From contig NZ_CP024920.1 of assembly GCF_002795865.1 (NCBI RefSeq), positions 1,895,001 to 1,959,000 of the forward strand: a DNA stretch of 64,000 nucleotides, written 5' to 3'. The notes beneath the pieces are model-generated. The model was not told where the DNA came from, did no database searches, and worked only from the letters and a program-made list of their open reading frames with translations. The first letter of the stretch is position 1; every line of letters begins with the position of its first letter. This stretch comes from Qipengyuania seohaensis (GTDB lineage: Bacteria; Pseudomonadota; Alphaproteobacteria; Sphingomonadales; Sphingomonadaceae). Both the position numbers and the translations under genes were made by a program. Below, piece after piece: positions 1 to 64,000 of this stretch.

Positions 1-151
1 CGCCCTTCCACGAGCAGACTGTCGTCTTTTGGCTTGGCACGAGTGCGCTTCGAGCGACGGAAGACGGCGGGAAATAATGATTTCCTTCCACGATAAGCGT
101 CTTGTCACTTCGCGCGATTTCCTCGCCATTCCAGCGTGCCGTCACAGTCAT
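1..151 (-). CDS. DUF427 domain protein, N-terminal part (cut by window edge)
   Basis: The minus-strand frame opens with ATG at 151 and runs off the window at base 1, giving about 50 residues. It starts MTVTARWNGEEIARSD and continues through VEGNHYFPP to TVCSWKG. Tryptophan-asparagine-glycine near the start, VEGN.YFP and the closing T.C.WKG are the pattern of the DUF427 fold, a small beta-rich protein of unknown biochemical function. It is divergent from the dipeptidase gene that starts at 228. The C-terminal half is outside the window, so length and completeness cannot be judged. Confidence 0.8.
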   Translation of the reverse strand, partial: MTVTARWNGEEIARSDKTLIVEGNHYFPPSSVARSALVPSQKTTVCSWKG

Positions 152-186
152 CCCTAGATCCTTTCATTCGCGTGTCGTATCGCTAC

Positions 187-212
187 AACAGCCGCCGGAC
201 ACGCCCCGTTCC
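187..212 (-). promoter_or_regulatory. possible EcfG-like promoter for the DUF427 gene
   Basis: Read on the minus strand there is GGAAC (212-208), a 17-nt spacer, then TGTT (190-187). The alphaproteobacterial general-stress sigma factor EcfG prefers GGAAC-N16/17-CGTT, so the -35 matches and the -10 has one mismatch. It lies about 40 bp upstream of the DUF427 start. Weak support; it gains some weight from the better match at 2415-2439. Confidence 0.25.
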
Positions 213-227
213 GAGGAGAGATATTAA

Positions 228-1502
228 ATGATCCGTATCGCCGCAGCATTCTTTCTGACTTCGTGTCTCGCGACCAGTCCGGTCATGGCACAGGACAAGG
301 CCGATGCAGTGGCGGCTGCCGCGCTTGAGGCGGCGCCGGTTTGGGACGGGCACAACGACGTGCCGATCCAGCTGCGAGCCCGGTTCGGTAATCGGATCAA
401 CGATTTCGATTTCAATGACACGCTGGACACCGCCACGGATGGGCGTGCTGCCATGCATAGCGACCTTGTGCGACTTCGCCGCGGCAAGGTCGGTGCGCAG
501 TGGTGGTCCGTCTACGTCAGCGCATCCTTGCCCGAACCCGAAGCAGTGCAGGCAACGATCGAGCAGATTGACGTGACCAAGCGCCTTATCGCGGCCAATT
601 CCGATGCCATGGCGCTCGCACTGACGGCGGACGATGTCGAAGCCGCCATGGCCGAGGGCAAGATCGCTTCTCTGATGGGGATGGAAGGCGGGCATTCGAT
701 CGGCAACAGCCTGGCTGTGCTGCGTCAGATGTACGCGATGGGCGCGCGCTACATGACGCTGACGCACGGACGCACGCTCGACTGGGCCGACAGCGCAACC
801 GACGCACCGCGTCATGGCGGGCTGAATGAATTCGGCATGGACGTAGTGCGCGAAATGAACCGGATCGGCATGCTCGTCGACCTCAGCCACGTCAGCGAAG
901 AGGCAATGCACGACGCTCTGGACGTAGCCGGGGCGCCGGTGATCTTCAGCCATTCTGGCGCACGCGCGGTGACGGGCCATCTGCGCAATGTTCCGGACAG
1001 CGTACTGGCTCGGCTGCCGCAAAACGGCGGGATCGTAATGGTCGTCGCCCTGCCCTGGTTCATTACCGAGGACTTGCGCCAGTACGCTGCCAATCGCGCC
1101 GCCGAACGTGCCCGGCTAGAAGCGCTCTATCCGGGCCTCCCGGACACGGTTGCTGCAGAGCTGGCGCGATGGGAAGCCAACAACCGGCAGCCCGTTTCGA
1201 CGATTTCCGACATGGCCGACCATATCGATCATGTGCGCGAAGTCGCCGGGATCGGCCATATCGGCATTGGAGGCGATTATGACGGAATGCCCACCGGTCC
1301 TGTCGGAATGGAAGACGTCACCGGGTATCCCGCGCTGTTCGCCGAACTGGCGCGGCGCGGCTATTCGCAGGCGGATCTGGAAAAGATCTCCAGCCGCAAC
1401 ATGATGCGGGTGATGCGCGAAGCAGAAGCCCATGCGGGCACTCGCTCGGGTGCGGCCCCTATCGAGTATGCGGCCGGTGCGCCGCGGGCGGCGGAAGACT
1501 GA
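228..1502 (+). CDS. membrane dipeptidase, peptidase family M19, exported
   Basis: A 424-residue zinc dipeptidase of the renal-dipeptidase type, expected to cleave dipeptides in the periplasm. Residues 1-22 form a signal peptide ending VMAQ. The first metal-binding pair is in GHNDVP (His42, Asp44). GMEGGHSIG near residue 150 supplies the bridging glutamate, HSGAR lies near 240, and IGGDYDG near 349 is the usual C-terminal family motif. Length is normal for bacterial M19. The ATG at 228 has GAGGAG nine bases upstream. It stands alone, divergent from the DUF427 gene. Substrate is unknown; some family members cleave beta-lactams or D-amino-acid dipeptides. Confidence 0.9.
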   Translation: MIRIAAAFFLTSCLATSPVMAQDKADAVAAAALEAAPVWDGHNDVPIQLRARFGNRINDFDFNDTLDTATDGRAAMHSDLVRLRRGKVGAQWWSVYVSASLPEPEAVQATIEQIDVTKRLIAANSDAMALALTADDVEAAMAEGKIASLMGMEGGHSIGNSLAVLRQMYAMGARYMTLTHGRTLDWADSATDAPRHGGLNEFGMDVVREMNRIGMLVDLSHVSEEAMHDALDVAGAPVIFSHSGARAVTGHLRNVPDSVLARLPQNGGIVMVVALPWFITEDLRQYAANRAAERARLEALYPGLPDTVAAELARWEANNRQPVSTISDMADHIDHVREVAGIGHIGIGGDYDGMPTGPVGMEDVTGYPALFAELARRGYSQADLEKISSRNMMRVMREAEAHAGTRSGAAPIEYAAGAPRAAED

Positions 1503-1599
1503 CGGCTATTTGCAGGGCTAGCGGCCACGGTTCTTGGGCGATTAGCGCCAGTCGCTGCGATTGATAATGCTGGACAGATCGTCCTGCTTGTCTCCGCCA

Positions 1600-1791
1600 T
1601 CAATTGTCGTCGGCGGTTTCCGGCAAGTCGGAACGATCGGTAGAAGCCATTTCCTCCAGCTCGCTTTCGGACATGCTTTCATACATTCCTATCGATGCGC
1701 CTTGCAGATCGGACTTGTCGGTCTCGCCGCGCTTGGCCGCAAGGGCGGCGCCCGCAGCTTGTTGCTGCGCCTTGGATTTGGCCTTGGGCAT
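1600..1791 (-). CDS. DUF3008 family small protein
   Basis: A 63-residue hydrophilic protein starting MPKAKSKAQQQAAGAAL and continuing AAKRGE, then GASIGMYESMSESELEEMA, ending in an acidic tail. This matches the DUF3008 pattern of short, basic-then-acidic alphaproteobacterial proteins with no assigned activity. It follows the DUF2945 gene by 4 bases and a single-TM protein gene, so the three probably form one transcript from the stress-type promoter at 2415-2439. The role in stress is inferred from context, not from a catalytic motif. It is too short and too polar for an enzyme. Confidence 0.82.
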   Translation of the reverse strand: MPKAKSKAQQQAAGAALAAKRGETDKSDLQGASIGMYESMSESELEEMASTDRSDLPETADDN

Positions 1792-1795
1792 GGGA

Positions 1796-2023
1796 TCAGT
1801 CCTGAGCTTCGAGCTCTGAACCGAGCTTCAGGACTTCGTCGCCGTCTTCCTGCTTGATCAGGTAGGCGGGATTGTCTTCGCTGCCATCGCGCGTGACTTC
1901 GCTGCCTTTAAGAGTGCGGGTGACCTCACGTTCGAACCGGTCCTTGATCTGGCCCTTGCCGGTGCCATTGCCCCAATCCCACTTGACGTACTGATCGGTC
2001 TGGAAACTGTTCGAATTGCTCAT
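1796..2023 (-). CDS. DUF2945 (Tudor-like) small protein
   Basis: A 75-residue protein with YVKWDWGNGTGKGQIKDRF near the N-terminus and NPAYLIKQEDGDEVLKLGSEL at the C-terminus. This is the DUF2945 pattern, a small beta-barrel resembling Tudor/SH3 domains and sometimes named hypervirulence-associated. The barrel could bind a protein or nucleic-acid partner, but none is known. It lies 17 bases downstream of the TM protein gene and 4 bases upstream of the DUF3008 gene on the same strand. Standard ATG start at 2023. Confidence 0.85.
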   Translation of the reverse strand: MSNSNSFQTDQYVKWDWGNGTGKGQIKDRFEREVTRTLKGSEVTRDGSEDNPAYLIKQEDGDEVLKLGSELEAQD

Positions 2024-2040
2024 GAGGTCACCTCGGCTTC

Positions 2041-2370
2041 TTAGTTTTCAATGACTTCGATACCGTCATCATTGGTCGTCTGGTCGTCGTATGGTTCCGA
2101 GGCGACCTGATCGTCACCCAGATCGGTTTTACTTGGCACGCCAACGATGCTGTCGGTGCTGTCACCACCTTCCATCGAGGAAATCTCGCCGCTGACGGTC
2201 GCTTCTTCTTCAATGTCGCCCTGCGTCATCGCCGGGACAATCCAGACGATCGACATCAGGAGGATGGCAAGGATGAGGCCACCGGCCAAAACCCAGCGCA
2301 CGACGCCCTCTTTGGAGCCGCCGCTTACTTCTTCTTCGTCGATGTGGACTTCGTCACCTTCTTTGTGCAC
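2041..2370 (-). CDS. small single-pass membrane protein, unknown function
   Basis: A 109-residue protein with GTG start at 2370, preceded by GGGAG at seven bases. The N-terminus is acidic (HKEGDEVHIDEEE). One strongly hydrophobic helix spans about residues 24-50 (VVRWVLAGGLILAILLMSIVWIV), followed by an acidic, serine- and threonine-rich tail (about 55 residues) that looks disordered. No enzymatic motif is visible. It is the first gene of the stress-type trio and sits directly behind the GGAAC-N16-CGTA promoter. By hydropathy it is an inner-membrane protein; orientation is uncertain. Confidence 0.72.
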   Translation of the reverse strand: MHKEGDEVHIDEEEVSGGSKEGVVRWVLAGGLILAILLMSIVWIVPAMTQGDIEEEATVSGEISSMEGGDSTDSIVGVPSKTDLGDDQVASEPYDDQTTNDDGIEVIEN

Positions 2371-2414
2371 GCGAATACTCCCTGTTTTGCGCGATCCCGC
2401 GTTTCAGGGCTTTC

Positions 2415-2439
2415 TACGGTCAAAGCGGGCTTATGTTCC
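2415..2439 (-). promoter_or_regulatory. EcfG-type general stress promoter (GGAAC-N16-CGTA)
   Basis: On the minus strand GGAAC (2439-2435) is followed by a 16-base spacer and CGTA (2418-2415). This fits the published EcfG/SigT consensus GGAAC-N16/17-CGTT with one change in the last -10 base. It lies in the 76-bp gap between dapD and the single-TM gene and points at the three small genes, whose families commonly occur in stress regulons. The start codon at 2370 is about 45 bases downstream. Confidence 0.6.
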
Positions 2440-2446
2440 GCCCGGA

Positions 2447-3271
2447 TCAGTCGCGCAGGAGGTCGTTGATCCCCGTTTTCTCGCGCGTCTGGGCATCCAC
2501 CGTCTTGACGATGACTGCGCAGGCGAGGCCCGGGCCGCCGTCCTTGCCGGGCATCGAACCGGGGACGACGACCGAGTAGGGCGGAATGTGGCCGCGAATA
2601 ACCTCGCCCGTGTCGCGATAGACGATCTTGGTGGACTGGGTGATGAAAACGCCCATGGCCACGACGCTGCCTTCGCCCACGATCACGCCTTCCACGATTT
2701 CGCTACGCGCGCCGATGAAGCAATTGTCGCCGATGATCGTGGGGTTCGCCTGCATGGGCTCAAGCACGCCGCCGATGCCTGCACCTGCCGAGATATGACA
2801 GTTCTCGCCGATCTGCGCGCAGCTGCCGATGCTGGCCCAGGTGTCGACCATCGTGCCTTTTCCGACATAGGCACCGATATTGACGAAGCTGGGCATGAGC
2901 ACGCAGCCCGGCGCGATATAGGAGCCTTCACGGGCGATGGCGCCGGGCACGACGCGGAAGCCAGCCTCGCGGAAACTGGCCTCGTCCCAACCGGCGAACT
3001 TGCTGGGGACCTTGTCGAACGCCGGATGACCCGCGCTGCCGCCTTCCATCACGACATTGTCGTTCAGGCGGAAGGACAAAAGAACCGCCTTCTTGAGCCA
3101 CTGGTTGACCGTCCAGCCACCTTTCCCGTCGGGTTCGGCCACGCGGCCTTCACCGCTGTCGAGCAGGGCCAGACCGGCCTCCACCGCTTCGCGAACGTCG
3201 GCACTCTGCGGGGTGACGTTGGCGCGGTCTTCCCACGCGGCTTCGATGCGTCTTTCGAGGTCGGCGCTCAT
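2447..3271 (-). CDS. dapD: 2,3,4,5-tetrahydropyridine-2,6-dicarboxylate N-succinyltransferase
   Basis: A 274-residue DapD, transferring succinyl from succinyl-CoA to tetrahydrodipicolinate in the succinylase branch of lysine and meso-diaminopimelate synthesis. The N-terminal third is helical ([16 protein letters not shown]). The middle is a left-handed beta-helix of hexapeptide repeats ([53 protein letters not shown]). Length equals the family norm. GGAGAC lies upstream of the ATG. It sits downstream of the APH-ADH-ACAD genes by 48 bases but has no functional link to them. Cytoplasmic trimer by family. Confidence 0.96.
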
Positions 3272-3319
3272 GCTGGTCTCCGTATAGATTTCGGAGAGGT
3301 CGTTAGCAGCGTTCCCGCG

Positions 3320-4405
3320 CTAGTCCATCCCTGCGGCCACGGCGAAGTCATAGGCACGGTCGACCAGCGGTCCGACCCTCTCGCTCATCGCCTTGGCGTG
3401 GGCACTGGATGCGGTGCCGTCGATGACCCGCTTCTTGATGCCCTGCATGATCCCGGCGAGCCGGAACAAATTGTAGGCGAAATACCAGTCCATCGGCGGG
3501 ACAGGATAACCGGTCCGCGCGACATAGCGATCTACCGCTTCCTGCTGCGTGGGGATGCCGAGTTCCTCGAGGTCGAGGCCCAGGACACCCGCGCGCCCGT
3601 CTGCGGGGTTATGCCAGTTGAGCATCAGATAGCTGAAGTCCGCGATGGGATCGCCCAGCGTCGACAACTCCCAGTCGAGCACGGCAAGAACCTTGTTCTC
3701 GTCTTTCTCGAAAATGAGGTTGTCGAGCCGGTAGTCGCCATGGACCACGCTGCTCTCGTGCTGCGGAGGGATGGTCTGCGGCAGCCATTCAATCAGCCGC
3801 TCCATCTTGGGCATGTGTTCGGTTTCGGACAGCTTGTACTGCTTCGACCAGCGGGCGATCTGGCGCGCGCAATAGTCGGTCGGCTTGCCGTAATCGCCAA
3901 GGCCGATTTCATCGGGCTTGCGCAGGTGGATTTCCGCCATCGTATCGATCATGGCGTTGTAGATCGCGCGCCTGTCGGCAGGATCGACGTCGGGCAGGGC
4001 GCCGTTCCACAAGGACCGACCGTCGGCGAGGCCCATGACGAAGAACTTCGATCCGATCACATCCGGGTCTTCGCAAAGGCCATAAGTTTTCGGCACCGGA
4101 AATCCGGTCGGACCGAGAGCGTGCATGGCCTTGTATTCGCGGTCCACGGCATGCGCGCTCGGCAGCAGTTTGCCGAAGGGCTGGCGGCGCAGGACGTAGG
4201 ATCGAGAGGGCGTGTCGATCCGGTAGGTCGGGTTTGACTGGCCGCCCTTGAACTTCGAATAGGAGATCGGCCCCTCGAAGCCTTCGACATTGGCGTCGAA
4301 CCACGCAGTCAGCTTGTCCATGTCCAACTGGTCGCGTTCGGGCACTTCGATAGTGCCGACCATTTCCTTGTCGAAATCGATTTCTGGCATGCCGGTTTCG
4401 CTCAT
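3320..4405 (-). CDS. APH-fold phosphotransferase family protein (ACAD10/11-like kinase)
   Basis: A 361-residue kinase-fold protein of the aminoglycoside-phosphotransferase superfamily, subgroup linked to acyl-CoA metabolism. VVHGDYRLDNLIF near residue 218 is the catalytic loop (Asp as base, Asn for metal) and VLDWELSTLGDP near 246 carries the metal-binding Asp. GQSNPTYRI near the N-terminus corresponds to the nucleotide-binding region. Its ATG overlaps the stop of the alcohol dehydrogenase gene (ATGA), and an ACAD gene lies upstream in the same run. By analogy with ACAD10/ACAD11 it may phosphorylate a hydroxyacyl-CoA, but the substrate cannot be read from sequence. Antibiotic resistance is unlikely in this context. 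Confidence 0.85.
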   Translation of the reverse strand: MSETGMPEIDFDKEMVGTIEVPERDQLDMDKLTAWFDANVEGFEGPISYSKFKGGQSNPTYRIDTPSRSYVLRRQPFGKLLPSAHAVDREYKAMHALGPTGFPVPKTYGLCEDPDVIGSKFFVMGLADGRSLWNGALPDVDPADRRAIYNAMIDTMAEIHLRKPDEIGLGDYGKPTDYCARQIARWSKQYKLSETEHMPKMERLIEWLPQTIPPQHESSVVHGDYRLDNLIFEKDENKVLAVLDWELSTLGDPIADFSYLMLNWHNPADGRAGVLGLDLEELGIPTQQEAVDRYVARTGYPVPPMDWYFAYNLFRLAGIMQGIKKRVIDGTASSAHAKAMSERVGPLVDRAYDFAVAAGMD

Positions 4406-5493
4406 CAGTCGAACACCACCACGCTGCGCGCCGAATGTCCGGCCTTCATCTTTTCGAACCCGTCGTTAATCTTCTCCAGAGGAATTCGCTCGGCGATGAT
4501 CGTGTCGAGATCGAGCAGGCCGCGCATGTAAAAATCGACGAGGCGCGGCAGGTCGACCGGGAAGTGGTTCATGCCCATGATCGCGCCCTGCAGCTTCTTG
4601 CCCGACAGCAGATCCATGGCCCCGAGCCCGACTTTGCAATCGAGCGGCATCATGCCAAGAATCGTCGCCGTACCGCCGCGGCGCAGCAGCTTTACCGCGA
4701 GGTCGGCGGAAGCTTGCCTGCCTACCGCCTCGATCGCGTGATGCACGCCGCCGCCGGTCAGTTTCATGACCTGTTCGACGGCATCGTCCGCCATGGCATC
4801 GATTGCGTGGGTCGCGCCGAGCACCTTGGCCAGTTCGCGTTTTTCCGGAATGGGATCGAGCGCGATGACCTTGCCGGCGCCTGCGATTTTCGCAGCATTG
4901 ATCGTCGCCAGGCCGACCCCGCCGCAGCCAACGACAGCGACCGCTTCGCCGGGTACGACCGAACAGGCGTTGAAGATCGCACCGGCACCCGTCGTCACCG
5001 CGCAGCCGATAATGGCAGCGCGGTCCAGCGGCATGTCCTTGTCGATCGCGACGCATGCATTCTCGTGGATCAGCATCTGTTCGCAGAATGCGGACAGGTT
5101 GAGCATCTGCGCCACTGGCCCACTGCCGTCAGCGCGCATGATGCGCGGCGCTGCGGTCTGGCTGCGACGCGTGTCGGCGCCCATGCACAGCGCCATGCGG
5201 CCGGTCACGCAGAACTCGCAGTGACCGCAGAATGCCGACAGGCAAGACACGACGTGATCGCCCGGTTTGACGGTCTTCACTTCGCTTCCGACCGCGCGCA
5301 CCACGCCGGCTGCCTCGTGGCCGGGAATGGCCGGCAGCGGGTGCGGGTAGGAGCCTTCGATGAAGTGCAGGTCCGAATGGCACAGGCCGCACGCCTTGGT
5401 GTCGATCAGCACTTCATGCGGGGCCGGATCGGCGAGTTCTACCTCGCCGATCGTCAGGCCGCCGACCTGTTCGAGAATTGCCGCCTTTGCCAT
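4405..5493 (-). CDS. zinc-dependent alcohol dehydrogenase (MDR family)
   Basis: A 362-residue medium-chain dehydrogenase. Catalytic zinc ligands are visible at Cys38 (CGLCHSD) and His59-Glu60 (GHE). The structural zinc site is Cys89, Cys92, Cys95 and Cys103, the classical 3-3-8 spacing. A Rossmann glycine motif VVGCGGVGLA lies near residue 190. The family oxidises an alcohol to an aldehyde with NAD(P). Start overlaps the stop of the ACAD upstream, and its own stop overlaps the APH-like gene, so the three are translationally coupled. Together they suggest oxidation of an alcohol to an acyl-CoA chain; the substrate is unknown. Confidence 0.9.
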   Translation of the reverse strand: MAKAAILEQVGGLTIGEVELADPAPHEVLIDTKACGLCHSDLHFIEGSYPHPLPAIPGHEAAGVVRAVGSEVKTVKPGDHVVSCLSAFCGHCEFCVTGRMALCMGADTRRSQTAAPRIMRADGSGPVAQMLNLSAFCEQMLIHENACVAIDKDMPLDRAAIIGCAVTTGAGAIFNACSVVPGEAVAVVGCGGVGLATINAAKIAGAGKVIALDPIPEKRELAKVLGATHAIDAMADDAVEQVMKLTGGGVHHAIEAVGRQASADLAVKLLRRGGTATILGMMPLDCKVGLGAMDLLSGKKLQGAIMGMNHFPVDLPRLVDFYMRGLLDLDTIIAERIPLEKINDGFEKMKAGHSARSVVVFD

Positions 5494-6839
5494 TACCGCG
5501 TCGCTCCTACGTCGCCCGAGCTGAAGCCTGCAGCGGCGCTGCCGGCGCTTGCCGAATGCGCATTGCCGCCACGAAGCGCGTTGGAAGTGGGGCCTTCCTT
5601 CGGCATGTGCTTGGCGAATTCCATGCGCGCGATCGAGCGTGCGTGAACCTCGTCCGGCCCGTCTGCCAGACGCAGGGTGCGTTGGTGGGCATAAGCGTTG
5701 GCGAGGCCGTAATCGTCGGACACACCGCCGCCACCATGGGCCTGGATCGCATCGTCGATGATCTTGAGCGCCATGTTCGGAGCCTGCACCTTGATCATGG
5801 CGATTTCCTGCTTGGCTGACTTGTTGCCGACCTTGTCCATCATGTCGGCGGCCTTGAGACAGAGCAGGCGGGTCATGTCGATGTCGATACGGGCACGCGC
5901 GACACGCTCTTCCCAGACCGAATGTTTGTAGATCGGCTTGCCGAAAGCCTCACGCTCCTGAAGGCGCTGGCACATCTTGGCCAGCGCTTCCTCGGCAACG
6001 CCGATGGTGCGCATGCAGTGGTGGATGCGGCCCGGGCCGAGGCGGCCCTGCGCGATCTCGAAGCCGCGGCCTTCGCCCAGCAGCATGTTCGTGACCGGTA
6101 CGCGCACATCCTTGAGTTCGACTTCCATGTGGCCGTGCGGGGCGTCGTCATAACCGAAAACCGGAAGGTGGCGCAGGATCTTCACACCCGGTGCGTCCAT
6201 CGGCATCAGGATCATCGATTGCTGCGCGTGGCGCTTTGCTTCGAAATCGGTCTTGCCCATTACGATGGCGACCTTGCAACGCGGATCGCCCACGCCCGAG
6301 GACCACCACTTGCGCCCGTTGATGACATATTCGTCGCCATCACGCTCGATGCGGGTCTCGATGTTCGTCGCGTCGGAGCTGGCGGTGAACGGTTCCGTCA
6401 TGAGGAAGGCCGAACGGATGCGACCGTTCATCAGCGGCTCAAGCCATTCTTCCTTCTGTTCGCGCGTGCCATAGCGAAAGAACACTTCCATGTTGCCAGT
6501 ATCGGGCGCCGAGCAGTTGAACACTTCCGAAGCGAAACCGATGCGGCCCATTTCCTCGGCGCAAAGCGCATATTCGAGGTTGGTGAGGCCAGGGCCTTCG
6601 AAATCGAAGGTTTCATCGACATGGTGGTGGCTGTCATTGCGCGGCGGCATGAACAGGTTCCAGATGCCCTGGTCCTTGGCCTTGGCTTTCAGGTCCTCGA
6701 CCACCTGGATGACTTTCCAGCGATCGCCTTCCGCGTCCTGCGCCTTGTAGGTGGGGACAGCCGGGCGGACATGGTCCTCGATGAAGTTCCTCACCCGGTC
6801 GCGCCAGTAAACTTGCCTCTCAGTGGGTTCGAAATCCAT
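5493..6839 (-). CDS. acyl-CoA dehydrogenase
   Basis: A 448-residue FAD acyl-CoA dehydrogenase. [19 protein letters not shown] and [14 protein letters not shown] are the FAD/substrate-loop motifs of the middle beta domain. [20 protein letters not shown] and [20 protein letters not shown] form the C-terminal helical domain. It is about 50 residues longer than the usual 380-400, with a low-complexity serine/alanine/glycine tail. GAGGAC precedes the ATG. The DGPDEVH version of the active-site segment is typical of the long ACADs found next to APH-like kinases (ACAD10/11 group), which agrees with its neighbours. Confidence 0.93.
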
Positions 6840-6911
6840 CGTAATGTCCTCTCATCAAATAAGTTGCGTTGCGAAACTGGCAGAGCGAGCCAGCCGCGCC
6901 AAGGGGGTAAT

Positions 6912-8348
6912 TCACGGAACCGAAGTGCCCGCGTCGATATCTCCGCGCGCCACGGCATCCAATGCGGCGATGCGCGCTTCGTGCTGGGCACGGTCAATCG
7001 GGAAGCGGCCGAGCCAATAGGCGGCGACGAGCGCCAGCACGATCATTGCGCCTCCGTAGAGCAGCAGCATTTCGCTTAGCACTTCGAACGAAACCGAGCC
7101 CGGGCGCGCGTTTTCGGGCATTTGCGCGGCGCTGATGATCTGGCCGGTAAGCAGGATGCCGACGCCGGTCGCGCATTTCTGGACGAACCAGTTGCCTGCG
7201 TAAAAGCTGCCTTCCGCACGGCGCCCGGTCCGCTCTTCGTACGCTTCCACGATTTCGGCGATCATCGAGGATCCCGAAATCATCACGACGATGCCGAACA
7301 GGTTCGCGAAGACCAGGAAGGCGAAGACCAGTGTGGTCGACAGGACCGTGCCCGGCTCCGGCCAGAAGCCGAGCAGAAACAGCGTGTAAGGCGTGAGGCC
7401 GAGAACCATCGAGGTGATCGAGCCGATGACGGCGCTTTTCGGCTTGCCCCAGTCGCGGTGCATGGGGCCGACGACGAAGAACATCATCACGACGCTGACG
7501 AATAACACGATGGGGTAGATGATCAACTCGACCCGGTCGAACTGCCAGACAAACAGGTTGACGTAGTTCGTGATCGAAAAGGTCATGCCCTGGCTGACGT
7601 AGGCGGCCAGACCTCCGGCGACGAAGATGAGGAAAGCGCGCTCGGAGAAAGCATCTCGGATCTCGTCGAAACTGCCCTTGATGCTGAATGGCTCGGGGCG
7701 CTTTTCCGGCAGCTTGGCGACGAGATAGTGCTGGCCGAGGGCAGAGCCGACAACCGAAACGAACATCAGCCCGGCCCCGAACAGGCCGAACATGCTGTAT
7801 CCGCCTGCCTGCAACATTCCGTCCTGCCCCGGCATGAAGACCGTGTAGGCGAGTAGCATCATGATAATGCCGCCGATCCATCCCGAAAGGTAACGATAGC
7901 GGAAAAGCGTGGTGCGCTCGTCGTAATCGGCGGTGATCTCCGGCACGAGACTGACCGAGGGGACCTCGCAGGCCGACAAGAGCACGCGCACGACGACCGC
8001 GATACCGAGCAATTCCCAGAAGCTGGGCGTGCCGTCGATGACGGGGTTCCACAGCACAGCCCACGCCAGCGCCAATGGAAGTGCGGCGGTATAGAGCCAG
8101 GGTAGCCTCCTGCCCCAACGAGTATAGGTACGGTCGGACAGGTTCCCGAGGATCGGGTCGATCACGGCGTCGAACAGCAGCGCAGCGCCGAGGGCCAGGC
8201 TGACCATGCCGGCGTCCATGCCGAGAACCTGATTGTAGAAAATCAGCAGGAAAAAGCTGAACCCGCTGTCCTTCACGCCGAATGCGACGGCACCGAAGCC
8301 GTGAATGAATTTCAGCCGTTGGGGCAGGGGGCCGTCGACGAACGCCAT
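6912..8348 (-). CDS. MFS transporter, GPH (glycoside-pentoside-hexuronide) type
   Basis: A 478-residue membrane protein with about twelve hydrophobic segments. DPILGNLSDRTYTRWGRRLPW near residue 65 is the loop 2-3 signature of GPH cation symporters (D.P..G..SDRT...GRRRPW). VPEITADYDERTTLFRYR follows at about 135. Family members import sugars, glycosides or other small organic solutes with H+ or Na+. Its start overlaps the stop of the SDR gene at 8348, so uptake and first oxidation may be co-expressed. The cluster is for acyl-CoA catabolism, so a non-sugar substrate such as a steroid- or terpenoid-like compound is possible. Confidence 0.85.
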   Translation of the reverse strand: MAFVDGPLPQRLKFIHGFGAVAFGVKDSGFSFFLLIFYNQVLGMDAGMVSLALGAALLFDAVIDPILGNLSDRTYTRWGRRLPWLYTAALPLALAWAVLWNPVIDGTPSFWELLGIAVVVRVLLSACEVPSVSLVPEITADYDERTTLFRYRYLSGWIGGIIMMLLAYTVFMPGQDGMLQAGGYSMFGLFGAGLMFVSVVGSALGQHYLVAKLPEKRPEPFSIKGSFDEIRDAFSERAFLIFVAGGLAAYVSQGMTFSITNYVNLFVWQFDRVELIIYPIVLFVSVVMMFFVVGPMHRDWGKPKSAVIGSITSMVLGLTPYTLFLLGFWPEPGTVLSTTLVFAFLVFANLFGIVVMISGSSMIAEIVEAYEERTGRRAEGSFYAGNWFVQKCATGVGILLTGQIISAAQMPENARPGSVSFEVLSEMLLLYGGAMIVLALVAAYWLGRFPIDRAQHEARIAALDAVARGDIDAGTSVP

Positions 8349-9208
8349 CAGTTCGTGCGCCCCTCCGCTTCTATGGCTTCGAGCGCTTCGAACATGCCCG
8401 GCGTTTCCGGGTCCCAGCTATGCCGCGGGCCGAGCGTTATCCCGCCATCCACGACGATGGACGCGCCGGTGATGAACTCTGCCGCCTCGCTCGCCAGGAA
8501 TGCCACGGTGCCTGCGATATCGCGCGGCTGGCCGCCGCGCGCGACTGGCTGAGCATTGGAGGACATCTGGGCGATGACCTGCTTGGCCATACGCTCCGCC
8601 TCGCCGGTAAATTCGAGCGAGCTGGTAAAGATATTGGTGTTGATGAAGCCGGGCTGGACAGCGTTCACCCTGATGCCGAATTGGGCCAGATCTGTGGCCG
8701 CGCACTTCGTAAGGTGGAGCACGCCTGCCTTTGCAACAGCATAGGCAGTGGGCGAATAGCCCGGGCCCACTGCCGCAACGCTCGACACATTGACGATGTT
8801 GGCGCCCTTGCGGCCCTTCATGTGAGGGACTGCATAGCGGATGCCCATGGCGACCGATCGCATCAGGAGATCGAAGGTGCGGTCCCATTCATCGGGCTCG
8901 ATCTCGTCGATCGGTGCGCGTGCGCCGCCAGCGCCTGCGTTGTTGAAAACGACATCGATCCCGCCTGTCTCGGCTGCGGCGTGATCCATCAGAGCCTTTA
9001 TGTCGGAAGGATCGCACACATCGCAGCGCACGAAGCGGATGTCGTCGGGGCTGCCGGAGACGAGCTCCGCTCCGCCGTCCTCGTCGATATCCGACGCGAA
9101 AACGATCGCACCTTCGCTGGCGAACAGGCGCGCAGCGTCAGCCCCGATGCCCGATGCGGCGCCGGTAATCACAACGGTCTTACCCGAGAATCGACGGGAC
9201 TCGGCCAT
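8348..9208 (-). CDS. SDR family oxidoreductase
   Basis: A 286-residue classical short-chain dehydrogenase. The cofactor motif TGAASGIG is at residues 15-22, NNAGAGG near 90, and the Ser-Tyr-Lys triad is in NVSSVAAVGPGYSPTAYAVAKAG (Tyr and Lys four apart near 157-161). SDIDEDGG after beta-2 suggests NAD rather than NADP. First gene of the minus-strand run SDR-MFS; GGAGAG precedes the ATG. It is divergent from the ACAD pair at 9388. It probably interconverts a secondary alcohol and ketone in the same catabolic route; substrate unknown. Confidence 0.9.
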   Translation of the reverse strand: MAESRRFSGKTVVITGAASGIGADAARLFASEGAIVFASDIDEDGGAELVSGSPDDIRFVRCDVCDPSDIKALMDHAAAETGGIDVVFNNAGAGGARAPIDEIEPDEWDRTFDLLMRSVAMGIRYAVPHMKGRKGANIVNVSSVAAVGPGYSPTAYAVAKAGVLHLTKCAATDLAQFGIRVNAVQPGFINTNIFTSSLEFTGEAERMAKQVIAQMSSNAQPVARGGQPRDIAGTVAFLASEAAEFITGASIVVDGGITLGPRHSWDPETPGMFEALEAIEAEGRTN

Positions 9209-9334
9209 GCTCTCTCTCCTCGTTTTCCTCGCCTTTCAGCTTAGGCGAGCCATGCCTGCCGTCAACGTAATCCGGCTGACGCTACGGCATGGCGCTTCAC
9301 CGTGATCGCCCTTGCGGCGCGCCGCCGAATCACC

Positions 9335-9351
9335 CTAACGTAAACGTCAAG
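9335..9351. promoter_or_regulatory. candidate palindromic operator (CTAACGTAAACGTCAAG)
   Basis: Between the divergent SDR and ACAD genes there is a 17-bp element with two ACGT cores spaced by two bases, reading TTGACGTTTACGTTAG on the other strand. It resembles the TTGACGTnnACGT-type sites reported for MerR-family LiuR regulators of branched-chain acyl-CoA catabolism (recalled from the family, not aligned here). Position 37 bp before the ACAD start is suitable for control of both directions. No regulator gene of that family is in the window. Confidence 0.35.
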
Positions 9352-9387
9352 TCGCAAGACGAGAGAGAACCAGAGAGGAGCCCCGAT

Positions 9388-10569
9388 ATGTCGGATCACG
9401 AAGCGTTCCGCGCCGAAGTGCGCGAATGGCTCGAAGCCAATTGTCCGCCCGAAATGCGCCAACCTGTGAAGGACGAAGACGACGTCTACTGGGGTGGCCG
9501 CAATGCCACATTCAAGAACGATGCGCAGAAAGCCTGGTTCGAGGCCTGCCGCGACAAGGGCTACACCGTGGCCGAATGGCCGGAAGCCTATGGCGGTGCC
9601 GGTCTGACGCCGGCCGAAGGAAAGATCCTGCGCCAGGAAATGTCGCGGATCGGTGCTCGTCCCCCGCTGTCGAGCTTCGGTATCTGGATGCTCGGCCCGG
9701 CGCTGCTGAAATTCGGCACCGAAGGGCAGAAGCAGAAGTTCCTCAACGAAATCGCTCGCGGCGAAATTCGCTGGTGCCAGGGGTATTCGGAGCCGGGTTC
9801 GGGTTCGGATCTCGTCTCGATGCAGACCTTCGGCGAGGACAAGGGGGATCACTGGATCGTTAATGGCCAGAAGATCTGGACCTCCTATGCCGACGAAGCC
9901 GACTGGATTTTCTGCCTCGTCCGCACGGACAAGGAAAACAAGTACCAGGGCATCACCTTCATGCTGTTCGACATGACCAGCGATGGTGTCTCGACCAAGC
10001 CGATCAAGCTGATCAGCGGCAACAGTCCGTTCTGCGAAACCTTCATGGACGATGTGAAGGTTCCCAAATCCTATGGCGAGGACATCCCCGGCTATGTCGG
10101 TGAGATCAATCGCGGCTGGGATGTGGCGAAGTACCTGCTCGGTCACGAACGCGAGATGATCTCGGGTGCCGGCGGCGGCGATCGCACTGCGGCGATCGGT
10201 GCGGCGATGAAGCGCATGAGCGGTGAACTCGACGCGGTCCTGCGGGCAGAGCTGGCCATGTTCGACGTCGACGCGCTGGCCTATTCGGCGATGGGCGAGA
10301 AATTCCTCGACGAGATGAAGGCCGGCAAGGGCCATCCCGCACAGCCCAACATGATGAAATATGTCGGGACGGAGCTGAACAAGACGCGCCACGAATTGAT
10401 GATGGCCGCCGGCGGAAGTCGTGCCCTGGAATGGGACAGCGAGGAAACGCGGGGCGGCAAGCCGGCGCGCAACTGGCTGCGTACCAAGGCCAATTCCATC
10501 GAAGGCGGCACGAGCGAAGTCATGCTCAACGTCATTTCCAAACGCATTCTCGACCTGCCGGGAGCCTGA
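9388..10569 (+). CDS. acyl-CoA dehydrogenase, first subunit of a pair
   Basis: A 393-residue ACAD. The ATG at 9388 (MSDHEAFRAEVREWL) is chosen over an upstream in-frame start at 9289 because AGAGAGGAG lies just before it and the N-terminus matches the family. YSEPGSGSDLVSMQT and IVNGQKIWTSYADEADW are the beta-domain motifs. The C-terminal SIEGGTSEVMLNVISKRIL carries the Glu at the place of the catalytic base of medium-chain enzymes. It is followed after 3 bases by a second ACAD, an arrangement known for two-subunit enzymes acting on bulky CoA substrates. Confidence 0.92.
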   Translation: MSDHEAFRAEVREWLEANCPPEMRQPVKDEDDVYWGGRNATFKNDAQKAWFEACRDKGYTVAEWPEAYGGAGLTPAEGKILRQEMSRIGARPPLSSFGIWMLGPALLKFGTEGQKQKFLNEIARGEIRWCQGYSEPGSGSDLVSMQTFGEDKGDHWIVNGQKIWTSYADEADWIFCLVRTDKENKYQGITFMLFDMTSDGVSTKPIKLISGNSPFCETFMDDVKVPKSYGEDIPGYVGEINRGWDVAKYLLGHEREMISGAGGGDRTAAIGAAMKRMSGELDAVLRAELAMFDVDALAYSAMGEKFLDEMKAGKGHPAQPNMMKYVGTELNKTRHELMMAAGGSRALEWDSEETRGGKPARNWLRTKANSIEGGTSEVMLNVISKRILDLPGA

Positions 10570-10572
10570 TCC

Positions 10573-11712
10573 ATGCCGCTTTATCACGACGACGACCAGG
10601 CGATGCTGGCCGAAACCGCAAGCCAGTTCATGGCCGAAGAAGGTGCCATCGCCAAACAGCTGCGCCACTGGCGCGACCGCGACTGCAAGGACGGCTTCGG
10701 CCACGGCTTGTGGAAGCAGTTTGCCGAAATGGGCTTCACCGGCATGCTGGTGAGCGAAGACGACGGCGGGCTTGGCATGGGCAGCTACGAAGCTGGGATC
10801 GTGCTCGAGGAAATCGGCCGCAATCTCACGCCATCCCCTTTCCTTGCCAGCTCGGTGCTGGCGGCGACTGCGCTCAAGCACGCTGACAACAATGCGCGTG
10901 AGCGTTGGCTTCCCGGCCTTGTTTCCGGCGACCATGTCTACACGGTCGCCATCGACGAGGGTGCGAAGCATCGCCCCGAGACCATCAGGACCAAGGCTGA
11001 AAAGTCGGGCAACGGTTTCAAGCTGACCGGCCAGAAGGACTTCGTTCTCCATGGTGCAAGCTCCGACATGCTCGTCGTGGCTGCGCGCACTTCGGGCAGC
11101 GACGACGATGTGGACGGGATCACGCTGTTCGCGGTTCCGAAGGACGCGGCCAACATGAGCCACGATGCGGTGCGCCTCGTCGACAGCTCGATGGCCACCC
11201 ACACGAAATTCGATGGAACCGAGCTCGACGGCGATGCCGTGATCGGTGAAGTTGACGGCGGGCGCGAGATCCTCAACGCGATGCTTGCCGCGGGCCGTAT
11301 CGGGGCCGCTGCAGAAGGCGTCGGTGTCGCCAGCGGGGCGATGGACATGACCGTCGATTACCTCAAGCAGCGCAAGCAGTTCGGCAAGCTGATCGGCGAA
11401 TTCCAGGCGCTGCAGCACCGTGCAGCGCATCTCTACTCGGAAGTCGAGATCGCCCGAGCAGTCACGATGAAGGCGGCGCAACTACTCGACGGCGGCAGTG
11501 AAAAAGCCGACCTGATGATATCGGTAGCCAAGGCCAAGGTCGCCAAGGCGGCAGGCCTTGCCGTGAAGGAAGGCGTCCAAATGCATGGCGGTATCGGCAT
11601 GACCGACGAATATGACATCGGCCTCTACATGAAGCGTGATCGCGCGCTGCAGGAATTCCTCGGCGACATGTATTACCACGCAGGCCGCGTGGCCGAACTT
11701 AGCGGCTATTGA
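10573..11712 (+). CDS. acyl-CoA dehydrogenase, second subunit of a pair
   Basis: A 379-residue ACAD paralogue starting MPLYHDDDQAMLAETASQFM. It has VDYLKQRKQFGKLIGEFQALQ in helix G and VQMHGGIGMTDEYDIGLYMK near the end, but the final segment reads RDRALQEFLGD, with no (Y/I)EG motif. It lies 3 bases after the first ACAD, so the two are probably co-translated. One subunit with and one without the C-terminal glutamate is what is known for alpha2beta2 ACADs of steroid side-chain degradation. Whether that chemistry applies here cannot be told from the sequence. Confidence 0.9.
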   Translation: MPLYHDDDQAMLAETASQFMAEEGAIAKQLRHWRDRDCKDGFGHGLWKQFAEMGFTGMLVSEDDGGLGMGSYEAGIVLEEIGRNLTPSPFLASSVLAATALKHADNNARERWLPGLVSGDHVYTVAIDEGAKHRPETIRTKAEKSGNGFKLTGQKDFVLHGASSDMLVVAARTSGSDDDVDGITLFAVPKDAANMSHDAVRLVDSSMATHTKFDGTELDGDAVIGEVDGGREILNAMLAAGRIGAAAEGVGVASGAMDMTVDYLKQRKQFGKLIGEFQALQHRAAHLYSEVEIARAVTMKAAQLLDGGSEKADLMISVAKAKVAKAAGLAVKEGVQMHGGIGMTDEYDIGLYMKRDRALQEFLGDMYYHAGRVAELSGY

Positions 11713-11726
11713 GCGGGAGAGAGACA

Positions 11727-12533
11727 ATGACACTCGAAGATATGTTCAGCCTCGAGGGCCGCAACGCGCTGGTCACCGGCGGCAGCCGCGGCATCGGCCG
11801 CATGATCGTCGAAGGCTTCCTCGCAGCCGGTTGCGAGCGGGTCTACATCACGGCGCGCAAGGGCGGCGAACTGCACGAAACTGCCGAAGAACTGGGCGAG
11901 CGCGTCGTTCCCATTCAGGGCGACATCTCGACGCTCGAAGGCATTGACGAACTGGTGGCGGAAATTTCCGGTCGGGAAAGCAAACTCGACATCCTGGTCA
12001 ATAATGCAGGGGCTGCATGGGGCGCCGACTACCTCGAATTCCCCGAAGAAGGCTGGGACAAGGTCATGGACCTCAATGTGAAGACACCGTTCTTCCTGAC
12101 CCAGCGCCTGCATAAACTGCTGACTGCAGAGGCCAGCCAGGACAAGCCTGGCAAGGTCATCAATATCGCCAGCATCGACGGCCTCAGGATAAATCCTTGG
12201 GAGACCTATTCCTATCAGGCATCGAAGGCTGCGCTGATCCACCTGACGCGCCGCATGGCCGCGCGGTTGGTCAAGGACCATGTATACGTGACCGGTATCG
12301 CTCCGGGTGCATTCCCGTCGAACATGAACAAGGTCGCGCGCGATCATGCCGAGGCGAGCGCTGCGGGCATCCCCAACAAGCGTGTGGGCGACAAGTTCGA
12401 TATGGGCGGCAGCTGCGTCTACCTCGCCAGCCGTGCCGGCGATTACACGGTCGGTGAAACGATTGCAGTCGATGGAGGCATCGTGAATGCACACCTGCCG
12501 ACGCACTTTGCCGATCCGGCGGGCGGTCGGTGA
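11727..12533 (+). CDS. SDR family oxidoreductase
   Basis: A 268-residue SDR. ATG at 11727 is preferred over a TTG at 11709 because GGGAGAGAG sits just upstream of it. The cofactor motif is TGGSRGIG near residue 16, NNAGAAWG near 98, and the catalytic Tyr-x3-Lys is in YSYQASKAAL. YITARKGGEL after beta-2 has an Arg that favours NADP. It is the last gene of the ACAD-ACAD-SDR operon, followed by a strong terminator. A hydroxyacyl or ketoreductase step after ACAD action is plausible, but the substrate is unknown. Confidence 0.9.
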   Translation: MTLEDMFSLEGRNALVTGGSRGIGRMIVEGFLAAGCERVYITARKGGELHETAEELGERVVPIQGDISTLEGIDELVAEISGRESKLDILVNNAGAAWGADYLEFPEEGWDKVMDLNVKTPFFLTQRLHKLLTAEASQDKPGKVINIASIDGLRINPWETYSYQASKAALIHLTRRMAARLVKDHVYVTGIAPGAFPSNMNKVARDHAEASAAGIPNKRVGDKFDMGGSCVYLASRAGDYTVGETIAVDGGIVNAHLPTHFADPAGGR

Positions 12534-12558
12534 AAACTTTCCTTTCGTAGGAATGAAA

Positions 12559-12592
12559 TCGGGGGCGATCGAAGCGGTTCGATCGCCCCCGA
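12559..12592 (+). terminator. intrinsic terminator after the ACAD-ACAD-SDR operon
   Basis: A perfect 15-bp inverted repeat (12559-12573 with 12578-12592) closes a four-base GCGG loop and is followed by CTTATTTC. It lies between the convergent SDR and radC genes. The 3' tract is only moderately T-rich, but the stem is exceptionally stable. Confidence 0.8.
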
Positions 12593-12616
12593 CTTATTTC
12601 GACGCCGCGGTGGGCC

Positions 12617-13201
12617 TCAAGTGAGCAGCCCCAGCGTACGCATGCTGGTGATATCCGCCGCGCCGATAATGAGATGATCTTCGAGCGTAATGCCAAGGCT
12701 ACGGGCATAATCGTTCAGTCGCCTGGTGCTCGAAATATCGTTTTCGCTGGGCGTGGCACAACCCGAAGGGTGGTTGTGGGCGATAATCATGCGCTTGGCG
12801 TCTCTTTTGAGAGCCTTGGTGAAGAGTTGCCGCAAGGACAGGCGCAGTTGCCCCTTGTCGCCTTCTGCAACCAGTTCCTGAGAGATTATCCGCCCCGCGG
12901 AATCGGCGAAGATTGCCACCATGCGTTCGGTTTCCAGGCGGCTCATTGAATCGAAGAGCTTCTGGCGCAGCTCGCTCCGCGTCTCGGTCAGCGGTTCGCT
13001 AGGGACAGGGTCTTCCTGTGTCAGGCCCAGTCGGACCAACCAGCGGGCGAGGACCATTCCGAGCGTCCAACGCTGAGGGCATACTGGGCCGACCGCTTCG
13101 CGATCACTGACTTGCAGCCCGTGCAGCGACACAACCGGGCTGAACTGGCTCAGTAGCTGTTCCGCCGCCTTTCCCGGATCGGGATGGCGACCTTCCAGCA
13201 T
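12617..13201 (-). CDS. radC: RadC-family JAB/MPN domain protein
   Basis: A protein of the RadC family, with the MPN/JAB metalloprotease-like domain in the C-terminal half. AHNHPSGCATPSENDISST carries the His-x-His-Pro-Ser-Gly signature and the downstream Asp; DHLIIGA and SMRTLGLL close the domain. RadC was once tied to DNA repair, but its true role is unsettled. The ATG at 13201 gives 194 residues and a shortened N-terminal helix-hairpin-helix region. The open frame extends to 13399 without good start codons and would overlap the membrane-protein gene at 13207, so the start is uncertain. Confidence 0.85.
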   Translation of the reverse strand: MLEGRHPDPGKAAEQLLSQFSPVVSLHGLQVSDREAVGPVCPQRWTLGMVLARWLVRLGLTQEDPVPSEPLTETRSELRQKLFDSMSRLETERMVAIFADSAGRIISQELVAEGDKGQLRLSLRQLFTKALKRDAKRMIIAHNHPSGCATPSENDISSTRRLNDYARSLGITLEDHLIIGAADITSMRTLGLLT

Positions 13202-13206
13202 ATTCG

Positions 13207-13638
13207 TCAGCCGTTCGAGGCGGTTCTCACTCGGCTCGCGTACAAGTACGTTCCCAGGCCAGTCAGGCCGATTGCCATCCAGTATGGCCAGCGCTCCATG
13301 ACGGCGTACACCAAGGGATGAAGATCGGCGTCCAGCGCGCGCAACAGATGCGCGAGGACGGAGAGTAGCTGGACCCCACTTACCCATAGCGGCCACCAAC
13401 GGTCGGCACGCAATGCGACTGTGAGGATGAGGCCGAAACCGATGCAGTCGAGTACGACCCGATACCAGGGTATCTGGTCATAGTCCGACCACCAACCGAC
13501 AAGAACGCCATAAAGCGTGTTCGCAGCCAGCATCCCGAAGAGGATCAGCGCGATTTGCCGCTCCGGTTTCCCGCCCTTTCGCATGGCGAAAAGTACGACG
13601 AGAATTACGAGCGCCACTTGCAGGAGGAACCGGGTCAT
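13207..13638 (-). CDS. small integral membrane protein, unknown function
   Basis: A 143-residue protein with about four hydrophobic helices: FLLQVALVILVVLFAM at the N-terminus, IALILFGMLAANTLYGVLVG, VVLDCIGFGLILTVALRA, and a C-terminal WMAIGLTGLGTYLYA. Trp, Asp and Arg occur in the loops (WWSDYDQIPWYR). No transporter or enzyme signature is recognised. It lies between radC and a short helical protein gene on the same strand and the nature of the three together gives no function. Inner-membrane location is inferred from hydropathy. Confidence 0.65.
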   Translation of the reverse strand: MTRFLLQVALVILVVLFAMRKGGKPERQIALILFGMLAANTLYGVLVGWWSDYDQIPWYRVVLDCIGFGLILTVALRADRWWPLWVSGVQLLSVLAHLLRALDADLHPLVYAVMERWPYWMAIGLTGLGTYLYASRVRTASNG

Positions 13639-13673
13639 CCATGCGCGCTGACCGATCTCGATCCAAAAAGCAA

Positions 13674-14000
13674 TCAGCCGGCATTTGCGGCCAGGCCCGT
13701 TGTAAAGAATTCGCGATCGGGACAGGTCGGCTCGTCCGGTCCGTTCACCTCGCGGGCGATGTCCGCGAGGTGGCCATGAACCCGCAGCGCGGCGGATTGG
13801 GCGGAAAGAAGTCCGTCGATCAGCTTGCCCATACGCAAGAGGGCGGCCTGGCTATCGTGCACATTTGAATCGATATCGCGCTGTGCCATGGCTGCGGTGT
13901 GCATCAGGGATAGCGACTGAATGAGGGCGTCGGAAACGGCGCTCTCTGTGGATTGCATCTGGCGTGTGAGCCGGGCGGTGGCGGAGTTACGGTCAAGCAT
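13674..14000 (-). CDS. short helical protein, unknown function
   Basis: A 108-residue, largely alpha-helical, soluble protein starting MLDRNSATARLTRQMQS, rich in Ala, Gln, Ser and Leu with heptad-like hydrophobic spacing (ALIQSLSLMHTAAMAQRD). It contains two cysteine-free helical blocks and ends in GPDEPTCPDREFF. GAGGATCG lies upstream of the ATG. No family is recognised. It precedes the membrane-protein gene at 13638 by 35 bases and follows the LuxR-type gene at 14045, so it could be co-transcribed with either. Coding use looks normal for the window. Confidence 0.6.
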   Translation of the reverse strand: MLDRNSATARLTRQMQSTESAVSDALIQSLSLMHTAAMAQRDIDSNVHDSQAALLRMGKLIDGLLSAQSAALRVHGHLADIAREVNGPDEPTCPDREFFTTGLAANAG

Positions 14001-14044
14001 TGCGATCCTCGTCTTGGCATTTGAATGCCGGGGATCGACGACCG

Positions 14045-14551
14045 TCAGCTGAGCAGGTCCCCCAGGACATTGCCTGCTGCCACCACCAGCACGAAGGCTG
14101 CCGCGGCAAGGAAAGCGGCCATCAGGACCAGCAGAAGTCGCCAGCCCACGCTCAGATCAGACGGTCTGATCCCCGACCGCAGCCGGCGAGCCTGGCTCTC
14201 TCTTGTTTCATGCGACCCGAGGACCAGAGCATCGCCAAAGACAAGCGTTTCACCTGTCGACTGCGTGCTTTCTTCTGACCCCGGATCCGGATTGTTTTCG
14301 ACGGTGATCTGCCCACCGGTGATTGAATGACACCTTTCGTCCCACTCGCGAAACTCTCGCACGAGCCTCTGGCGAGGCATCGCATCGAGCTGCGTGCGCA
14401 CGGCGTCGATACGCTTGTCTACCGAGTGGGGAGAGATTTCGAGCTGGCGCGCAATTTCTTTCGAGGTGAAACCTTGCGCGGCAAGGTCCAGCGCCTCGCG
14501 CTGCTTGTCCGTCAGGCGCCCGAAAACGTCGTATGATCTTTGGAGATCCAT
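14045..14551 (-). CDS. LuxR-type HTH protein with C-terminal membrane anchor
   Basis: A 168-residue protein. Residues 10-60 form a LuxR/GerE helix-turn-helix (LTDKQREALDLAAQGFTSKE, then ARQLEISPHSVDKRI), with no receiver or autoinducer domain before it. A polar linker of about 75 residues follows. The C-terminus is one long hydrophobic helix (about 142-168). This is a DNA-binding protein tethered to the membrane by its C-terminus, a rare layout for LuxR proteins. The next gene upstream on the strand (14663) has the same HTH-then-membrane plan with an added outer domain. No target site can be named. Confidence 0.8.
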   Translation of the reverse strand: MDLQRSYDVFGRLTDKQREALDLAAQGFTSKEIARQLEISPHSVDKRIDAVRTQLDAMPRQRLVREFREWDERCHSITGGQITVENNPDPGSEESTQSTGETLVFGDALVLGSHETRESQARRLRSGIRPSDLSVGWRLLLVLMAAFLAAAAFVLVVAAGNVLGDLLS

Positions 14552-14662
14552 TCGCCTTAACCTTAGCTTCTTCCCTGCCCCGCGCCAATACTCGGGGAGG
14601 GAAGAAGCGTCGGAATTGGCAGTATCCTTTTGGCAGGGTTTCCTGGTCCGCTGGCCGCCGGC

Positions 14663-15421
14663 TTACTTGATGAAGTACCCGACCACGCCCCAACTGCCTT
14701 CTTCCAGGCTCAAGACGACAGTCTCTTTTGTGCCGCTTGCCTCGGCGAAGTCCGTAGCGAATGTGATGATCATGAGTTGGCCGTCGGGCGCTCCCGGCAG
14801 AGCGGAATGGGCAGAGACAGTCTCGACCGTGCGCGAGACCAGCGCGCCTAACGGTTCACGAACGGGTGCGGCTTTCGCTGTCCAGGTCTCGGCGGTCACC
14901 GCCGACTTGAATGTGGGTCCGGCCTGCGCCCAGCTTTCCGCATAGTCGCCATTGTCGATCAGGCGCACCCAATTGCGCGCAGCTGTTTCGATGACTGCGT
15001 CCTGAGCACTCGTTTCGGTTGCGGGTTGCTCGGCCTCGGTCGAACCGGCGGAAGATAGGAAAAGTGCGGCTGCGATGGCTGCTGCGAACATGAGAATACC
15101 TCCGATGATCCAGGGGAGGTATGACCTTTCTCCCCGGTGTTGCGATGGAGGTGAAGTATCCACGTCCGCAGACCTTCGTTGCATCCCTATTTCTTCGGCC
15201 CCAAGTCTGGAGGGGGGCTGCGCTTCCGTATCCCCCAAGATTCTGGCGGCCTCACGGCTCGTCGAGACCCCCAGTTTCTTGCGGGCCTCGCGCAGGTAGT
15301 CATTGACGGTATGCACCGATAGATCGAGCTCGATGGCAATGGTCTTGGCCGTGTGGCCGGCGAGCAGCAAGCGGAGGACTTCGCGTTCGCGATCGGTGAG
15401 GCTTGCCACTCCGCTCGCCAT
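14663..15421 (-). CDS. LuxR-type HTH protein with TM segment and DUF4019 domain
   Basis: A 252-residue protein (ATG at 15421; a TTG two codons earlier is less likely). Residues 5-62 are a LuxR HTH (LTDREREVLRLLLAGHTAKT, then DLSVHTVNDYLREARKKLG). A single transmembrane helix lies near 103-123 (WIIGGILMFAAAIAAALFL). The C-terminal ~105 residues (NWVRLIDNGDYAESWAQAG to SWGVVGYFIK) match DUF4019, usually a secreted domain. So the protein should put an HTH inside and a sensor-like domain outside. It begins 2 bases after gmk ends. Ligand and targets are unknown. Confidence 0.85.
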   Translation of the reverse strand: MASGVASLTDREREVLRLLLAGHTAKTIAIELDLSVHTVNDYLREARKKLGVSTSREAARILGDTEAQPPSRLGAEEIGMQRRSADVDTSPPSQHRGERSYLPWIIGGILMFAAAIAAALFLSSAGSTEAEQPATETSAQDAVIETAARNWVRLIDNGDYAESWAQAGPTFKSAVTAETWTAKAAPVREPLGALVSRTVETVSAHSALPGAPDGQLMIITFATDFAEASGTKETVVLSLEEGSWGVVGYFIK

Positions 15422-15423
15422 GA

Positions 15424-16071
15424 TCAACTCATCAATTCACGCACGAAGGGGATGAGGCCGGTCTGGCGCTGGCGCTTCATGCGCTCTGCGTCGAGAATCT
15501 CGCGAACTTTCGCAAAGCACGCGTTCACGTCTTCATTGATGACCACGTAGTCGTAAGCGTCCCAGTGGCTTATTTCGGCTCTCGCGCGCTCCATACGGGC
15601 GTCGATAACCTCTTCTTCGTCCTGCGCACGCGTTTCGAGGCGGCGGCGCAATTCATCGATACTGGGCGGCAGGATGAAGACTCGAACTACGTCTTGCTGG
15701 TCTTTCTGGTAAAGCTGCTGCGTGCCCTGCCAGTCGATGTCGAAGAGGAAGTCCTGCCCGTCTTTCAGTGCAGCACGAATGCGGCCCTTCGGCGTGCCGT
15801 AGCGATGGCCGAAGACGGTCGCCCATTCGTAGAAATCGTCTTCCTCGACCATGCGGTCAAACTCGGCATCGTCCACGAAGTAATAATGCACGCCATCCTT
15901 CTCGCCGGGGCGAGGAGGGCGGGTGGTGACACTGACCGACAGTTTGATCTCGTCGTCGGCCTCCAGCAGCATGCGGGAAATCGTCGTCTTTCCCGCCCCG
16001 CTCGGGGAGGAGAGGATGAACATCAGCCCGCGTCGAGCGAGCGCTTCCTGCGCAGGTGTGGAATCGGCCAT
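15424..16071 (-). CDS. gmk: guanylate kinase
   Basis: A 215-residue GMP kinase (ATP + GMP to ADP + GDP), cytoplasmic. The P-loop SSPSGAGKTT is near residue 21 and SVTTRPPRPGEKDGVHYYF is the GMP-binding segment. EWATVFGHRYGTPKG continues the GMP site, and RAQDEEEVIDARMERARAE is the lid. Length is normal. It is followed immediately by the LuxR-DUF4019 gene. Nothing unusual was seen. Confidence 0.96.
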   Translation of the reverse strand: MADSTPAQEALARRGLMFILSSPSGAGKTTISRMLLEADDEIKLSVSVTTRPPRPGEKDGVHYYFVDDAEFDRMVEEDDFYEWATVFGHRYGTPKGRIRAALKDGQDFLFDIDWQGTQQLYQKDQQDVVRVFILPPSIDELRRRLETRAQDEEEVIDARMERARAEISHWDAYDYVVINEDVNACFAKVREILDAERMKRQRQTGLIPFVRELMS

Positions 16072-16122
16072 GCGCGCTGTTGGCGCATCTCACGGCCAAT
16101 GATCAAGCCCATGGGCAAGAAA

Positions 16123-16563
16123 TCACACGGCGCTGTCTGAGTCCGCTTGCTTGCGCAGCACCTTCTGGCCCGACCTGCGTGCCTTGCGGCGCGACTGGCT
16201 GCGGTCGAAGAGAATCTTGAGGGCAAGCGCCGAAGAAACTGCAATCGCGCCGGGCACGGACTTTGTCGCGACCTTGGTCACGCCATAGGCTGCGAGCGTG
16301 TGGACGATGGACCGGTTTTCGACCGCGTCCTTGGCGAACTGGCTGCCGTACTGACGCCCGAGAACCATCTTTTCGACCGTCAGCCGCGAGAGGCGTCCGA
16401 CGCTGCGAAGCAGGATGTCGTTGATGATGAGATTGGTCGATGGATTGGTGCTTGGTCCCGGTACCGGGTCATCCTTCGCTGGATTGCTATCGGTTGCCTT
16501 CTCAAGCGCATCTGCCGCTCGATCGGTGATGTGGTTCGGTTTTTTCTTGCTGGAAAAGCCCAT
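16123..16563 (-). CDS. conserved-looking protein of unknown function, membrane-associated
   Basis: A 146-residue protein: a polar, Asn/Pro-rich N-terminus (residues 1-45), then NLIINDILLRSVGRLSRLTV, and a hydrophobic stretch around 97-117 (VATKSVPGAIAVSSALALKI), ending in a very basic tail (SRRKARRSGQKVLRKQ). The hydrophobic stretch may be one membrane helix with a cytoplasmic basic tail. No domain is recognised. It lies between gmk and sspB on the same strand. Codon use and GC are like the neighbours. A nucleic-acid contact by the tail is conceivable but unsupported. Confidence 0.65.
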   Translation of the reverse strand: MGFSSKKKPNHITDRAADALEKATDSNPAKDDPVPGPSTNPSTNLIINDILLRSVGRLSRLTVEKMVLGRQYGSQFAKDAVENRSIVHTLAAYGVTKVATKSVPGAIAVSSALALKILFDRSQSRRKARRSGQKVLRKQADSDSAV

Positions 16564-16601
16564 GTCCTTGCCCCTTGGTGGCGCGGATTAAGGCCGCGCG
16601 T

Positions 16602-17102
16602 CTATTTCTTGCGGCCGAAATCGACCGTAACGACGTTCGAGCCGTCTTCTGCTCCTTCAACGGGCGCACCCTCGGCCTGTTCCTCATCGTTTCCGGCCGG
16701 ATCGGTCGGGGCAGGTGCCATGTCTGCCACGGTCGCCTGAAACTGGAGGCCGAAGTCGACCGCGGGATCAACGAATTGCGTGATCGCGGAATAGGGAATG
16801 TCGAGGGCAGCCGGGATCTGGTTGAAGGACAGGCCGACGCTGAAGCCGTCTTCGCGTACATTCAGGTCCCAGAACTTGTTTTGCAGGACGATGGTCATTT
16901 CGTCCGGGAAGCGTTCGCGCAGGCTGTCGGGGATCGACACGCCCGGCGCGTGGGTCTTGAAGGTGATGTAGAAGTGATGGGCGCCCGGCAATTCGCTGCC
17001 GCCCGCTTCGATTTCACCGAGAACACGGCCAACCACGGCGCGCAAGGCTTCCTGCACGATCGTGTCGTAGGGAATTAGGCTGTCTGGCGTGTCGTCGCTC
17101 AT
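16602..17102 (-). CDS. sspB: SspB-family ClpXP adaptor, alphaproteobacterial type
   Basis: A 166-residue protein starting MSDDTPDSLIPYDTIVQEAL, with GAHHFYITFKTHAPGV, ERFPDEMTIVLQNKFWDL and IPYSAITQFVDPAVDFGLQF. This is the SspB fold that binds the ssrA tag and delivers substrates to ClpXP. The folded domain covers about 1-130; a disordered acidic Pro/Glu/Gly linker and a short C-terminal basic motif (VVTVDFGRKK) follow, where SspB docks to ClpX. Divergent from hisB by 113 bp. The partner ClpX is outside the window. Confidence 0.92.
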   Translation of the reverse strand: MSDDTPDSLIPYDTIVQEALRAVVGRVLGEIEAGGSELPGAHHFYITFKTHAPGVSIPDSLRERFPDEMTIVLQNKFWDLNVREDGFSVGLSFNQIPAALDIPYSAITQFVDPAVDFGLQFQATVADMAPAPTDPAGNDEEQAEGAPVEGAEDGSNVVTVDFGRKK

Positions 17103-17215
17103 GCGCCCCTAGGTGATACTCCGAAGGCCTTGGGTCAAGCGGTTTAAGCCTGAGTTTGCCGGTCGCGTAGCTGCATTTTCTTGCGCGCAGCGTTGGCTCG
17201 CCTATAGCGCGGGCC

Positions 17216-17809
17216 ATGCGAACAGGCCGTATCGAACGAAACACCGCCGAAACGAAAATCCTTGTCGAGGTCGACCTCGACGGGACAGGCTCCTACGATA
17301 TCTCGACCGGGATCGGGTTCCTCGACCATATGGTCGAACAGTTTTCCAAACACTCGCTCATCGACGTCACGATGAAGGTCGATGGCGACCTGCACGTCGA
17401 TCAGCATCACACTACGGAAGACAGCGCGCTGGCGCTGGGGCAGGCCCTTGCGCAAGCGCTTGGCGACAAGGGTGGGATCGCACGATACGGCAGCGCCTTT
17501 TCGCCGATGGACGAAACGCTGGCGCGCGTTGCTCTCGATATTTCGGGGCGTCCCTATTTCATTTGGAAAGCCGGTTTCAGCCAGGAAAAGCTGGGTGAAT
17601 GGGATACCGAGCTGATCGAGCACTGGTTCCACTCGGTCGCGCAAACATGCGGCCTGACGCTCCATATCGAACTGCTCTACGGCACCAACAACCACCATAT
17701 CTGCGAGAGCATTTATAAGGGCTTTGCCCGCGCCATGCGGATCGCCTGCGAAATCGACCCCCGCAAGGGCGGGGCTATCCCGAGCACGAAGGGGCAGTTG
17801 GGTGGCTGA
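17216..17809 (+). CDS. hisB: imidazoleglycerol-phosphate dehydratase
   Basis: A 197-residue monofunctional HisB, step 6 of histidine synthesis. The metal-binding repeats are visible as [13 protein letters not shown] with DVDQHHT-like [17 protein letters not shown] in the first half, and [11 protein letters not shown] with [18 protein letters not shown] in the second. Length is normal for the stand-alone enzyme (no HisN fusion). It opens the his operon; its stop overlaps the hisH start by 8 bases. Cytoplasmic, Mn-dependent by family. Confidence 0.97.
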
Positions 17810-18428
17810 GGTGATCGCCCTCGTCGATTACGGCGCGGGTAACTTGCATTCGGTCGAGAACGCACTGCGCAAGGTGGGCGCGCAGGTCACGGTGACCGCC
17901 GACCCCGACGTACTGCGTGCGGCCGACCGGATCGTCTTGCCGGGCGTCGGTAGTTTCGGCGCCTGTGCGGCCGGTCTGCGCGCCGAAGGCGGCGTTATCG
18001 AAGCGATGCACGAGCGGGTTTTCGTCGGCGGAGCGCCCTTTCTCGGGATTTGTGTCGGCATGCAATTGCTGGCGACGCGCGGGCTGGAGCATGGCGAAAC
18101 ACCAGGACTTGACTGGATTTCCGGAGAAGTCCGCCTGATCCAGCCGCGCGACGAAACCGTGAAAGTACCGCATATGGGCTGGAACGACGTTGCGCTGACC
18201 CATCACGCCGAGGATCACGCGGTCGTGGAAGAAGGCGAGGCCTATTTCCTCCATTCCTACCACTTCCATGCCGACCGGGGCCGGGACGTCCTCGCAATGA
18301 CTGACCACGGCGGCGGGCTGGTCGCGGCGGTGGGCCGGGACAACTTGCTCGGCGTGCAATTTCATCCGGAAAAGAGCCAGAGCTTCGGGCTCGGCCTCCT
18401 CACCCGTTTTCTCGAGTGGAAACCATGA
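17802..18428 (+). CDS. hisH: imidazole glycerol phosphate synthase, glutaminase subunit
   Basis: A 208-residue class I glutamine amidotransferase. The GTG at 17802 is chosen because [20 protein letters not shown] matches the family N-terminus; a frame extending upstream to 17724 would lie wholly inside hisB. A second GTG at 17811 is a possible alternative. The nucleophile Cys is in [10 protein letters not shown] and the His/Glu pair in [10 protein letters not shown]. It feeds ammonia to HisF. The stop overlaps the hisA start as ATGA. Confidence 0.96.
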
Positions 18429-19153
18429 TCGTATTTCCCGCCATCGACCTCAAAGCGGGCAAGGTCGTGCGCCTTGCCGAAGGCGACATGGACCGCGCCA
18501 CGATTTATGGTGACGATCCCGCTGCACAGGCCGCAATCTTCGCCGAAGCTGGCGCTGGACATCTTCACGTGGTCGACCTCGACGGCAGTTTTGCCGGCTC
18601 GGCGCAGAACCGCGAGGCGGTGGAAAGCATCGTCGCGGCCTTCCCGGGCCACGTCCAGCTGGGCGGCGGCATCAGGCGGCGCGAGGATGTCGAGGGCTGG
18701 TTCGACGCCGGGGTCTCGCGCATCGTGATGGGTTCGGCGGCGCTGAAGGACCCCGAGTTCGTCAAGGATATGGCGCGCGAATTCGAGAACGGCATCGTGG
18801 TCGCGGTCGACGCGAAAGACGGCATGGTAGCGACCGAGGGCTGGGCGGAAGTTTCCGACGTGCCCGTGGTCGATCTCGCCCGCCGCTTCGAGGATGCAGG
18901 CGTCGCTGCGCTGCTGTTCACCGACATCGGCCGCGATGGCCTCTTGAAGGGCGTGAACCTCGAGGCGACCGTGGACCTCGCGCGGCAGGTCGACATCCCC
19001 GTCATCGCGAGCGGCGGCGTCGCGGGGATCGAGGATATCGAGGCGCTTGCCGAGGCCGCTCACGAAGGCATCGAAGGCGTCATCACCGGCCGCGCGCTCT
19101 ATGATGGGCGGCTCGATCTGGCCGAGGCGCTTGCGAAGGCGGGCAGGGCATGA
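18425..19153 (+). CDS. hisA: 1-(5-phosphoribosyl)-5-[(5-phosphoribosylamino)methylideneamino]imidazole-4-carboxamide isomerase
   Basis: A 242-residue TIM barrel that isomerises ProFAR to PRFAR. The catalytic Asp near residue 8 is in FPAIDLKAGKVVRL and the second Asp in VVAVDAKDGMVATEGW. The phosphate loops are LGGGIRRREDVEGWFDAGV and IASGGVAGIEDIEAL. The ATG at 18425 overlaps the hisH stop. Its own stop overlaps the start of a small membrane-protein gene, not hisF as expected, because that gene is inserted between hisA and hisF. Confidence 0.97.
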   Translation: MIVFPAIDLKAGKVVRLAEGDMDRATIYGDDPAAQAAIFAEAGAGHLHVVDLDGSFAGSAQNREAVESIVAAFPGHVQLGGGIRRREDVEGWFDAGVSRIVMGSAALKDPEFVKDMAREFENGIVVAVDAKDGMVATEGWAEVSDVPVVDLARRFEDAGVAALLFTDIGRDGLLKGVNLEATVDLARQVDIPVIASGGVAGIEDIEALAEAAHEGIEGVITGRALYDGRLDLAEALAKAGRA

Positions 19154-19386
19154 GTGAACAAACTGTGATCTTTGCGATCATCATAGCAATTATCACCTTA
19201 GTATATTCGATCCCAAAGCTACTCGGCACATTTCGTGAGAAGCAGATATCGATTCCAGCGCTCAAGCCCTTTTCGGCGGAAGCACAGCCTACGCTTTACT
19301 GGTTTTGCGTCGTATCGACTCTCGGGGGCATATTGATGGCGGTGGTAATGCTGGCAATTGGAATAAGCGCGTTGGTTAGCCTATGA
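19150..19386 (+). CDS. small two-TM protein inserted between hisA and hisF
   Basis: A 78-residue protein with two hydrophobic helices, about residues 5-25 ([19 protein letters not shown]) and 50-76 ([20 protein letters not shown]), joined by a polar loop with a Lys/Arg patch. It begins in ATGA overlap with hisA and ends in ATGA overlap with hisF, so it is a fully coupled operon member. Its base composition is clearly lower in GC than the flanking his genes, and it uses codons such as ATA, TTA and AAA that are rare around it. No family is recognised; a role in histidine synthesis is not expected. Confidence 0.75.
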
Positions 19387-20156
19387 CCGTTCGTGTCCGC
19401 GTCATCCCCTGCCTTGACGTTCGCGATGGCCGCGTGGTGAAGGGGGTCAACTTCGTCGATCTGAAGGACGCAGGCGATCCGGTCGAGCAGGCGCAGGCCT
19501 ATGACCGCGCCGGTGCGGACGAACTGTGCTTCCTCGACATTTCCGCCAGCCATGAAGGGCGCGGAACGCTTCTCGACATGGTCCGGCGCACGGCCGCTGT
19601 GTGTTTCATGCCGCTGACCGTAGGCGGCGGCGTTCGCAGTGTCGAAGACGCGCGCGCGCTCCTGCTCGCCGGTGCCGACAAGGTGGCTGTCAATTCCGCC
19701 GCTGTCTCCCGTCCCGAACTCGTGCGCGAAATTGCCGAGAAGTTCGGTAGCCAGTGCGTGGTCGCATCGGTCGATGCCCGAGCAAAGACCGAGGGAGAGG
19801 GCTTTCGCGGCTGGGAAATCTATACGCACGGCGGGCGCAAGCCGACTGGAATCGACGCGGTCGAACACGCGCAGAAACTTGCTGAATTGGGTGCGGGCGA
19901 ATTGCTCGTTACCTCCATGGACGGCGATGGCACCAAACAGGGCTATGACCTCGAGCTGACCCGCACGATTGCCGACAGCGTGTCAGTGCCCGTGATCGCC
20001 AGCGGCGGCGTCGGTACGCTCGACCACCTCGTCGAAGGCGTAACGGAAGGTCATGCCAGCGCTGTCCTGGCTGCCTCGATCTTCCATTTCGGTCAGCATT
20101 CGATCGGGGAAGCACACCGCGCCTTGCGCGCAGCGGGCTTGCCTGCACGCGGTTGA
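19383..20156 (+). CDS. hisF: imidazole glycerol phosphate synthase, cyclase subunit
   Basis: A 257-residue TIM barrel that closes the imidazole ring using ammonia from HisH, giving IGP and AICAR. The first catalytic Asp is in [17 protein letters not shown] and the second in [18 protein letters not shown]. The phosphate loops are [15 protein letters not shown] and [14 protein letters not shown]. Length is normal. It sits 19 bases upstream of hisE and overlaps the preceding small membrane gene. Confidence 0.97.
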
Positions 20157-20175
20157 TCGGTGCAAGGCTGAACCC

Positions 20176-20490
20176 ATGGACACACTGACCCACCTGGAAG
20201 CAACGATTGCCCAGCGCCTCAACGCATCGCCGGATGAAAGCTATGTCGCCAGGCTCAACCAGAAGGGCCTCGCGAAGATCGCCCAGAAGGTGGGTGAGGA
20301 GGCTGTCGAGGCCGTGATTGCCGCAATGAGCGACGACCGCGAAGGCCTGATCGGCGAAAGCGCCGACCTGTTGATGCACCTGATCGTGCTGCTGCAGGTC
20401 AAAGGCATCACGCTTGCCGATGTGACGGCGGAACTCGACCGGCGCGAAGGGACGTCCGGGCTCGTCGAAAAAGCGAGCCGCATGTCGTGA
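20176..20490 (+). CDS. hisE: phosphoribosyl-ATP pyrophosphatase
   Basis: A 104-residue MazG-fold enzyme that hydrolyses PR-ATP to PR-AMP, step 2 of the pathway. KIAQKVGEEAVEAVIAAM contains the conserved Glu-Glu and Glu residues of the metal site, and LIGESADLLMHLIVLL the downstream Glu-x2-Asp. It is the stand-alone form; hisI is not in the window. ATG at 20176 is the only reasonable start; the frame further upstream lies over hisF. The stop overlaps the GTG of the cupin gene. Confidence 0.95.
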   Translation: MDTLTHLEATIAQRLNASPDESYVARLNQKGLAKIAQKVGEEAVEAVIAAMSDDREGLIGESADLLMHLIVLLQVKGITLADVTAELDRREGTSGLVEKASRMS

Positions 20491-20831
20491 CCAACCCGAC
20501 CGCCTGGCACACACCCTTTCAGGAATTCGAGGAGGGCCTGAGCAGTTCGGGCACACCGTTCTTTCTGGGCATGGCGCAAGGGTCGATGACGGTAGAGTTG
20601 TTCAAGCCGGTAGGCGTCGATACCCAGCAGCCGCATGCTCAGGACGAACTCTACATCATCCGTTCCGGAACAAGCGGTTTTAAGCGCGATGGCGAAAGCG
20701 TCCAGGTGGCCGAGGGAGACGTCCTTTTCGTCCCGGCTGGCATGGACCACCGTTTCGTGAATTTTTCGGATGATTTTCAAACCTGGGTTGTATTCTGGGG
20801 TCCGAAAGGCGGAGAGACACATGCCGATTGA
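20487..20831 (+). CDS. cupin domain protein
   Basis: A 114-residue single-domain cupin with GTG start overlapping the hisE stop. Cupin motif 1 is QPHAQDELYIIRSGTSGF (metal ligands His and Glu) and motif 2 is EGDVLFVPAGMDHRFVNFS (ligand His). The reaction is unknown; the family includes dioxygenases, isomerases and sensors. Its end overlaps the HIT gene, so it is translated with his genes and HIT, but there is no evidence that it acts in histidine synthesis. Confidence 0.85.
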   Translation: MTNPTAWHTPFQEFEEGLSSSGTPFFLGMAQGSMTVELFKPVGVDTQQPHAQDELYIIRSGTSGFKRDGESVQVAEGDVLFVPAGMDHRFVNFSDDFQTWVVFWGPKGGETHAD

Positions 20832-21198
20832 CCCGACCCTGCCCTATCACGACGACAACATCTTCGCGAAGATCCTGCGCGGCGAAATTCCGTCGACCAA
20901 GGTCTATGAAGACGAGTGGGCATTTGCCTTTGAAGACATCAACCCTCAAGCCGAGGTGCACACGCTCGTCATCCCCAAGGGGCGCTACGTGAGCTGGGAC
21001 GACTTTAGTGCGCGGGCCAGCGATGAAGAAATCGGTGGTTTCGTTCGCGCAGTCGGCAAGGTCGCCCGTGACAAGGGTCTGGTGGAGCCCGGCTACCGAA
21101 TGATGGCCAATATCGGCGCGCATGGCGGGCAGGAAGTCCCGCATCTCCACGTCCATATCTTCGGTGGACAGCCGCTTGGACCGATGATCGCGCGATAG
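20821..21198 (+). CDS. HIT-family nucleotide hydrolase (HINT type)
   Basis: A 125-residue histidine-triad protein. DDNIFAKILRGEIPSTKVYE is the N-terminal substrate pocket and VPHLHVHIFGGQPLGPM holds the HxHxH triad, with the middle His as nucleophile. Family members hydrolyse purine phosphoramidates or AMP-conjugates. Start overlaps the cupin gene by 11 bases. It ends the his operon, followed by a 98-bp gap and ybgC. Confidence 0.93.
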   Translation: MPIDPTLPYHDDNIFAKILRGEIPSTKVYEDEWAFAFEDINPQAEVHTLVIPKGRYVSWDDFSARASDEEIGGFVRAVGKVARDKGLVEPGYRMMANIGAHGGQEVPHLHVHIFGGQPLGPMIAR

Positions 21199-21296
21199 AT
21201 TTCGTCGCGTGTGAATCTCGTTTCACCCCCGTTCATGCAAAACAGACGAATTGCCGCTTTGCCGCGAATCCTCGCTGCGCTAGAGCGCCGTCTTAA

Positions 21297-21752
21297 ATGT
21301 CACTGCCCAATTTTCCCGACGGTGTAATACAAGGCGACCGGCATCTTTACGCCGTGCGTGCCTATTACGAGGATACGGACCTCTCGGGTATCGTATATCA
21401 CGCAAATTACCTGCGCTGGTTCGAACGTGCGCGTTCCGATTTGCTCCGCCGCCTCGACATCGACCAGCGTGCCGCGATCGAAAATGGCGAGGGCGCCTAC
21501 GCTCTGTCCGAGGTGAATCTCAAATATCTTCGCCCGGCAAAGCTGGACGACGACGTTCTCATTGAGACGCGCTGTACCGATCTGAAAGCCGCCTCGTGCC
21601 GAATGCACCAGAAAGCCTTTCGGGGTGACGAACTTCTTGCCGAGGCACATTTGCGCGTCGGCTTCATTTCATTGGAAGGGCGGCCGAAACGCCAGCCCGA
21701 AGAATGGCGGGCGGCATTCGCGCGCTTTACAGGATCATTAGAGGACCGATGA
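21297..21752 (+). CDS. ybgC: acyl-CoA thioesterase of the tol-pal operon
   Basis: A 151-residue hotdog-fold thioesterase. YYEDTDLSGIVYHANYLRWF contains the catalytic Asp and the His/Asn of the 4-hydroxybenzoyl-CoA thioesterase type. YLRPAKLDDDVLIET forms the next strand block. YbgC hydrolyses short or medium acyl-CoA/ACP and is almost always first in the tol-pal operon, as here. Its stop overlaps the tolQ start (ATGA). Confidence 0.94.
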   Translation: MSLPNFPDGVIQGDRHLYAVRAYYEDTDLSGIVYHANYLRWFERARSDLLRRLDIDQRAAIENGEGAYALSEVNLKYLRPAKLDDDVLIETRCTDLKAASCRMHQKAFRGDELLAEAHLRVGFISLEGRPKRQPEEWRAAFARFTGSLEDR

Positions 21753-22447
21753 CCACACTCGATACGCTTGCTGCGGCTGCCCCTACACGGCTCGACCCCA
21801 TCCAGCTTTTCCTCGATGCCGACATCGTGGTGCAGCTTGTCATGCTGGGCTTGATCCTGGCCAGCATCTGGGTGTGGACGATTATCGTTTCGTTTTCGCT
21901 GCGAATGAAGACGCTGCGCCGCCGCACCCGCAAATACGAGGACGATTTCTGGCAGGCCGAGAATTTCGACCGGTTCATGTCGGATCGCGGTAACAAGGAT
22001 GTCCCGTCCGCGCGCGTCGCCCAGGCGGCGGTCGGTGAATGGCGCAAGTCTACCAAGGGCGAGATCCGCGACCGGGAAGGACTGCGCAGCCGCATTGCCA
22101 CGGCCATGGAAAGCCAGGTTGCGCTGGAAGCGGACGACATCGCCGAACGGCTGAACTTCCTTGCCACGGTCGGGGCCGTCGCACCTTTCGTCGGCCTGTT
22201 CGGCACGGTTTGGGGCATCATGAACAGCTTCTTCCAGATCGGTGCGCAGGAGAGCTCCTCGCTCGCGGTGGTCGCTCCGGGTATCTCCGAAGCGCTTTTC
22301 GCCACGGCTATCGGCCTGTTCGCGGCCATTCCTGCCGTGATTGCGTACAACCGTTTCAGCCATTCGGTCGAGCGTTTCGAGGCCGGTCTGCATCGCTTCT
22401 CCGACCGCCTCTACGCCACTTTCAGCCGCCAGCTGGAGCAGCGTTGA
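21749..22447 (+). CDS. tolQ: Tol-Pal system proton-channel subunit TolQ
   Basis: A 232-residue inner-membrane protein of the MotA/TolQ/ExbB family. The first helix is near 25-47 (VVQLVMLGLILASIWVWTIIV), and the two later helices are in LATVGAVAPFVGLFGTVWGI and ALFATAIGLFAAIPAVIAYN. These two contain the proton-path Thr and the signature glycines. With TolR it uses the proton motive force to drive TolA in cell-envelope constriction. ATG at 21749 is chosen because it overlaps ybgC; the frame upstream to 21704 lies inside ybgC. Confidence 0.96.
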   Translation: MTTLDTLAAAAPTRLDPIQLFLDADIVVQLVMLGLILASIWVWTIIVSFSLRMKTLRRRTRKYEDDFWQAENFDRFMSDRGNKDVPSARVAQAAVGEWRKSTKGEIRDREGLRSRIATAMESQVALEADDIAERLNFLATVGAVAPFVGLFGTVWGIMNSFFQIGAQESSSLAVVAPGISEALFATAIGLFAAIPAVIAYNRFSHSVERFEAGLHRFSDRLYATFSRQLEQR

Positions 22448-22448
22448 C

Positions 22449-22925
22449 ATGGCGATGAGCCTCGCCTCCTCAAAGGGAACGCGGCGCGGAAGAGGGCGTT
22501 CGCGGCGCCCCATGTCTGAAATCAACGTGACGCCTTTCGTCGACGTCATGCTGGTGCTGCTCATCATCTTCATGGTCACCGCGCCGCTGCTCACCGCAGG
22601 TGTCCCGATCGAACTGCCCGACAGCCGCGCAAACGCTCTGCCACAGGAAGCGCAGCAAGTTTCGATCAGCATAGATTCCGACGGCTATGTCTATATCGAC
22701 GACACGCAGATCGCCGTCGGCGGCTTGCCCGACGCGCTCGAAAACATCCCGCGCCAGGGAGAGGGCCCCGATATCACTCTGCGCGCAGACCGTTCGCTCG
22801 ACTACGGGAGGGTCATGGCCGTGATGGGAGAATTGAACCGTGCGGGCCTCAATCGCATTTCGCTGATCACAAATGGTGGCCAGGCCAGTGCTCCGGTCAA
22901 TCCCGGTTCATCGAGCGAGGAATAG
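22449..22925 (+). CDS. tolR: Tol-Pal system subunit TolR
   Basis: A 158-residue ExbD/TolR protein. The N-terminal cytoplasmic segment is short and basic (KGTRRGRGRSRRP), then MSEINVTPFVDVMLVLLIIF carries the essential transmembrane Asp. The periplasmic part ends in GRVMAVMGELNRAGLNRISL. The ATG at 22449 lies one base after the tolQ stop; the frame upstream to 22341 is inside tolQ. It partners TolQ in the proton channel. Length is normal. Confidence 0.96.
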   Translation: MAMSLASSKGTRRGRGRSRRPMSEINVTPFVDVMLVLLIIFMVTAPLLTAGVPIELPDSRANALPQEAQQVSISIDSDGYVYIDDTQIAVGGLPDALENIPRQGEGPDITLRADRSLDYGRVMAVMGELNRAGLNRISLITNGGQASAPVNPGSSSEE

Positions 22926-22934
22926 CCAGCGCTT

Positions 22935-23735
22935 ATGGAGAGGACGGGTATCAGGACTGAGGAGCGCACCGGGCTGCTGATCGCGGTCGGGCTGCACCTT
23001 GCCCTGCTGGCCGCGCTGCTCGTGCAGGCGTTGATGCCCGCCGCCGAAATCCCTCGCACGCAACGCATGACGGTAAGTCTCGCCGAAGATGTCGGCCTCG
23101 AGGCTACGGCACCCGAGCCCGTGGCCGAAAGCCGTGCCGCTATCGCGCCGGAACTTTCGGACAGCCCCGCCCCTGCGCCCGAAATGCTGGAGGCACCGGA
23201 CACGCCGCAAGTCGACCGGCCGACCCCGCGTGTCCAGCCCAATCCTGCCCCGGCGCGCGAAACGCGGCTGCAGCCACGGCGAGAGCAGCCGCGCGAGCAG
23301 GCGCAGCCTCGCCGCACGGAACGCTCCGGCGGATCACGCGTCGGCGACAACTTCCTCGCCGGTGCGGGGGACAGCACGGCCACCAACGAGACCCGCGTTC
23401 CCGCATCGCAGATCGGCGCAAGCGCCAAGGCATCGCTAGTCCAGCGCATCTCGCGGGAAATCAAGCCTCACTGGCAGCCTCCCAGCGGTCCCGAAGTCGA
23501 ACAGATTACGACCTTCCTGAGGTTCCAGCTCAATCCCGACGGTAGCCTTGCCGGCAGGCCCACCGTCGTCCGCCAGACTGGGGTCAACGACACCAATCGT
23601 GCGCAGGCTGGTCGCCATGGTGAGCAAGCCATTCGCGCCGTACAACTGGCTGCGCCATTCGAATTGCCGAAAGAATTCTATGAGGCCTGGAAGGTGGTTG
23701 GACCCTTCGGCTTCGACTGGAGACTTGCCCAATGA
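22935..23735 (+). CDS. tolA: TolA/TonB-like energy-transducing protein of the Tol-Pal system
   Basis: A 266-residue protein with one N-terminal helix (LLIAVGLHLALLAALLVQAL, residues 13-32). A Pro/Ala/Glu/Arg-rich periplasmic linker follows from about 55 to 140. The globular C-terminal domain (about 150-266: RISREIKPHWQPPSGPEVEQ to GPFGFDWRLAQ) is of the TolA/TonB C-terminal type. It links TolQR to TolB and Pal at the outer membrane. Shorter than E. coli TolA, as usual in alphaproteobacteria. Position between tolR and tolB fixes the assignment; its stop overlaps the tolB start. Confidence 0.92.
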   Translation: MERTGIRTEERTGLLIAVGLHLALLAALLVQALMPAAEIPRTQRMTVSLAEDVGLEATAPEPVAESRAAIAPELSDSPAPAPEMLEAPDTPQVDRPTPRVQPNPAPARETRLQPRREQPREQAQPRRTERSGGSRVGDNFLAGAGDSTATNETRVPASQIGASAKASLVQRISREIKPHWQPPSGPEVEQITTFLRFQLNPDGSLAGRPTVVRQTGVNDTNRAQAGRHGEQAIRAVQLAAPFELPKEFYEAWKVVGPFGFDWRLAQ

Positions 23736-25117
23736 AATACCTAGCTCTGATCCCGCTCGCACTCTTCGCCGCTCCGCTCGCGGCGCAGGACCAGGACCTC
23801 GGCGAACCGATGCAGGAAGGCCAGGCTGTCGAAACTATCGCAGAAGAAGGTGGGCTCACCGGATCGGTCAGTTTCGAAGGCAATCTCGACGACCTCGGTA
23901 TCGCGATTCCCGCGTTCGCGACCGATAGGGACGTCGCGACCCCAGCAAATGCGAACGGTACGGCGGCACTCGGTGTGGAGCTTGCACGGGTCATCACCTC
24001 CAACCTGCGCAACAATGGCCTCTTCAAGCCGACAGGTCCGGATTCGCTTCCGACCCCCGCATTTGCAAACATCACTTCTCCGAACTGGGCGACCTGGTCG
24101 ACGCGCGGCGCGGAGATGCTGGTACACGGCTACGTTCGTGCGCGCAGCGACAATCGCCTGACCGTCGGCTGCTATCTTTATGACATGGCCCTGCAGGACC
24201 GGCTGGTCGCTGAAGGTTGGGTGGTCGCGCCCGCCGACTGGCGCCGCGCTGCGCACAAATGCGCCGACCTCGTATATGCGCGCCTGACCGGCGAGAGCCC
24301 GTTCTTCGACAGCCGTATCGCCTATATCGCCGAGACGGGACCCAAGGATAATCGCACCAAGCGTCTCGCCATCATGGATAGCGACGGGGCCAACCACCGC
24401 TTCATCACGACCGGCCGTTCGACCGCGCTGACGCCTCGCTATTCGCCGGATTATCGCCAGCTGGTTTATCTCAGCTATATCGACGGTAACCCGCGTATCT
24501 ACGTTTACGACATCGGCACCGGTCGCCAGACGCTGGTCACGCAAAGCGACAATCCGACGTTTGCCCCGCGCTGGAGCCCGGATGGACGCTATATCCTCTA
24601 TTCCATGGCTGTCGGCGGCAACACGGACATCTATCGCGTGTCGGCTAATGGCGGCCGCAGCGAGCGGCTGACCGATGCGCCGGGCATCGATATCGGCGGA
24701 TCGTTCTCGCCCGATGGCAGCAAGATCGTATTCGAGAGTGATCGTTCGGGCAGCCAGCAGATTTACGTAATGGACGCCGACGGTTCGAACCAGCGACGCC
24801 TGTCCTTCTTCGGTGGCCGGTCCGCGACCCCGGAATGGAGCCCGCGCGGGGACCAGATCGCGTTCACGCACATCGCGGGTGACTTCAACGTGGCGGTCAT
24901 GAACCCGAGCGGGCGCGGCTTCCGCAAGCTGACGCGCGGCTGGCAGGACGAAGCACCGACATGGGCTCCGAACGGACGGATCGTCCAGTTCTTCCGCACC
25001 GAACGCAACAGCGGTCGCACTTCGCTGTGGCAGGTGGACCTGACGGGCGAAAACGAGCGCAAGCTTCCCACTCCCGCCGATGCTTCGGATCCGGCGTGGG
25101 GACCGATCCTGCCATAA
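23732..25117 (+). CDS. tolB: Tol-Pal system periplasmic beta-propeller protein TolB
   Basis: A 461-residue protein with signal peptide 1-18 (MKYLALIPLALFAAPLAA). The N-terminal domain covers about 40-190 and a six-bladed propeller the rest, with blades seen as repeated NPTFAPRWSPDGRYILYS, GSFSPDGSKIVFESDRSGSQ and ATPEWSPRGDQIAFTH. It interacts with Pal and the TolA C-terminal domain. ATG at 23732 overlaps the tolA stop. Slightly longer than usual because of an acidic N-terminal segment. Confidence 0.96.
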   Translation: MKYLALIPLALFAAPLAAQDQDLGEPMQEGQAVETIAEEGGLTGSVSFEGNLDDLGIAIPAFATDRDVATPANANGTAALGVELARVITSNLRNNGLFKPTGPDSLPTPAFANITSPNWATWSTRGAEMLVHGYVRARSDNRLTVGCYLYDMALQDRLVAEGWVVAPADWRRAAHKCADLVYARLTGESPFFDSRIAYIAETGPKDNRTKRLAIMDSDGANHRFITTGRSTALTPRYSPDYRQLVYLSYIDGNPRIYVYDIGTGRQTLVTQSDNPTFAPRWSPDGRYILYSMAVGGNTDIYRVSANGGRSERLTDAPGIDIGGSFSPDGSKIVFESDRSGSQQIYVMDADGSNQRRLSFFGGRSATPEWSPRGDQIAFTHIAGDFNVAVMNPSGRGFRKLTRGWQDEAPTWAPNGRIVQFFRTERNSGRTSLWQVDLTGENERKLPTPADASDPAWGPILP

Positions 25118-25199
25118 ATGCATTTGAGTAAGCGTGGGGGCGCCATTCAATCGGGGGCAAACCGATTGCAACAAGCTGTTTTATAAAAGGGGACAGCCA

Positions 25200-25715
25200 A
25201 TGAATACACGTATTGCCACTGCCGCCGTGTTGAGTTCTGCACTGGCCCTCGCCGCCTGCCAGAAGAAAGCACCGGAAGAACTGCCGCCGCCGCCTGAAGA
25301 TGTGACGACGACGACGCCCACTCCCACCGCGTCCACCGGTCCTACCGTCGGTAGCATGGAACATTTCCTCGCTGCGGTCGGCCAGATGAACACGGTCGTG
25401 TACTTCGATACCGATCGCTACAACATCGATGCCGAGGACTCCGCGAAGCTGCAGCGCCAGGCGCAGTATTTCAGTCAGTACCCGAGCGTTACCTTCACCA
25501 TCGAAGGGCACACCGACGAACGCGGCACGCGCGACTACAACCTCGCTCTGGGCGAGCGCCGCGCCAATGCAGCGAAGAACTATCTCGTCAGCGTCGGCAT
25601 TCCCGCCAGCCGCATCCGCACGGTCAGCTATGGCAAGGAGCGCCCCGTTGCCCTTGGCTCGAACGAATCTGCATGGGCACAGAACCGCCGTGCAGCGACT
25701 GTGACTATCAACTGA
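25200..25715 (+). CDS. pal: peptidoglycan-associated lipoprotein
   Basis: A 171-residue outer-membrane lipoprotein. The signal peptide ends in the lipobox LAAC (Cys20), followed by a Pro/Thr-rich linker and an OmpA-like domain. VYFDTDRYNIDAEDSAKLQR and FTIEGHTDERGTRDYNLALG hold the diaminopimelate-binding Asp and Arg. ATG at 25200 is preferred because it gives a proper lipoprotein signal and has GGGGAC upstream. It lies 82 bases after tolB and closes the operon. Confidence 0.97.
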   Translation: MNTRIATAAVLSSALALAACQKKAPEELPPPPEDVTTTTPTPTASTGPTVGSMEHFLAAVGQMNTVVYFDTDRYNIDAEDSAKLQRQAQYFSQYPSVTFTIEGHTDERGTRDYNLALGERRANAAKNYLVSVGIPASRIRTVSYGKERPVALGSNESAWAQNRRAATVTIN

Positions 25716-25727
25716 TACGCAGGTAGC

Positions 25728-25760
25728 GGCGGGCTTGGAGCATCCTCTCCCGAGCCCGCC
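25728..25760 (+). terminator. stem-loop after pal, likely operon terminator
   Basis: GGCGGGCTTGGAG (25728-25740) pairs with CTCCCGAGCCCGCC (25747-25760) across a six-base loop, eight outer pairs being perfect. There is no clear T run after it, so termination may be weak or Rho-assisted. It lies 13 bases after the pal stop. Confidence 0.5.
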
Positions 25761-25879
25761 AGCGCCTTGCAGGAAGAACCCATCGCGAAATGGTTTTCCG
25801 TAAGCCGTTGCGAAACCGGCCATCTCACCTAGATTGACCCACATGATTGCCCGCTCACCTTCACTTGCGCCCATTGTCG

Positions 25880-26413
25880 ATGCCTAAGGCAAGGCGATCC
25901 AATGACTGGGGATTTCCCCGATGGCGCGGATACGAAGCCAGTCGCGAAACCGCCACTGTTCGCCTGTGCGATCGCCACGGCTGCGAGGAAGTGGGCGATT
26001 GCCCCGCGCCCAAGGCACCTAACAGTCCCGAACGATGGATGTTTTGCCAGGCCCATGCGGCCGAATACAACCGCGGATGGGATTACTTCGAAGGTCTCGA
26101 CAAGGCCGAGAAAGAGGCTCGAGCTAAAGCCGAGAAATCGGAAAACGCCGGTTACGCGGAAGCTCAGCATTATGGCTGGAGCGGGAGCGGAGACGGGTCG
26201 AGATCGGCTGATGAAATGCGCGCGCTCGATGTTCTCGAACTCGAGGCAGATGCCGACTTCCCGGCTGTGAAGAAGGCCTTCAGGGCCAAGGCAAAGGAAG
26301 TGCACCCGGACGTGAAACCCGGCGACGAGGATGCCGCGGCGGAGTTCCAGAAATACTCCCTCGCCTATGAAATCCTGAAATCCGCTGAGGAACGGCGTGA
26401 GTGGAAAGGCTGA
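25880..26413 (+). CDS. J-domain protein with a Cys/His-rich N-terminal segment
   Basis: A 177-residue protein with the J domain at the C-terminus (about 113-177): DVLELEADADFPAVKKAFRA, then EVHPDVKPGDEDAA with the HPD motif that stimulates DnaK. The N-terminal part has Cys30, His33, Cys35, Cys41, Cys56 and His59, spaced as in a small zinc-binding module. A charged helix (KAEKEARAKAEKSE) links the two. ATG at 25880 is taken because the longer frame begins with TTG. Probably a client-specific DnaK co-chaperone; the client is unknown. Confidence 0.82.
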   Translation: MPKARRSNDWGFPRWRGYEASRETATVRLCDRHGCEEVGDCPAPKAPNSPERWMFCQAHAAEYNRGWDYFEGLDKAEKEARAKAEKSENAGYAEAQHYGWSGSGDGSRSADEMRALDVLELEADADFPAVKKAFRAKAKEVHPDVKPGDEDAAAEFQKYSLAYEILKSAEERREWKG

Positions 26414-26434
26414 ATCCCGGTAACCGCTTGTAAT

Positions 26435-26460
26435 CGCGGCTTTCGATGGTGAAGCCCGCG
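26435..26460 (+). terminator. stem-loop, possible terminator of the J-domain gene
   Basis: CGCGGCTT (26435-26442) pairs with AAGCCCGCG (26452-26460), one base bulged, followed by TTTACCCTTTATTGCTTTTT, which is T-rich. It lies 22 bases after the stop and before the PilZ-domain gene. Confidence 0.45.
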
Positions 26461-26507
26461 TTTACCCTTTATTGCTTTTTGTTAAATACAAGGTCGTGGG
26501 AATAGCC

Positions 26508-26789
26508 ATGACCATGCAGGAACGCATCTTCGACCGCGCGGCGAGCAACCTCGTCATCGACTGCATCGTGCTTCGCAAGCGCGAGCGGGCGATCCTGTGC
26601 GATTTGTCGCAGAGCGGGTGCCGGTTAGAGCTGTTCGACGGGGCTGCGCAACTCGGTGCCACCATCATTTTCGAGCTCGACGATAGATTGGCCTTTGCGG
26701 GCCAGGTCGTCTGGACGAGGGGTGTCGAAGCCGGTGTGCAATTTACCCGGCCGCTCCCGGCGAAAGTCATGTCCGCCCTGGAAATGTAA
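26508..26789 (+). CDS. PilZ-domain-like protein
   Basis: A 93-residue protein whose LRKRERAILCDLSQSGCRLE resembles the PilZ entrance (R..R....DLS..G), followed by strands ATIIFELDDRLAFAGQVVW and GVEAGVQFTRPLP. PilZ domains bind cyclic di-GMP through RxxxR and D/N-x-S-xx-G; here K-R-E-R and DLSQSGC keep much of this pattern, so binding is possible but not certain. ATG at 26508 or 26514; both are inside the same frame. It is a stand-alone domain with no output module. Confidence 0.75.
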   Translation: MTMQERIFDRAASNLVIDCIVLRKRERAILCDLSQSGCRLELFDGAAQLGATIIFELDDRLAFAGQVVWTRGVEAGVQFTRPLPAKVMSALEM

Positions 26790-26797
26790 GCGTGTTC

Positions 26798-27688
26798 TCA
26801 GCGAAGCCGCGAAAGAATGGCTGCTGACATGCGCTTTCCGAGCTCCGGCCCCTGTTCGGGGTAGTAATAGGGCTCGATCATCTCCGCTTCCATGACCGCA
26901 AGCATTCCATTGGGAAGCCGCGCCATGTCTACCCGGCAATAGAGCGGACGTTCGAACGGCAAGGCGGCTACAACGTTGCTTGCCGTTGCCAGATCCTCGG
27001 GAGATGGCGCGTAATCGCACTCGTAACCGCCGTAGAGCGACTGGATACGATATTCGCCTTCAGCGGCACGCTTGAGCACGCCATGGGAAAATTCGCCGTC
27101 GACGAAGAACAGGGTGTATTCTCCCTCCCCTACAACGCTCGGAAGGAACGGCTGCACCATGCAGGGCCGCCCCATCGTCCAATCGGCCGAGGGAAGGGCA
27201 GAGCGAGAGAAACTGAACTGGCCCAATCCGCCTGCTCCGACCTGGCGCTTGACCACCACCCGGTCGACCCCGAAGTGATCCATCGCATTCTCAACGTCTC
27301 CGGCGTCGAGATCGTCGTGCCACAGCGTCGGGACGGTGACTGCACCTTTGGCGGAAAGGTCTCTCAAATATCCCTTGTCGGCATTCCAGCGCACGATCCT
27401 GGCAGGGTTGTGGACAGCGATCCCCGCGTCCTCCAGCTGATCGAGCTTTGCCAAAAATTCCTCGGGATGATCCTGGTAATCCCAGGCGGTGCCGAGGAGG
27501 ACGAGGGGAATGCCGGCGAAATCGTCTACTGGCGCGCGCCAGTCGATTTCGACGAGTTCCAGCCCCGCCTCCTCGAATGCCGGACGCAGTGCAGCGGTCA
27601 CGAGATCGTGCTCGAATGCGTCGCCGCGACGGTCTCCCGCGCCAGGCAGCGTTTGCGCACAGGCAAGAAAGCCGATGCGTGTCGTCAT
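26798..27688 (-). CDS. ATP-grasp family protein of unknown product
   Basis: A 296-residue protein with RIGFLACAQ at the N-terminus, LLGTAWDYQDHPEEF near 69, and VRWNADKGYLRDLSAKGA then VPTLWHDDL near 105-130. VVVKRQVGAGGLGQFSFS has the ATP-grasp lysine and glycine loop. MIEPYYYPEQGPELGKRM is the C-terminal metal-site region (VMEAEMIEP). The frame and motifs match an uncharacterised RimK/glutathione-synthetase-like family. It starts one base before the stop of the cystathionine gamma-synthase-family gene upstream, so both are probably co-translated. Amide or peptide ligase activity is inferred; substrates are unknown. Confidence 0.78.
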   Translation of the reverse strand: MTTRIGFLACAQTLPGAGDRRGDAFEHDLVTAALRPAFEEAGLELVEIDWRAPVDDFAGIPLVLLGTAWDYQDHPEEFLAKLDQLEDAGIAVHNPARIVRWNADKGYLRDLSAKGAVTVPTLWHDDLDAGDVENAMDHFGVDRVVVKRQVGAGGLGQFSFSRSALPSADWTMGRPCMVQPFLPSVVGEGEYTLFFVDGEFSHGVLKRAAEGEYRIQSLYGGYECDYAPSPEDLATASNVVAALPFERPLYCRVDMARLPNGMLAVMEAEMIEPYYYPEQGPELGKRMSAAILSRLR

Positions 27689-27689
27689 T

Positions 27690-29003
27690 CTAGACTGCGT
27701 CCAGTGCCTGTTCGAAATCGGCAATCAGGTCGTCCGCGTCCTCGATCCCGATGGAGATGCGCACGAGATTGTCCGATATTCCCAATTCCGCGCGGCGCCC
27801 TTCGGGGACCGATAGATGCGTCATGCTGGCCGGGTGGCTGGCAAGTGTTTCGGTACCGCCGAGGCTGACCGCAAGCTTGGCGATCTTCAGCGCGTCGAGG
27901 AAACGGAAGCATTCCGCTTCGCCGCCCTTGAGCAGGAGCGAGAAGGTCGAGCCTGCACCGAGGCAGTGTCGGTTGTAGATGTCCTGCTGGCGCTCGTCCT
28001 TGATCATGCCGAGATAACCGAGGCCTTCGACCTTGGGGTGCTTAGCGAGATATTCACACACCTTCTCCGCATTTTCACCGGCGCGCTGCATCCGCAGTTC
28101 GACCGTTTCGAGGCTGCGGCAGAGCATCCACGCGGTGTTGGGATCGCAAATGCCCCCCATCGTGTTGCGGAGCATGCGGATAGCGTCGATGAAGCGCTTC
28201 TTGCCGACCACGCTGCCCGCGACGAGATCCGAATGACCGCCGACGTATTTGGTCAGCGAGTACACCACGAGATCTGCGCCATGGTCGAGCGGGCGCTGCC
28301 ACAAGGGGCCAAGGAAAGTGTTGTCGATCGCGATAGAGCAGCGATCAGGATCGAAATGCGCATCGCGCGCTTCCTTGACCGCTTCGATATCCACGAGCGC
28401 ATTGGTCGGGTTGCCGGGGCTTTCGAGGTAGATCATCGGCACCTCGCCGCCCTGTTCGTCCGCCATCGCCTTTGCGCGGGTCATGACATCATCGAGCTGT
28501 TCGCGGCTGGCGCCAGCAGGGAAGTCGATGAAGGTCACGCCGTATTTCGCCATCGTCTTCGCGATGAAGCCTTCCGAGGCAGCGTACAAAGGACCTGAGT
28601 GGACAATTACGTCGCCTGCCTTGCAGGCAGCCAGGAGAAGAACGGCGATGGCGGTCATGCCGCTGGAGAAGGACAGCGCTTCTTCAGCGCCGTCCCAGAC
28701 AGCCAGACGATCCTCGAGGATTTCCTGGTTGGGTGCGTTGAAGCGCGAATAGACGAGGCCGTCGGCTCCGCCGGGACGCTTGCCGGTGATGCCCTCGAAA
28801 TGCCTCTTGCCGTCTGCTGCACTCGGGAACGCGAAGGTCGAGGTAAGGAAGATGGGAGCCTTGAGGCTGCCTTCCGAAAGAGTGGGGTCAAATCCATGAC
28901 CCATCATCAGAGTGCTGGGCTTGAGGGGGCGTCCGCCGACTTCGGGAATCTTGCGCTTGGGCGCCATGCGGGGGCTGGTGGGGTCGATGTCGTTGTCGCT
29001 CAT
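27690..29003 (-). CDS. cystathionine gamma-synthase family PLP enzyme
   Basis: A 437-residue Cys/Met-metabolism PLP enzyme. LVYSRFNAPNQEILEDRL holds the Tyr/Arg phosphate contacts from the neighbouring subunit. YLESPGNPTN and SIAIDNTFLGPLWQRPLDHG hold the PLP Asp, and VVYSLTKYVGGHSDLVAG the Schiff-base Lys. HPASMTHLSVPEGRRAELG is the C-terminal substrate region. Start MSDNDIDP at 29003 is chosen because it overlaps the stop of a small leader frame; a GTG at 29069 is possible. Cystathionine synthase, methionine gamma-lyase and O-acylhomoserine sulfhydrylase cannot be told apart here. Confidence 0.88.
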   Translation of the reverse strand: MSDNDIDPTSPRMAPKRKIPEVGGRPLKPSTLMMGHGFDPTLSEGSLKAPIFLTSTFAFPSAADGKRHFEGITGKRPGGADGLVYSRFNAPNQEILEDRLAVWDGAEEALSFSSGMTAIAVLLLAACKAGDVIVHSGPLYAASEGFIAKTMAKYGVTFIDFPAGASREQLDDVMTRAKAMADEQGGEVPMIYLESPGNPTNALVDIEAVKEARDAHFDPDRCSIAIDNTFLGPLWQRPLDHGADLVVYSLTKYVGGHSDLVAGSVVGKKRFIDAIRMLRNTMGGICDPNTAWMLCRSLETVELRMQRAGENAEKVCEYLAKHPKVEGLGYLGMIKDERQQDIYNRHCLGAGSTFSLLLKGGEAECFRFLDALKIAKLAVSLGGTETLASHPASMTHLSVPEGRRAELGISDNLVRISIGIEDADDLIADFEQALDAV

Positions 29004-29062
29004 GGGTGAGCATCCTTCCTGCAACGGCGCTCCCAGGAAGGCGGGAGCTGATTTCGGGCCAT
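29000..29062 (-). CDS. short leader frame (20 residues) upstream of the PLP enzyme gene
   Basis: A 21-codon frame on the minus strand reading MARNQLPPSWERRCRKDAHP then TGA. TTAGGAG lies ten bases before its ATG, and its TGA overlaps the ATG of the PLP enzyme gene as ATGA. The frame runs through the hairpin that covers the ribosome site of that gene. Basic residues and one Cys dominate the second half. It could be a translated leader that opens the hairpin; the alternative is a chance frame in the untranslated leader. Confidence 0.4.
   Translation of the reverse strand: MARNQLPPSWERRCRKDAHP
29014..29041 (-). promoter_or_regulatory. hairpin that masks the ribosome-binding site of the PLP enzyme gene
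   Basis: CCTTCCTG and CAGGAAGG form a perfect 8-bp stem with a 12-base loop. On the minus strand the downstream arm contains AGGAAGG, the likely Shine-Dalgarno sequence, ten bases before the ATG at 29003. In the folded RNA the ribosome site would be paired. Translation of the short frame at 29062 would unfold it. Confidence 0.5.
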
Positions 29063-29147
29063 GCGGCACCCGCTCCTAACCTCCGCAGGAACGCCTCTCC
29101 GCACGCCGTAGCAATGCGGCGTGGATTACGGAGCGTCAGGCGCCTTT

Positions 29148-30557
29148 TCAAGCGGCAAGGGTGGCCATTCCCCAAACCACGAAGACGATCACGATTATGC
29201 CGACTAGGTCGAGAAGGATGCCGGCCTTCACCATCCGTTCGATCCTGATCCGCCCGGTTGCCCAGGCAATTGCATTGGGGCCTGTTCCAGCCGGCAGCAT
29301 GAAGCCCCAGCTGGCTGCGAGTGCGGCCGGCATGGCGAGCAGGATGGGATCGGCGCCCAGCGCCACCACCAGGCTTGCAACCACCGGGATAATCCCGCTC
29401 GCGGTCGCAACATTGCTCGCAAACTCGGTAATCAGGACGACCATTGCCACGATTGCCAGCGCGACCAGGATGAGGGGCCAATTTTCGAGCGGCAGCAAAG
29501 CATTGCCGAGCCAGTCGGCCAGGCCGCTGGCAGACATTCCGGCAGCAAGCGCCAGGCCGCCACCGAACATCATGATCACGCCCCATGGCGCCTTGTCCGC
29601 TTCGTCCCACTTCAGCATCGGACGACCGGTCCCGTCTGGCAGCAGGAACAGCAGCAGGCTCATGCCGATGGCAATGGTCCCGTCGGTCAGCGAACCTGCT
29701 GGCAGGTAGGGTGCGATCCAGCGCTGGCCCATCCAGAGCAGGAAGGTGACGGCGATCAGCGGCACCAGGCGTCGCTCCGCGTTGGACCACGCGCTTTGCG
29801 TATCGATAGCTGCTCTGGCGGCTTTGGCGTCGAACGGATGGGCGGACACGCGCTGCACGCGGGCAATCAGCCAGGCAGCGACAGGAATGCCGATGGCGAC
29901 CACGGGAAGGCCATAGAATGCCCAGTCCGCAAAGGTGATGCGTGTGCCGGTCAAGCTATCCAGCAGACCGACAGCAATCGCGTTTGTGGGCGATCCCACC
30001 AGCGTGCCCAATCCGCCGATGCTGGCCGCAAATGCGATGCCCATTGGAAGTGCACCTGCCAGCCCATCCTGTTCGCTGTCCGCAAGTCCGCCGCCCGCAA
30101 GCACCGCTACTGCCATGGGCATCATGATCAGCGCAGTCGAAGTGTTGGAAATCAACATGGAAAGTATGGCGGCGGTTATCATGAAGGCCAGCAGCACGCC
30201 CGTCTGGCTGCCGCTCCCGACCGCACGCAGGAGAGCGAGGGCAAGGCGGCGATGCAACCCCGTCCGCTCGATCGCCAGTGCGATGAACGCCCCGCCCAGG
30301 ATCAGGAACAGGATTGGCGAATAATAGGAACCGGCGGTAGCCTTCGCGTCCATCACCCCGGCAAAGGGTAACACGAGGAAGGGCATCAGCGCGGTGGCGG
30401 TGAGGGGCATCGCCTCCGTCATCCACCATGCTGCCATCAGCACGACCAGCCCCGCGACGACACCGGCCTCGCGCGACATGCCGGTTGGCATCGGCGCAAG
30501 AATGCCCGTCAGGAGGCCCAAGGCCCCGACGATCAGTCCGATCTGTTTTGCGTTCAA
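29148..30557 (-). CDS. DASS/SLC13-family sodium-anion transporter
   Basis: A 469-residue membrane protein with about eleven hydrophobic segments. ISNTSTALIMMPMAVAVL near 135 and ITEFASNVATASGIIPVVAS near 375 are the paired SNT motifs that bind sodium and substrate. IGGLGTLVGSPTNAIAVG near 180 and MLPAGTGPNAIAWATG near 430 are the matching Gly/Asn loops. Family members carry di- and tricarboxylates or sulfate. The start is a TTG at 30557 with GGAGGG five bases upstream. Not obviously linked in function with the PLP gene downstream. Confidence 0.9.
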   Translation of the reverse strand: MNAKQIGLIVGALGLLTGILAPMPTGMSREAGVVAGLVVLMAAWWMTEAMPLTATALMPFLVLPFAGVMDAKATAGSYYSPILFLILGGAFIALAIERTGLHRRLALALLRAVGSGSQTGVLLAFMITAAILSMLISNTSTALIMMPMAVAVLAGGGLADSEQDGLAGALPMGIAFAASIGGLGTLVGSPTNAIAVGLLDSLTGTRITFADWAFYGLPVVAIGIPVAAWLIARVQRVSAHPFDAKAARAAIDTQSAWSNAERRLVPLIAVTFLLWMGQRWIAPYLPAGSLTDGTIAIGMSLLLFLLPDGTGRPMLKWDEADKAPWGVIMMFGGGLALAAGMSASGLADWLGNALLPLENWPLILVALAIVAMVVLITEFASNVATASGIIPVVASLVVALGADPILLAMPAALAASWGFMLPAGTGPNAIAWATGRIRIERMVKAGILLDLVGIIVIVFVVWGMATLAA

Positions 30558-30626
30558 TTTATCCCTCCGCTCTCCGTGCTAACGGGAGCGGGGCACCGGG
30601 CCAAGGACTTTGATGTGCGGCTTGTG

Positions 30627-31823
30627 TCAGCCGGCCGAGGGTGACTCGGCGGTTTCGATGGCAGGTTGGTCTTCCTGCGTTTCCTCATCCTCTGCGCCGA
30701 TCAGGTCGGTGCCGTCGCCGGGCATGATGAAGACGCGTCCTGTGCGACCTTCCTTGCGCAGCTTTTCGTACTTCTGGGCACGCTCGCCCAGGTAACGTGC
30801 CACCGATGACGGAATGCGGAAGCTGTTGGCCTGCCCATCGCTGTATACGGTGTTGTATGTCGGCTCGCGCTGGCCGCCTGCCAGATCGGCGACGGTCTCT
30901 TCGTACTGATTGACCTTTACTTCCGGTTTGGAGGCGAGGAGTTCCTTCACCTCTTCTTCGGCGTAGCGCGACAGGTGCGCCTTCAAATCGTCACCCATCT
31001 GCGGGAAGTAGAACGGGGCCGCTTCCTCGTAGATGGCGGAAACGAGCAGGTTCTTGCCATAGCCTTCGACGCCGCGAAGCGAGTTCACGAACTCGTTTGC
31101 TCCTTCGAGGAGGAGACGGTCGACGTTATCTGCGGTGTGAGCTTCTCGCTGGATCGACGGGCTGCCGACATCGCCGCGGAAGAAACCGTAGATGACCTTG
31201 GGGTCTTTCCAGTTCGGGTAAACGATGCGTGTGCGGATGTCCTTGGGGCTCATCGCGACGCCGCCCACCGTTATGAACGGGGTGACATCGAGCGGCGTTT
31301 CATTTTCACCCAGCAGCAAACGCGATGGCGCCTTGACCGGGTAGTTGAGTGCGATCTGTTCGATAACCGCAACATTGTGCAGGTTGATCCAGTAGGCGAG
31401 CTGTTCTGAGCGGGGCAGGCTGGCGATATCCACCTGCGCCCCGATCTGCTCCAGATCTTGGCGGTATTCGGTGAATGTCGCGATCGCTGCTTCATCCATC
31501 AATGAGAAGGGAATGCGGTTGCCTTCCAGCCTGACGCGGGAATCGTGACCCCAGACACGGCGGCTGCCGATAGTCGGGTCGGGACGCGTCGCGCCATCAC
31601 GGGTCGACAGGCCCATGCGAAGCACCATGTATTGCAGCGCGTCCTGCCAGATGGCGTAGTCGAGCGCTGTCTGCTTGGCGGGGCGGGGTACGAATTTGTC
31701 GAAATCAGCAGCGTTGGTCGCCGCGTTTGACGCCGCACTTGCCGCAACCTCCTGAGCCAGTGCCGGGGCGGAAGTCGCGCAAGCCGCAAGCAGGGCGGCA
31801 GAAGCAATAAGGCGGTTTTTCAC
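30627..31823 (-). CDS. DUF547-domain protein, exported
   Basis: A 398-residue protein with a signal peptide (residues 1-24, ending TSAPALAQ). The start is taken as GTG at 31823, seven bases after AGGG; a TTG two codons upstream is possible. The DUF547 block lies about 140-290: SEQLAYWINLHNVAVIEQIA, then MSPKDIRTRIVYPNWKDPKV and YGFFRGDVGSPSIQREAHT. The pattern of His, Asn and Arg is that of the family, whose biochemical role is unknown. It stands alone. Confidence 0.85.
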   Translation of the reverse strand: MKNRLIASAALLAACATSAPALAQEVAASAASNAATNAADFDKFVPRPAKQTALDYAIWQDALQYMVLRMGLSTRDGATRPDPTIGSRRVWGHDSRVRLEGNRIPFSLMDEAAIATFTEYRQDLEQIGAQVDIASLPRSEQLAYWINLHNVAVIEQIALNYPVKAPSRLLLGENETPLDVTPFITVGGVAMSPKDIRTRIVYPNWKDPKVIYGFFRGDVGSPSIQREAHTADNVDRLLLEGANEFVNSLRGVEGYGKNLLVSAIYEEAAPFYFPQMGDDLKAHLSRYAEEEVKELLASKPEVKVNQYEETVADLAGGQREPTYNTVYSDGQANSFRIPSSVARYLGERAQKYEKLRKEGRTGRVFIMPGDGTDLIGAEDEETQEDQPAIETAESPSAG

Positions 31824-31996
31824 GGTCAATCCCTGTCAAAATAGCAATGGCTGCGATTTATACGTAGCAATGCACTTAATGTGCCTGAGACATTACATGC
31901 TTCTGCGATAGCAAAGCCATGTGGCTTGCCGATGAACCGATGCCTTTCGTCGATGCAGAGGCGGCGTTCGTGGTCGGCGCGCTATTTCCAAGCAAA

Positions 31997-32028
31997 AGGC
32001 GGAGCAATCACCAAGTGACGCCCCGCCT
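31997..32028 (-). terminator. intrinsic terminator after infC
   Basis: On the minus strand AGGCGGGGCGTCAC pairs with GTGATTGCTCCGCCT across a TTG loop and is followed by TTTTGCTT. Outer six pairs are perfect; inner pairs have two mismatches. It lies 25 bases after the infC stop. Confidence 0.75.
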
Positions 32029-32053
32029 CGTTGATTTGGTAAGTCAGACAGGC

Positions 32054-32596
32054 TTACTTGGGAGCAAGCACCATCAGCATCTGGCGTCCTTCAAGACGCG
32101 GGAAGCTCTCCACCTTGGCGATTTCCTCCACGTCGTCGCGCACGCGATTCAACAGGTCCATGCCCAGTTGCTGGTGAGCCATTTCGCGGCCGCGGAAGCG
32201 CAGCGTGCACTTCACCTTGTCGCCGTTCTCGATGAACTTCACGACGTTGCGCATCTTCACCTCATAGTCGTGGGTGTCGATGTTCGGGCGCATCTTGACC
32301 TCTTTGATATCCTGGGTCTTCTGCGTCTTGCGCGCTAGGTTTGCCTTTTTCTGCGCCTCGTACCGAAATTTGCCCACATCGAGGAACTTGCACACCGGCG
32401 GGTCCGCATTTGGGCTCACTTCGACGAGGTTGAGGCCCAGTTCGTTGGCCTGCTCGGTCGCTTCGCGGGTGTACATCACCCCCAGGTTCTCTCCTTCGTG
32501 ATCGATCACGCGGACCTTGGGGACATTGATCATGTTATCGTAGCGCGGGCCGCTTTTTACGGGCATTTGCATGCTGCGCCGGGGTGGACGGGCTAT
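32054..32596 (-). CDS. infC: translation initiation factor IF-3 (probable AUA start)
   Basis: IF-3 binds the 30S subunit and checks the start codon. [20 protein letters not shown] and the N-domain precede [20 protein letters not shown] and the C-domain [20 protein letters not shown]. The first in-frame ATG (32572) has no ribosome site before it. An in-frame ATA at 32596 has AGGAG eight bases upstream and adds ARPPRRS, which resembles the basic, proline-rich start of other alphaproteobacterial IF-3 proteins. Non-AUG starts (AUU in E. coli) are the known basis of IF-3 autoregulation, so AUA is the likely start. It gives 180 residues. Confidence 0.9.
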
Positions 32597-32672
32597 GGGG
32601 CATTCTCCTGATTCTGCCAGTTCTTGTGGTGGCTATGTAGGGAGAAACACTGCAAACCGCTAGTGAAGATAA

Positions 32673-33374
32673 CTAAGCGGCTTTCCAAAGCGGGAAACGG
32701 GCAAGTTTGCCCTTTGCCGGAACCACTGCATCGATGCGTTCGGCGGGCTGCAAAGCCTTGAGAATTGCCGGGTCTGCGGCATTCATGCCGCCGGTATAGG
32801 CGCCGAAAGCGGGCAGGATCATCCGTCCGCTCGGCCGACCGTCCGCTCCTTCGTTGGCGCTGACCACTGCGCAAGGGCGGCGGATCATGCGTTGGCGGAT
32901 CCTCACCTGCAGGCGCGGGTGGTAATGGCCGGACAATTCGGGACGGGTTTCGCCCTTCTTGGCGCGGTGGCGCAGGATGGTGCCGCCAATCTCCAGCTCT
33001 TCGGCAAGCGTGCCGCCACACCGAGCCTCCATGTCGGGATCGTGGTTGCCTGTGATCCAGACCCAGTCGACTGCCTTGGTCAGAGCTTCCAACATTCCGC
33101 AGGCGTGCGGCTCCAGCCGCGCGGACCCTTGCGAATCGTGGAAGTTGTCGCCCAGCGTAATGACACGGCGCGCCCCGGTCTCGCGGATGGCCAGCGCCAC
33201 GCGTTCCAGTGTTTCGCGGCTGTCGTAGGGCGGGATCATCTGGCCGTGCCCCGCGAAGAAACTGCCCTTTTCAAGGTGCAGGTCGGCAACCAGCAACGCG
33301 CGCTCACGCGGCCAGTAGAGCGCACGGCCCTCTGTGAGGAGCCATTCATCGCCAGCGAACGAAAGGGGAACCAT
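32673..33374 (-). CDS. pdeM: ligase-associated DNA-damage-response endonuclease PdeM
   Basis: A 233-residue calcineurin-like metallophosphoesterase. LLVADLHLEKGSFF holds D-x-H, VITLGDNFHDSQGSARL holds GDxxHD, VWITGNHDPDMEA holds GNHD, and LSGHYHPRLQVR the final GHxH. Full length for PdeM, which usually travels with a DNA ligase and an Lhr-type helicase; those are not in the window. It ends 76 bases before the infC start and is divergent from hemF. A role in DNA repair is by family. Confidence 0.88.
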   Translation of the reverse strand: MVPLSFAGDEWLLTEGRALYWPRERALLVADLHLEKGSFFAGHGQMIPPYDSRETLERVALAIRETGARRVITLGDNFHDSQGSARLEPHACGMLEALTKAVDWVWITGNHDPDMEARCGGTLAEELEIGGTILRHRAKKGETRPELSGHYHPRLQVRIRQRMIRRPCAVVSANEGADGRPSGRMILPAFGAYTGGMNAADPAILKALQPAERIDAVVPAKGKLARFPLWKAA

Positions 33375-33419
33375 GACCGGCTATTGCCGTAGCTGCCTGC
33401 GAATGGCAAGGCCTCTCGC

Positions 33420-34277
33420 ATGACCGACTGGACCGAGAATACCCAAGCCGCACGAACCTGGTTCGAGACCCTGCGCGACCGCATTTGCGCCGAATTCGAA
33501 AGCATCGAGCGCGAAGCGGGATCGGATGCGCAATTCCAGTACGACAGCTGGCAGCGCGAGGAAGACGGCAATCCCGATCCCGGCGGCGGCACGCGCGGCC
33601 TGATGAAGGGCAAGATCTTCGAGAAAGTCGGCGTGAACGTCTCTACCGTACGAGGCAATTTCGCGCCCGAGTTCGCCGGTTCGATCAACGGGGCGACAGC
33701 GGAAAATCCTGGTTTCTCTGCGACCGGCATCAGTCTCGTCGCGCACATGGCCAATCCCCACGTGCCCGCAGTCCACATGAACACGCGTTTCCTGACGACG
33801 AGCAAGGCGTGGTTCGGTGGCGGAGCGGATCTCAATCCGCCGCTGCCTTACGAAGAGGACACCGAGGACTTCCACGCTCGCTTCCGCGCCGCCTGCGCAG
33901 GGCACAACCCCACCTATTACGATCGGTTCAGGAAGTGGGCGGACGATTATTTCTACATTCCCCATCGCGGCGTGCATCGCGGGGTAGGGGGCATCTTCTA
34001 CGACCATCTGGAATGCGAGGACGACGCCGCATTCGAGCGCAATCTGGCTTTCACGAAGGATGTCGGTGAAGCCTTCCTCGACATTTTCCCGCAGCTGGTT
34101 CGCCGCCGCATGGGCAGCGAATTCGACGAGGCCGACAAGCAGCAACAGCTCGAGTGGCGCGGGCGATATGCCGAGTTCAACCTCGTCTATGACCGTGGGA
34201 CGCTCTTCGGCCTCAAGACCGGCGGCAACATCGACGCAATCCTGATGAGCCTGCCGCCAGAGGCGACGTGGAACTGA
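33420..34277 (+). CDS. hemF: oxygen-dependent coproporphyrinogen III oxidase
   Basis: A 285-residue aerobic enzyme converting coproporphyrinogen III to protoporphyrinogen IX for heme. GKIFEKVGVNVSTVRG, NPHVPAVHMNTRFL, FGGGADLNPPLPYEEDTEDF and KWADDYFYIPHRGVHRGVGG are family signatures, and RRGRYAEFNL-like WRGRYAEFNLVYDRGTLFGL lies at the C-terminus. Length is slightly short but complete. It is divergent from pdeM and followed after 25 bases by ktrB. Confidence 0.96.
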   Translation: MTDWTENTQAARTWFETLRDRICAEFESIEREAGSDAQFQYDSWQREEDGNPDPGGGTRGLMKGKIFEKVGVNVSTVRGNFAPEFAGSINGATAENPGFSATGISLVAHMANPHVPAVHMNTRFLTTSKAWFGGGADLNPPLPYEEDTEDFHARFRAACAGHNPTYYDRFRKWADDYFYIPHRGVHRGVGGIFYDHLECEDDAAFERNLAFTKDVGEAFLDIFPQLVRRRMGSEFDEADKQQQLEWRGRYAEFNLVYDRGTLFGLKTGGNIDAILMSLPPEATWN

Positions 34278-34302
34278 CGAGCCCGCGAGGGGTATAGGCC
34301 GC

Positions 34303-35631
34303 GTGGCTGCCCTGCGCGATCCCATCCGGCTGATCCCGGTCCTGTTTCTTGCTGCGATTGTGGCCGGAACTCTTCTGCTGTGGCTCCCCATCGCCACAGC
34401 GGACGGCACTCAGACCGATCTTCTCACTGCGCTATTCACTTCTACTTCTGCAGTGGCGGTGACCGGACTTATCGTCGTCGATACGGCCACCTACTGGTCA
34501 GCCTTCGGACAGTTCGTCATCTTGGCCCTGTTCCAGATCGGCGGCTTCGGAATAATGACTGCAGCGACCCTCTTTGGCCTGATGGCGGGGCGCGGTTTCG
34601 GGTTGCGAGATCGAATGGCGACAGAGGTCGAAAGAAATCGGCTGGATGTCGGGGATGCCCGTTCGGTTCTGAAGCTCGTGCTGATAATCACCTTGACCGT
34701 AGAGGCGATTGTCGCGGCGATCCTGACCCTGCGGCTAATGACGGTCTATGATCATGCATTCGGCGAGGCGCTCTGGCATGGCACGTTCCACGCGGTCAGC
34801 GCTTTCAACAATGCCGGGTTCTCGAGTTACTCCGACAGCGTCATGGGCTTCCAAAAAGATGGCGTGATACTCGTCCCTATCATGCTGGCAGTTGTGCTGA
34901 CCGCGCTAGGATTCCCCGTGATGGAGGACTTGCGCTATCACGGGCTGCGCTGGAAGAGTTGGACTCTGCACACCAAGATAACCGTGGCCGGAACAGTGCT
35001 CTTGCTCGGCGCCGGATTTCTTGCACACCTGGCCATGGAGTGGGACAATCCCGATACGCTCGGCCCGATGGGACTGGGCAGCAAGCTGCTCAACGCTGCT
35101 TTCCATTCGGTCATGCCTCGTACTGCGGGGTTCAACAGTCTCGATGTCGGAGCCTTTCGCGACGAGACGCTGATGACCAATTACTTCCTGATGTTCATCG
35201 GCGGAGGAAGCGCAGGGACCGCCGGCGGGATAAAGATCACGACTTTCGCGGTGCTCTTGGCTGTCGTTCTATCGGAAGTTATGCGGCGGCGCGATGCCGG
35301 CGTTTTTGGCCGCCGTTTCAGTCACGCGATAGAGCGGCAGGCGCTCACCGTGATCGTGCTTGCAGGAACGCTTATCTTCGGAGCGACAACCTACCTTTCG
35401 ATCATCACGCCACTCGCGTTTGAGGATTTGTTGTTCGAGGCGGTATCGGCGTTCTCTACCGTGGGCCTTTCAACGGGAGTTACCGGCGAATTACCTCCCG
35501 CAGGCCAGATTGTCATTATTTGCCTGATGTTCATTGGCCGTGTCGGCACGATCACCGTTGCCACAGCCCTCGCATTGGGCGGAGAACCGCGACCCTATCG
35601 CTACCCCGAGGAGAACCCGATTGTCGGCTGA
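34303..35631 (+). CDS. ktrB: potassium uptake protein, TrkH/KtrB family
   Basis: A 442-residue K+ channel-like subunit. Four pore loops can be seen: TSTSAVAVTGLIVVDTATYW, HAVSAFNNAGFSSYSDSVMG, HSVMPRTAGFNSLDVGAFRD and EAVSAFSTVGLSTGVTGELP; their Val-Thr-Gly, Asn-Ala-Gly, Thr-Ala-Gly and Thr-Val-Gly corners hold the selectivity filter. GGGSAGTAGGIKITTFAV is the gating loop of the third repeat. Start is GTG at 34303. It overlaps ktrA by 11 bases. Together they form a Na+-dependent Ktr-type uptake system in the inner membrane. Confidence 0.93.
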   Translation: MAALRDPIRLIPVLFLAAIVAGTLLLWLPIATADGTQTDLLTALFTSTSAVAVTGLIVVDTATYWSAFGQFVILALFQIGGFGIMTAATLFGLMAGRGFGLRDRMATEVERNRLDVGDARSVLKLVLIITLTVEAIVAAILTLRLMTVYDHAFGEALWHGTFHAVSAFNNAGFSSYSDSVMGFQKDGVILVPIMLAVVLTALGFPVMEDLRYHGLRWKSWTLHTKITVAGTVLLLGAGFLAHLAMEWDNPDTLGPMGLGSKLLNAAFHSVMPRTAGFNSLDVGAFRDETLMTNYFLMFIGGGSAGTAGGIKITTFAVLLAVVLSEVMRRRDAGVFGRRFSHAIERQALTVIVLAGTLIFGATTYLSIITPLAFEDLLFEAVSAFSTVGLSTGVTGELPPAGQIVIICLMFIGRVGTITVATALALGGEPRPYRYPEENPIVG

Positions 35632-36289
35632 TACACGCAATCCTGTCCTGGTCATTGGCCTCGGTCGTTTCGGCGGCTCCGTCGCGCGAACACTTGAACG
35701 CATGGGGCACGAAGTCCTGGGTGCCGATACCGACCCGCTGCTGGTGCAGGAATATGCGCGCGATCTCACTCAGGTCGTGGAGGCGGACTGCACCGATTTT
35801 ACCTGCCTCGAGAAGCTGGGCGCGAGAAGCTTTACCTCTGCTGTAGTCGGAATAGGCGGTGATATAGAGGCAAGTGTGCTTGCCGTATTGGCCTTATCCG
35901 ATCTGGGTGTCCCGAACATCTGGGCGAAGGCGACCAATGAGAAGCATGGCCGGATCCTCCAACGGACAGGCGCGCATCACATCGTCTTCCCGGAAGAGAA
36001 GATGGGCGAACGCGTTGCGCGGCTGCTCAACGAGCGGCTGCTCGATTTCATCAACTTCGGTGACGAATTCGCCATCGCCAAGCTCGCCGCACCGGAGCCG
36101 ATCATTGGCATCCCGCTCGTCACAAGCGAGTGTCGAAAGAAGCATGACGTTACGGTCATCGGCGTGAAGCGCGAAGGAGAAGACTTTATTCATGCCGTGC
36201 CGGACACCGTGATAATGCCGGGCGATGTGCTGGTCGTCTCCGGACGGATCGACAACATCGAAGCCTTCGCCGCCATACACGCGGACTGA
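35621..36289 (+). CDS. ktrA: potassium uptake regulatory subunit, TrkA/KtrA family
   Basis: A 222-residue cytoplasmic RCK protein. The TTG at 35621 is taken as start: GAGGAG lies seven bases upstream and the product then begins right before the Rossmann motif VLVIGLGRFGGSVARTLERM. RCK-N covers about 8-130 (nucleotide-binding Asp after beta-2), and RCK-C about 140-222. A longer frame upstream to 35534 lies inside ktrB. It binds ATP/ADP or NAD and gates KtrB. Length is exactly that of KtrA. Confidence 0.93.
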   Translation: MSADTRNPVLVIGLGRFGGSVARTLERMGHEVLGADTDPLLVQEYARDLTQVVEADCTDFTCLEKLGARSFTSAVVGIGGDIEASVLAVLALSDLGVPNIWAKATNEKHGRILQRTGAHHIVFPEEKMGERVARLLNERLLDFINFGDEFAIAKLAAPEPIIGIPLVTSECRKKHDVTVIGVKREGEDFIHAVPDTVIMPGDVLVVSGRIDNIEAFAAIHAD

Positions 36290-36296
36290 TTGGCCT

Positions 36297-37196
36297 TTAG
36301 TCTGCAGGCGCGTAAACGCGAACCCAGTCGACGAGCATTGCCACTTCGCCGCGCTTCACGGCTTCTACCGTTTCGGAAGGAATGCCGGGATAGGGCTTTT
36401 CGATGCGGTTCGTCTTGAACGGATAGGCGCCGCCCATCGCAAAGTTCAGGATCAGGTACTTCTCGTTATCGAAGCGCCATTCGCCGTAATTCTCGACCAT
36501 CGGCCTGGTCACGCGGTAAAGGACGTGGTCGTCGATCAGGAAATCGATCTGCGTGTCGGTCCACTCGACCGCATAGGTGTGCCACTGCGTGACATCGACG
36601 CCTTCGGGGAAGAAAAATTTGTTCACGATGGGCGTTTCGCCTGAGTACCCGGGGCCGTGGAGAGCGACGCCGATCCAGTCCTTCTCTCCGACATATTCCA
36701 TGATGTCGATCTCGCCCGTGTCAGGCCATTTGTCGTTGCCAAGAAGCCAGAAGGCGGGCCAGACGCCGACATTGGCGGGCAGCTTGATCCGCGCTTCGGC
36801 GCGACCGTGCATGAAATCGAACTTGCCCTGGCTCTCGATCCGGCCCGAAACAAAAGGCGCGTTGCGATCCGCCTTGGTGTCGGCGCCGGGCTTGAAGACC
36901 GGACGAAGGATCAGCGCGCCGCCTTCGGCACCTGCTGCATCATCGGTGAAGGCGATGACCGAAGGATCGTCGATATAGGCCTGCTGTTCGTAATTAACCC
37001 AGAAATCGGGGCCGATGACGATCCACTTGTCGCGGTCGAGAGTTCCTGCATCGAACTCGTCTGCGAAGATCAGCTCGCGCTCCGGCGTCAGCGCATCGGC
37101 CAGTGCCACGCCTGCATCATGGTTGTGCGCATAGGCCGCAGGGGCCGTTCCAAGCGCAAGGGCGATTGCGAGTGCCAAGGTCCAGTGGCGGGTCAT
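36297..37196 (-). CDS. glycoside hydrolase family 16 endo-beta-glucanase, exported
   Basis: A 299-residue enzyme with signal peptide 1-23 (ending PAAYAH). The catalytic motif GEIDIMEYVG near residue 160 holds the nucleophile and acid/base glutamates with the middle Asp; GVWPAFWLLGNDKWPDTGEI precedes it. WHTYAVEWTDTQIDFLIDDH and YLILNFAMGGAYPF complete the jelly roll. The family cleaves beta-1,3 or beta-1,3-1,4 glucans such as laminarin. ATG at 37196 with GGAGAGGC upstream. A LacI-like palindrome lies 20 bases before the start. Confidence 0.92.
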   Translation of the reverse strand: MTRHWTLALAIALALGTAPAAYAHNHDAGVALADALTPERELIFADEFDAGTLDRDKWIVIGPDFWVNYEQQAYIDDPSVIAFTDDAAGAEGGALILRPVFKPGADTKADRNAPFVSGRIESQGKFDFMHGRAEARIKLPANVGVWPAFWLLGNDKWPDTGEIDIMEYVGEKDWIGVALHGPGYSGETPIVNKFFFPEGVDVTQWHTYAVEWTDTQIDFLIDDHVLYRVTRPMVENYGEWRFDNEKYLILNFAMGGAYPFKTNRIEKPYPGIPSETVEAVKRGEVAMLVDWVRVYAPAD

Positions 37197-37216
37197 TGAT
37201 GCCTCTCCAAGATCGT

Positions 37217-37230
37217 TGATAACGTTCACA
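37217..37230. promoter_or_regulatory. LacI-family-like imperfect palindrome (TGATAACGTTCACA)
   Basis: The central AACGTT and outer TG/CA are symmetric; positions 3 and 4 from each end do not match. The centre is that of LacI-family operators and equals the AACGTT centre of the two perfect palindromes at 52.7 kb. It lies upstream of the GH16 gene and 145 bp before the M1 peptidase gene. Confidence 0.3.
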
Positions 37231-37374
37231 ATACGCGAAAGAGCGTCTTTTGCGAGTCCGTGGTTACGAATTCAACGCGCAGGGTGGAAAGCTGTGCCGG
37301 GATCGTGGATAGGGCGCAAGAGTTTGAATTATGCGTCCAAACCGACCGGGCGCATCCTTTTCGGAGAGACTATC

Positions 37375-39276
37375 ATGTACCGCCTTGTTTCCGGCATCGC
37401 CGTCCTTCTCGCCACTGCGGCCTGCACGTCAACTGGCGCCCAACCGGAGCTTTCGACCGCGATCCCGGAACCGATGGTCTCGCCGATCCTGTCCGGCCCC
37501 GAAGCGCTAGATACTCTCACCTATGCCGAACCGCAGATCGCGCGCGTGACACATGTTGCGCTGGACCTCGATCTCGATTTCGAGGCGAAGCGGGTACGCG
37601 GCGCAGCCGATCTGCGCATACTGGCCGCGCCCGGCAAGGAACGGCTGGTGCTCGACAGCAACGGCCTGGAAATCGCTCAGGTAACCGACGGCTCGGGTGC
37701 AACCTTGTCTTACGAAATCGGCACCGCCGTCGAAGAGGGCGGGAAGGGCGCCCCGCTCACCATCATGTTGAATGGCGCGCGCAATGTCCGCATCGAGTAC
37801 GCCGCTTCTGCGGATGCCGAGGCGCTCCAATGGCTTTCGCCCGAACAAACAGCCGGCGGTGAATATCCTTTCCTTTTCAGTCAGGGCCAGGCGATCCTCA
37901 ACCGCACCTGGATCCCGACGCAGGACAGCCCCGGCATCCGCCAGACATGGGAGGCCCGGATCACCGCGCCCAAGCCGCTCGACGTGGTCATGAGCGGCGT
38001 CGCGCAGGGCGAGCCGGAAGATTTGGGCGATGGCCGCCGTGCATTCCGCTTCGTGATGGACAAGCCGGTGCCACCCTACCTGATCGCGATTGCAGCGGGT
38101 GACATCGATTTCCGCGGGATCGGTCCGCGCACAGGCGTCTGGGCAGAGCCTTCGGTTCTCCCGCGCGCTTATGCAGAAGTCGGGGACACCGAGGAAATGG
38201 TCGTCGCTGCGGAAGAGCTTTACGGCGCGTATCGCTGGGGCCGCTACGACATGATCGTGCTGCCACCCGCTTTCCCGTACGGGGGCATGGAAAATCCTGT
38301 CATGACCTTCCTCACTCCCACCTTCATTGCCGGCGACCGCTCGAACAACGGTCTGGTCGCACACGAATTGGCGCATAGCTGGTCGGGCAATCTCGTGACC
38401 AATGCGGTCTGGGGCGACAGTTGGCTCAACGAAGGCGTCACCACCTATTTCGAGAACCGCATCGTCGAGGCGGTGTATGGGAAGAAGCGGGCCGAGCAGG
38501 AGGCTGCGCTGATGTATGCCAACATCCAGGAAGTCCTGGCAGAGGTCGGCAATGACGCTCCTGGCACGGCTCTCAGCACCGATGGCGGTTACGAACTCGG
38601 CAGCGCGATCGCCTATGACAAGGGCGCTTTCTTCCTGCGGACGGTCGAACGCATCGTCGGGCGCGAACGCTTCGATGCGTGGCTGCGGCAGTGGTTCGAT
38701 AATCACGCCTTCCAGCCCGCCACCAGCGAAATGTTCTACGACGATATGATGCAGAACCTCATCGCTTCAGAACAGGAAGCGCAGGCCCTGATGCTGCGCG
38801 ACTGGATTTTTGCGCCGGGCCTGCCCTCGAATGTGGCCAAGCCCGATCCGGCCGCCTTTGCCGAGGTCGACGCGGCTGTCGCAGCTTACGTTGCCACCCA
38901 GGCCATTCCCGCCGCCTATGCATCATGGACCGCTGCTGAGCAGATGCGTTTTCTCGACAATTTGCCCGCCACGCTTTCGGCGGACCAGCTGGCGCAACTG
39001 GACGCAAGCCTTGGCCTGTCGGGCACGGGCAACAACGAGATCCTGTTCCTCTGGCTCGAGATGGCGCTGGAAAATCGTTATGCGCCCGCCGTGCCCCTGG
39101 CCGAGGAATTCCTTGCCCGGGTCGGACGCGCCAAGTTCGTTCGCCCGCTGTTCGGTGTTCTCTGGGACCAAGGCGATTGGGGGCGGCCCATTGCGCAGCG
39201 CATCTATGCAAAGACCCGTGACAGCTACCACGCGGTAACACGTGCGGGAGTGGACCGGGTGATGACAGCGGAGTGA
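37375..39276 (+). CDS. M1 family aminopeptidase, lipoprotein-like
   Basis: A 633-residue zinc aminopeptidase. The N-terminus MYRLVSGIAVLLATAAC gives a lipobox-type signal with Cys17. PYGGMENP near 303 is the exopeptidase motif, and NGLVAHELAHSWSGN near 329 holds HExxH with the third zinc ligand Glu in NEGVTTYFE. The C-terminal part is helical, as in leukotriene-A4-hydrolase-like M1 enzymes. ATG at 37375 is chosen over an upstream frame because GGAGAG is just before it. Likely acts in the periplasm or at the outer membrane on peptides. Confidence 0.93.
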   Translation: MYRLVSGIAVLLATAACTSTGAQPELSTAIPEPMVSPILSGPEALDTLTYAEPQIARVTHVALDLDLDFEAKRVRGAADLRILAAPGKERLVLDSNGLEIAQVTDGSGATLSYEIGTAVEEGGKGAPLTIMLNGARNVRIEYAASADAEALQWLSPEQTAGGEYPFLFSQGQAILNRTWIPTQDSPGIRQTWEARITAPKPLDVVMSGVAQGEPEDLGDGRRAFRFVMDKPVPPYLIAIAAGDIDFRGIGPRTGVWAEPSVLPRAYAEVGDTEEMVVAAEELYGAYRWGRYDMIVLPPAFPYGGMENPVMTFLTPTFIAGDRSNNGLVAHELAHSWSGNLVTNAVWGDSWLNEGVTTYFENRIVEAVYGKKRAEQEAALMYANIQEVLAEVGNDAPGTALSTDGGYELGSAIAYDKGAFFLRTVERIVGRERFDAWLRQWFDNHAFQPATSEMFYDDMMQNLIASEQEAQALMLRDWIFAPGLPSNVAKPDPAAFAEVDAAVAAYVATQAIPAAYASWTAAEQMRFLDNLPATLSADQLAQLDASLGLSGTGNNEILFLWLEMALENRYAPAVPLAEEFLARVGRAKFVRPLFGVLWDQGDWGRPIAQRIYAKTRDSYHAVTRAGVDRVMTAE

Positions 39277-39363
39277 TTGCATACGGCGCACGCGCCGGTG
39301 CAGCCAACGCCATTGAGCGGACCATGAACAAGGATTAGGCAGCAGGTAACAGGGAGCAGCGCA

Positions 39364-40347
39364 ATGACCTCAAGCCTTTCCGCCCGTCTTGCCCCGATCG
39401 CGATCCTGCTCGCTCCGCTGCTGGCCATTCTCGCTGCGCGCCTTGCTACCCATAGCGATCTGGCAACGCGCCATCCGCGCACCGCAGCACTGTTGTTTCT
39501 CTGGATTGCTGCCGATGCGCTGACCCTGGCCGCGATTGCCAAGGCCCCTAGGAACCGCCCCGGGGTTAGGGTCCTGTTGGGCACGATCGCAGCCGGCTGC
39601 ATCGTCGCGACCGTGGCTGCTGCAGCGCCCGTACGCGTGGCATTGCTCGACATGCGGGCAGTCGTGGTCGCGATGGCGCTGACGGTTATCGCTTATCTCG
39701 GCTGGAGCGCTGCCGATGCGCTGCGCACCTATCGTCGCACCGGATCCGCCGAGATGGCGGCATGCGAGGTGTTGCCATCCAATCTTGTGCGCTTCGCAGT
39801 GTTCGAAAGCAGCATGATGCGCCTGGCACTCTTCAAATGGGGCGCGCGGCCGCATGTGCCCGAGGGCGCGCAAGGCTTCGCCTATCATCGCGTGATCAAC
39901 CCGATGATCGCGGCTTTCCTCGTGCTCCAACTGATCGAGATCGTCGTCGTCGATCTTCTTGTCAGCCACTGGAGCCGTCTTGCGGCGCTCGTCCTGCTGG
40001 CGCTTGGTATCTGGGGCGCCCTGTTCCTGATCGCGCTGATGAAAGGCTTCCGGCTCTATCCGATCCTGCTGGACGGGAAGTGTGTGAGCGTGCGCGCCGG
40101 ATTGCTGATCGACCTGAGTGTTCCGATCGACGCCATCGAAAAATTGGAGCCTTCGATTACCAAGGCCGAAGCGGATCGTGCAGATGTCCTCAACGCGGCG
40201 ATGGTTTCGCACCCCAATATTATCCTGCGCCTGAGAACGCCCATCCGGCATGCCGGCGTCTTCGGGAAGCCACGTGAGGTGCGCTGGATAGCTTTCCGGC
40301 TCGACCAGCCTGCACCCTTCATCGAGGCACTCGAAGCCCGTCTGTAG
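39364..40347 (+). CDS. integral membrane protein, unknown function
   Basis: A 327-residue protein with about six hydrophobic segments: LAPIAILLAPLLAILAARLA, AALLFLWIAADALTLAAIA, VLLGTIAAGCIVATVAAAAP and VVVAMALTVIAYLGWSAAD in the first half, two more around 175-230. A soluble C-terminal ~100 residues (SVPIDAIEKLEPSITKAEAD to FRLDQPAPFIEALEARL) resembles a PH-like beta domain, which is only an impression. No family is recognised. It precedes rsh by 50 bases but has no obvious tie. Confidence 0.65.
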   Translation: MTSSLSARLAPIAILLAPLLAILAARLATHSDLATRHPRTAALLFLWIAADALTLAAIAKAPRNRPGVRVLLGTIAAGCIVATVAAAAPVRVALLDMRAVVVAMALTVIAYLGWSAADALRTYRRTGSAEMAACEVLPSNLVRFAVFESSMMRLALFKWGARPHVPEGAQGFAYHRVINPMIAAFLVLQLIEIVVVDLLVSHWSRLAALVLLALGIWGALFLIALMKGFRLYPILLDGKCVSVRAGLLIDLSVPIDAIEKLEPSITKAEADRADVLNAAMVSHPNIILRLRTPIRHAGVFGKPREVRWIAFRLDQPAPFIEALEARL

Positions 40348-40397
40348 GATTTTTGCGTTGCATTGCAGCACGCTTTGGCCACATCGTGCGAGCCGAG

Positions 40398-42491
40398 ATG
40401 CTGCGACAGTACGAACTTGTTGAACGGGTCAAGGAATATGACCCCGACGCCGACGAGGCGATGCTCAACCGCGCCTATGTCTACACCGTGCAGAAGCACG
40501 GTACACAGACGCGCGCGAGCGGGGACCCGTACTTCAGCCATCCGGTCGAAGTTGCCGGTCTGATGACCGACCTGCAGCTCGACCAGGAAACCATCGCCAC
40601 CGCGCTGCTGCACGATACGGTCGAGGATACGCTCGCGACGATCGACGACATCGAGGCCAATTTCGGCACCGATGTCGCGCGGCTGGTCGATGGCGTGACC
40701 AAGCTTTCCAAGATCGAGCAGATGCCCGAAAACGAGCGGGCCGCCGAAAACCTGCGCAAGTTCCTGCTCGCCATGAGCGAGGATATTCGCGTCCTGCTGG
40801 TCAAGCTGGGCGACCGGCTGCACAACATGCGCACGCTGCATTTTATCAAGAAGCCGGAAAAGCGGCAGCGGATCGCGCGCGAAACGATGGATATCTACGC
40901 CCCGCTGGCAGAGCGGGTGGGCATGTACGAATACATGCGCGAGATGCAGATGCTGGCGTTTGAACAGCTCGAGCCGGAAGCATTCGAAACCATCACCCAG
41001 CGGCTCGACCAGATCAGGCAGGAAGACGGCGGGCAGGTCGATGCCATCGCGCTCGACATGAAGCATGCGCTGGCGGAAGCTGGGCTGACGGTCGAGGTTT
41101 CGGGCCGCGAGAAACATCCCTATTCGATCTGGCGAAAGATGGCCGAACGGCACGTGTCCTTCGAACAGGTCACCGACATTATGGCGTTCCGCATCATCAC
41201 GGACAACGTCACCGATTGCTACCGCGCGATGGGAGTGCTGCACACGACCTGGCAGTTCCTGCCGGGGCGCTTCAAGGACTATATCTCGACGCCGAAAACC
41301 AACGGCTATCGCAGTCTCCATACCTCACTGATCTACGGCAAGTCGATGCGCGTCGAAGTGCAGATCCGGACCAGGGAGATGCACCAGACCAATGAGTTCG
41401 GATTGGCCGCCCACTGGGCCTACAAGCAGGGTGACAAGCCCGATGGCCAGGTCGGCTGGCTGCGCGACCTGATCGAGATCGTCGATGCCAGCCACGATCC
41501 GGAAGAGCTGCTCGAGCACACGCGCATGGCGATCTACCAGGATCGCATCTTCGCCTTCACGCCGAAGGGGGCATTGTTCCAGCTTCCCAAGGGTTCGACG
41601 GCGGTCGATTTCGCCTTTGCAGTGCACACCGATCTGGGCGCGCAGACGGTGGGTGCGAAGATAAACGGCCGTCACATGCCGCTGCGCACACAGCTCAACA
41701 ATGGCGACGTGGTCGAAATCCTCAAGGGCAGGAACGCAGAGCCGCAGATGAGTTGGCTCGGCTTCGTGGTCACCGGCAAGGCCCGCGCTGCGATCCGCCG
41801 TGCCGTTCGCCTCAAGGAACGCGCCGAAGTCGCAGAAATCGGCCAGAAACTCTACGACGAGATCGCCTCGCGCGTGCCGGCCAAAGTCGGGAAGAAAGCC
41901 TTGCGCGCGGCGCTCACGCGTCTCGATATGGAGGAGGAGGACGACCTCTATTACGCAATCGGATCGGCCAAGATCGCCGACCGCGAAGTTATGGAAGCGC
42001 TTGTTCCAGGCTGCACCGAGGGGCTGGCCGATGACGATGCCGAGTGGCTGCGCAGCGGCAAGTCGCTGTCCATCCGCGGCCTAACTCCGGGCGTCGGATA
42101 CAAGCTTGCCGAATGCTGTCACCCTGTTCCCGGCGATCGCATCGTCGGAATTCGCAAACCGAACGAAGGCGTCGAGGTTCACGCCATCGATTGTCACGAG
42201 CTAGCCAGCGGGATCGACACCGATTGGCTCGACCTCTCGTGGGGCAAGCGCTCGATAGGCGCAGTGGGTCGTCTCAGGGTTACTTTGTACGACCGTCCGG
42301 GTACATTGGCAGAGATGGCGGGTATATTTGCGAAGAACGTAGTCAACGTGAAGAGCCTCGAGCAGGTGCAGCTCGACCATCCGTTCACGACTTACGAAGT
42401 CGATCTGGAGGTGCAGGATCTCGCCCACCTCACCCGCATACTGAGCGCACTGCGCGCCAGTGACTCCGTCGCACAGGCAGAGCGCGCATGA
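40398..42491 (+). CDS. rsh: bifunctional (p)ppGpp synthetase/hydrolase, Rel/Spo type
   Basis: A 697-residue stringent-response enzyme. The HD hydrolase domain has SHPVEVAGLMTDLQLDQ and ALLHDTVEDTLATIDD near 45-75. The synthetase domain has SIWRKMAERHVSFEQVTDIM and STPKTNGYRSLHTSLIY near 235-310. TGS follows near 388 (FAFTPKGALFQLPKGSTAVD), and ACT at the C-terminus (RLRVTLYDRPGTLAEMAGIF). ATG at 40398 is chosen; the frame to 40353 starts with TTG. It both makes and degrades (p)ppGpp, as is usual for the single Rsh of alphaproteobacteria. Confidence 0.96.
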   Translation: MLRQYELVERVKEYDPDADEAMLNRAYVYTVQKHGTQTRASGDPYFSHPVEVAGLMTDLQLDQETIATALLHDTVEDTLATIDDIEANFGTDVARLVDGVTKLSKIEQMPENERAAENLRKFLLAMSEDIRVLLVKLGDRLHNMRTLHFIKKPEKRQRIARETMDIYAPLAERVGMYEYMREMQMLAFEQLEPEAFETITQRLDQIRQEDGGQVDAIALDMKHALAEAGLTVEVSGREKHPYSIWRKMAERHVSFEQVTDIMAFRIITDNVTDCYRAMGVLHTTWQFLPGRFKDYISTPKTNGYRSLHTSLIYGKSMRVEVQIRTREMHQTNEFGLAAHWAYKQGDKPDGQVGWLRDLIEIVDASHDPEELLEHTRMAIYQDRIFAFTPKGALFQLPKGSTAVDFAFAVHTDLGAQTVGAKINGRHMPLRTQLNNGDVVEILKGRNAEPQMSWLGFVVTGKARAAIRRAVRLKERAEVAEIGQKLYDEIASRVPAKVGKKALRAALTRLDMEEEDDLYYAIGSAKIADREVMEALVPGCTEGLADDDAEWLRSGKSLSIRGLTPGVGYKLAECCHPVPGDRIVGIRKPNEGVEVHAIDCHELASGIDTDWLDLSWGKRSIGAVGRLRVTLYDRPGTLAEMAGIFAKNVVNVKSLEQVQLDHPFTTYEVDLEVQDLAHLTRILSALRASDSVAQAERA

Positions 42492-42853
42492 GCCTGCTGA
42501 CCGGTATCGATCACGTCCAGCTTGCCATGCCGCACGGGGGCGAAGTCCACGCCCGGAAATTCTGGGGCGAACTGATGGGGCTGGAAGAAGTGGCGAAACC
42601 GGGCCACCTGGCGGTCAATGGCGGCTGCTGGTTCGAAGGAGATGGCATCTCGATCCACTGCGGCGTGGAAGATGCATTCTTGCCCGCACGGCGTGCTCAT
42701 CCCGCATTGCTGGTCGAAAATCTGGGCGCACTCGTTGCCAAGCTTCAGGCCGCGGGCATCAAGTTCAAGCCGGGCAAGGAATTGGAAGGCTATCGCCGCG
42801 GAGACGTGGACGATCCCTTCGGCAATCGCATCGAGTTGATGGAAAAGCTCTAA
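42488..42853 (+). CDS. VOC/glyoxalase-fold protein
   Basis: A 121-residue single VOC protein starting MSLLTGIDHVQLAMPHGGE. The first metal-binding His in IDHVQLA and the last Glu in FGNRIELMEKL are in typical places, with SIHCGVEDAFLPARRAHPAL between. The reaction is unknown; the family spans glyoxalases, dioxygenases and resistance proteins. The start overlaps the rsh stop (ATGA), so it is co-translated. It is convergent with DUF1905, overlapping it by four bases. Confidence 0.85.
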   Translation: MSLLTGIDHVQLAMPHGGEVHARKFWGELMGLEEVAKPGHLAVNGGCWFEGDGISIHCGVEDAFLPARRAHPALLVENLGALVAKLQAAGIKFKPGKELEGYRRGDVDDPFGNRIELMEKL

Positions 42854-43167
42854 AGCAATTCCAGTTCGGCAGTGAGCATATCGCCTTCTGAGAGATCTTC
42901 GGCCCTCATCACTTTTTTTGAAACCAGCAACACCCATTCGGTCCTGCCCTTTTGAGGAAAGACCGAGGTCTTCCAGCGCGTGCCCCCGATGCTGGCCATG
43001 ACCTTGACCGAGCTGAAGCCGCGCCGGCTGCCAAGTTCCAGCCGCGTCATCCGCTCGTGCATCGCGAGTGTATCTGCGCTCTCGCCCGCAATCGTCACGA
43101 GATGATACGTCCCGCGTTCTCCCCGCCATTGCCGCAAGAGGAGGGTGCAGATGAGGGTCTCGCTCAC
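42850..43167 (-). CDS. DUF1905 domain protein
   Basis: A 105-residue beta-rich protein with GTG start overlapping the stop of the cyclophilin gene. ERGTYHLVTIAGESADTLAM, SRRGFSSVKVMASIGGTRWK and EWVLLVSKKVMRAEDLSEGD are the DUF1905 pattern, a small barrel of unknown function often next to YdeI-like proteins. No enzymatic residues are evident. It is transcribed after the peptidyl-prolyl isomerase gene; the overlap suggests coupled translation. Confidence 0.82.
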   Translation of the reverse strand: MSETLICTLLLRQWRGERGTYHLVTIAGESADTLAMHERMTRLELGSRRGFSSVKVMASIGGTRWKTSVFPQKGRTEWVLLVSKKVMRAEDLSEGDMLTAELELL

Positions 43168-44129
43168 TCGCCTGCGCGGCGGATGGGCACGGGAATGTTG
43201 CAGATATCCGCGCCCCCCGCCGGCACGATGAAGAACGGGTCGCGGCGATTGGCTCGCGCGTCGGCATAGCGGGGGAAGGTCTCGCCTGCGGTGGAGAGGA
43301 ATTCGAAGTGCGGCTGTTCGGCGGCGGGTAGGTCGCTGGCAACGCGCACGGTCAGGATCGGGGTGCGCTTGTCCGCTTCCTCATCGGTGTAGAAACCCAG
43401 CGCTCCTGAGCCGCGCGGGAGCGAGGAGAGGTGCTCCATGCCTTCGATGATACGGCCAACGAGCGCGATATTTCGGTCGAGATGGCGGGGGGCGTGTCCG
43501 ATCACCGTATAAAGCTCGGCTCCCGATCCCGTGTCGGGCGAATAGTTCCGGCCAACGCCGATCATGCCGTAACAATGGACGGGCCACCAAAAGTCGCCAA
43601 CCTGTGCGACCGGAAAGCCACCCTTTACGTCGGTCGCTTCTGCGTAAGAATCGATGAGCCGGTAACGTCCGGCCTGTTCTTCCTCGGCTTCCGGCACTCT
43701 TTGGACATAGTCGCTCTCGTCCATGACCTTGACGCCCTCGGGAAGCAGCTTGGGTTCGCCATCGGCTTCGGGATTGTCGTAATTGAGGTCGCCCCACTGC
43801 ACGACGTAATTGTCCTGCACACGGTTCACGGTGATGTCATCGTACCATTGCGCGCGGGCGAGGGTGCGAATGTTCTCGACCCAGCCCTGGCTGAAGGGCG
43901 CAGGCATCAGCTGGATAACGACCTTTCGCTCGGACCCGTTGGTGGCGGGAGCGAGGGTCATCACAAGCAGATCTTCGGCGGGAATAGCAATCCACTCTTC
44001 GGCCGCCGCGCCTTCGACAATTTCATTCGGCGAAGGCGCTCCGACAGGCGCATCTTGCGCTGCGAGGGGGGCGGACGAAGGAGCCGAAAGAGCGAGCGCT
44101 GCGGCGAGCGAAATCAAGGGTTTGGTCAT
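43164..44129 (-). CDS. cyclophilin-type peptidyl-prolyl isomerase, exported
   Basis: A 321-residue protein. Residues 1-23 are a signal peptide (ISLAAALALSAPSSAPLAAQ). WYDDITVNRVQDNYVVQWGD resembles the cyclophilin core F..T.FHRV...F..QGGD. GNYSPDT-like GVGRNYSPDTGSGAELYTVI and ALVGRIIEGMEHLSSL follow. There is a long insert (85-140) with DESDYVQRVPEAEEEQ. It should assist folding in the periplasm. The ATG at 44129 is used since it gives the signal peptide. A terminator stem lies 37 bases upstream. Confidence 0.85.
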   Translation of the reverse strand: MTKPLISLAAALALSAPSSAPLAAQDAPVGAPSPNEIVEGAAAEEWIAIPAEDLLVMTLAPATNGSERKVVIQLMPAPFSQGWVENIRTLARAQWYDDITVNRVQDNYVVQWGDLNYDNPEADGEPKLLPEGVKVMDESDYVQRVPEAEEEQAGRYRLIDSYAEATDVKGGFPVAQVGDFWWPVHCYGMIGVGRNYSPDTGSGAELYTVIGHAPRHLDRNIALVGRIIEGMEHLSSLPRGSGALGFYTDEEADKRTPILTVRVASDLPAAEQPHFEFLSTAGETFPRYADARANRRDPFFIVPAGGADICNIPVPIRRAGE

Positions 44130-44165
44130 GGCGTGGAAGCCTGCCACGCAAACGGGCAAACAAAA

Positions 44166-44203
44166 AGCCCCTTTTCGCACGTTTTTAGGGGCGAAAAGGG
44201 GCT
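44166..44203 (-). terminator. intrinsic terminator (minus strand)
   Basis: AGCCCCTTTTCGC (44166-44178) and GCGAAAAGGGGCT (44191-44203) form a perfect 13-bp stem with a 12-base loop. On the minus strand it is followed by TTTTTG. It should end transcripts that come from the thiolase-like gene about 200 bases upstream, giving it a long 3' untranslated part, and separate it from the cyclophilin gene. Confidence 0.85.
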
Positions 44204-44401
44204 CTGAAGCGATGGTCGCAGGGAATGCAATTCCGCGCACCATCGCGACTTGGGGGGTGGTATTGTAGGAACGACGTTGCTGCGCTCGGGTTCCAACGGT
44301 TCGTCGAAAAATTCGAGCTGGCTGTTTCCCGGCATATGCCGCGGCACCGGCGCGGCAGCGATGCCATCTCGCTCCTCTGAAAAGAGGTGCGAGTTGTCGC
44401 C

Positions 44402-45931
44402 CTACAGGGTCGTGAAATTCCTGCCATCGCGGTGCGCGATCGAGATCGTACGCCCAACGAGTTCCTCGGAAATCGCTGCAATCTTCTCCCGGGCAACCTC
44501 GCCCAACTCGACGCGGGCGATTGCCCGGCCTTCCGCGTTTCGGGCGATGACGAAAGCGCTAGTCGGTCCATCCTTGCCGTGAATGACGGTGAAGGCTTCG
44601 ACTTCAGCTTCGCAATCCTCGTCTAGCAGGGTGATTTCCGGCCTGCTGGCGGTTTCACTGCGGTCTGCATCGCTCGACACGGGCGTCCAGGCCTCGGGCG
44701 GTCGGGTGGAATAGATGCCCACCGACTCCTTGCTCATGAAGCCGCCATTGGCGAGTACAAGACCGTAGCTGCCGCGATCTGTGCGCAGTCGTTCGACCAT
44801 GCTGGCGATGGCGTGCGTGGAGTAATTGTTTCCGGGACCGCCAAAAAACGGCAACCCTCCTGTCACCGTCAGATCGTCGGAGAACGGGTCGAGGCCGAGG
44901 TATTCGGCCGCCAGCATCGGCACGATGGGAAAACAGCTGTACAGATCGAAATGGGCGACTTCCGCAGCGGAAATCTCTGACGCACGCAGGGCCGTATCGA
45001 GCGCCAGCCTGATGGCGTCCGAATGCGAGAGGTCGGGACGCTGCGACATCAGCGCGTCTTTCACGTCGGCATGGCCGTGCAAGTAGACCCACTTCTCTTC
45101 GGGCACGCCCAGCTCGCGTGCCTTTCCTGCGGTCGTCAGGACCAATGCGGCCGACTGGTTCACAGCATCCTGTGCGACATGCCATTTGAGCAACGGATCG
45201 CACATCGGGTAATTGGCTTTCGAGGGTCTCGCCAGGAATTCCTCGCCCAACGCCTGCGGGAATTGCGCGTAAGGATTGGTTGCGGCAACCTCGGAGAACC
45301 GCGCGAAAAGCTTGCTCGCATTCTCGCGCCATTCCTGTGTCGAAAGGCCCATGCGCGCGCGCCATGCCTGTTCCTGCGCGGCATAGTTCTGAGGCGGCAT
45401 GCCGAGGCCATTGGTAATTTCATAGCGCGAAAGAAGCGGGTCTCCCTTGCCCCTGTCCTCTACGGGCCCGTCTGTGTCATCGCTCCAGTCGAGGGCATGG
45501 CCAGCTTTTATCGCCGCCTTCATTGCGCCGGTTACTTCCCCGCCGGCGATGAGCGCGACTTCGTATTCGCCATCTGCAAGCTTCGCTGAAAGTTCGTTCA
45601 CCAATGCTTGCGGCTGGTCACCGCCGACGACGGAATAGATCGCTCTGTCGGGTGAAAGATCTGTGCCGTCCAGGACCGCCCGGGGAAGGTTCTCGATCGT
45701 GCCGAACGGCGTGACAGGCTCGCGCAGGGAATCGGGGAAGGTGCGGATGAACAGGGCGAGATCAACGGCATCGGCGATCCCGTCGCCGCGCGTGTCATCT
45801 ATCGCCCGCCCAATGGCGGTGCGCATCATCTCTACCGGATGCGGAGCCGATGACGGGTCCTTTCCGTCCCAATGGTCGACCGCCTGGCCAACGCCGATAA
45901 TCACGGGAAGCGTGTCTGCCTTGCCGGCCAT
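44402..45931 (-). CDS. thiolase-like protein (acetyl-CoA acetyltransferase family), no obvious nucleophile
   Basis: A 509-residue protein of the thiolase superfamily starting MAGKADTLPVIIGVGQAVDH. YSVVGGDQPQALVNELSAKL is where classical thiolases have the Asn-x-x-Cys nucleophile; no Cys is seen. HFDLYSCFPIVPMLAAEYLG stands where the NEAFA loop is expected, and TVTGGLPFFGGPGNNYSTHA replaces the GGAIALGHP loop. An ~85-residue beta-type extension ends the protein. It may act on bulky acyl-CoA in a retro-thiolase or binding role; ordinary thiolysis is doubtful. The ATG at 45931 gives a good N-terminus. Confidence 0.8.
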   Translation of the reverse strand: MAGKADTLPVIIGVGQAVDHWDGKDPSSAPHPVEMMRTAIGRAIDDTRGDGIADAVDLALFIRTFPDSLREPVTPFGTIENLPRAVLDGTDLSPDRAIYSVVGGDQPQALVNELSAKLADGEYEVALIAGGEVTGAMKAAIKAGHALDWSDDTDGPVEDRGKGDPLLSRYEITNGLGMPPQNYAAQEQAWRARMGLSTQEWRENASKLFARFSEVAATNPYAQFPQALGEEFLARPSKANYPMCDPLLKWHVAQDAVNQSAALVLTTAGKARELGVPEEKWVYLHGHADVKDALMSQRPDLSHSDAIRLALDTALRASEISAAEVAHFDLYSCFPIVPMLAAEYLGLDPFSDDLTVTGGLPFFGGPGNNYSTHAIASMVERLRTDRGSYGLVLANGGFMSKESVGIYSTRPPEAWTPVSSDADRSETASRPEITLLDEDCEAEVEAFTVIHGKDGPTSAFVIARNAEGRAIARVELGEVAREKIAAISEELVGRTISIAHRDGRNFTTL

Positions 45932-46127
45932 GGTGCATTCCTTCTCACTCTGAGCGCGTCGCGCGATTGGCAGCGCTGCCTTAATCAGCAAACAGCGTCA
46001 GGTCGCGCAAGTGAAGAGGCCGTGATTCAGGACTTTCTAAACGCATTGACGCGGCGGCGGCTTAATAAGTGCGGCGGCCGCCCATCCTTAAGCGAAGTCG
46101 CGATCGCTATTTCAGGGAAATGCGAAG

Positions 46128-46218
46128 TGGCGGAGCAGGAGGGATTCGAACCCTCGATACGGGGTTACCGTATACACACTTTCCAGGCGTGCGCCTTCGA
46201 CCACTCGGCCACTGCTCC
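46128..46218 (-). tRNA. tRNA-Ser(GGA)
   Basis: On the minus strand the gene runs from GGAGCAG (46218 down) to CTGCTCC, with the G discriminator at 46131 and CCA encoded at 46130-46128. The anticodon GGA is at 46184-46182 in CTGGAAA. A long variable arm and GGTTCGAATCC T-loop are present, as in class II serine tRNAs. It reads UCC/UCU. Confidence 0.97.
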
Positions 46219-46343
46219 GCGTTCTCGATCGTGTAACCCAACCCGCGCATGGCGAGGGGAGCCGCGTCAAGAAGGCGCGCCTCTAGCGGTCTTGGCAGCG
46301 GGGCGCAAGCAGGCAAACGCCCACCCTTGGTCCCTTTGCGCGA

Positions 46344-46724
46344 TCAGTGCGTGAGTTTGCGGCGCATGCGGTAGCGCCCGTTCTCGAACTGCTCGAAATA
46401 CTGGTGCACATCGGGATGCGAAACCGGACCGGTGAGCGCGTCGCCAACGAGGTTCTGCTGGCTGACGTAGGCGACGTAATCGCTCTCGTCGCTCTCTGCC
46501 AGCAGGTGATAGAAAGGCTGGTTGCGGTCCGGACGGATTTCCTCGGGGATCGACGAATACCATTCCTCGCTGTTGGCGAAGACGGGGTCGATGTCGAAGA
46601 TCACGCCGCGGAAATCGAAGGTCTTGTGTTTGACGACATCGCCTATTGCAAAGCGTGTCTTGATGCGGCGGGGCGCCTCGAGAGTGCGACCTGCCTGGGC
46701 GGAGAAAAACAAAGTCCTGTCCAT
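46344..46724 (-). CDS. hspQ: heat-shock protein HspQ (YccV-like, hemimethylated-DNA-binding fold)
   Basis: A 126-residue protein. The core is KTRFAIGDVVKHKTFDFRGV, then IDPVFANSEEWY, RNQPFYHLLAESDESDYVAY and SQQNLVGDALTGPVSHPDV, which is the HspQ/YccV beta fold. HspQ binds and promotes turnover of proteins in the Lon pathway in enterobacteria. The N-terminus is about 20 residues longer than the enterobacterial protein. A CTTGTT-N15-CCCATAT element lies 12 bases upstream of the ATG, so heat-shock control is likely. Confidence 0.9.
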   Translation of the reverse strand: MDRTLFFSAQAGRTLEAPRRIKTRFAIGDVVKHKTFDFRGVIFDIDPVFANSEEWYSSIPEEIRPDRNQPFYHLLAESDESDYVAYVSQQNLVGDALTGPVSHPDVHQYFEQFENGRYRMRRKLTH

Positions 46725-46735
46725 GTCACGGAATG

Positions 46736-46763
46736 ATATGGGAAGCGGGCCTCACGTAACAAG
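46736..46763 (-). promoter_or_regulatory. RpoH-type heat-shock promoter for hspQ
   Basis: On the minus strand CTTGTT (46763-46758) is followed by a 15-base spacer and CCCATAT (46742-46736). The heat-shock sigma factor consensus is CTTGAA-N13/17-CCCATnT, so only two -35 bases differ. It lies directly upstream of hspQ. With the ATG at 46724 the mRNA would have an untranslated leader of only about five bases. Confidence 0.65.
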
Positions 46764-46886
46764 GCTTGCGGCCGTGCCGTCCCCGGTTTTCTCGTGCGAA
46801 AGGACTTGGCAAGCCGAACGCGCACGGCTAATGGCCCCCTCGCTTCGACCGAGGCCCGATGGGCCCTTCAGGCACACCCGACATGC

Positions 46887-46976
46887 GGAGAGGTGGCAGA
46901 GAGGTCGAATGCGCCGCACTCGAAATGCGGTATACGGGCAACCGTATCGTGGGTTCGAATCCCACCCTCTCCGCCA
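46887..46976 (+). tRNA. tRNA-Ser(CGA)
   Basis: The acceptor arms GGAGAGG (46887-46893) and CCTCTCC (46966-46972) pair fully; G73 and CCA (46974-46976) are encoded. Anticodon CGA is at 46921-46923 in ACTCGAAAT. Long variable arm (TACGGGCAACCGTA) and GGTTCGAATCC T-loop identify a class II serine tRNA. It reads UCG. Confidence 0.97.
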
Positions 46977-47316
46977 CTACTTCCCGAAAATAGGGGGGGC
47001 TGGCGAGCCGATTCGGTTTTGGATGCGCTGAAGGGTGCGCTGGTGGCGTGCCCATAGAGACGCGCGGCGCTTGATAATTCTTGATTGCGTTTCAAAGGAC
47101 GTCGGTATCCGCTCGGCGTATGATCACCGCGCGGCTCACTCTATAATTCTCTATTCTAGAAACTTCGCGCGAGCGAGAAGCTGTATCAGCGGCTCTTCGA
47201 TGGATCAGCACCGCCAGATCGGCTAATGCGCTGAGAATATCGTCCACCCCCTTACGTCCGCTAATAGGAAGCCCACCAAAGGCACCGAAGTCTGAAAATG
47301 GGTGGAAAGCGGAAAT
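46977..47316 (+). other. gene-poor stretch downstream of tRNA-Ser(CGA)
   Basis: About 340 bases without a convincing gene, and visibly less GC-rich than the surroundings (for example around 47140-47160). A 63-codon open frame at 47035-47226 has no family likeness or ribosome site. There is one copy of a 14-bp repeat at 47300-47313. No duplicate of the tRNA 3' end is found, so no attachment site can be named. Confidence 0.6.
47300..47313 (+). repeat. 14-bp direct repeat, copy 1 (GGGTGGAAAGCGGA)
   Basis: Identical to 47944-47957. The pair brackets the TPM lipoprotein gene by 3 bases on one side and 99 on the other. No transposase or further symmetry is attached. Confidence 0.6.
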
Positions 47317-47844
47317 TCAGCTGTGGCGGCCCAACTCATCGATCAGAGCATCTACACCCGCCTCGATCCCTTCTGCAAACTCACCTTTGCGGAAGCGCGG
47401 CAACATCCTATTCTCAATAATCGCTTGGCATGCAGAATCAGGAATCGCCGCTTCCAATCCGGAACCGACCGCAATCCTTGTTTTGCGCTCGTTCGGCGCG
47501 ACGAGGACGACCACGCCGTCATTATGGTCTTTCCGACCGATCCCCCATCCGTTTGCCAAATCGCGAGTAAAATCGGTGACATCGCGACCTTCTAGTGAAC
47601 TCACCGTCACGACGACCATCTGATGCTTCGTCACTTCTTCAAAACGATCCAGACGTTCCGAGAGCGCCAGTTCGAACTCTTCATCGAGAATATTGGCGGC
47701 ATCGGTAACGCGCCCCGCGAGCGGAACTGCGGAATCGACTGGTGCTGAAACCCGATGTGTGTCGCTGGAGTTGGGCTGACTTGCTGCCTGCCCGTCCGAG
47801 CAAGCAGCGGCGAGCGCCATTGACAATAGAAGGAGCAACCTCAT
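47317..47844 (-). CDS. TPM-domain lipoprotein
   Basis: A 175-residue protein. MRLLLLLSMALAAAC gives a lipobox with Cys15. The TPM domain covers about 45-165: VTDAANILDEEFELALSERL, QMVVVTVSSLEGRDVTDFTR, GIGRKDHNDGVVVLVAPNER and RIAVGSGLEAAIPDSACQAI. TPM proteins have phosphatase-like or repair roles; the bacterial function is unclear. The ATG at 47844 is chosen because it gives a lipoprotein signal; the frame goes back to 47913. No C-terminal membrane helices, unlike YgcG. Confidence 0.85.
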   Translation of the reverse strand: MRLLLLLSMALAAACSDGQAASQPNSSDTHRVSAPVDSAVPLAGRVTDAANILDEEFELALSERLDRFEEVTKHQMVVVTVSSLEGRDVTDFTRDLANGWGIGRKDHNDGVVVLVAPNERKTRIAVGSGLEAAIPDSACQAIIENRMLPRFRKGEFAEGIEAGVDALIDELGRHS

Positions 47845-47943
47845 TCCTCGCTGTCTGACGCCTTGCAGCAATGTCCGCAACCAGGTCGTTAGGGGACTGA
47901 CCGCTCTTGGCACATCGCCAACTCGGCAATTCAGTCACGAAGT

Positions 47944-47957
47944 GGGTGGAAAGCGGA
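47944..47957 (+). repeat. 14-bp direct repeat, copy 2 (GGGTGGAAAGCGGA)
   Basis: Second copy of the element at 47300, 644 bases downstream and in the same orientation. It is followed by CGTTC, whereas the first copy is followed by AATTC, so similarity does not extend far. Confidence 0.6.
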
Positions 47958-47982
47958 CGTTCGGCAAAGTCAGTTTGCCGAC

Positions 47983-48129
47983 TTACCTTGGGCCGCTAGC
48001 GGTCTGTCTGCTTTCAGTCTCCAATTCAGCCATTCGCTCCATCACGATAGCTTCCTGAAAGCCGCCATTCTGCAAAAACACCTGAAGGGGAGGACCTGTT
48101 GTGAGGCCGAGGCTAGCCCTGTTCTCCAC
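47983..48129 (-). pseudogene. short protein-like frame, possible gene remnant
   Basis: A 48-codon frame on the minus strand from GTG (48129) to TAA (47983), overlapping the 3' end of the ROK kinase gene by 17 bases. It contains GLTTGPPLQVFLQNGGFQEA and VMERMAELETESRQTASGPR, which look like real protein rather than random reading. No family is recognised. It may be a truncated tail of a lost gene, or a short gene with a poor start. Confidence 0.25.
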
Positions 48130-48997
48130 GGAGCGCTTCTTCCGCCAAGAGCAAAGTTCCAGTCAAGCCAGCCTTATCTCCAAGCGCGGGAGGTAGGATC
48201 TTGTGGTTTTGCCGGCTGGGGAAATACCCTGCGCCGAGTTTCTCCGCCAGCTCTGCGACACGCTTCAGAAGGCCCGGTGTCTTGATGACCCCTCCGCCCA
48301 GCACGATTATCTCGGTTGCCATGGAAGCGTAGATGCTGTGGCACATTTGGGCGAGATAGCCGGCTACCAGCTCATGGGCCTCGTGATCGCCAGGCAGGTC
48401 GGAAAGCGTCGTTCCCCAGCGAGCGTGTATCGCCGGGCCGCACGCCAGGCCTTCGAGGCAGTCGCCGTGGAAAGGACAGAAGCCGGGGAAGGCATCATCG
48501 CCGGGAACGCGTCGCGGGTAGATGTGACCCAGTTCGGGATGCCCTGCGCCGTGGACCAGCCGGCCATCTATGACCGTCCCTCCGCCTATTCCCGTTCCTA
48601 CCGTCACATAGGTGAGCGAGGAGGCTCCCTTTCCGGCGCCAAGGTGATACTCGGAAAGGGCGGCTCCGTTGACATCGGTTTCAAATCCGACGGGCACCGA
48701 AAACGCCTGCTGGAAGTATCCCGCCAGGTCGCAATCGGACCAGTGCGGCTTCGGCGTCTTGAGGATATGGCCCCATTTGGGTGACGCGGGGGCGAGTTCG
48801 ACAGGCCCGAAGCTGGCGATCCCGATCGCACTCAACCGACCCTGCTCCTCGAACCACCCGCGTGCCTCCGCGAGGGTCTGCGACGGTTCACGTGTGGGGA
48901 TCGTGTGCGTGGCACGCACTCGCGTGGGGCTTTCGCCGACTGTCAGGACGAATTTGGTCCCGCCAGCTTCGATCCCGCCGAGCAGGCCTTCGCTCAT
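48113..48997 (-). CDS. ROK-family fructokinase
   Basis: A 294-residue sugar kinase. GGIEAGGTKFVLTVG is the phosphate-binding start, TYVTVGTGIGGGTVIDG the second, and GHPELGHIYPRR with GFCPFHGDCLEGLACGPAI is the His/Cys zinc site of ROK kinases. VLGGGVIKTPGL closes the ATP site. This form (LEGLACGPA) is that of bacterial fructokinases. ATG at 48997 overlaps the stop of the GH68 gene, so fructose released there is directly phosphorylated to fructose-6-phosphate. Substrate is inferred from this context. Confidence 0.9.
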   Translation of the reverse strand: MSEGLLGGIEAGGTKFVLTVGESPTRVRATHTIPTREPSQTLAEARGWFEEQGRLSAIGIASFGPVELAPASPKWGHILKTPKPHWSDCDLAGYFQQAFSVPVGFETDVNGAALSEYHLGAGKGASSLTYVTVGTGIGGGTVIDGRLVHGAGHPELGHIYPRRVPGDDAFPGFCPFHGDCLEGLACGPAIHARWGTTLSDLPGDHEAHELVAGYLAQMCHSIYASMATEIIVLGGGVIKTPGLLKRVAELAEKLGAGYFPSRQNHKILPPALGDKAGLTGTLLLAEEALRGEQG

Positions 48998-50097
48998 CGC
49001 ATCGTCTCCATACCAACCGGTCTGGCATCTCTTGCCTCGTTGCCAATGTCCAGCCTGGCGAGAGGAGCGGGAGCGCCCGCAAATTCGCTGCAATCATCGT
49101 CAGCGCATTCGACAAAACTCGAGACGAGAAGTTCGCGCGTCACCGACCAGCTGTACGCCTGCGCGGGGCGGTCTTCAGGATTGGCAAGCACCAGTCCCGA
49201 CCCGTTGAGCGGCTCGTACGGTCCGCGAAGCGCCTTGGCGGACATTCCGTAGAGCCCGGTGGGGGCATGCTGCAATTCGGGCGTGAAGGTGCTCGACTGG
49301 GTCGCCCAGAAGGCCAGATAGTTTCCTTCGTGAAAGACGATGTGCGCGCGTTCCAGCTCGTTGTTCACGCCGCCGGAATGGATGATGGGCGGCAACAGGG
49401 TCCACGTATGATCGATGTTTTCGGCAAGTCCGATCGCACCGGTGTATTCGCTTTCGCCGGAGGGCCGCGATGCGGAGAAGACGAGATATTCGCGCCCGTC
49501 GACCGGGTCCCTGAAATAGGCAGGATCGCGATAGGCCTTGATACGCCCCGCTTCGCCCTCATGGGCATCGGCGGCAATATAATCCGATGTCAGCTCGGTC
49601 AGGATGGGTCGCGGAACGCTCCAGCCCACGGGAAATCCGTCCTGGTCCGTATCCGCAGTGGTTTCGAACAAGGCCTGTTGGTAGCCGCCCGGCGACGCCA
49701 ACAGTCCGGCGCCGGTGAACCAGAGCGTAAATTTTCCCTCGCTCCAGATCGAGGAGCCTGACCATTCGCGCTCGTATGGGCCACCGAAGTCGGGCAGGAG
49801 AGGGCCGAGATCGATCCAGTTCGCATGTTTTCGTTCGAGCAGGTGGATCTTGGCCTTGAAATGGCGTCCCGCTGGATCGCCGTCGTCGGGCGCGGTCAGG
49901 ATCATCCAGAACTCGCGGCCCGAAATATCGGCGATGTTTCCATCCCGGTCCTGCACTGGCCACATATCCCAGTAATAGAGCTCGGGCCGGGGGCGGACGA
50001 CATCGGTCGCGGCAAACTTCGGCAGGCGCGCCGCCTGCTGGCTGGCGATGGCTTCGACGTGTGTGCTGGTCCAGGCAGTTGTCACAAGTTCACCCAA
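48994..50097 (-). CDS. GH68 levansucrase/invertase-type enzyme without signal peptide
   Basis: A 367-residue five-bladed propeller. The nucleophile Asp44 is in YYWDMWPVQD. EWSGSS lies near 111-116. The transition-state Asp191 is in YRDPAYF, and the acid/base Glu249 with Arg250 in NNELERAHIVF. These match levansucrases, which split sucrose and transfer or release fructose. The N-terminus MGELVTTAWTSTHVEAI has no export signal, like the GH68 enzymes of Zymomonas. Co-operonic with ROK fructokinase and the TonB receptor; whether it hydrolyses or polymerises is open. Confidence 0.93.
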   Translation of the reverse strand: MGELVTTAWTSTHVEAIASQQAARLPKFAATDVVRPRPELYYWDMWPVQDRDGNIADISGREFWMILTAPDDGDPAGRHFKAKIHLLERKHANWIDLGPLLPDFGGPYEREWSGSSIWSEGKFTLWFTGAGLLASPGGYQQALFETTADTDQDGFPVGWSVPRPILTELTSDYIAADAHEGEAGRIKAYRDPAYFRDPVDGREYLVFSASRPSGESEYTGAIGLAENIDHTWTLLPPIIHSGGVNNELERAHIVFHEGNYLAFWATQSSTFTPELQHAPTGLYGMSAKALRGPYEPLNGSGLVLANPEDRPAQAYSWSVTRELLVSSFVECADDDCSEFAGAPAPLARLDIGNEARDARPVGMETMR

Positions 50098-50175
50098 AGT
50101 CTTGCATCGGAAGCATTTGGCCGGCGAACCAGGAAGGATCGGTTCGCCGGCCAGTCTATCTGATCGAAGGGAAGA

Positions 50176-52650
50176 TCAGAAATCGATGCGAACCGAGGCC
50201 GTCAGCGTCCGGCCCGCAATCGACCTTGCGCGCACGATGCCGTTGCCAGGGATCGAACCTTCTTCGGCTTCGGTGTAGCCGAATTGGTCGAACAGATTGT
50301 TAGCGTTCAGCGACACTTCCAGACGCTCGAGCGGGCGGAATGCCAGGAAAGCGTTGACTTGCGTATAGGCTGGAAGAACAAGCTCGTTGCTGTCCTGCGT
50401 AAAGCTCTCGGTCGTGCCGATCAGGTTGAAACCGGCAGTCATGAAATCATTCTCGTATTGAGCGGTGCCCTGATAAACGAAGTCGGCCTGCCTGCGCGGC
50501 GTGTTCCCGATAACCGCCGCGTTGAGCGCGTCCACGATTTCGGAGTCGGTGTAGGTAGCACCGCCGGAAACCGAGAACGGACCGAAGGAATAGCTGCCTT
50601 CCAGTTCGAGGCCTATCGCCTCGTACTTGTTGTCGGTCAGCTGAAGCGGCGCGATCTCGACATTGGTTTCAGCAGTTTTCGCAAAGAACGCCGTGCCGTA
50701 GAGCCTGAGGCCGCCGGCCTGATACTTCACGCCTCCTTCGAGCTGGTCGACTTCGGCTATCACGCCGCTGTCGTCGCCGCCGGGAAGGCTGCCGTCCAGC
50801 GTGCTTACGGCTGGCGAGAACAGGCTGCGGTCAGCCGTGTGGCGGCCACCCTGGCTGTAGCGGGCGAAGACCGAAAGATCATCGGTCACAAGGTAGTTCG
50901 CGCCGAGCGAGAAGCTGAAGTAATCGAAGTCGTAATTGACCGGGCGCGAATTGCCGAGCGGCAGTGCCGCGGTCGAAGCTTCTGCCGGGCTGATCGTGCC
51001 ATCATTGTCGAAATCGAAGCTGGTAATGCCGTTGCCGTAACCGCTGTCCGAACCGGTGATCGAGCCATCAGCGCTGCCGTAATCATAGCGGATGCTGGCA
51101 TCCAGGGTCAGGGCACCGCTTTCGAACGACAGCGAAGCAAAGGGCGCATAGGTGTCGTAACGAACATCGTAATTGCGGCGGCAGCAATTGCCGAAGAAGC
51201 TGGCGCTGTAGCCTACGACACCATTCTGCGTGACGGTGTCGCCGCTTGCATCGACGATATCCACCAGCACCGAATTACCGTCACCCTCGACCGTCTGCAC
51301 GTGCGAGGTCCACAACCAGTCGGTGTCGACATTCTGACGGCTGGCATAGAAACCGCCGGTGAAGGTCAGAGATCCGCCACCTACGTCGAAATCGCGGGCA
51401 ATGCGAAGATCGTTTGCGATCAGGCCGAGATCGTTCAGGCGAGTGTTGAAGTTGACGATGTTCGTCAGCAATCCGTTGCCGCCGATGGAGGACGCCGTAG
51501 CGGTCTCCCCGGCATTGGGACCCGTCGCGAAGACGATCGTCGAGCCTGCCCCGCCGATGGCGTCGGCAACCTCCTGCGCGTCGCCTGCACTGGCCGGGAA
51601 CGGCGAGAGGAAAGCACCGGAATTATCCGAGTAACGGAAGCGGTTTGTGGCCGTCCATCCGGGCGCGAATTCGATTTCCGCCTCGACCCCGAAGGCTTTC
51701 GACTTCACCGCAAGTCCGTCGTGGAAGTCGTAGACCGCCGGATTGTTGCTGCCATCGAGCGTCGCCACATTGTTGATGTAGCGGCTGTAGAGAGCATCGT
51801 CGCGCGGATCGAAATTGGCGATCGCCTGATAGTCGGGATCAGAGTTGCTGCCACCGACGAAGACGGGCTGCGGCAGGATCGTGGGCGTCTTGTCGTCCAA
51901 ATATTTGCCGAAGAAGCGGATGTAGCCGCCATCGAATTCCTGCGTCAGGTTCGCCCGGATCTGGCCGCCGTTGCTGCCGTTGTATCCGATGTCGCGCGGG
52001 CCTTCACCCGTGCGATAGAACCCGCCTACATGGAAATAGGTGTCGTCGCCAAGCGGGGCACCGTAATCGAAGTCGAGCCGATAGGTTTCATGGTCGAGCC
52101 CGATCGAGCCGACGACCGCGCCGCCCTGCTGCTGACCGGTCTTCGACACGAAGTTGATGATGCCGCCAGGCGAATTGGAAGCGAAGGTCGAGGCCGAACC
52201 GCCGCGGACAGCTTCGACGCGGCCAACATTGCGATCGGCACGAACGAAGTTGTCCGAGTTGCCGAATATGATGTCGCCGAACTCGAGAACCGGAAGTCCG
52301 TCCTCCTGCAGCTGGATATATCGCGCACCGCCGGTCGACACGGGGATGCCGCGCACCGCGATATTGGCGTTGCCTTCACCGCCCGACGCTTCGGAGCGGA
52401 TGCCAGGAATCTGGCGAACGAGGTCGGCGGCCGAGCGCGGGTTCACATCTGCAATGGATTCGGCGTCCAGCACGCTCAGTGAAACCGAACTTTCGAGGCG
52501 ATTTTGCGCGCGCGCCACCCCGGTCACGATGATTACTTCATCTTCCAGAACCGGATCGCCATCCGCGGCAGGTGCCGCGTCTTGCGCATAGGCGTTGGTC
52601 GATAGGGCCGAAAGGGCAACGCCCACGGCCAGAACTGCACGAAACTTCAT
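50176..52650 (-). CDS. TonB-dependent receptor, probably for sucrose or fructans
   Basis: An 824-residue outer-membrane receptor. Signal peptide 1-23 (ALSALSTNAYAQ), plug domain about 45-160 with IADVNPRSAADLVRQIPGIR, RGGSASTFASNSPGGIINFV, and a 22-strand barrel ending in the terminal aromatic ITAS-like TLTASVRIDF. ATG at 52650 has AGGAG eight bases upstream; a GTG three codons earlier is less likely. It opens the minus-strand operon with GH68 and fructokinase, and its promoter holds the two LacI-type palindromes. Substrate is inferred from this. Confidence 0.92.
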   Translation of the reverse strand: MKFRAVLAVGVALSALSTNAYAQDAAPAADGDPVLEDEVIIVTGVARAQNRLESSVSLSVLDAESIADVNPRSAADLVRQIPGIRSEASGGEGNANIAVRGIPVSTGGARYIQLQEDGLPVLEFGDIIFGNSDNFVRADRNVGRVEAVRGGSASTFASNSPGGIINFVSKTGQQQGGAVVGSIGLDHETYRLDFDYGAPLGDDTYFHVGGFYRTGEGPRDIGYNGSNGGQIRANLTQEFDGGYIRFFGKYLDDKTPTILPQPVFVGGSNSDPDYQAIANFDPRDDALYSRYINNVATLDGSNNPAVYDFHDGLAVKSKAFGVEAEIEFAPGWTATNRFRYSDNSGAFLSPFPASAGDAQEVADAIGGAGSTIVFATGPNAGETATASSIGGNGLLTNIVNFNTRLNDLGLIANDLRIARDFDVGGGSLTFTGGFYASRQNVDTDWLWTSHVQTVEGDGNSVLVDIVDASGDTVTQNGVVGYSASFFGNCCRRNYDVRYDTYAPFASLSFESGALTLDASIRYDYGSADGSITGSDSGYGNGITSFDFDNDGTISPAEASTAALPLGNSRPVNYDFDYFSFSLGANYLVTDDLSVFARYSQGGRHTADRSLFSPAVSTLDGSLPGGDDSGVIAEVDQLEGGVKYQAGGLRLYGTAFFAKTAETNVEIAPLQLTDNKYEAIGLELEGSYSFGPFSVSGGATYTDSEIVDALNAAVIGNTPRRQADFVYQGTAQYENDFMTAGFNLIGTTESFTQDSNELVLPAYTQVNAFLAFRPLERLEVSLNANNLFDQFGYTEAEEGSIPGNGIVRARSIAGRTLTASVRIDF

Positions 52651-52720
52651 GGCATCCACTCCTTATCCCAAGATCGTGAAGCTCTGTCGGCCCACGATTC
52701 GCTATAAGGCATAAGGCGAC

Positions 52721-52734
52721 TGCAAACGTTTGCA
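52721..52734. promoter_or_regulatory. LacI-type operator O1 (TGCAAACGTTTGCA)
   Basis: A perfect 14-bp palindrome with the AACGTT centre of LacI-family sites. It lies 71 bp from the TonB receptor start and 96 bp from the MFS start, 9 bp from the second copy. The likely binder is the LacI-family regulator encoded at 54179. Confidence 0.85.
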
Positions 52735-52743
52735 ATAGATTTT

Positions 52744-52757
52744 TGCAAACGTTTGCA
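52744..52757. promoter_or_regulatory. LacI-type operator O2 (TGCAAACGTTTGCA)
   Basis: Identical to O1. Centre-to-centre distance is 23 bp, about two helical turns, so two dimers could bind on the same face. The 39-bp block containing both is shared by the divergent TonB receptor and MFS promoters. Confidence 0.85.
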
Positions 52758-52829
52758 AAAAGCCGGGATTCGTGTCAGTCGATGGAAGGGAGCTGGCTTC
52801 AGATTTGCCGGGAAAGAGGATTGGAAGGT

Positions 52830-54164
52830 ATGCAAAGCATCGCAAAACCGCGGCTTTCGCTGTTGCGAATCATCGAAATGAACATCGGCTTTTTCGGCCT
52901 GCAGTTCAGTTTCGGGCTGCAGCAGGCGAACATGGGACCAATTTATGGCTTCCTTGGCGCAGAAGAGGCGACCATGCCCTTGCTCTGGCTGGCGGGACCG
53001 ATGACCGGTTTGCTGGTGCAGCCAATTATCGGCGCGATGAGCGACCGCACTTCCTCGCGTTTTGGCAGGCGCACTCCTTACTTCCTGATCGGCGCGATCA
53101 TCTGTTCGATCAGCCTGTTCCTGATGCCCTATTCCAGCACGCTCTGGATGGCGGCCAGCCTGCTGTGGATCCTCGATGCGGGCAACAACATCACGATGGA
53201 GCCTTACCGCGCCTACGTCGCCGACCGCCTCGTGCCCGGCCAGCGTTCGGTCGGCTTCCTGACCCAAAGCGCCTTCACCGGACTGGCGCAGACCCTGTCC
53301 TATCTCGCCCCCACCTTGCTCACGAGTTTTGTTGCGCGCGACGTGCTGGATGCCAACGGCATTCCAGTGGTGGTGAAGATCGCCTTCATCATCGGCGCGA
53401 TCCTGTCGATCAGCACGATTGCGTGGTCGGTCTGGCGCGTGCCCGAACTGCCGATGACCGACGAAGAGAAAGCCAGCCTGGCCGACAAGCCGCTGACCCC
53501 TGCGGCGACGCTGTCCGATATCGCCGCGGCGATCCGCGAAATGCCCAAGGCGATGCGCCAGCTCTCGCTCGCCATGCTGTGCCAATGGTACGCCATGTTC
53601 GCTTATTGGCAGTATATCACCTTCGCCGTCGGACGCTCGCTTTACGATACCTCCGACCCGTCCAGCGCGGCGTTCCGCGATGCGACACTTACGACGCAGC
53701 AGGCCGGGGCGCTGTATAACTTCATCGCTTTCCTGGGGGCGCTGCTCCTCATTCCGGTCGTCAGGAAACTGGGCGCGCGGCTGACCCACGCCTTCTGCCT
53801 TACAGCCTCGGGCATAGCCATGCTGCTGATCCCGGGCATCGAGACTCCGGCCTCGCTGTTTGTCCTCATGCTCGGCATCGGGATCGGTTGGGCCGGCATG
53901 ATGGGCAACACCTACGTCATGCTTGCCGACGCGATCCCGCCCGAACGCAACGGGATTTACATGGGCATCTTCAACATGTTCATCGTGATCCCGATGCTGA
54001 TCCAGACACTGACCATGCCGCTGTTCTACGGACCGCTGCTGGGCGGCGATCCGCGCAATGTGCTGCTGCTTGGCGGAGGCCTCATGATCCTGGGGGCGAT
54101 CGCCACCATGTTCGTCGATGCGGGACGTCCGGTGCCAAAGGTGATGCAGCCGAAGGCAGGTTGA
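52830..54164 (+). CDS. MFS sugar transporter, sucrose-type (SLC45/SUT-like)
   Basis: A 444-residue transporter with about twelve helices. The N-terminus has [20 protein letters not shown] and [20 protein letters not shown], like sucrose/H+ symporters and SLC45 proteins. [20 protein letters not shown] is the loop 2-3 signature. [20 protein letters not shown] and [20 protein letters not shown] also fit the SUT group. ATG at 52830 is placed after GAGGATTGGAAGG; the longer frame runs into the operators. Inner-membrane uptake partner of the TonB receptor; disaccharide specificity is inferred. Confidence 0.88.
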
Positions 54165-54178
54165 GCTAGGAGGCAGTC

Positions 54179-55204
54179 ATGCCCGTAGATCGCAAGCCCG
54201 ACGACCGCCCCGTTCGCACGATCACCGATCTCGCGAAACTGGCCGGTGTGTCGCCGGGCACCGTCTCCCGCGCCCTTTCCGGCAACAGCCTGGTCAACGC
54301 GAAGACGCGCGAGAAGATCGAGGCCATCGCGCGCGAGCACGGCTTCCGCCCAAACCAGATGGCCAGCCGTTTGCGGCGCCAGAAAACCGGCGTCATCGGC
54401 GTCATCATTCCGCTCGGCCACGAGCAGAAGCAGCAGGTCTCCGACACCTTCTTCCTTACCCTGCTCGGTCATCTCGCCGACGAGCTGACCGAAAAGGGCT
54501 ACGACCTCATGCTGCGCCGTGTGGTGCCGGCAAGCGACGAGGACTGGCTCGATCCCTTCATCGGATCGGGCATGATCGACGGAGTCATCGTGGTGGGCCA
54601 GTCGGACCAGTTCGATCACCTCGAAGAAGTGGCCGACGGGTACCGGCCGATGGTGGTCTGGGGCCAGCACCGCGAAGGACAGCGCCATTGCGTCGTCGGA
54701 TCGGACAATTTGCTCGGCGGAAAGCTTGCAATGCAAAGGCTGGTGGCTGCGGGCGCGAAACGACTGGCATTCGTCGGCGACGCCAACGCGCCGGAATTCG
54801 CGGCTCGTTTTTCCGGGGCAAGACAGGTGGCGCGATCCTTCGGGCTGGATCTTGCCGAGCTGCCGGCCCATCTTGCGACTTCGGGTATGACAAGCGAGAT
54901 CGCCGCTCTGATGGAAGAGGCAGCTGGCAAGTTCGATGGTCTTTTCGCCGCGACCGACCTGCTTGCGCTGGCGTGCCTCGGCGAACTGCGCAAGCTTGGC
55001 CGAGACGTTCCGGGCGACATGAAGCTGGTCGGCTTCGACGATCTGCCGATCGCCCAGCAAACGGCGCCACCGTTGACCACGATACGGCAGGATATCGCGG
55101 GCGGCGCCCACGCCATCGTCCAACTGCTATTGAGGCGAATTGCAGGCGAAGAAACCGAAAGCATCGTCATGCCGCCCACGCTTATCGCTCGGGGTACTGC
55201 TTGA
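54179..55204 (+). CDS. LacI-family transcriptional regulator of the sucrose locus
   Basis: A 341-residue repressor. The HTH (residues 13-65) is TITDLAKLAGVSPGTVSRAL, then LVNAKTREKIEAIAREHGFR. The hinge RLRRQKTGVIGVII leads to the periplasmic-binding-protein-like effector domain with DGVIVVGQSDQ and AFVGDANAPEFAARF, ending in LVGFDDLPIAQQTAPPLTTI. It lies 14 bases after the MFS gene. Its expected operators, TGCAAACGTTTGCA twice, are in the divergent promoter upstream. The effector is probably sucrose, fructose or a phosphate of it. Confidence 0.92.
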   Translation: MPVDRKPDDRPVRTITDLAKLAGVSPGTVSRALSGNSLVNAKTREKIEAIAREHGFRPNQMASRLRRQKTGVIGVIIPLGHEQKQQVSDTFFLTLLGHLADELTEKGYDLMLRRVVPASDEDWLDPFIGSGMIDGVIVVGQSDQFDHLEEVADGYRPMVVWGQHREGQRHCVVGSDNLLGGKLAMQRLVAAGAKRLAFVGDANAPEFAARFSGARQVARSFGLDLAELPAHLATSGMTSEIAALMEEAAGKFDGLFAATDLLALACLGELRKLGRDVPGDMKLVGFDDLPIAQQTAPPLTTIRQDIAGGAHAIVQLLLRRIAGEETESIVMPPTLIARGTA

Positions 55205-55746
55205 CCGGAAGGACTGTTGCATTTCCTGATCGGACATGGCGCAGCGGCAAGCGTCAACACCTATCCAGAGGTAAAGTTTGGCATCATAGCAGAGCTCAGT
55301 GCCCGGCTCTTCTTCGTCAGCTGATCGGCCAGCGTGAAAGCATTACTGCGGTTATATAGTGGTAATTGGTCGAACGATCTAAGCGCGCTCGGTTCAGCGC
55401 TGCGCGTTGTCAGCTTCCGTAGGTTTTTCGGCCAAGACCAGACCGGCGGCAAACGGCCCCATTCCAGTCATTGGGCAAGGCCAGGCCGCAAGGCAGCTAT
55501 GAGGCTTGCCGTTCGTCCGCACTGGCCGGGTGGCAAACCCTCACGACCTGACCTCAGCATGCGGAGGGGATCGCTGCGCCCATCGAAGACAAGTTGCGAT
55601 TAGACTGACAGCACCGCCGGTCACCACTTCTACCTGCAAGTTCAGCTTTGTCATGCACGCGCGGATTTTTGCGCTTGGGGCTTTCGGCCAGGCGCTACGC
55701 GTGGCAGGTAGCCATGCGTGCAATGATCCCCGTGGAGACTGGTCCG
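55205..55746 (+). other. 542-bp stretch without a recognisable gene
   Basis: Short open frames occur on both strands (for example 55334-55603 plus, 55261-55452 minus) but none has a family likeness, a good ribosome site or the codon use of the neighbours. It holds the promoter of the next ACAD pair in its last part and an AT-rich patch near 55350-55365. No inverted repeat or transposase remnant was recognised. Confidence 0.55.
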
Positions 55747-56943
55747 ATGAATCTAGAGTTCACCGCCGAAGAACTGGCGTTTCGAGATGAGGTGCGATCC
55801 TTCATCGAAGAAAACTATCCCAAGCATCTGGGCGATGCCGGAATGCGCGAGGACATGTCGCCCGAAGACATGGTCGCGTGGCACAAGATCCTGGGCGAGA
55901 AGGGCTGGTCGGTTCCGTCGTGGCCTGAACAACACGGAGGCACCAATTGGACGCCTACGCAGCGGTATATCTGGCTGGAAGAAAACGCGCGCGTGAATGC
56001 TTTCATGCCGCTTCCCTTCGGCGTTTCCATGGTCGGCCCGGTGATCTACACTTTCGGCAGCGAGGAACAGAAGGAACGCCACCTGCCCGGCATTCGCAGC
56101 GGGGACGTGTGGTGGTGCCAGGGTTACAGCGAACCGGGTGCAGGTTCCGACCTCGCCTCGCTCAAGACCACGGCCGTGCGTGACGGCGATCATTATGTCA
56201 TCAACGGGCAGAAGACCTGGACCACGCTGGCGCAATATGCGGACTGGGGCTTCTTCCTCTGCCGGACCGATCCCGACGCGGCGAAGCCTCAGGAAGGCAT
56301 CAGCTTCATCCTGATCGACATGAAGACGCCTGGTGTCGAAGTCCGCCCGATCAAGCTGATCGACGGCGGATACGAGGTCAACGAGACCTGGTTGACGGAC
56401 GTCCGAGTGCCGGTCGAAAACCTGGTCGGGGAAGAAAACAAGGGCTGGACCTACGCCAAGTTCCTTCTTGCGCACGAACGCAGCGGAATTGCCGGTGTGG
56501 CGCGCTCCAAGCGTGCTGTCGAAAAGCTTCGCGAGATTGCCGGCAAGGAACTGCTGGACGGCGAGCCGCTGATCGAAGACCTCGATTTCGCTCGCAAGGT
56601 GAGCCAGCTCGAAATCGACCTCGCCGCGCTAGAAATCACCGAACTGCGCACCCTCGCAGGTGAGCAGGCGGGCAAGGGTCCGGGGCCGGAAAGCTCGATC
56701 CTCAAGATCAAGGGGACCGAAATCCAGCAGCGCCTTACCGAACTGACGCTGGAAGCCGTCGGCAACTACGGCGCGCCGATGTACGGCCAGATCGACGATG
56801 CGGGCTCGAACCAGTATCCGATCGGACCGGAATACGCGCAGCATTCCGCCGCGACCTATTTCAACATGCGCAAGACCTCGATCTATGGCGGGTCGAACGA
56901 AATCCAGCGCAACATCATCACGAAAATGATCCTCGGCCTTTAA
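55747..56943 (+). CDS. acyl-CoA dehydrogenase, first of second pair
   Basis: A 398-residue ACAD starting MNLEFTAEELAFRDEVRSFI. VWWCQGYSEPGAGSDLASLK and VINGQKTWTTLAQYADWGFF are the beta-domain motifs. ETWLTDVRVPVENLVGEENK follows. The C-terminal segment is SIYGGSNEIQRNIITKMILG, so Gly stands where medium-chain enzymes have the catalytic Glu; in such enzymes the base may lie in another helix or in the partner. ATG at 55747 is taken over 55720 since it fits the family start. The second subunit follows 28 bases later. Confidence 0.92.
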   Translation: MNLEFTAEELAFRDEVRSFIEENYPKHLGDAGMREDMSPEDMVAWHKILGEKGWSVPSWPEQHGGTNWTPTQRYIWLEENARVNAFMPLPFGVSMVGPVIYTFGSEEQKERHLPGIRSGDVWWCQGYSEPGAGSDLASLKTTAVRDGDHYVINGQKTWTTLAQYADWGFFLCRTDPDAAKPQEGISFILIDMKTPGVEVRPIKLIDGGYEVNETWLTDVRVPVENLVGEENKGWTYAKFLLAHERSGIAGVARSKRAVEKLREIAGKELLDGEPLIEDLDFARKVSQLEIDLAALEITELRTLAGEQAGKGPGPESSILKIKGTEIQQRLTELTLEAVGNYGAPMYGQIDDAGSNQYPIGPEYAQHSAATYFNMRKTSIYGGSNEIQRNIITKMILGL

Positions 56944-56971
56944 GGCTGGCGGCGTCACGCGGAGAGACACA

Positions 56972-58102
56972 GTGGACTTCAATTTCACCGAAGAACAAGA
57001 AATGGTGCGCGACGGGCTGTCGAGGCTGGTGCGCGAGCAATACGATTGGGACACGCGGCGCGGCGCGGTCGAAAGCGACGCTGGCTGGCGTCCCGAGATC
57101 TGGGCGCAGCTGGCCGAGCTGGGTATTCTGGGGATGCCGTTTTCCGAAGAAGACGGCGGCTTTGGTGGCGGCGCCGTCGATGCGATGATCGTGATGGAAG
57201 AGTTCGGCAAAGGTCTGGTTGTCGAGCCGTTCCTGCCGACGGTCGTTTGCGCCGGCGGCTTCCTCAAGCATGCAGGCACGGATGCGCAGAAGGAAGAGCA
57301 TATCGGCGGCATTGTCGATGGCAGCCGGGTCTATGCTTTTGCCTATGCCGAACCGCGCGGTCGCTATGATCTTGCCGATCTGCAGACCACGGCGAAAAAG
57401 GACGGCGACGGCTATGTCCTGAACGGTCACAAGGCGGTCGTGGTCGGTGCCCCCTGGGCGTCGCACCTGGTGGTGACCGCGCGCACCTCGGGCGAACATC
57501 GCGACCGCGACGGTGTCTCGGTATTCGTCGTCGCGAACGATGCAAAGGGCGTTGTCAGGCGCGATTACCCGACCGTCGACGGACGTCGCGCTTCGGAAGT
57601 CTATTTCGAGAACGTTTCGGTTCCCGCCGACGCACTGATCGGAGAAGAAGGCGGCGCGCTGCCTTTGGTCGAACGGGTAGCGGACGAAGCTGTCGCAGCC
57701 CTGTGCGCCGAGGCATGCGGCGCGATGAAGGTGGCCCATGCCATGACCGTCGACTATTCGCGCCAGCGCAAGCAGTTCGGCGTTCCTATCGGCAAGTTCC
57801 AGGTCTTGCAGCACCGCATGGTGGACATGTTCACCGAGTATGAGCAGTCGGTTTCCATGACCTATCTGGCGACGCTCAAGCTCGATGCGCCGGAGAAAGA
57901 ACGCAAGCGTACTGCCTCTGCCGCGAAAGTGCGCATTGGCCAGGCAGCGCGTTTCGTCGGGCAGGAAGCCATCCAGATTCACGGCGGCATGGGTATGACC
58001 GATGAACTGGCTATCGGCAGCTATTTCAAGCGTTTGACGATACTGAATGCTGAATTTGGCGATGTCGATCACCACATGAAACGTCACATCGCGCTGGCCT
58101 GA
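56972..58102 (+). CDS. acyl-CoA dehydrogenase, second of second pair
   Basis: A 376-residue ACAD with GTG start at 56972, GGAGAGAC before it. MDFNFTEEQEMVRDGLSRLV is the N-terminus, TVDYSRQRKQFGVPIGKFQV lies in helix G, and QIHGGMGMTDELAIGSYFKR near the end. The last segment LTILNAEFGDVDHHMKRHIA has no (Y/I)EG motif. Its form is very like the second subunit of the 9.4-11.7 kb pair. It probably forms a mixed complex with the gene before. A terminator follows 22 bases after the stop. Confidence 0.9.
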   Translation: MDFNFTEEQEMVRDGLSRLVREQYDWDTRRGAVESDAGWRPEIWAQLAELGILGMPFSEEDGGFGGGAVDAMIVMEEFGKGLVVEPFLPTVVCAGGFLKHAGTDAQKEEHIGGIVDGSRVYAFAYAEPRGRYDLADLQTTAKKDGDGYVLNGHKAVVVGAPWASHLVVTARTSGEHRDRDGVSVFVVANDAKGVVRRDYPTVDGRRASEVYFENVSVPADALIGEEGGALPLVERVADEAVAALCAEACGAMKVAHAMTVDYSRQRKQFGVPIGKFQVLQHRMVDMFTEYEQSVSMTYLATLKLDAPEKERKRTASAAKVRIGQAARFVGQEAIQIHGGMGMTDELAIGSYFKRLTILNAEFGDVDHHMKRHIALA

Positions 58103-58124
58103 TAATTGGCGGAATGAACGTGAT

Positions 58125-58156
58125 GCGGCGGCGGCACTTCACTGTGCTGCCGCCGC
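58125..58156 (+). terminator. intrinsic terminator after the second ACAD pair
   Basis: GCGGCGGCGGCAC (58125-58137) pairs with GTGCTGCCGCCGC (58144-58156), with one G-U pair, across a six-base loop TTCACT, followed by TTTTCATTT. Confidence 0.88.
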
Positions 58157-58312
58157 TTTTCATTTGAGCCAGCCACACCACCATTCGGGGGCCGAATTTG
58201 CATTGTCGCGCTGTCTGCCTATGCTGCAGCCGGATCTGAGAGCGCCCTATTGCTGGGCGAACTGACTGCAAATAAGCGCACTGCGCCAATCTAGCGAGCC
58301 ACCCCCAGGATC

Positions 58313-59998
58313 ATGGATCAACCAAGCGACGCACCCATCGCGCCCCCTATTGTCGAGCTACCCATCAGGACTGCAAAAAAGGGATTCTACGATGGTTTCA
58401 GTCGTGCTGTAACGATCCCTTCCAAGATCATCGTATCGCTTTTGATCATGTGGGCGATTTTCTTTCCGGTTAGCGCCAACGAGACGCTGACGGCGGCAAA
58501 CTCCACCATCATCGCGGCGTTTGCCGGCTGGTATGTCTACCTTGTCGCGGCACTGGTCGTGGTCTGCTTTGTAGTTGCGGTAGTTCCCCAATCGGGGCGC
58601 TTGCGGATCGGGGCTGCGGACGAAAAGCCGGAATTCGGCAGGTTCTCCTGGTTCGCCATGCTGTTCGGGGCAGGGATCGGGATCGGCATGCTCACCTATT
58701 CCACCGGCGAACCGCTGGCGCATTTTTCCAACAATCCGGAGATAATTCGCGGAGCCATCCAAGGGCAGACGGCCGAGGCCGTGCGCTCGGCGTATCTCTA
58801 TACCTTCCTCCACTGGGGCTTTGCCGCCTGGGGAAGCTACGCTCTTGTGGGTCTCGCCATTGCCTATGTGTCCTATCGCCGCGGACTGCCGCTCACGATA
58901 CGATCCGCCCTGGTCCCGCTGTTTGGGCGGGTCCTCTCCGGCGCGGCGGGGCATGTGGTGGATATCGTGGCGGTTGTCGCGACCATCCTTGGCGTTGCCG
59001 TCACCATGGGGTTGGGGGTCGAGCAATTTGTCGCCGGCTTGGCGCGGCTCGGTATGGGTGACTGGTTGCTCGATGCCGACGGTTCGTCGTCTGCCTTAGC
59101 GGTCATCGTGGCGTTGCTGATACTTGTCGGCGCTTCCACGATAAGCGCCCTGTCCGGTGTGGGGCGCGGGATCAAATGGCTCTCGAACCTTAACATGGCG
59201 CTATCCTTCATGCTGCTTGCGCTGTTCGTGGTAGTGGGATCGGGCCTGTTCGGTCTCGAATTGCTCGGTGTGGGACTCTACGATTACCTGCGCACGCTTA
59301 TTCCCGCCTCGCTGACGCTATACCCAGGCGGTGACACAGAAGTCGGCCAAGCTCTGGTGCAGTGGCAGCTCGACTGGTCCGTCTTCTACTGGGCATGGTG
59401 GATCGCATTCGCGCCCTTCGTGGGAATGTTCATCGCCCGGATCTCGCGGGGACGGACGGTGCGGGAGTATGTGTTCGGCGTCGTCCTGGTTCCATCGCTC
59501 ATGTGTTTCGTCTGGATGACGCTGGTCGGCGGCACGGCGATCGACCTCGAACTGAGCGGGGAGGCCGGGGGACGCATTCTGGAAACCGGCATTTCGGACC
59601 AGCTTTACGCGACGCTGGCGGTCCTGCTGGATCCGGCGATCGCAGGTATTGTATCGGGCCTCGTGGTCATTCTCCTGATGACCTACCTCGTGACTTCGGC
59701 GGACAGTGCGATCCTGATCGTAAACACGATCAATGGCGCTGGCGAAACCGACGGCGAGCGGCGTCACCATATTATTTTCTGGGGTGCCGCATTGGCATTT
59801 GTCGTCGGCAGCATGCTCATCCTTGGCGGTATCGACGCCATTCGCATCACGATGATCATCGGGGCATTGCCGTTCTCGTTCGTGGTCGCACTGATGGCGA
59901 TCGCGATTGTGAAGGCGATAATTTTCGACCTGATCCGCAAACATCACGGCGTGCCGACGACAAGCGAAGGGTGCGCGGCCTTGCCGTCTGCAGAATAG
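58313..59998 (+). CDS. BCCT-family transporter (betaine/choline/carnitine type)
   Basis: A 561-residue membrane protein with about twelve helices. AMLFGAGIGIGMLTYSTGEP is the first-helix-repeat glycine motif, and FLHWGFAAWGSYALVGLAIA with WAWWIAFAPFVGMFIARISR carries the tryptophan signature of the BCCT family. VTSADSAILIVNTINGAGE is the late conserved stretch. Members import quaternary ammonium compounds with Na+ or H+ for osmoprotection or feeding. It stands alone, 157 bases after the terminator of the ACAD pair. Substrate cannot be set from sequence. Confidence 0.92.
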   Translation: MDQPSDAPIAPPIVELPIRTAKKGFYDGFSRAVTIPSKIIVSLLIMWAIFFPVSANETLTAANSTIIAAFAGWYVYLVAALVVVCFVVAVVPQSGRLRIGAADEKPEFGRFSWFAMLFGAGIGIGMLTYSTGEPLAHFSNNPEIIRGAIQGQTAEAVRSAYLYTFLHWGFAAWGSYALVGLAIAYVSYRRGLPLTIRSALVPLFGRVLSGAAGHVVDIVAVVATILGVAVTMGLGVEQFVAGLARLGMGDWLLDADGSSSALAVIVALLILVGASTISALSGVGRGIKWLSNLNMALSFMLLALFVVVGSGLFGLELLGVGLYDYLRTLIPASLTLYPGGDTEVGQALVQWQLDWSVFYWAWWIAFAPFVGMFIARISRGRTVREYVFGVVLVPSLMCFVWMTLVGGTAIDLELSGEAGGRILETGISDQLYATLAVLLDPAIAGIVSGLVVILLMTYLVTSADSAILIVNTINGAGETDGERRHHIIFWGAALAFVVGSMLILGGIDAIRITMIIGALPFSFVVALMAIAIVKAIIFDLIRKHHGVPTTSEGCAALPSAE

Positions 59999-60357
59999 GG
60001 AAAAGAAGCGAACGGCACTTTTGGGGCCGACCCGCAGTCGAAAAATAAGTATACTTGTCCATAATTTGGTAATTTTTCCACATTTCAAGTGAAAATATCG
60101 CTATGACTTGAGTGATTGATATTTACTTGACCTACATTTGCGTAGTATTTGACTCCGAGTGATGGGTGTGAGGTAATTGCAACACCCCTTTATTCATTCC
60201 GAGATTCCCGAGGTTTGACGGTGGCCGGGCCAATATTAGGTTGCTAACCGCAATCTGTTGCGTGTTTCATTCAACGGATGCGCAGGAATTTCAACGCGAC
60301 CCCGATTTTGGACTGGTCGCGTCTCGGTTCGCATTGAAACTAGGGGGCAATTCCGAC
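59999..60357 (+). other. AT-rich leader and promoter region of the second TonB receptor
   Basis: About 360 bases without a gene. From about 60040 to 60180 it is much richer in A and T than the rest of the window (AAAAATAAGTATACTTG, then TGATATTTACTTGACCT). A promoter is likely here but no clear spaced -35/-10 pair could be fixed. The receptor frame stays open upstream to 60241, but the only good signal-peptide start is ATG 60358. Confidence 0.55.
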
Positions 60358-63006
60358 ATGAAAAAACTTGCAAGCGGCGTTTCTGCCGGTGCGATGGCGA
60401 TTGCCATGGCCGCGCCTGCAATGGCGCAGGACACGCAGCCGGCGCCCAAGGCGCGTACAGGCGGTGTGGATGTCATCATCGTCACGGCGCAAAAGCGCAG
60501 CGAGGACCTGCAGGACGTTCCGGTGTCCGTCTCGGCCATAGGCGCTGAGGCGCTCAATGAACTGAATATCGACACGTTCGAAGACTATCTCGAACAGCTT
60601 CCGACAGTGACGGCAGGTGGCAGCGGACCCGGCCAGAGCACAATCTACATTCGTGGTCTCGCATCGACCACGCCGAACCTGACCACTGCCGGCGTTGCAG
60701 GCCTCGCTCCGAACGTGGCGCTTTACCTCGACGAACAGCCGCTGGCACAGCCCGGCCGTAACCTCGATGTCTACGCCGCCGACCTCGAGCGGATCGAGGT
60801 TTTGTCCGGGCCTCAAGGTTCGCTCTTCGGTGCAAGTTCGCAGGCTGGCGTGGTGCGTCTGATTACGGCGAAGCCCGATCTTGCAGGTTTCTCTGCCCGT
60901 GCAGCGGGTGGCGTGTCCTTCACCAAGGGTGGGGAGATGAGCCACAAGGCCGAAGTGATGCTCAACGTCCCGTTGACCGACACGATCGCCGTACGTGGTG
61001 TGGCGTTCTACGACGACCAAGGCGGCTATATCGACAATGTGATCGGCATTCGCGACCTGAGCGAAAGCGCTCGGTTCCGCGAAGCAGGCACGGTGCGTTC
61101 AAATGGCGTCCCGGTCAGCGATCTTCGCGAAGGCTTCCAGGCCGGTGCGAACCTCGACGATGTGACTTTTCTGAAGGCCGACAATGCCGCGCTGATCGAA
61201 GAAAACTTCAACGACACGCGCTATTCCGGTTTCCGCGCGACGGCACTGTGGGAAGTGACGCCCGATTGGAAGCTCACTCTCGCACATTCGCGCCAGAGCC
61301 TCGACAGCGACGGCGTGTTCTTCGCCGATCCCGACCTCGACGGCCTGGACGATCTCGAAATCCAGCGTTTCGAGGAAGATCGCCTCGAAGACGATTTCTC
61401 AAACACCAGCTGGACGATCGAAGGCCGCCTCGCGACGCTCGATCTTGTTTACACCGGGGCCTATACTGACCGTTCGACCGACCAGCGCGTGGACTACACC
61501 GACTATCTCTTCGTCGGCCAGTACCTGCCCTATTACATTTGCGACGGTTCGGTCACCTATCCCGGCGACAGCGATCCCAGCGGCGTGTGTCAGCCGCCGA
61601 ACCTTTATGTAAGTTCGGTCAGCAGCACCAAGGTGTTCACCAACGAGTTCCGCTTCAGCACGGATGCCGACGCGCCCGTGCGTACCACTGGGGGCCTGTT
61701 CTTCTCGGATCTCGAACTGGAAGAGCGCAACGACTTCGCCTACCCGGGCAATGTCGCAGCCGCACCGTTCGGTGATTTCAAGCCGAACTTCCCGTTCCCG
61801 GGCTTCAACACCGATCCGGGACCTTTCCCGGCCGATACGATCTTCCGGAACGACATTCGTCGCACCGACAAGCAGTTCGGCATCTTCGGCGAAACCACGG
61901 TCGATATCGTACCGGACCTTCTCTCGGTCACCGGCGGCATTCGCTATTACAACGTCCGCGTGGACTTCGAAGGCAGCGCCAATGCGTCCTTCTGCAACAG
62001 TTTCAGCGCGGAAGACCAGAACGCCTTCGGCACGAACATCTCAGATCTGTACGACGGTGACGGAAGCTTCACCTTCATCGGTTCGTGCAGCGCGGACCTG
62101 CGACAGACTTTCACGCTCAGCGATAGTATCGCAGATATCCAGGCTGCAGGGCTGAGCGCGACGCAGGCCCAGCAGGTCTTCAACGCAGTCCGCGCTCCGG
62201 ACGAAGCGAAGGCCGAAGGGGTGATCTACAAGGGGACGGTCAATGTAACACCGTCCGAAGACCTCCTGTTCTACGCCACCTATTCCGAGGGCTTCCGTCC
62301 GGGCCTGCTGAACCGTCCCGGTGGGGCAACGAACGGCGCAGGTTTCACAGTGCCATTCGAACTGCAGACCGACGAAGTTGCGAACTACGAGCTCGGATGG
62401 AAGATGGATCTGCTGGAGGGTCAGCTGCGCTTCAACGGCAGCGCCTTCTACGTGGACATCAGCAATCTGCAGACCACGATCTTCGATCCCTCGATCACCA
62501 ATCTGTTCTTCTCGGCCAATGCGGCCAACGCAGAGATTCGCGGTGTCGAAGCCGATTTCACCGTGGCGCCTTACAGCGTGCCGGGTCTGACTGTTGCCGG
62601 CGCTTTCTCGGTCCTCGACACCGAGATTACCGAAGTGCTCATCCCGACCAATGACGTCGTTGTCGGTTCCGATCTTGCGTTCGCCCCGTCCTTCCAGGGC
62701 AATCTGCGCGTACGCTACGAATGGGATCTCGGTGACAGTCTGGAAGCCTATATCCAGCCGCAGGTCTCGCATTCGGCGAACAAGTTCACCGATGTGATCG
62801 AGATCAACAAGCTTGAACTCGACAGCTATACCATCGTCGATCTTGCTGCGGGTATCCGTACGCAGAGCGGCTGGAATTTCGAAGTGTTCGCCGACAACCT
62901 CAATGACGAGAGGGCCCAGATTTCGGGTAATTACGTCAACGACCGTCCGCGTATCTCGACCAATCGTCCCCGTACGATCGGGCTGCGGGTCTCTTTCGAT
63001 TACTGA
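60358..63006 (+). CDS. TonB-dependent receptor
   Basis: An 882-residue outer-membrane receptor. Signal peptide 1-23 (AMAIAMAAPAMAQ). The TonB-box-like region is VDVIIVTAQKRSEDLQDVPV, the plug has YIRGLASTTPNLTTAG and IEVLSGPQGSLFGASSQAGV, and the barrel ends with RPRTIGLRVSFDY, terminal aromatic Tyr included. The type (QKR.E.LQDVPVSVSA) is that of large sphingomonad families that take up organic compounds rather than siderophores. AGGGGG lies before the ATG. It is followed by a terminator and the TPR-protein gene; substrate unknown. Confidence 0.93.
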   Translation: MKKLASGVSAGAMAIAMAAPAMAQDTQPAPKARTGGVDVIIVTAQKRSEDLQDVPVSVSAIGAEALNELNIDTFEDYLEQLPTVTAGGSGPGQSTIYIRGLASTTPNLTTAGVAGLAPNVALYLDEQPLAQPGRNLDVYAADLERIEVLSGPQGSLFGASSQAGVVRLITAKPDLAGFSARAAGGVSFTKGGEMSHKAEVMLNVPLTDTIAVRGVAFYDDQGGYIDNVIGIRDLSESARFREAGTVRSNGVPVSDLREGFQAGANLDDVTFLKADNAALIEENFNDTRYSGFRATALWEVTPDWKLTLAHSRQSLDSDGVFFADPDLDGLDDLEIQRFEEDRLEDDFSNTSWTIEGRLATLDLVYTGAYTDRSTDQRVDYTDYLFVGQYLPYYICDGSVTYPGDSDPSGVCQPPNLYVSSVSSTKVFTNEFRFSTDADAPVRTTGGLFFSDLELEERNDFAYPGNVAAAPFGDFKPNFPFPGFNTDPGPFPADTIFRNDIRRTDKQFGIFGETTVDIVPDLLSVTGGIRYYNVRVDFEGSANASFCNSFSAEDQNAFGTNISDLYDGDGSFTFIGSCSADLRQTFTLSDSIADIQAAGLSATQAQQVFNAVRAPDEAKAEGVIYKGTVNVTPSEDLLFYATYSEGFRPGLLNRPGGATNGAGFTVPFELQTDEVANYELGWKMDLLEGQLRFNGSAFYVDISNLQTTIFDPSITNLFFSANAANAEIRGVEADFTVAPYSVPGLTVAGAFSVLDTEITEVLIPTNDVVVGSDLAFAPSFQGNLRVRYEWDLGDSLEAYIQPQVSHSANKFTDVIEINKLELDSYTIVDLAAGIRTQSGWNFEVFADNLNDERAQISGNYVNDRPRISTNRPRTIGLRVSFDY

Positions 63007-63029
63007 TCGAACCTTGATCTGAAAGATCG

Positions 63030-63065
63030 AACGGCGGGGGCGAGCTTGGGTTCGCCTCCGCCGTT
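63030..63065 (+). terminator. intrinsic terminator after the second TonB receptor
   Basis: AACGGCGGGGGCGA (63030-63043) pairs with TCGCCTCCGCCGTT (63052-63065), one G-U pair included, followed by CTTCTTTGTT. It lies 24 bases after the receptor stop, before the TPR gene, so the latter is probably read through in part or has its own promoter. Confidence 0.85.
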
Positions 63066-63086
63066 CTTCTTTGTTAGGGAATCACC

Positions 63087-64000
63087 ATGAGCTCTCGCGA
63101 AGAACAGCTGGCACTGGCCCAGTCGGCTATGCAGGCTGGCGATTTCCGGCGTGGTCTGGAATTGGCACAGGCCGCGATTGCCGATCAAGCCGGCGATGGC
63201 GAAGCCTTGTACATGGCAGCGGTGGCTTCCCGCTATCTCGACCATGATACAGATGCGGCGGACTATCTGTCCCGACTGCACGAGGCGATGCCGGAGTATG
63301 GCCGCGCCTGGCAGGAAGAGGGGCACCTGGCCCGTAAAGCGGGCGACCTGCCTGTGGCGATTGCCGCTTATCGCAAGGCTACAAGGTACAACCCCGCGCT
63401 GGAGGCAAGCTGGCGGGCGCTGGCTGAATTGCTGGTGACCAATGGAAACGAGAGCGATGCGCGAATTGCAGCGATGCAGGCGCGAAGGATCTCCGAACTT
63501 CCACGCGAACTGGTTGCCGTAACTCACCATTTACACGAAGGTCGGCTGCTGCGTGCAGAGGAAATCTGCCGTCATTACCTGCGCAGGAATCCGCGCGATG
63601 TCGAAGGCATGCGCTTGCTAGCCCAGATCGGGATAAAGCTCGGGGTGCTCGACGATGCCGAGTTCCTGCTCGAGAGCGCAGTGGCCTTCGATCCGGAGAG
63701 TATCCAGTTGCGGCTGGATCATATCGATGCGCTGCGACGTCGCCAGAAATTCGACCGCGCGCGCGAGGAAGCAGAGGCCCTGCACAGCCGGGATCCGGAC
63801 AACCCGCTGTTCCAGTCGCATCTCGCCATCGAGAGCATGCAGACCGGCAATTACGAACGCGCATTCGAACTATTCGACGAGGTTCTCGAAAAGCTGCCGA
63901 ATGATGTCGCAACCCTGACAAGCAAGGGGCACGCACTCAAGACGACCGGTGCTAGCGATGATGCCGTCGCCAGCTATCGCAAGGCTATCGCTGCCAAACC
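63087..64000 (+). CDS. TPR-repeat protein, N-terminal part (cut by window end)
   Basis: About 304 residues are visible, all in tetratricopeptide repeats: ALAQSAMQAGDFRRGLELAQ, LPVAIAAYRKATRYNPALEA, ARIAAMQARRISELPRELVA, DAEFLLESAVAFDPESIQLR, RAREEAEALHSRDPDNPLFQ and YERAFELFDEVLEKLPNDVA are repeats of about 34 residues. There is no signal peptide. Genes of this form after a TonB receptor in sphingomonads usually go on into a sulfotransferase domain; that part is outside the window, so it is an inference. ATG at 63087 with GTTAGGGA upstream. Confidence 0.85.
   Translation, partial: MSSREEQLALAQSAMQAGDFRRGLELAQAAIADQAGDGEALYMAAVASRYLDHDTDAADYLSRLHEAMPEYGRAWQEEGHLARKAGDLPVAIAAYRKATRYNPALEASWRALAELLVTNGNESDARIAAMQARRISELPRELVAVTHHLHEGRLLRAEEICRHYLRRNPRDVEGMRLLAQIGIKLGVLDDAEFLLESAVAFDPESIQLRLDHIDALRRRQKFDRAREEAEALHSRDPDNPLFQSHLAIESMQTGNYERAFELFDEVLEKLPNDVATLTSKGHALKTTGASDDAVASYRKAIAAK

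Follow-up and report, generated by a model that had tools for sequence, protein, structure and literature searches.

In Qipengyuania seohaensis, the element described here lies on the minus strand between a gene for a DASS-family anion symporter and a gene for a PLP enzyme of the Cys/Met family. Positions are those of the window, that is, the whole 64-kb stretch of DNA that was analysed. The genes and signals around the element are the following:

29148-30557, minus strand: upstream gene, same strand, DASS-family anion symporter (TIGR00785); the gene end overlaps the -35-like site
29146-29151, minus strand: -35-like TTGAAA of a putative promoter, read from the sequence, with a -10-like CGTAAT at 29125-29130
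29000-29062, minus strand: 20-codon frame of the preliminary description, judged coincidental, the frame not being conserved
27690-29003, minus strand: PLP enzyme gene, predicted to be the regulated one (NCBIfam NF005455/PRK07049, 'cystathionine gamma-synthase family protein', 667.5 bits, cutoff 504)

A DASS homologue ended less than 400 nt upstream, on the same strand, at 70 of the 96 loci with enough upstream sequence. Directly downstream of the enzyme gene, the window codes for an ATP-grasp-like protein (26798-27724) that resembles the D-cycloserine synthetase DcsG (111.9 bits, cutoff 360), and this gene was retained downstream in 24 of the 82 loci with enough sequence. Two tRNA genes (46131-46218 and 46887-46973) were the sole matches of the window at the gathering thresholds of Rfam 15.

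The enzyme (27690-29003) has LYAAS at the place where the methionine gamma-lyase entries 5e4z and 4mkk, which we take to be mutants of the catalytic Cys115, have IYGAT. For this reason the enzyme would be without the catalytic Cys115, and it may be something other than a classical methionine gamma-lyase. The nearest solved structures (5ijg and 7swh) bear general names only, so that no ligand could be named from them.

The preliminary description had seen here a leader-peptide translational attenuator, and the features on which it relied, namely a 20-codon ATG frame with its own AGGAG, an ATGA overlap and an AGGAAGG in a perfect 8-bp stem, are all present on the minus strand. The ATG at 29062-29060 starts 20 sense codons (MARNQLPPSWERRCRKDAHP), and the stop, TGA at 29002-29000, overlaps the enzyme ATG (29003-29001) as ATGA; the AGGAG (29077-29073) stands 10 nt upstream of the ATG of the frame. 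The sequences CCTTCCTG (29041-29034) and CAGGAAGG (29021-29014) are perfect 8-bp complements separated by a 12-nt loop, the second arm being that of the enzyme Shine-Dalgarno sequence (SD). The Cys codon is indeed number 14 of the frame (TGC, 29023-29021), while its placing just inside the 3' arm holds for its last base only. Taken alone, the frame, the overlap and the 8-bp stem are unremarkable, because 71 perfect inverted repeats of 8 bp (spacers of 4-20 nt) were found across the 64-kb window and the folding of the 191-nt leader was only 2.1 sd better than that of its shuffles (z-score -2.1). The significance of the region comes from conservation.

The leader RNA and its conservation

Upstream regions of the orthologues from the window genome and from 36 other genomes of the genus (enzyme identity 81-100%) were compared. 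A block of about 95 nt was kept in these 37 genus loci, the surrounding sequence having diverged, and what is conserved is the RNA, not the frame. From 5' to 3' it is made up of the outer stem P0, a purine-rich internal loop (likewise conserved well within the genus), stem P1 with its near-invariant loop, a variable spacer, stem P2 with its own loop, 6-11 nt, AGGAAGG and the start codon. In the window the parts are:

29099-29104, minus strand: P0 5' arm, GUGCGG, pairing with 29061-29066
29087-29093, minus strand: P1 5' arm, CGUUCCU, of a covarying helix
29076-29088, minus strand: near-invariant P1 apical segment, CUGCGGAGGUUAG, made of the loop GCGGAGGUU and two closing pairs; it contains GGAGGU
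29071-29077, minus strand: P1 3' arm, AGGAGCG, which includes the AGGAG previously taken as the leader SD
29061-29066, minus strand: P0 3' arm, CCGCAU, which includes the A and U of the ATG of the 20-codon frame
29029-29048, minus strand: P2 hairpin, GCUCCC-GCCUUCCU-GGGAGC, with loop L2 at 29035-29042
29014-29020, minus strand: AGGAAGG, the enzyme SD, with complementarity to L2 (predicted pseudoknot stem S2); L3 is 29021-29028 (8 nt)

For the wider comparison 192 loci were collated, two of them (L102 and L250) were dropped, and the remaining 190 gave 164 distinct leaders; two loci without AGGAAGG (L024 and L037) were omitted from alignments A1 and A2, and L102 from alignment A4. The GTDB genome collection was also scanned with a pattern naming just the two loops, which gave at least 120 loci. 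The sequence CTGCGGAGGTTAG was found in 161 of the 164 distinct leaders and with one substitution in the other three; of the 192 loci, 120 had been retrieved with this exact string. The 37 genus loci were selected independently of it, and in them the P1 apical segment was unchanged save for one C-to-A in L030. Loop L2 read GCCTTCCT in 154 of the 164 leaders, GCCTCCCT in nine and GCCTGCCT in one.

The two arms of P1, and likewise those of P2, covaried strongly. In alignment A4 (45 sequences), 95.0% of the P1/P2 cells were paired and eight pairs held 42 double-change cells, a level reached by none of 500 shuffles. A second alignment was made of 100 of the at least 120 loop-scan loci, some genomes being shared with the first set; it was fitted to the model and so leans towards the structure, and in it 98.2% of 1285 P1/P2 cells were paired and 8 of 13 pairs showed double changes, which came to 111 cells; none of 500 shuffles reached this level. 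When the registers of this alignment were slid by 1-3 columns, pairing fell to 57% or less. For P2, 99.0% of the cells were paired, with double changes at five of the six pairs. By simple parsimony on one gene tree, that of the enzyme, for the 96 of 100 loci with an enzyme fragment of at least 150 residues, 49 direct double (compensatory) changes were counted.

P0 was less regular, with 77.5% of its cells paired in the genus alignment and two pairs changed on both sides. Its own 5' and 3' flanks paired at a mean of -14.1 kcal/mol as against -11.9 kcal/mol for permuted flanks (sd of the permuted means 0.17), relatedness being uncontrolled in this comparison. Pseudoknot-free MFE folding recovered both P1 and P2 in only 68 of the 164 leaders, and in the window's own pseudoknot-free fold a long P1:P2 duplex won over the two hairpins; the duplex may itself be an alternative state.

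Of the 164 distinct leaders, 94 have TTGAA at a distance of 61-65 nt upstream from the P1 loop. With a promoter-like sequence at this fixed distance, the message probably begins with the RNA itself. By eye, no U-run of an intrinsic terminator was noticed after P2.

The 20-codon frame fared differently. Just four of the 164 distinct leaders have an ATG frame that passes through P2 and stops no more than 12 nt from the gene start (10 with GTG allowed, 22 with TTG too); these counts are approximate, the gene starts having been chosen by a script and being wrong for a minority (spacings were negative or zero in 27 of 109). The Cys codon has no counterpart in the homologous leaders, since the other three ATG frames hold one, one and no Cys codons, at other places. 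Moreover, the ATG and the AGGAG of the window frame fall in the 3' arms of P0 and P1, respectively, and this placement suggests that both are parts of the RNA fold. A peptide-based attenuator responding to cysteine can call upon the frame, the ATGA overlap and the SD stem that exist in the window genome. Nevertheless, its start codon and its SD would be stem arms of the RNA and its frame offers one Cys codon only; we rejected it on the non-conservation of the frame and regard it as extremely improbable.

Complementarity between the P2 loop and the enzyme SD

The part of the preliminary description that did stand concerns the SD. The masking by a complementary stem that it had proposed corresponds to a conserved sequence complementary to the enzyme SD, as judged by complementarity and spacing, and this stem is the second stem of the predicted pseudoknot. 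Alignment of related leaders, which had been suggested as a check, thus left the frame without conservation and kept the stem in this other form; likewise, what remains of the attenuator reading is an SD to which a conserved sequence is complementary. On the evidence of these alignments, conservation backs pairing at the SD, and by the same test the leader frame is rejected.

AGGAAGG was found within 54 nt after P2 in 109 of the 164 leaders, whereas among 560 other long ORFs at the scan loci only one has it no more than 40 nt upstream, and a contiguous match to L2 of at least 6 nt was found in 136 of the 164 leaders (40 nt after P2) as against 17.9% of the controls (30 nt); the starts of the control ORFs are those of the longest ORF, some of them wrong, and the leaders are related to one another. 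L3 measured 6-11 nt in 105 of the 109 leaders holding AGGAAGG. The lengths agree with the classical H-type geometry, namely a first stem S1 (P2) of 6 bp, one unpaired G as first loop, a second stem S2 of 7 bp and an L3 of 6-11 nt. Because of this fit, the 8-bp stem noticed at the outset is best interpreted as stem S2 of a pseudoknot, which would be able to coexist with P2.

The seven L2-SD pairs hardly vary, six of them being invariant in the genus, so that the pseudoknot rests on complementarity and spacing. Compensation between L2 and the SD was seen in single cases, in L112 (GCCUGCC with GCAGGC) and in the Citromicrobium loci L169 and L189 (GCCUCC with GGAGGC). In three genus loci, L028, L031 and L194, L2 was changed while the SD was unchanged, and in 23 of the 164 leaders the longest contiguous stretch complementary to L2 within 60 nt was shorter than 6 nt, three of these leaders (L170, L179 and L217) being cases of mis-located loops. 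In L182, L183 and L185 P2 is separated by one more hairpin from an SD that lies far off; this SD, of the form AGGGAGG, remains complementary to the P2 loop if one G-U pair is counted.

L2 has a possible second partner. The GGAGGU of the P1 loop and the GCCUUC of L2 would form a free duplex of -7.3 kcal/mol, or of -10.2 kcal/mol where L2 is GCCUCCCU (GCCUCC); the duplex of L2 with the leader averaged -9.25 kcal/mol. Since GGAGGU can also pair with L2, the P1 loop and the SD would be two competing partners of the same loop, and as the loops hardly vary this predicted kissing contact has no covariation of its own.

Distribution and linked gene

The PRK07049 enzyme gene lay directly downstream, on the same strand, in 119 of the at least 120 loci of the loop scan; at the remaining one, L250, the sequence ends 131 nt after the start of the P1 core. 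Genera among the titles listed were Qipengyuania, Erythrobacter, Aurantiacibacter, Parerythrobacter, Citromicrobium and Tsuneonella, together with MAGs labelled Novosphingobium, Sphingorhabdus and Parasphingopyxis. In the window genome a single exact P1 core was found, other partial matches being at the level of the controls.

Of 396 genomes of the order, 130 gave a match to a covariance model (R1); five of the 130 had only hits below 35 bits, which leaves 125, all in the family of the window. When 40 of the R1 matches were fetched, the enzyme followed in 34 of 34 at 41 bits or more and in none of the six weak ones. The latter (L089-L094, below 35 bits) were rejected as GC-rich hairpin repeats without the enzyme. 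GC-rich repeats of this kind, one core of which is CGCGAAGGCGGGGGC, are recurrent in genomes of the family and mimic two-hairpin RNAs, and they are likely a dispersed repeat family. A broader model (R2) matched 113 of 337 genomes of the family, 108 of them at 48 bits or more. In 385 genomes of the class (Alphaproteobacteria), R2 found nothing convincing outside the family of the window, to which the only three genuine matches belong; two hits of 25-27 bits were discarded, L132 lying in a GC-rich hairpin repeat and L133 looking coding by eye.

Orthologues without an R1 hit were common, the enzyme being present at E 1e-120 or less in 289 of the 396 genomes of the order. Among 20 upstream regions of such model-negative orthologues, taken from listed coordinates and so not at random, 19 were plain leaders without the RNA and one was a diverged copy. 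A near-palindromic sequence, GGTTNCAANTGNAACC, was found with up to three mismatches near the enzyme start in nine of these 20 regions (L254, L256, L257, L259, L263, L264, L265, L268 and L271, all RNA-less) and in 26 of the 164 RNA-bearing leaders; it is possibly a transcription-factor operator overlapping the -35 region.

Models of regulation and known systems

The genome comparison thus gave covarying P1 and P2 helices with near-invariant loops, P0, one copy per genome and the same gene downstream. Two properties expected of a riboswitch were found, a covarying structured domain in the 5' leader and a platform able to hide the SD, the latter by complementarity and spacing. The element is almost certainly a structured cis-acting RNA, and it very likely masks the SD. 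As a whole, the sequence evidence leans towards positions 29014-29104 (minus strand) being the 5'-leader RNA of the PLP enzyme gene and working as a riboswitch-like translational switch.

In the OFF state of such a switch, the P2 loop GCCUUCCU, as an anti-SD, would pair with the SD AGGAAGG and block ribosome binding. The P1 loop GGAGGU, as an SD mimic, would take the P2 loop by a kissing contact and thereby free the SD, and we give this competition between the loops an even chance of being real. The P0-P1 domain would read the signal that sets the balance, which would most likely be a small molecule linked to the sulfur-amino-acid chemistry of the enzyme; that a small molecule is sensed is argued by analogy with known leaders that precede metabolic genes, and here the arguments for and against seem to us evenly weighted. 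Tentatively, and with more doubt than conviction, we propose a new riboswitch class of the Erythrobacter/Qipengyuania branch (Sphingomonadaceae), which would sense a PRK07049-related metabolite and in which the GGAGGU mimic and AGGAAGG would compete for one anti-SD loop.

The near-invariant P1 loop, the single target gene and the restricted clade would also suit a leader whose P1 and loop are bound by a protein, be it the enzyme or a dedicated RNA-binding protein, with a shift of the SD-masking equilibrium as the outcome; indeed, a protein-binding leader would likewise be expected to be confined to one family and one gene. We consider it unlikely, although nothing specific speaks against it; the regulated gene is not an r-protein gene, and the purine-rich internal loop between P0 and P1, conserved in the genus, would suit an aptamer. 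Both loops, near-invariant and complementary to SD or anti-SD sequences, could instead be a meeting point for small RNAs, either because a trans RNA with a CCUCC-type loop pairs with GGAGGU or because the released leader acts in trans through its anti-SD loop. A plain target site needs no covarying stems, however, and with one exact P1 core in the genome and other partial matches at the control level this seems quite improbable. It is very unlikely that the leader is a fixed, unregulated device that tunes translation or mRNA stability by keeping the SD weak, or an RNA thermometer: SD masking alone would account for P2 and its match to the SD, but the near-invariant P1 loop and the covarying P1 and P0 would be left unexplained. 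RNA thermometers are not expected to hold their loops invariant.

Whether a riboswitch or a protein-bound leader, the element would add an RNA family that is absent from Rfam 15. Ligands can be tested directly on orphan riboswitch candidates that covary clearly and have one target gene, and as PRK07049 is functionally uncertain, the ligand of the RNA would point to the substrate or product of the enzyme. If it is real, the proposed rivalry of a mimic SD with the true one over a single anti-SD loop would be a simple and testable switch design.

Known riboswitches and other Rfam RNAs were rejected, there being no family match: Rfam 15 gave chance-level hits only on the element at E values up to 10, and, with E up to 0.5 allowed, no match overlapping it at any of 20 diverse loci. 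The RNA was not found described in the open-access literature, a coverage outside which most subscription-journal papers and all preprints fall. In SAM-II (SAM_alpha, RF00521), SAM-V and preQ1-type riboswitches, a hairpin loop pairs with a downstream strand that contains the SD, forming an H-type pseudoknot before a metabolic gene. The same loop-SD layout is predicted here from the sequence; the element differs from these classes in having no Rfam match, an extra P0-P1 domain with the loop CUGCGGAGGUUAG and a different enzyme downstream. SAH (RF01057) and SAM-SAH riboswitches are likewise proteobacterial leaders tied to methionine-cycle genes, but SAH scored 14.6 bits (gathering threshold 37) on the wrong strand, with an E value of 1.4 that corresponds to chance, and SAM-SAH had no hit on the element at E 10 or below. 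Leader-peptide translational attenuators share with it the masked SD and, in the window genome, a short overlapping frame, which differs here in not being conserved.

According to the sections of PMC4239095 at hand, SAM_alpha also precedes Met genes of Alphaproteobacteria, and methionine regulation was analysed in seven Sphingomonadales genomes, for which those sections report no RNA element. The metXZ element of beta-proteobacteria, as described in the same sections, is a putative orphan RNA with a pseudoknot, alternative folds and one copy per genome, lying before metX or metZ, and it is followed by a terminator hairpin with poly-U (PMC4239095). It resembles our element in being a single-copy orphan with a pseudoknot and alternative folds, and is set apart, by that description only, by its beta-proteobacterial origin and its terminator, none having been noted here. 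The odc1 motif, of which a Sphingomonas echinoides representative was tested, is also a structured leader; from the description in the available part of PMC8632094, it differs in its uORF/two-start-codon arrangement and in having a different gene, by name, downstream. Claiming membership of no known class, we conclude that these leaders most likely form a new structured family, which would work like an SD-sequestering riboswitch.
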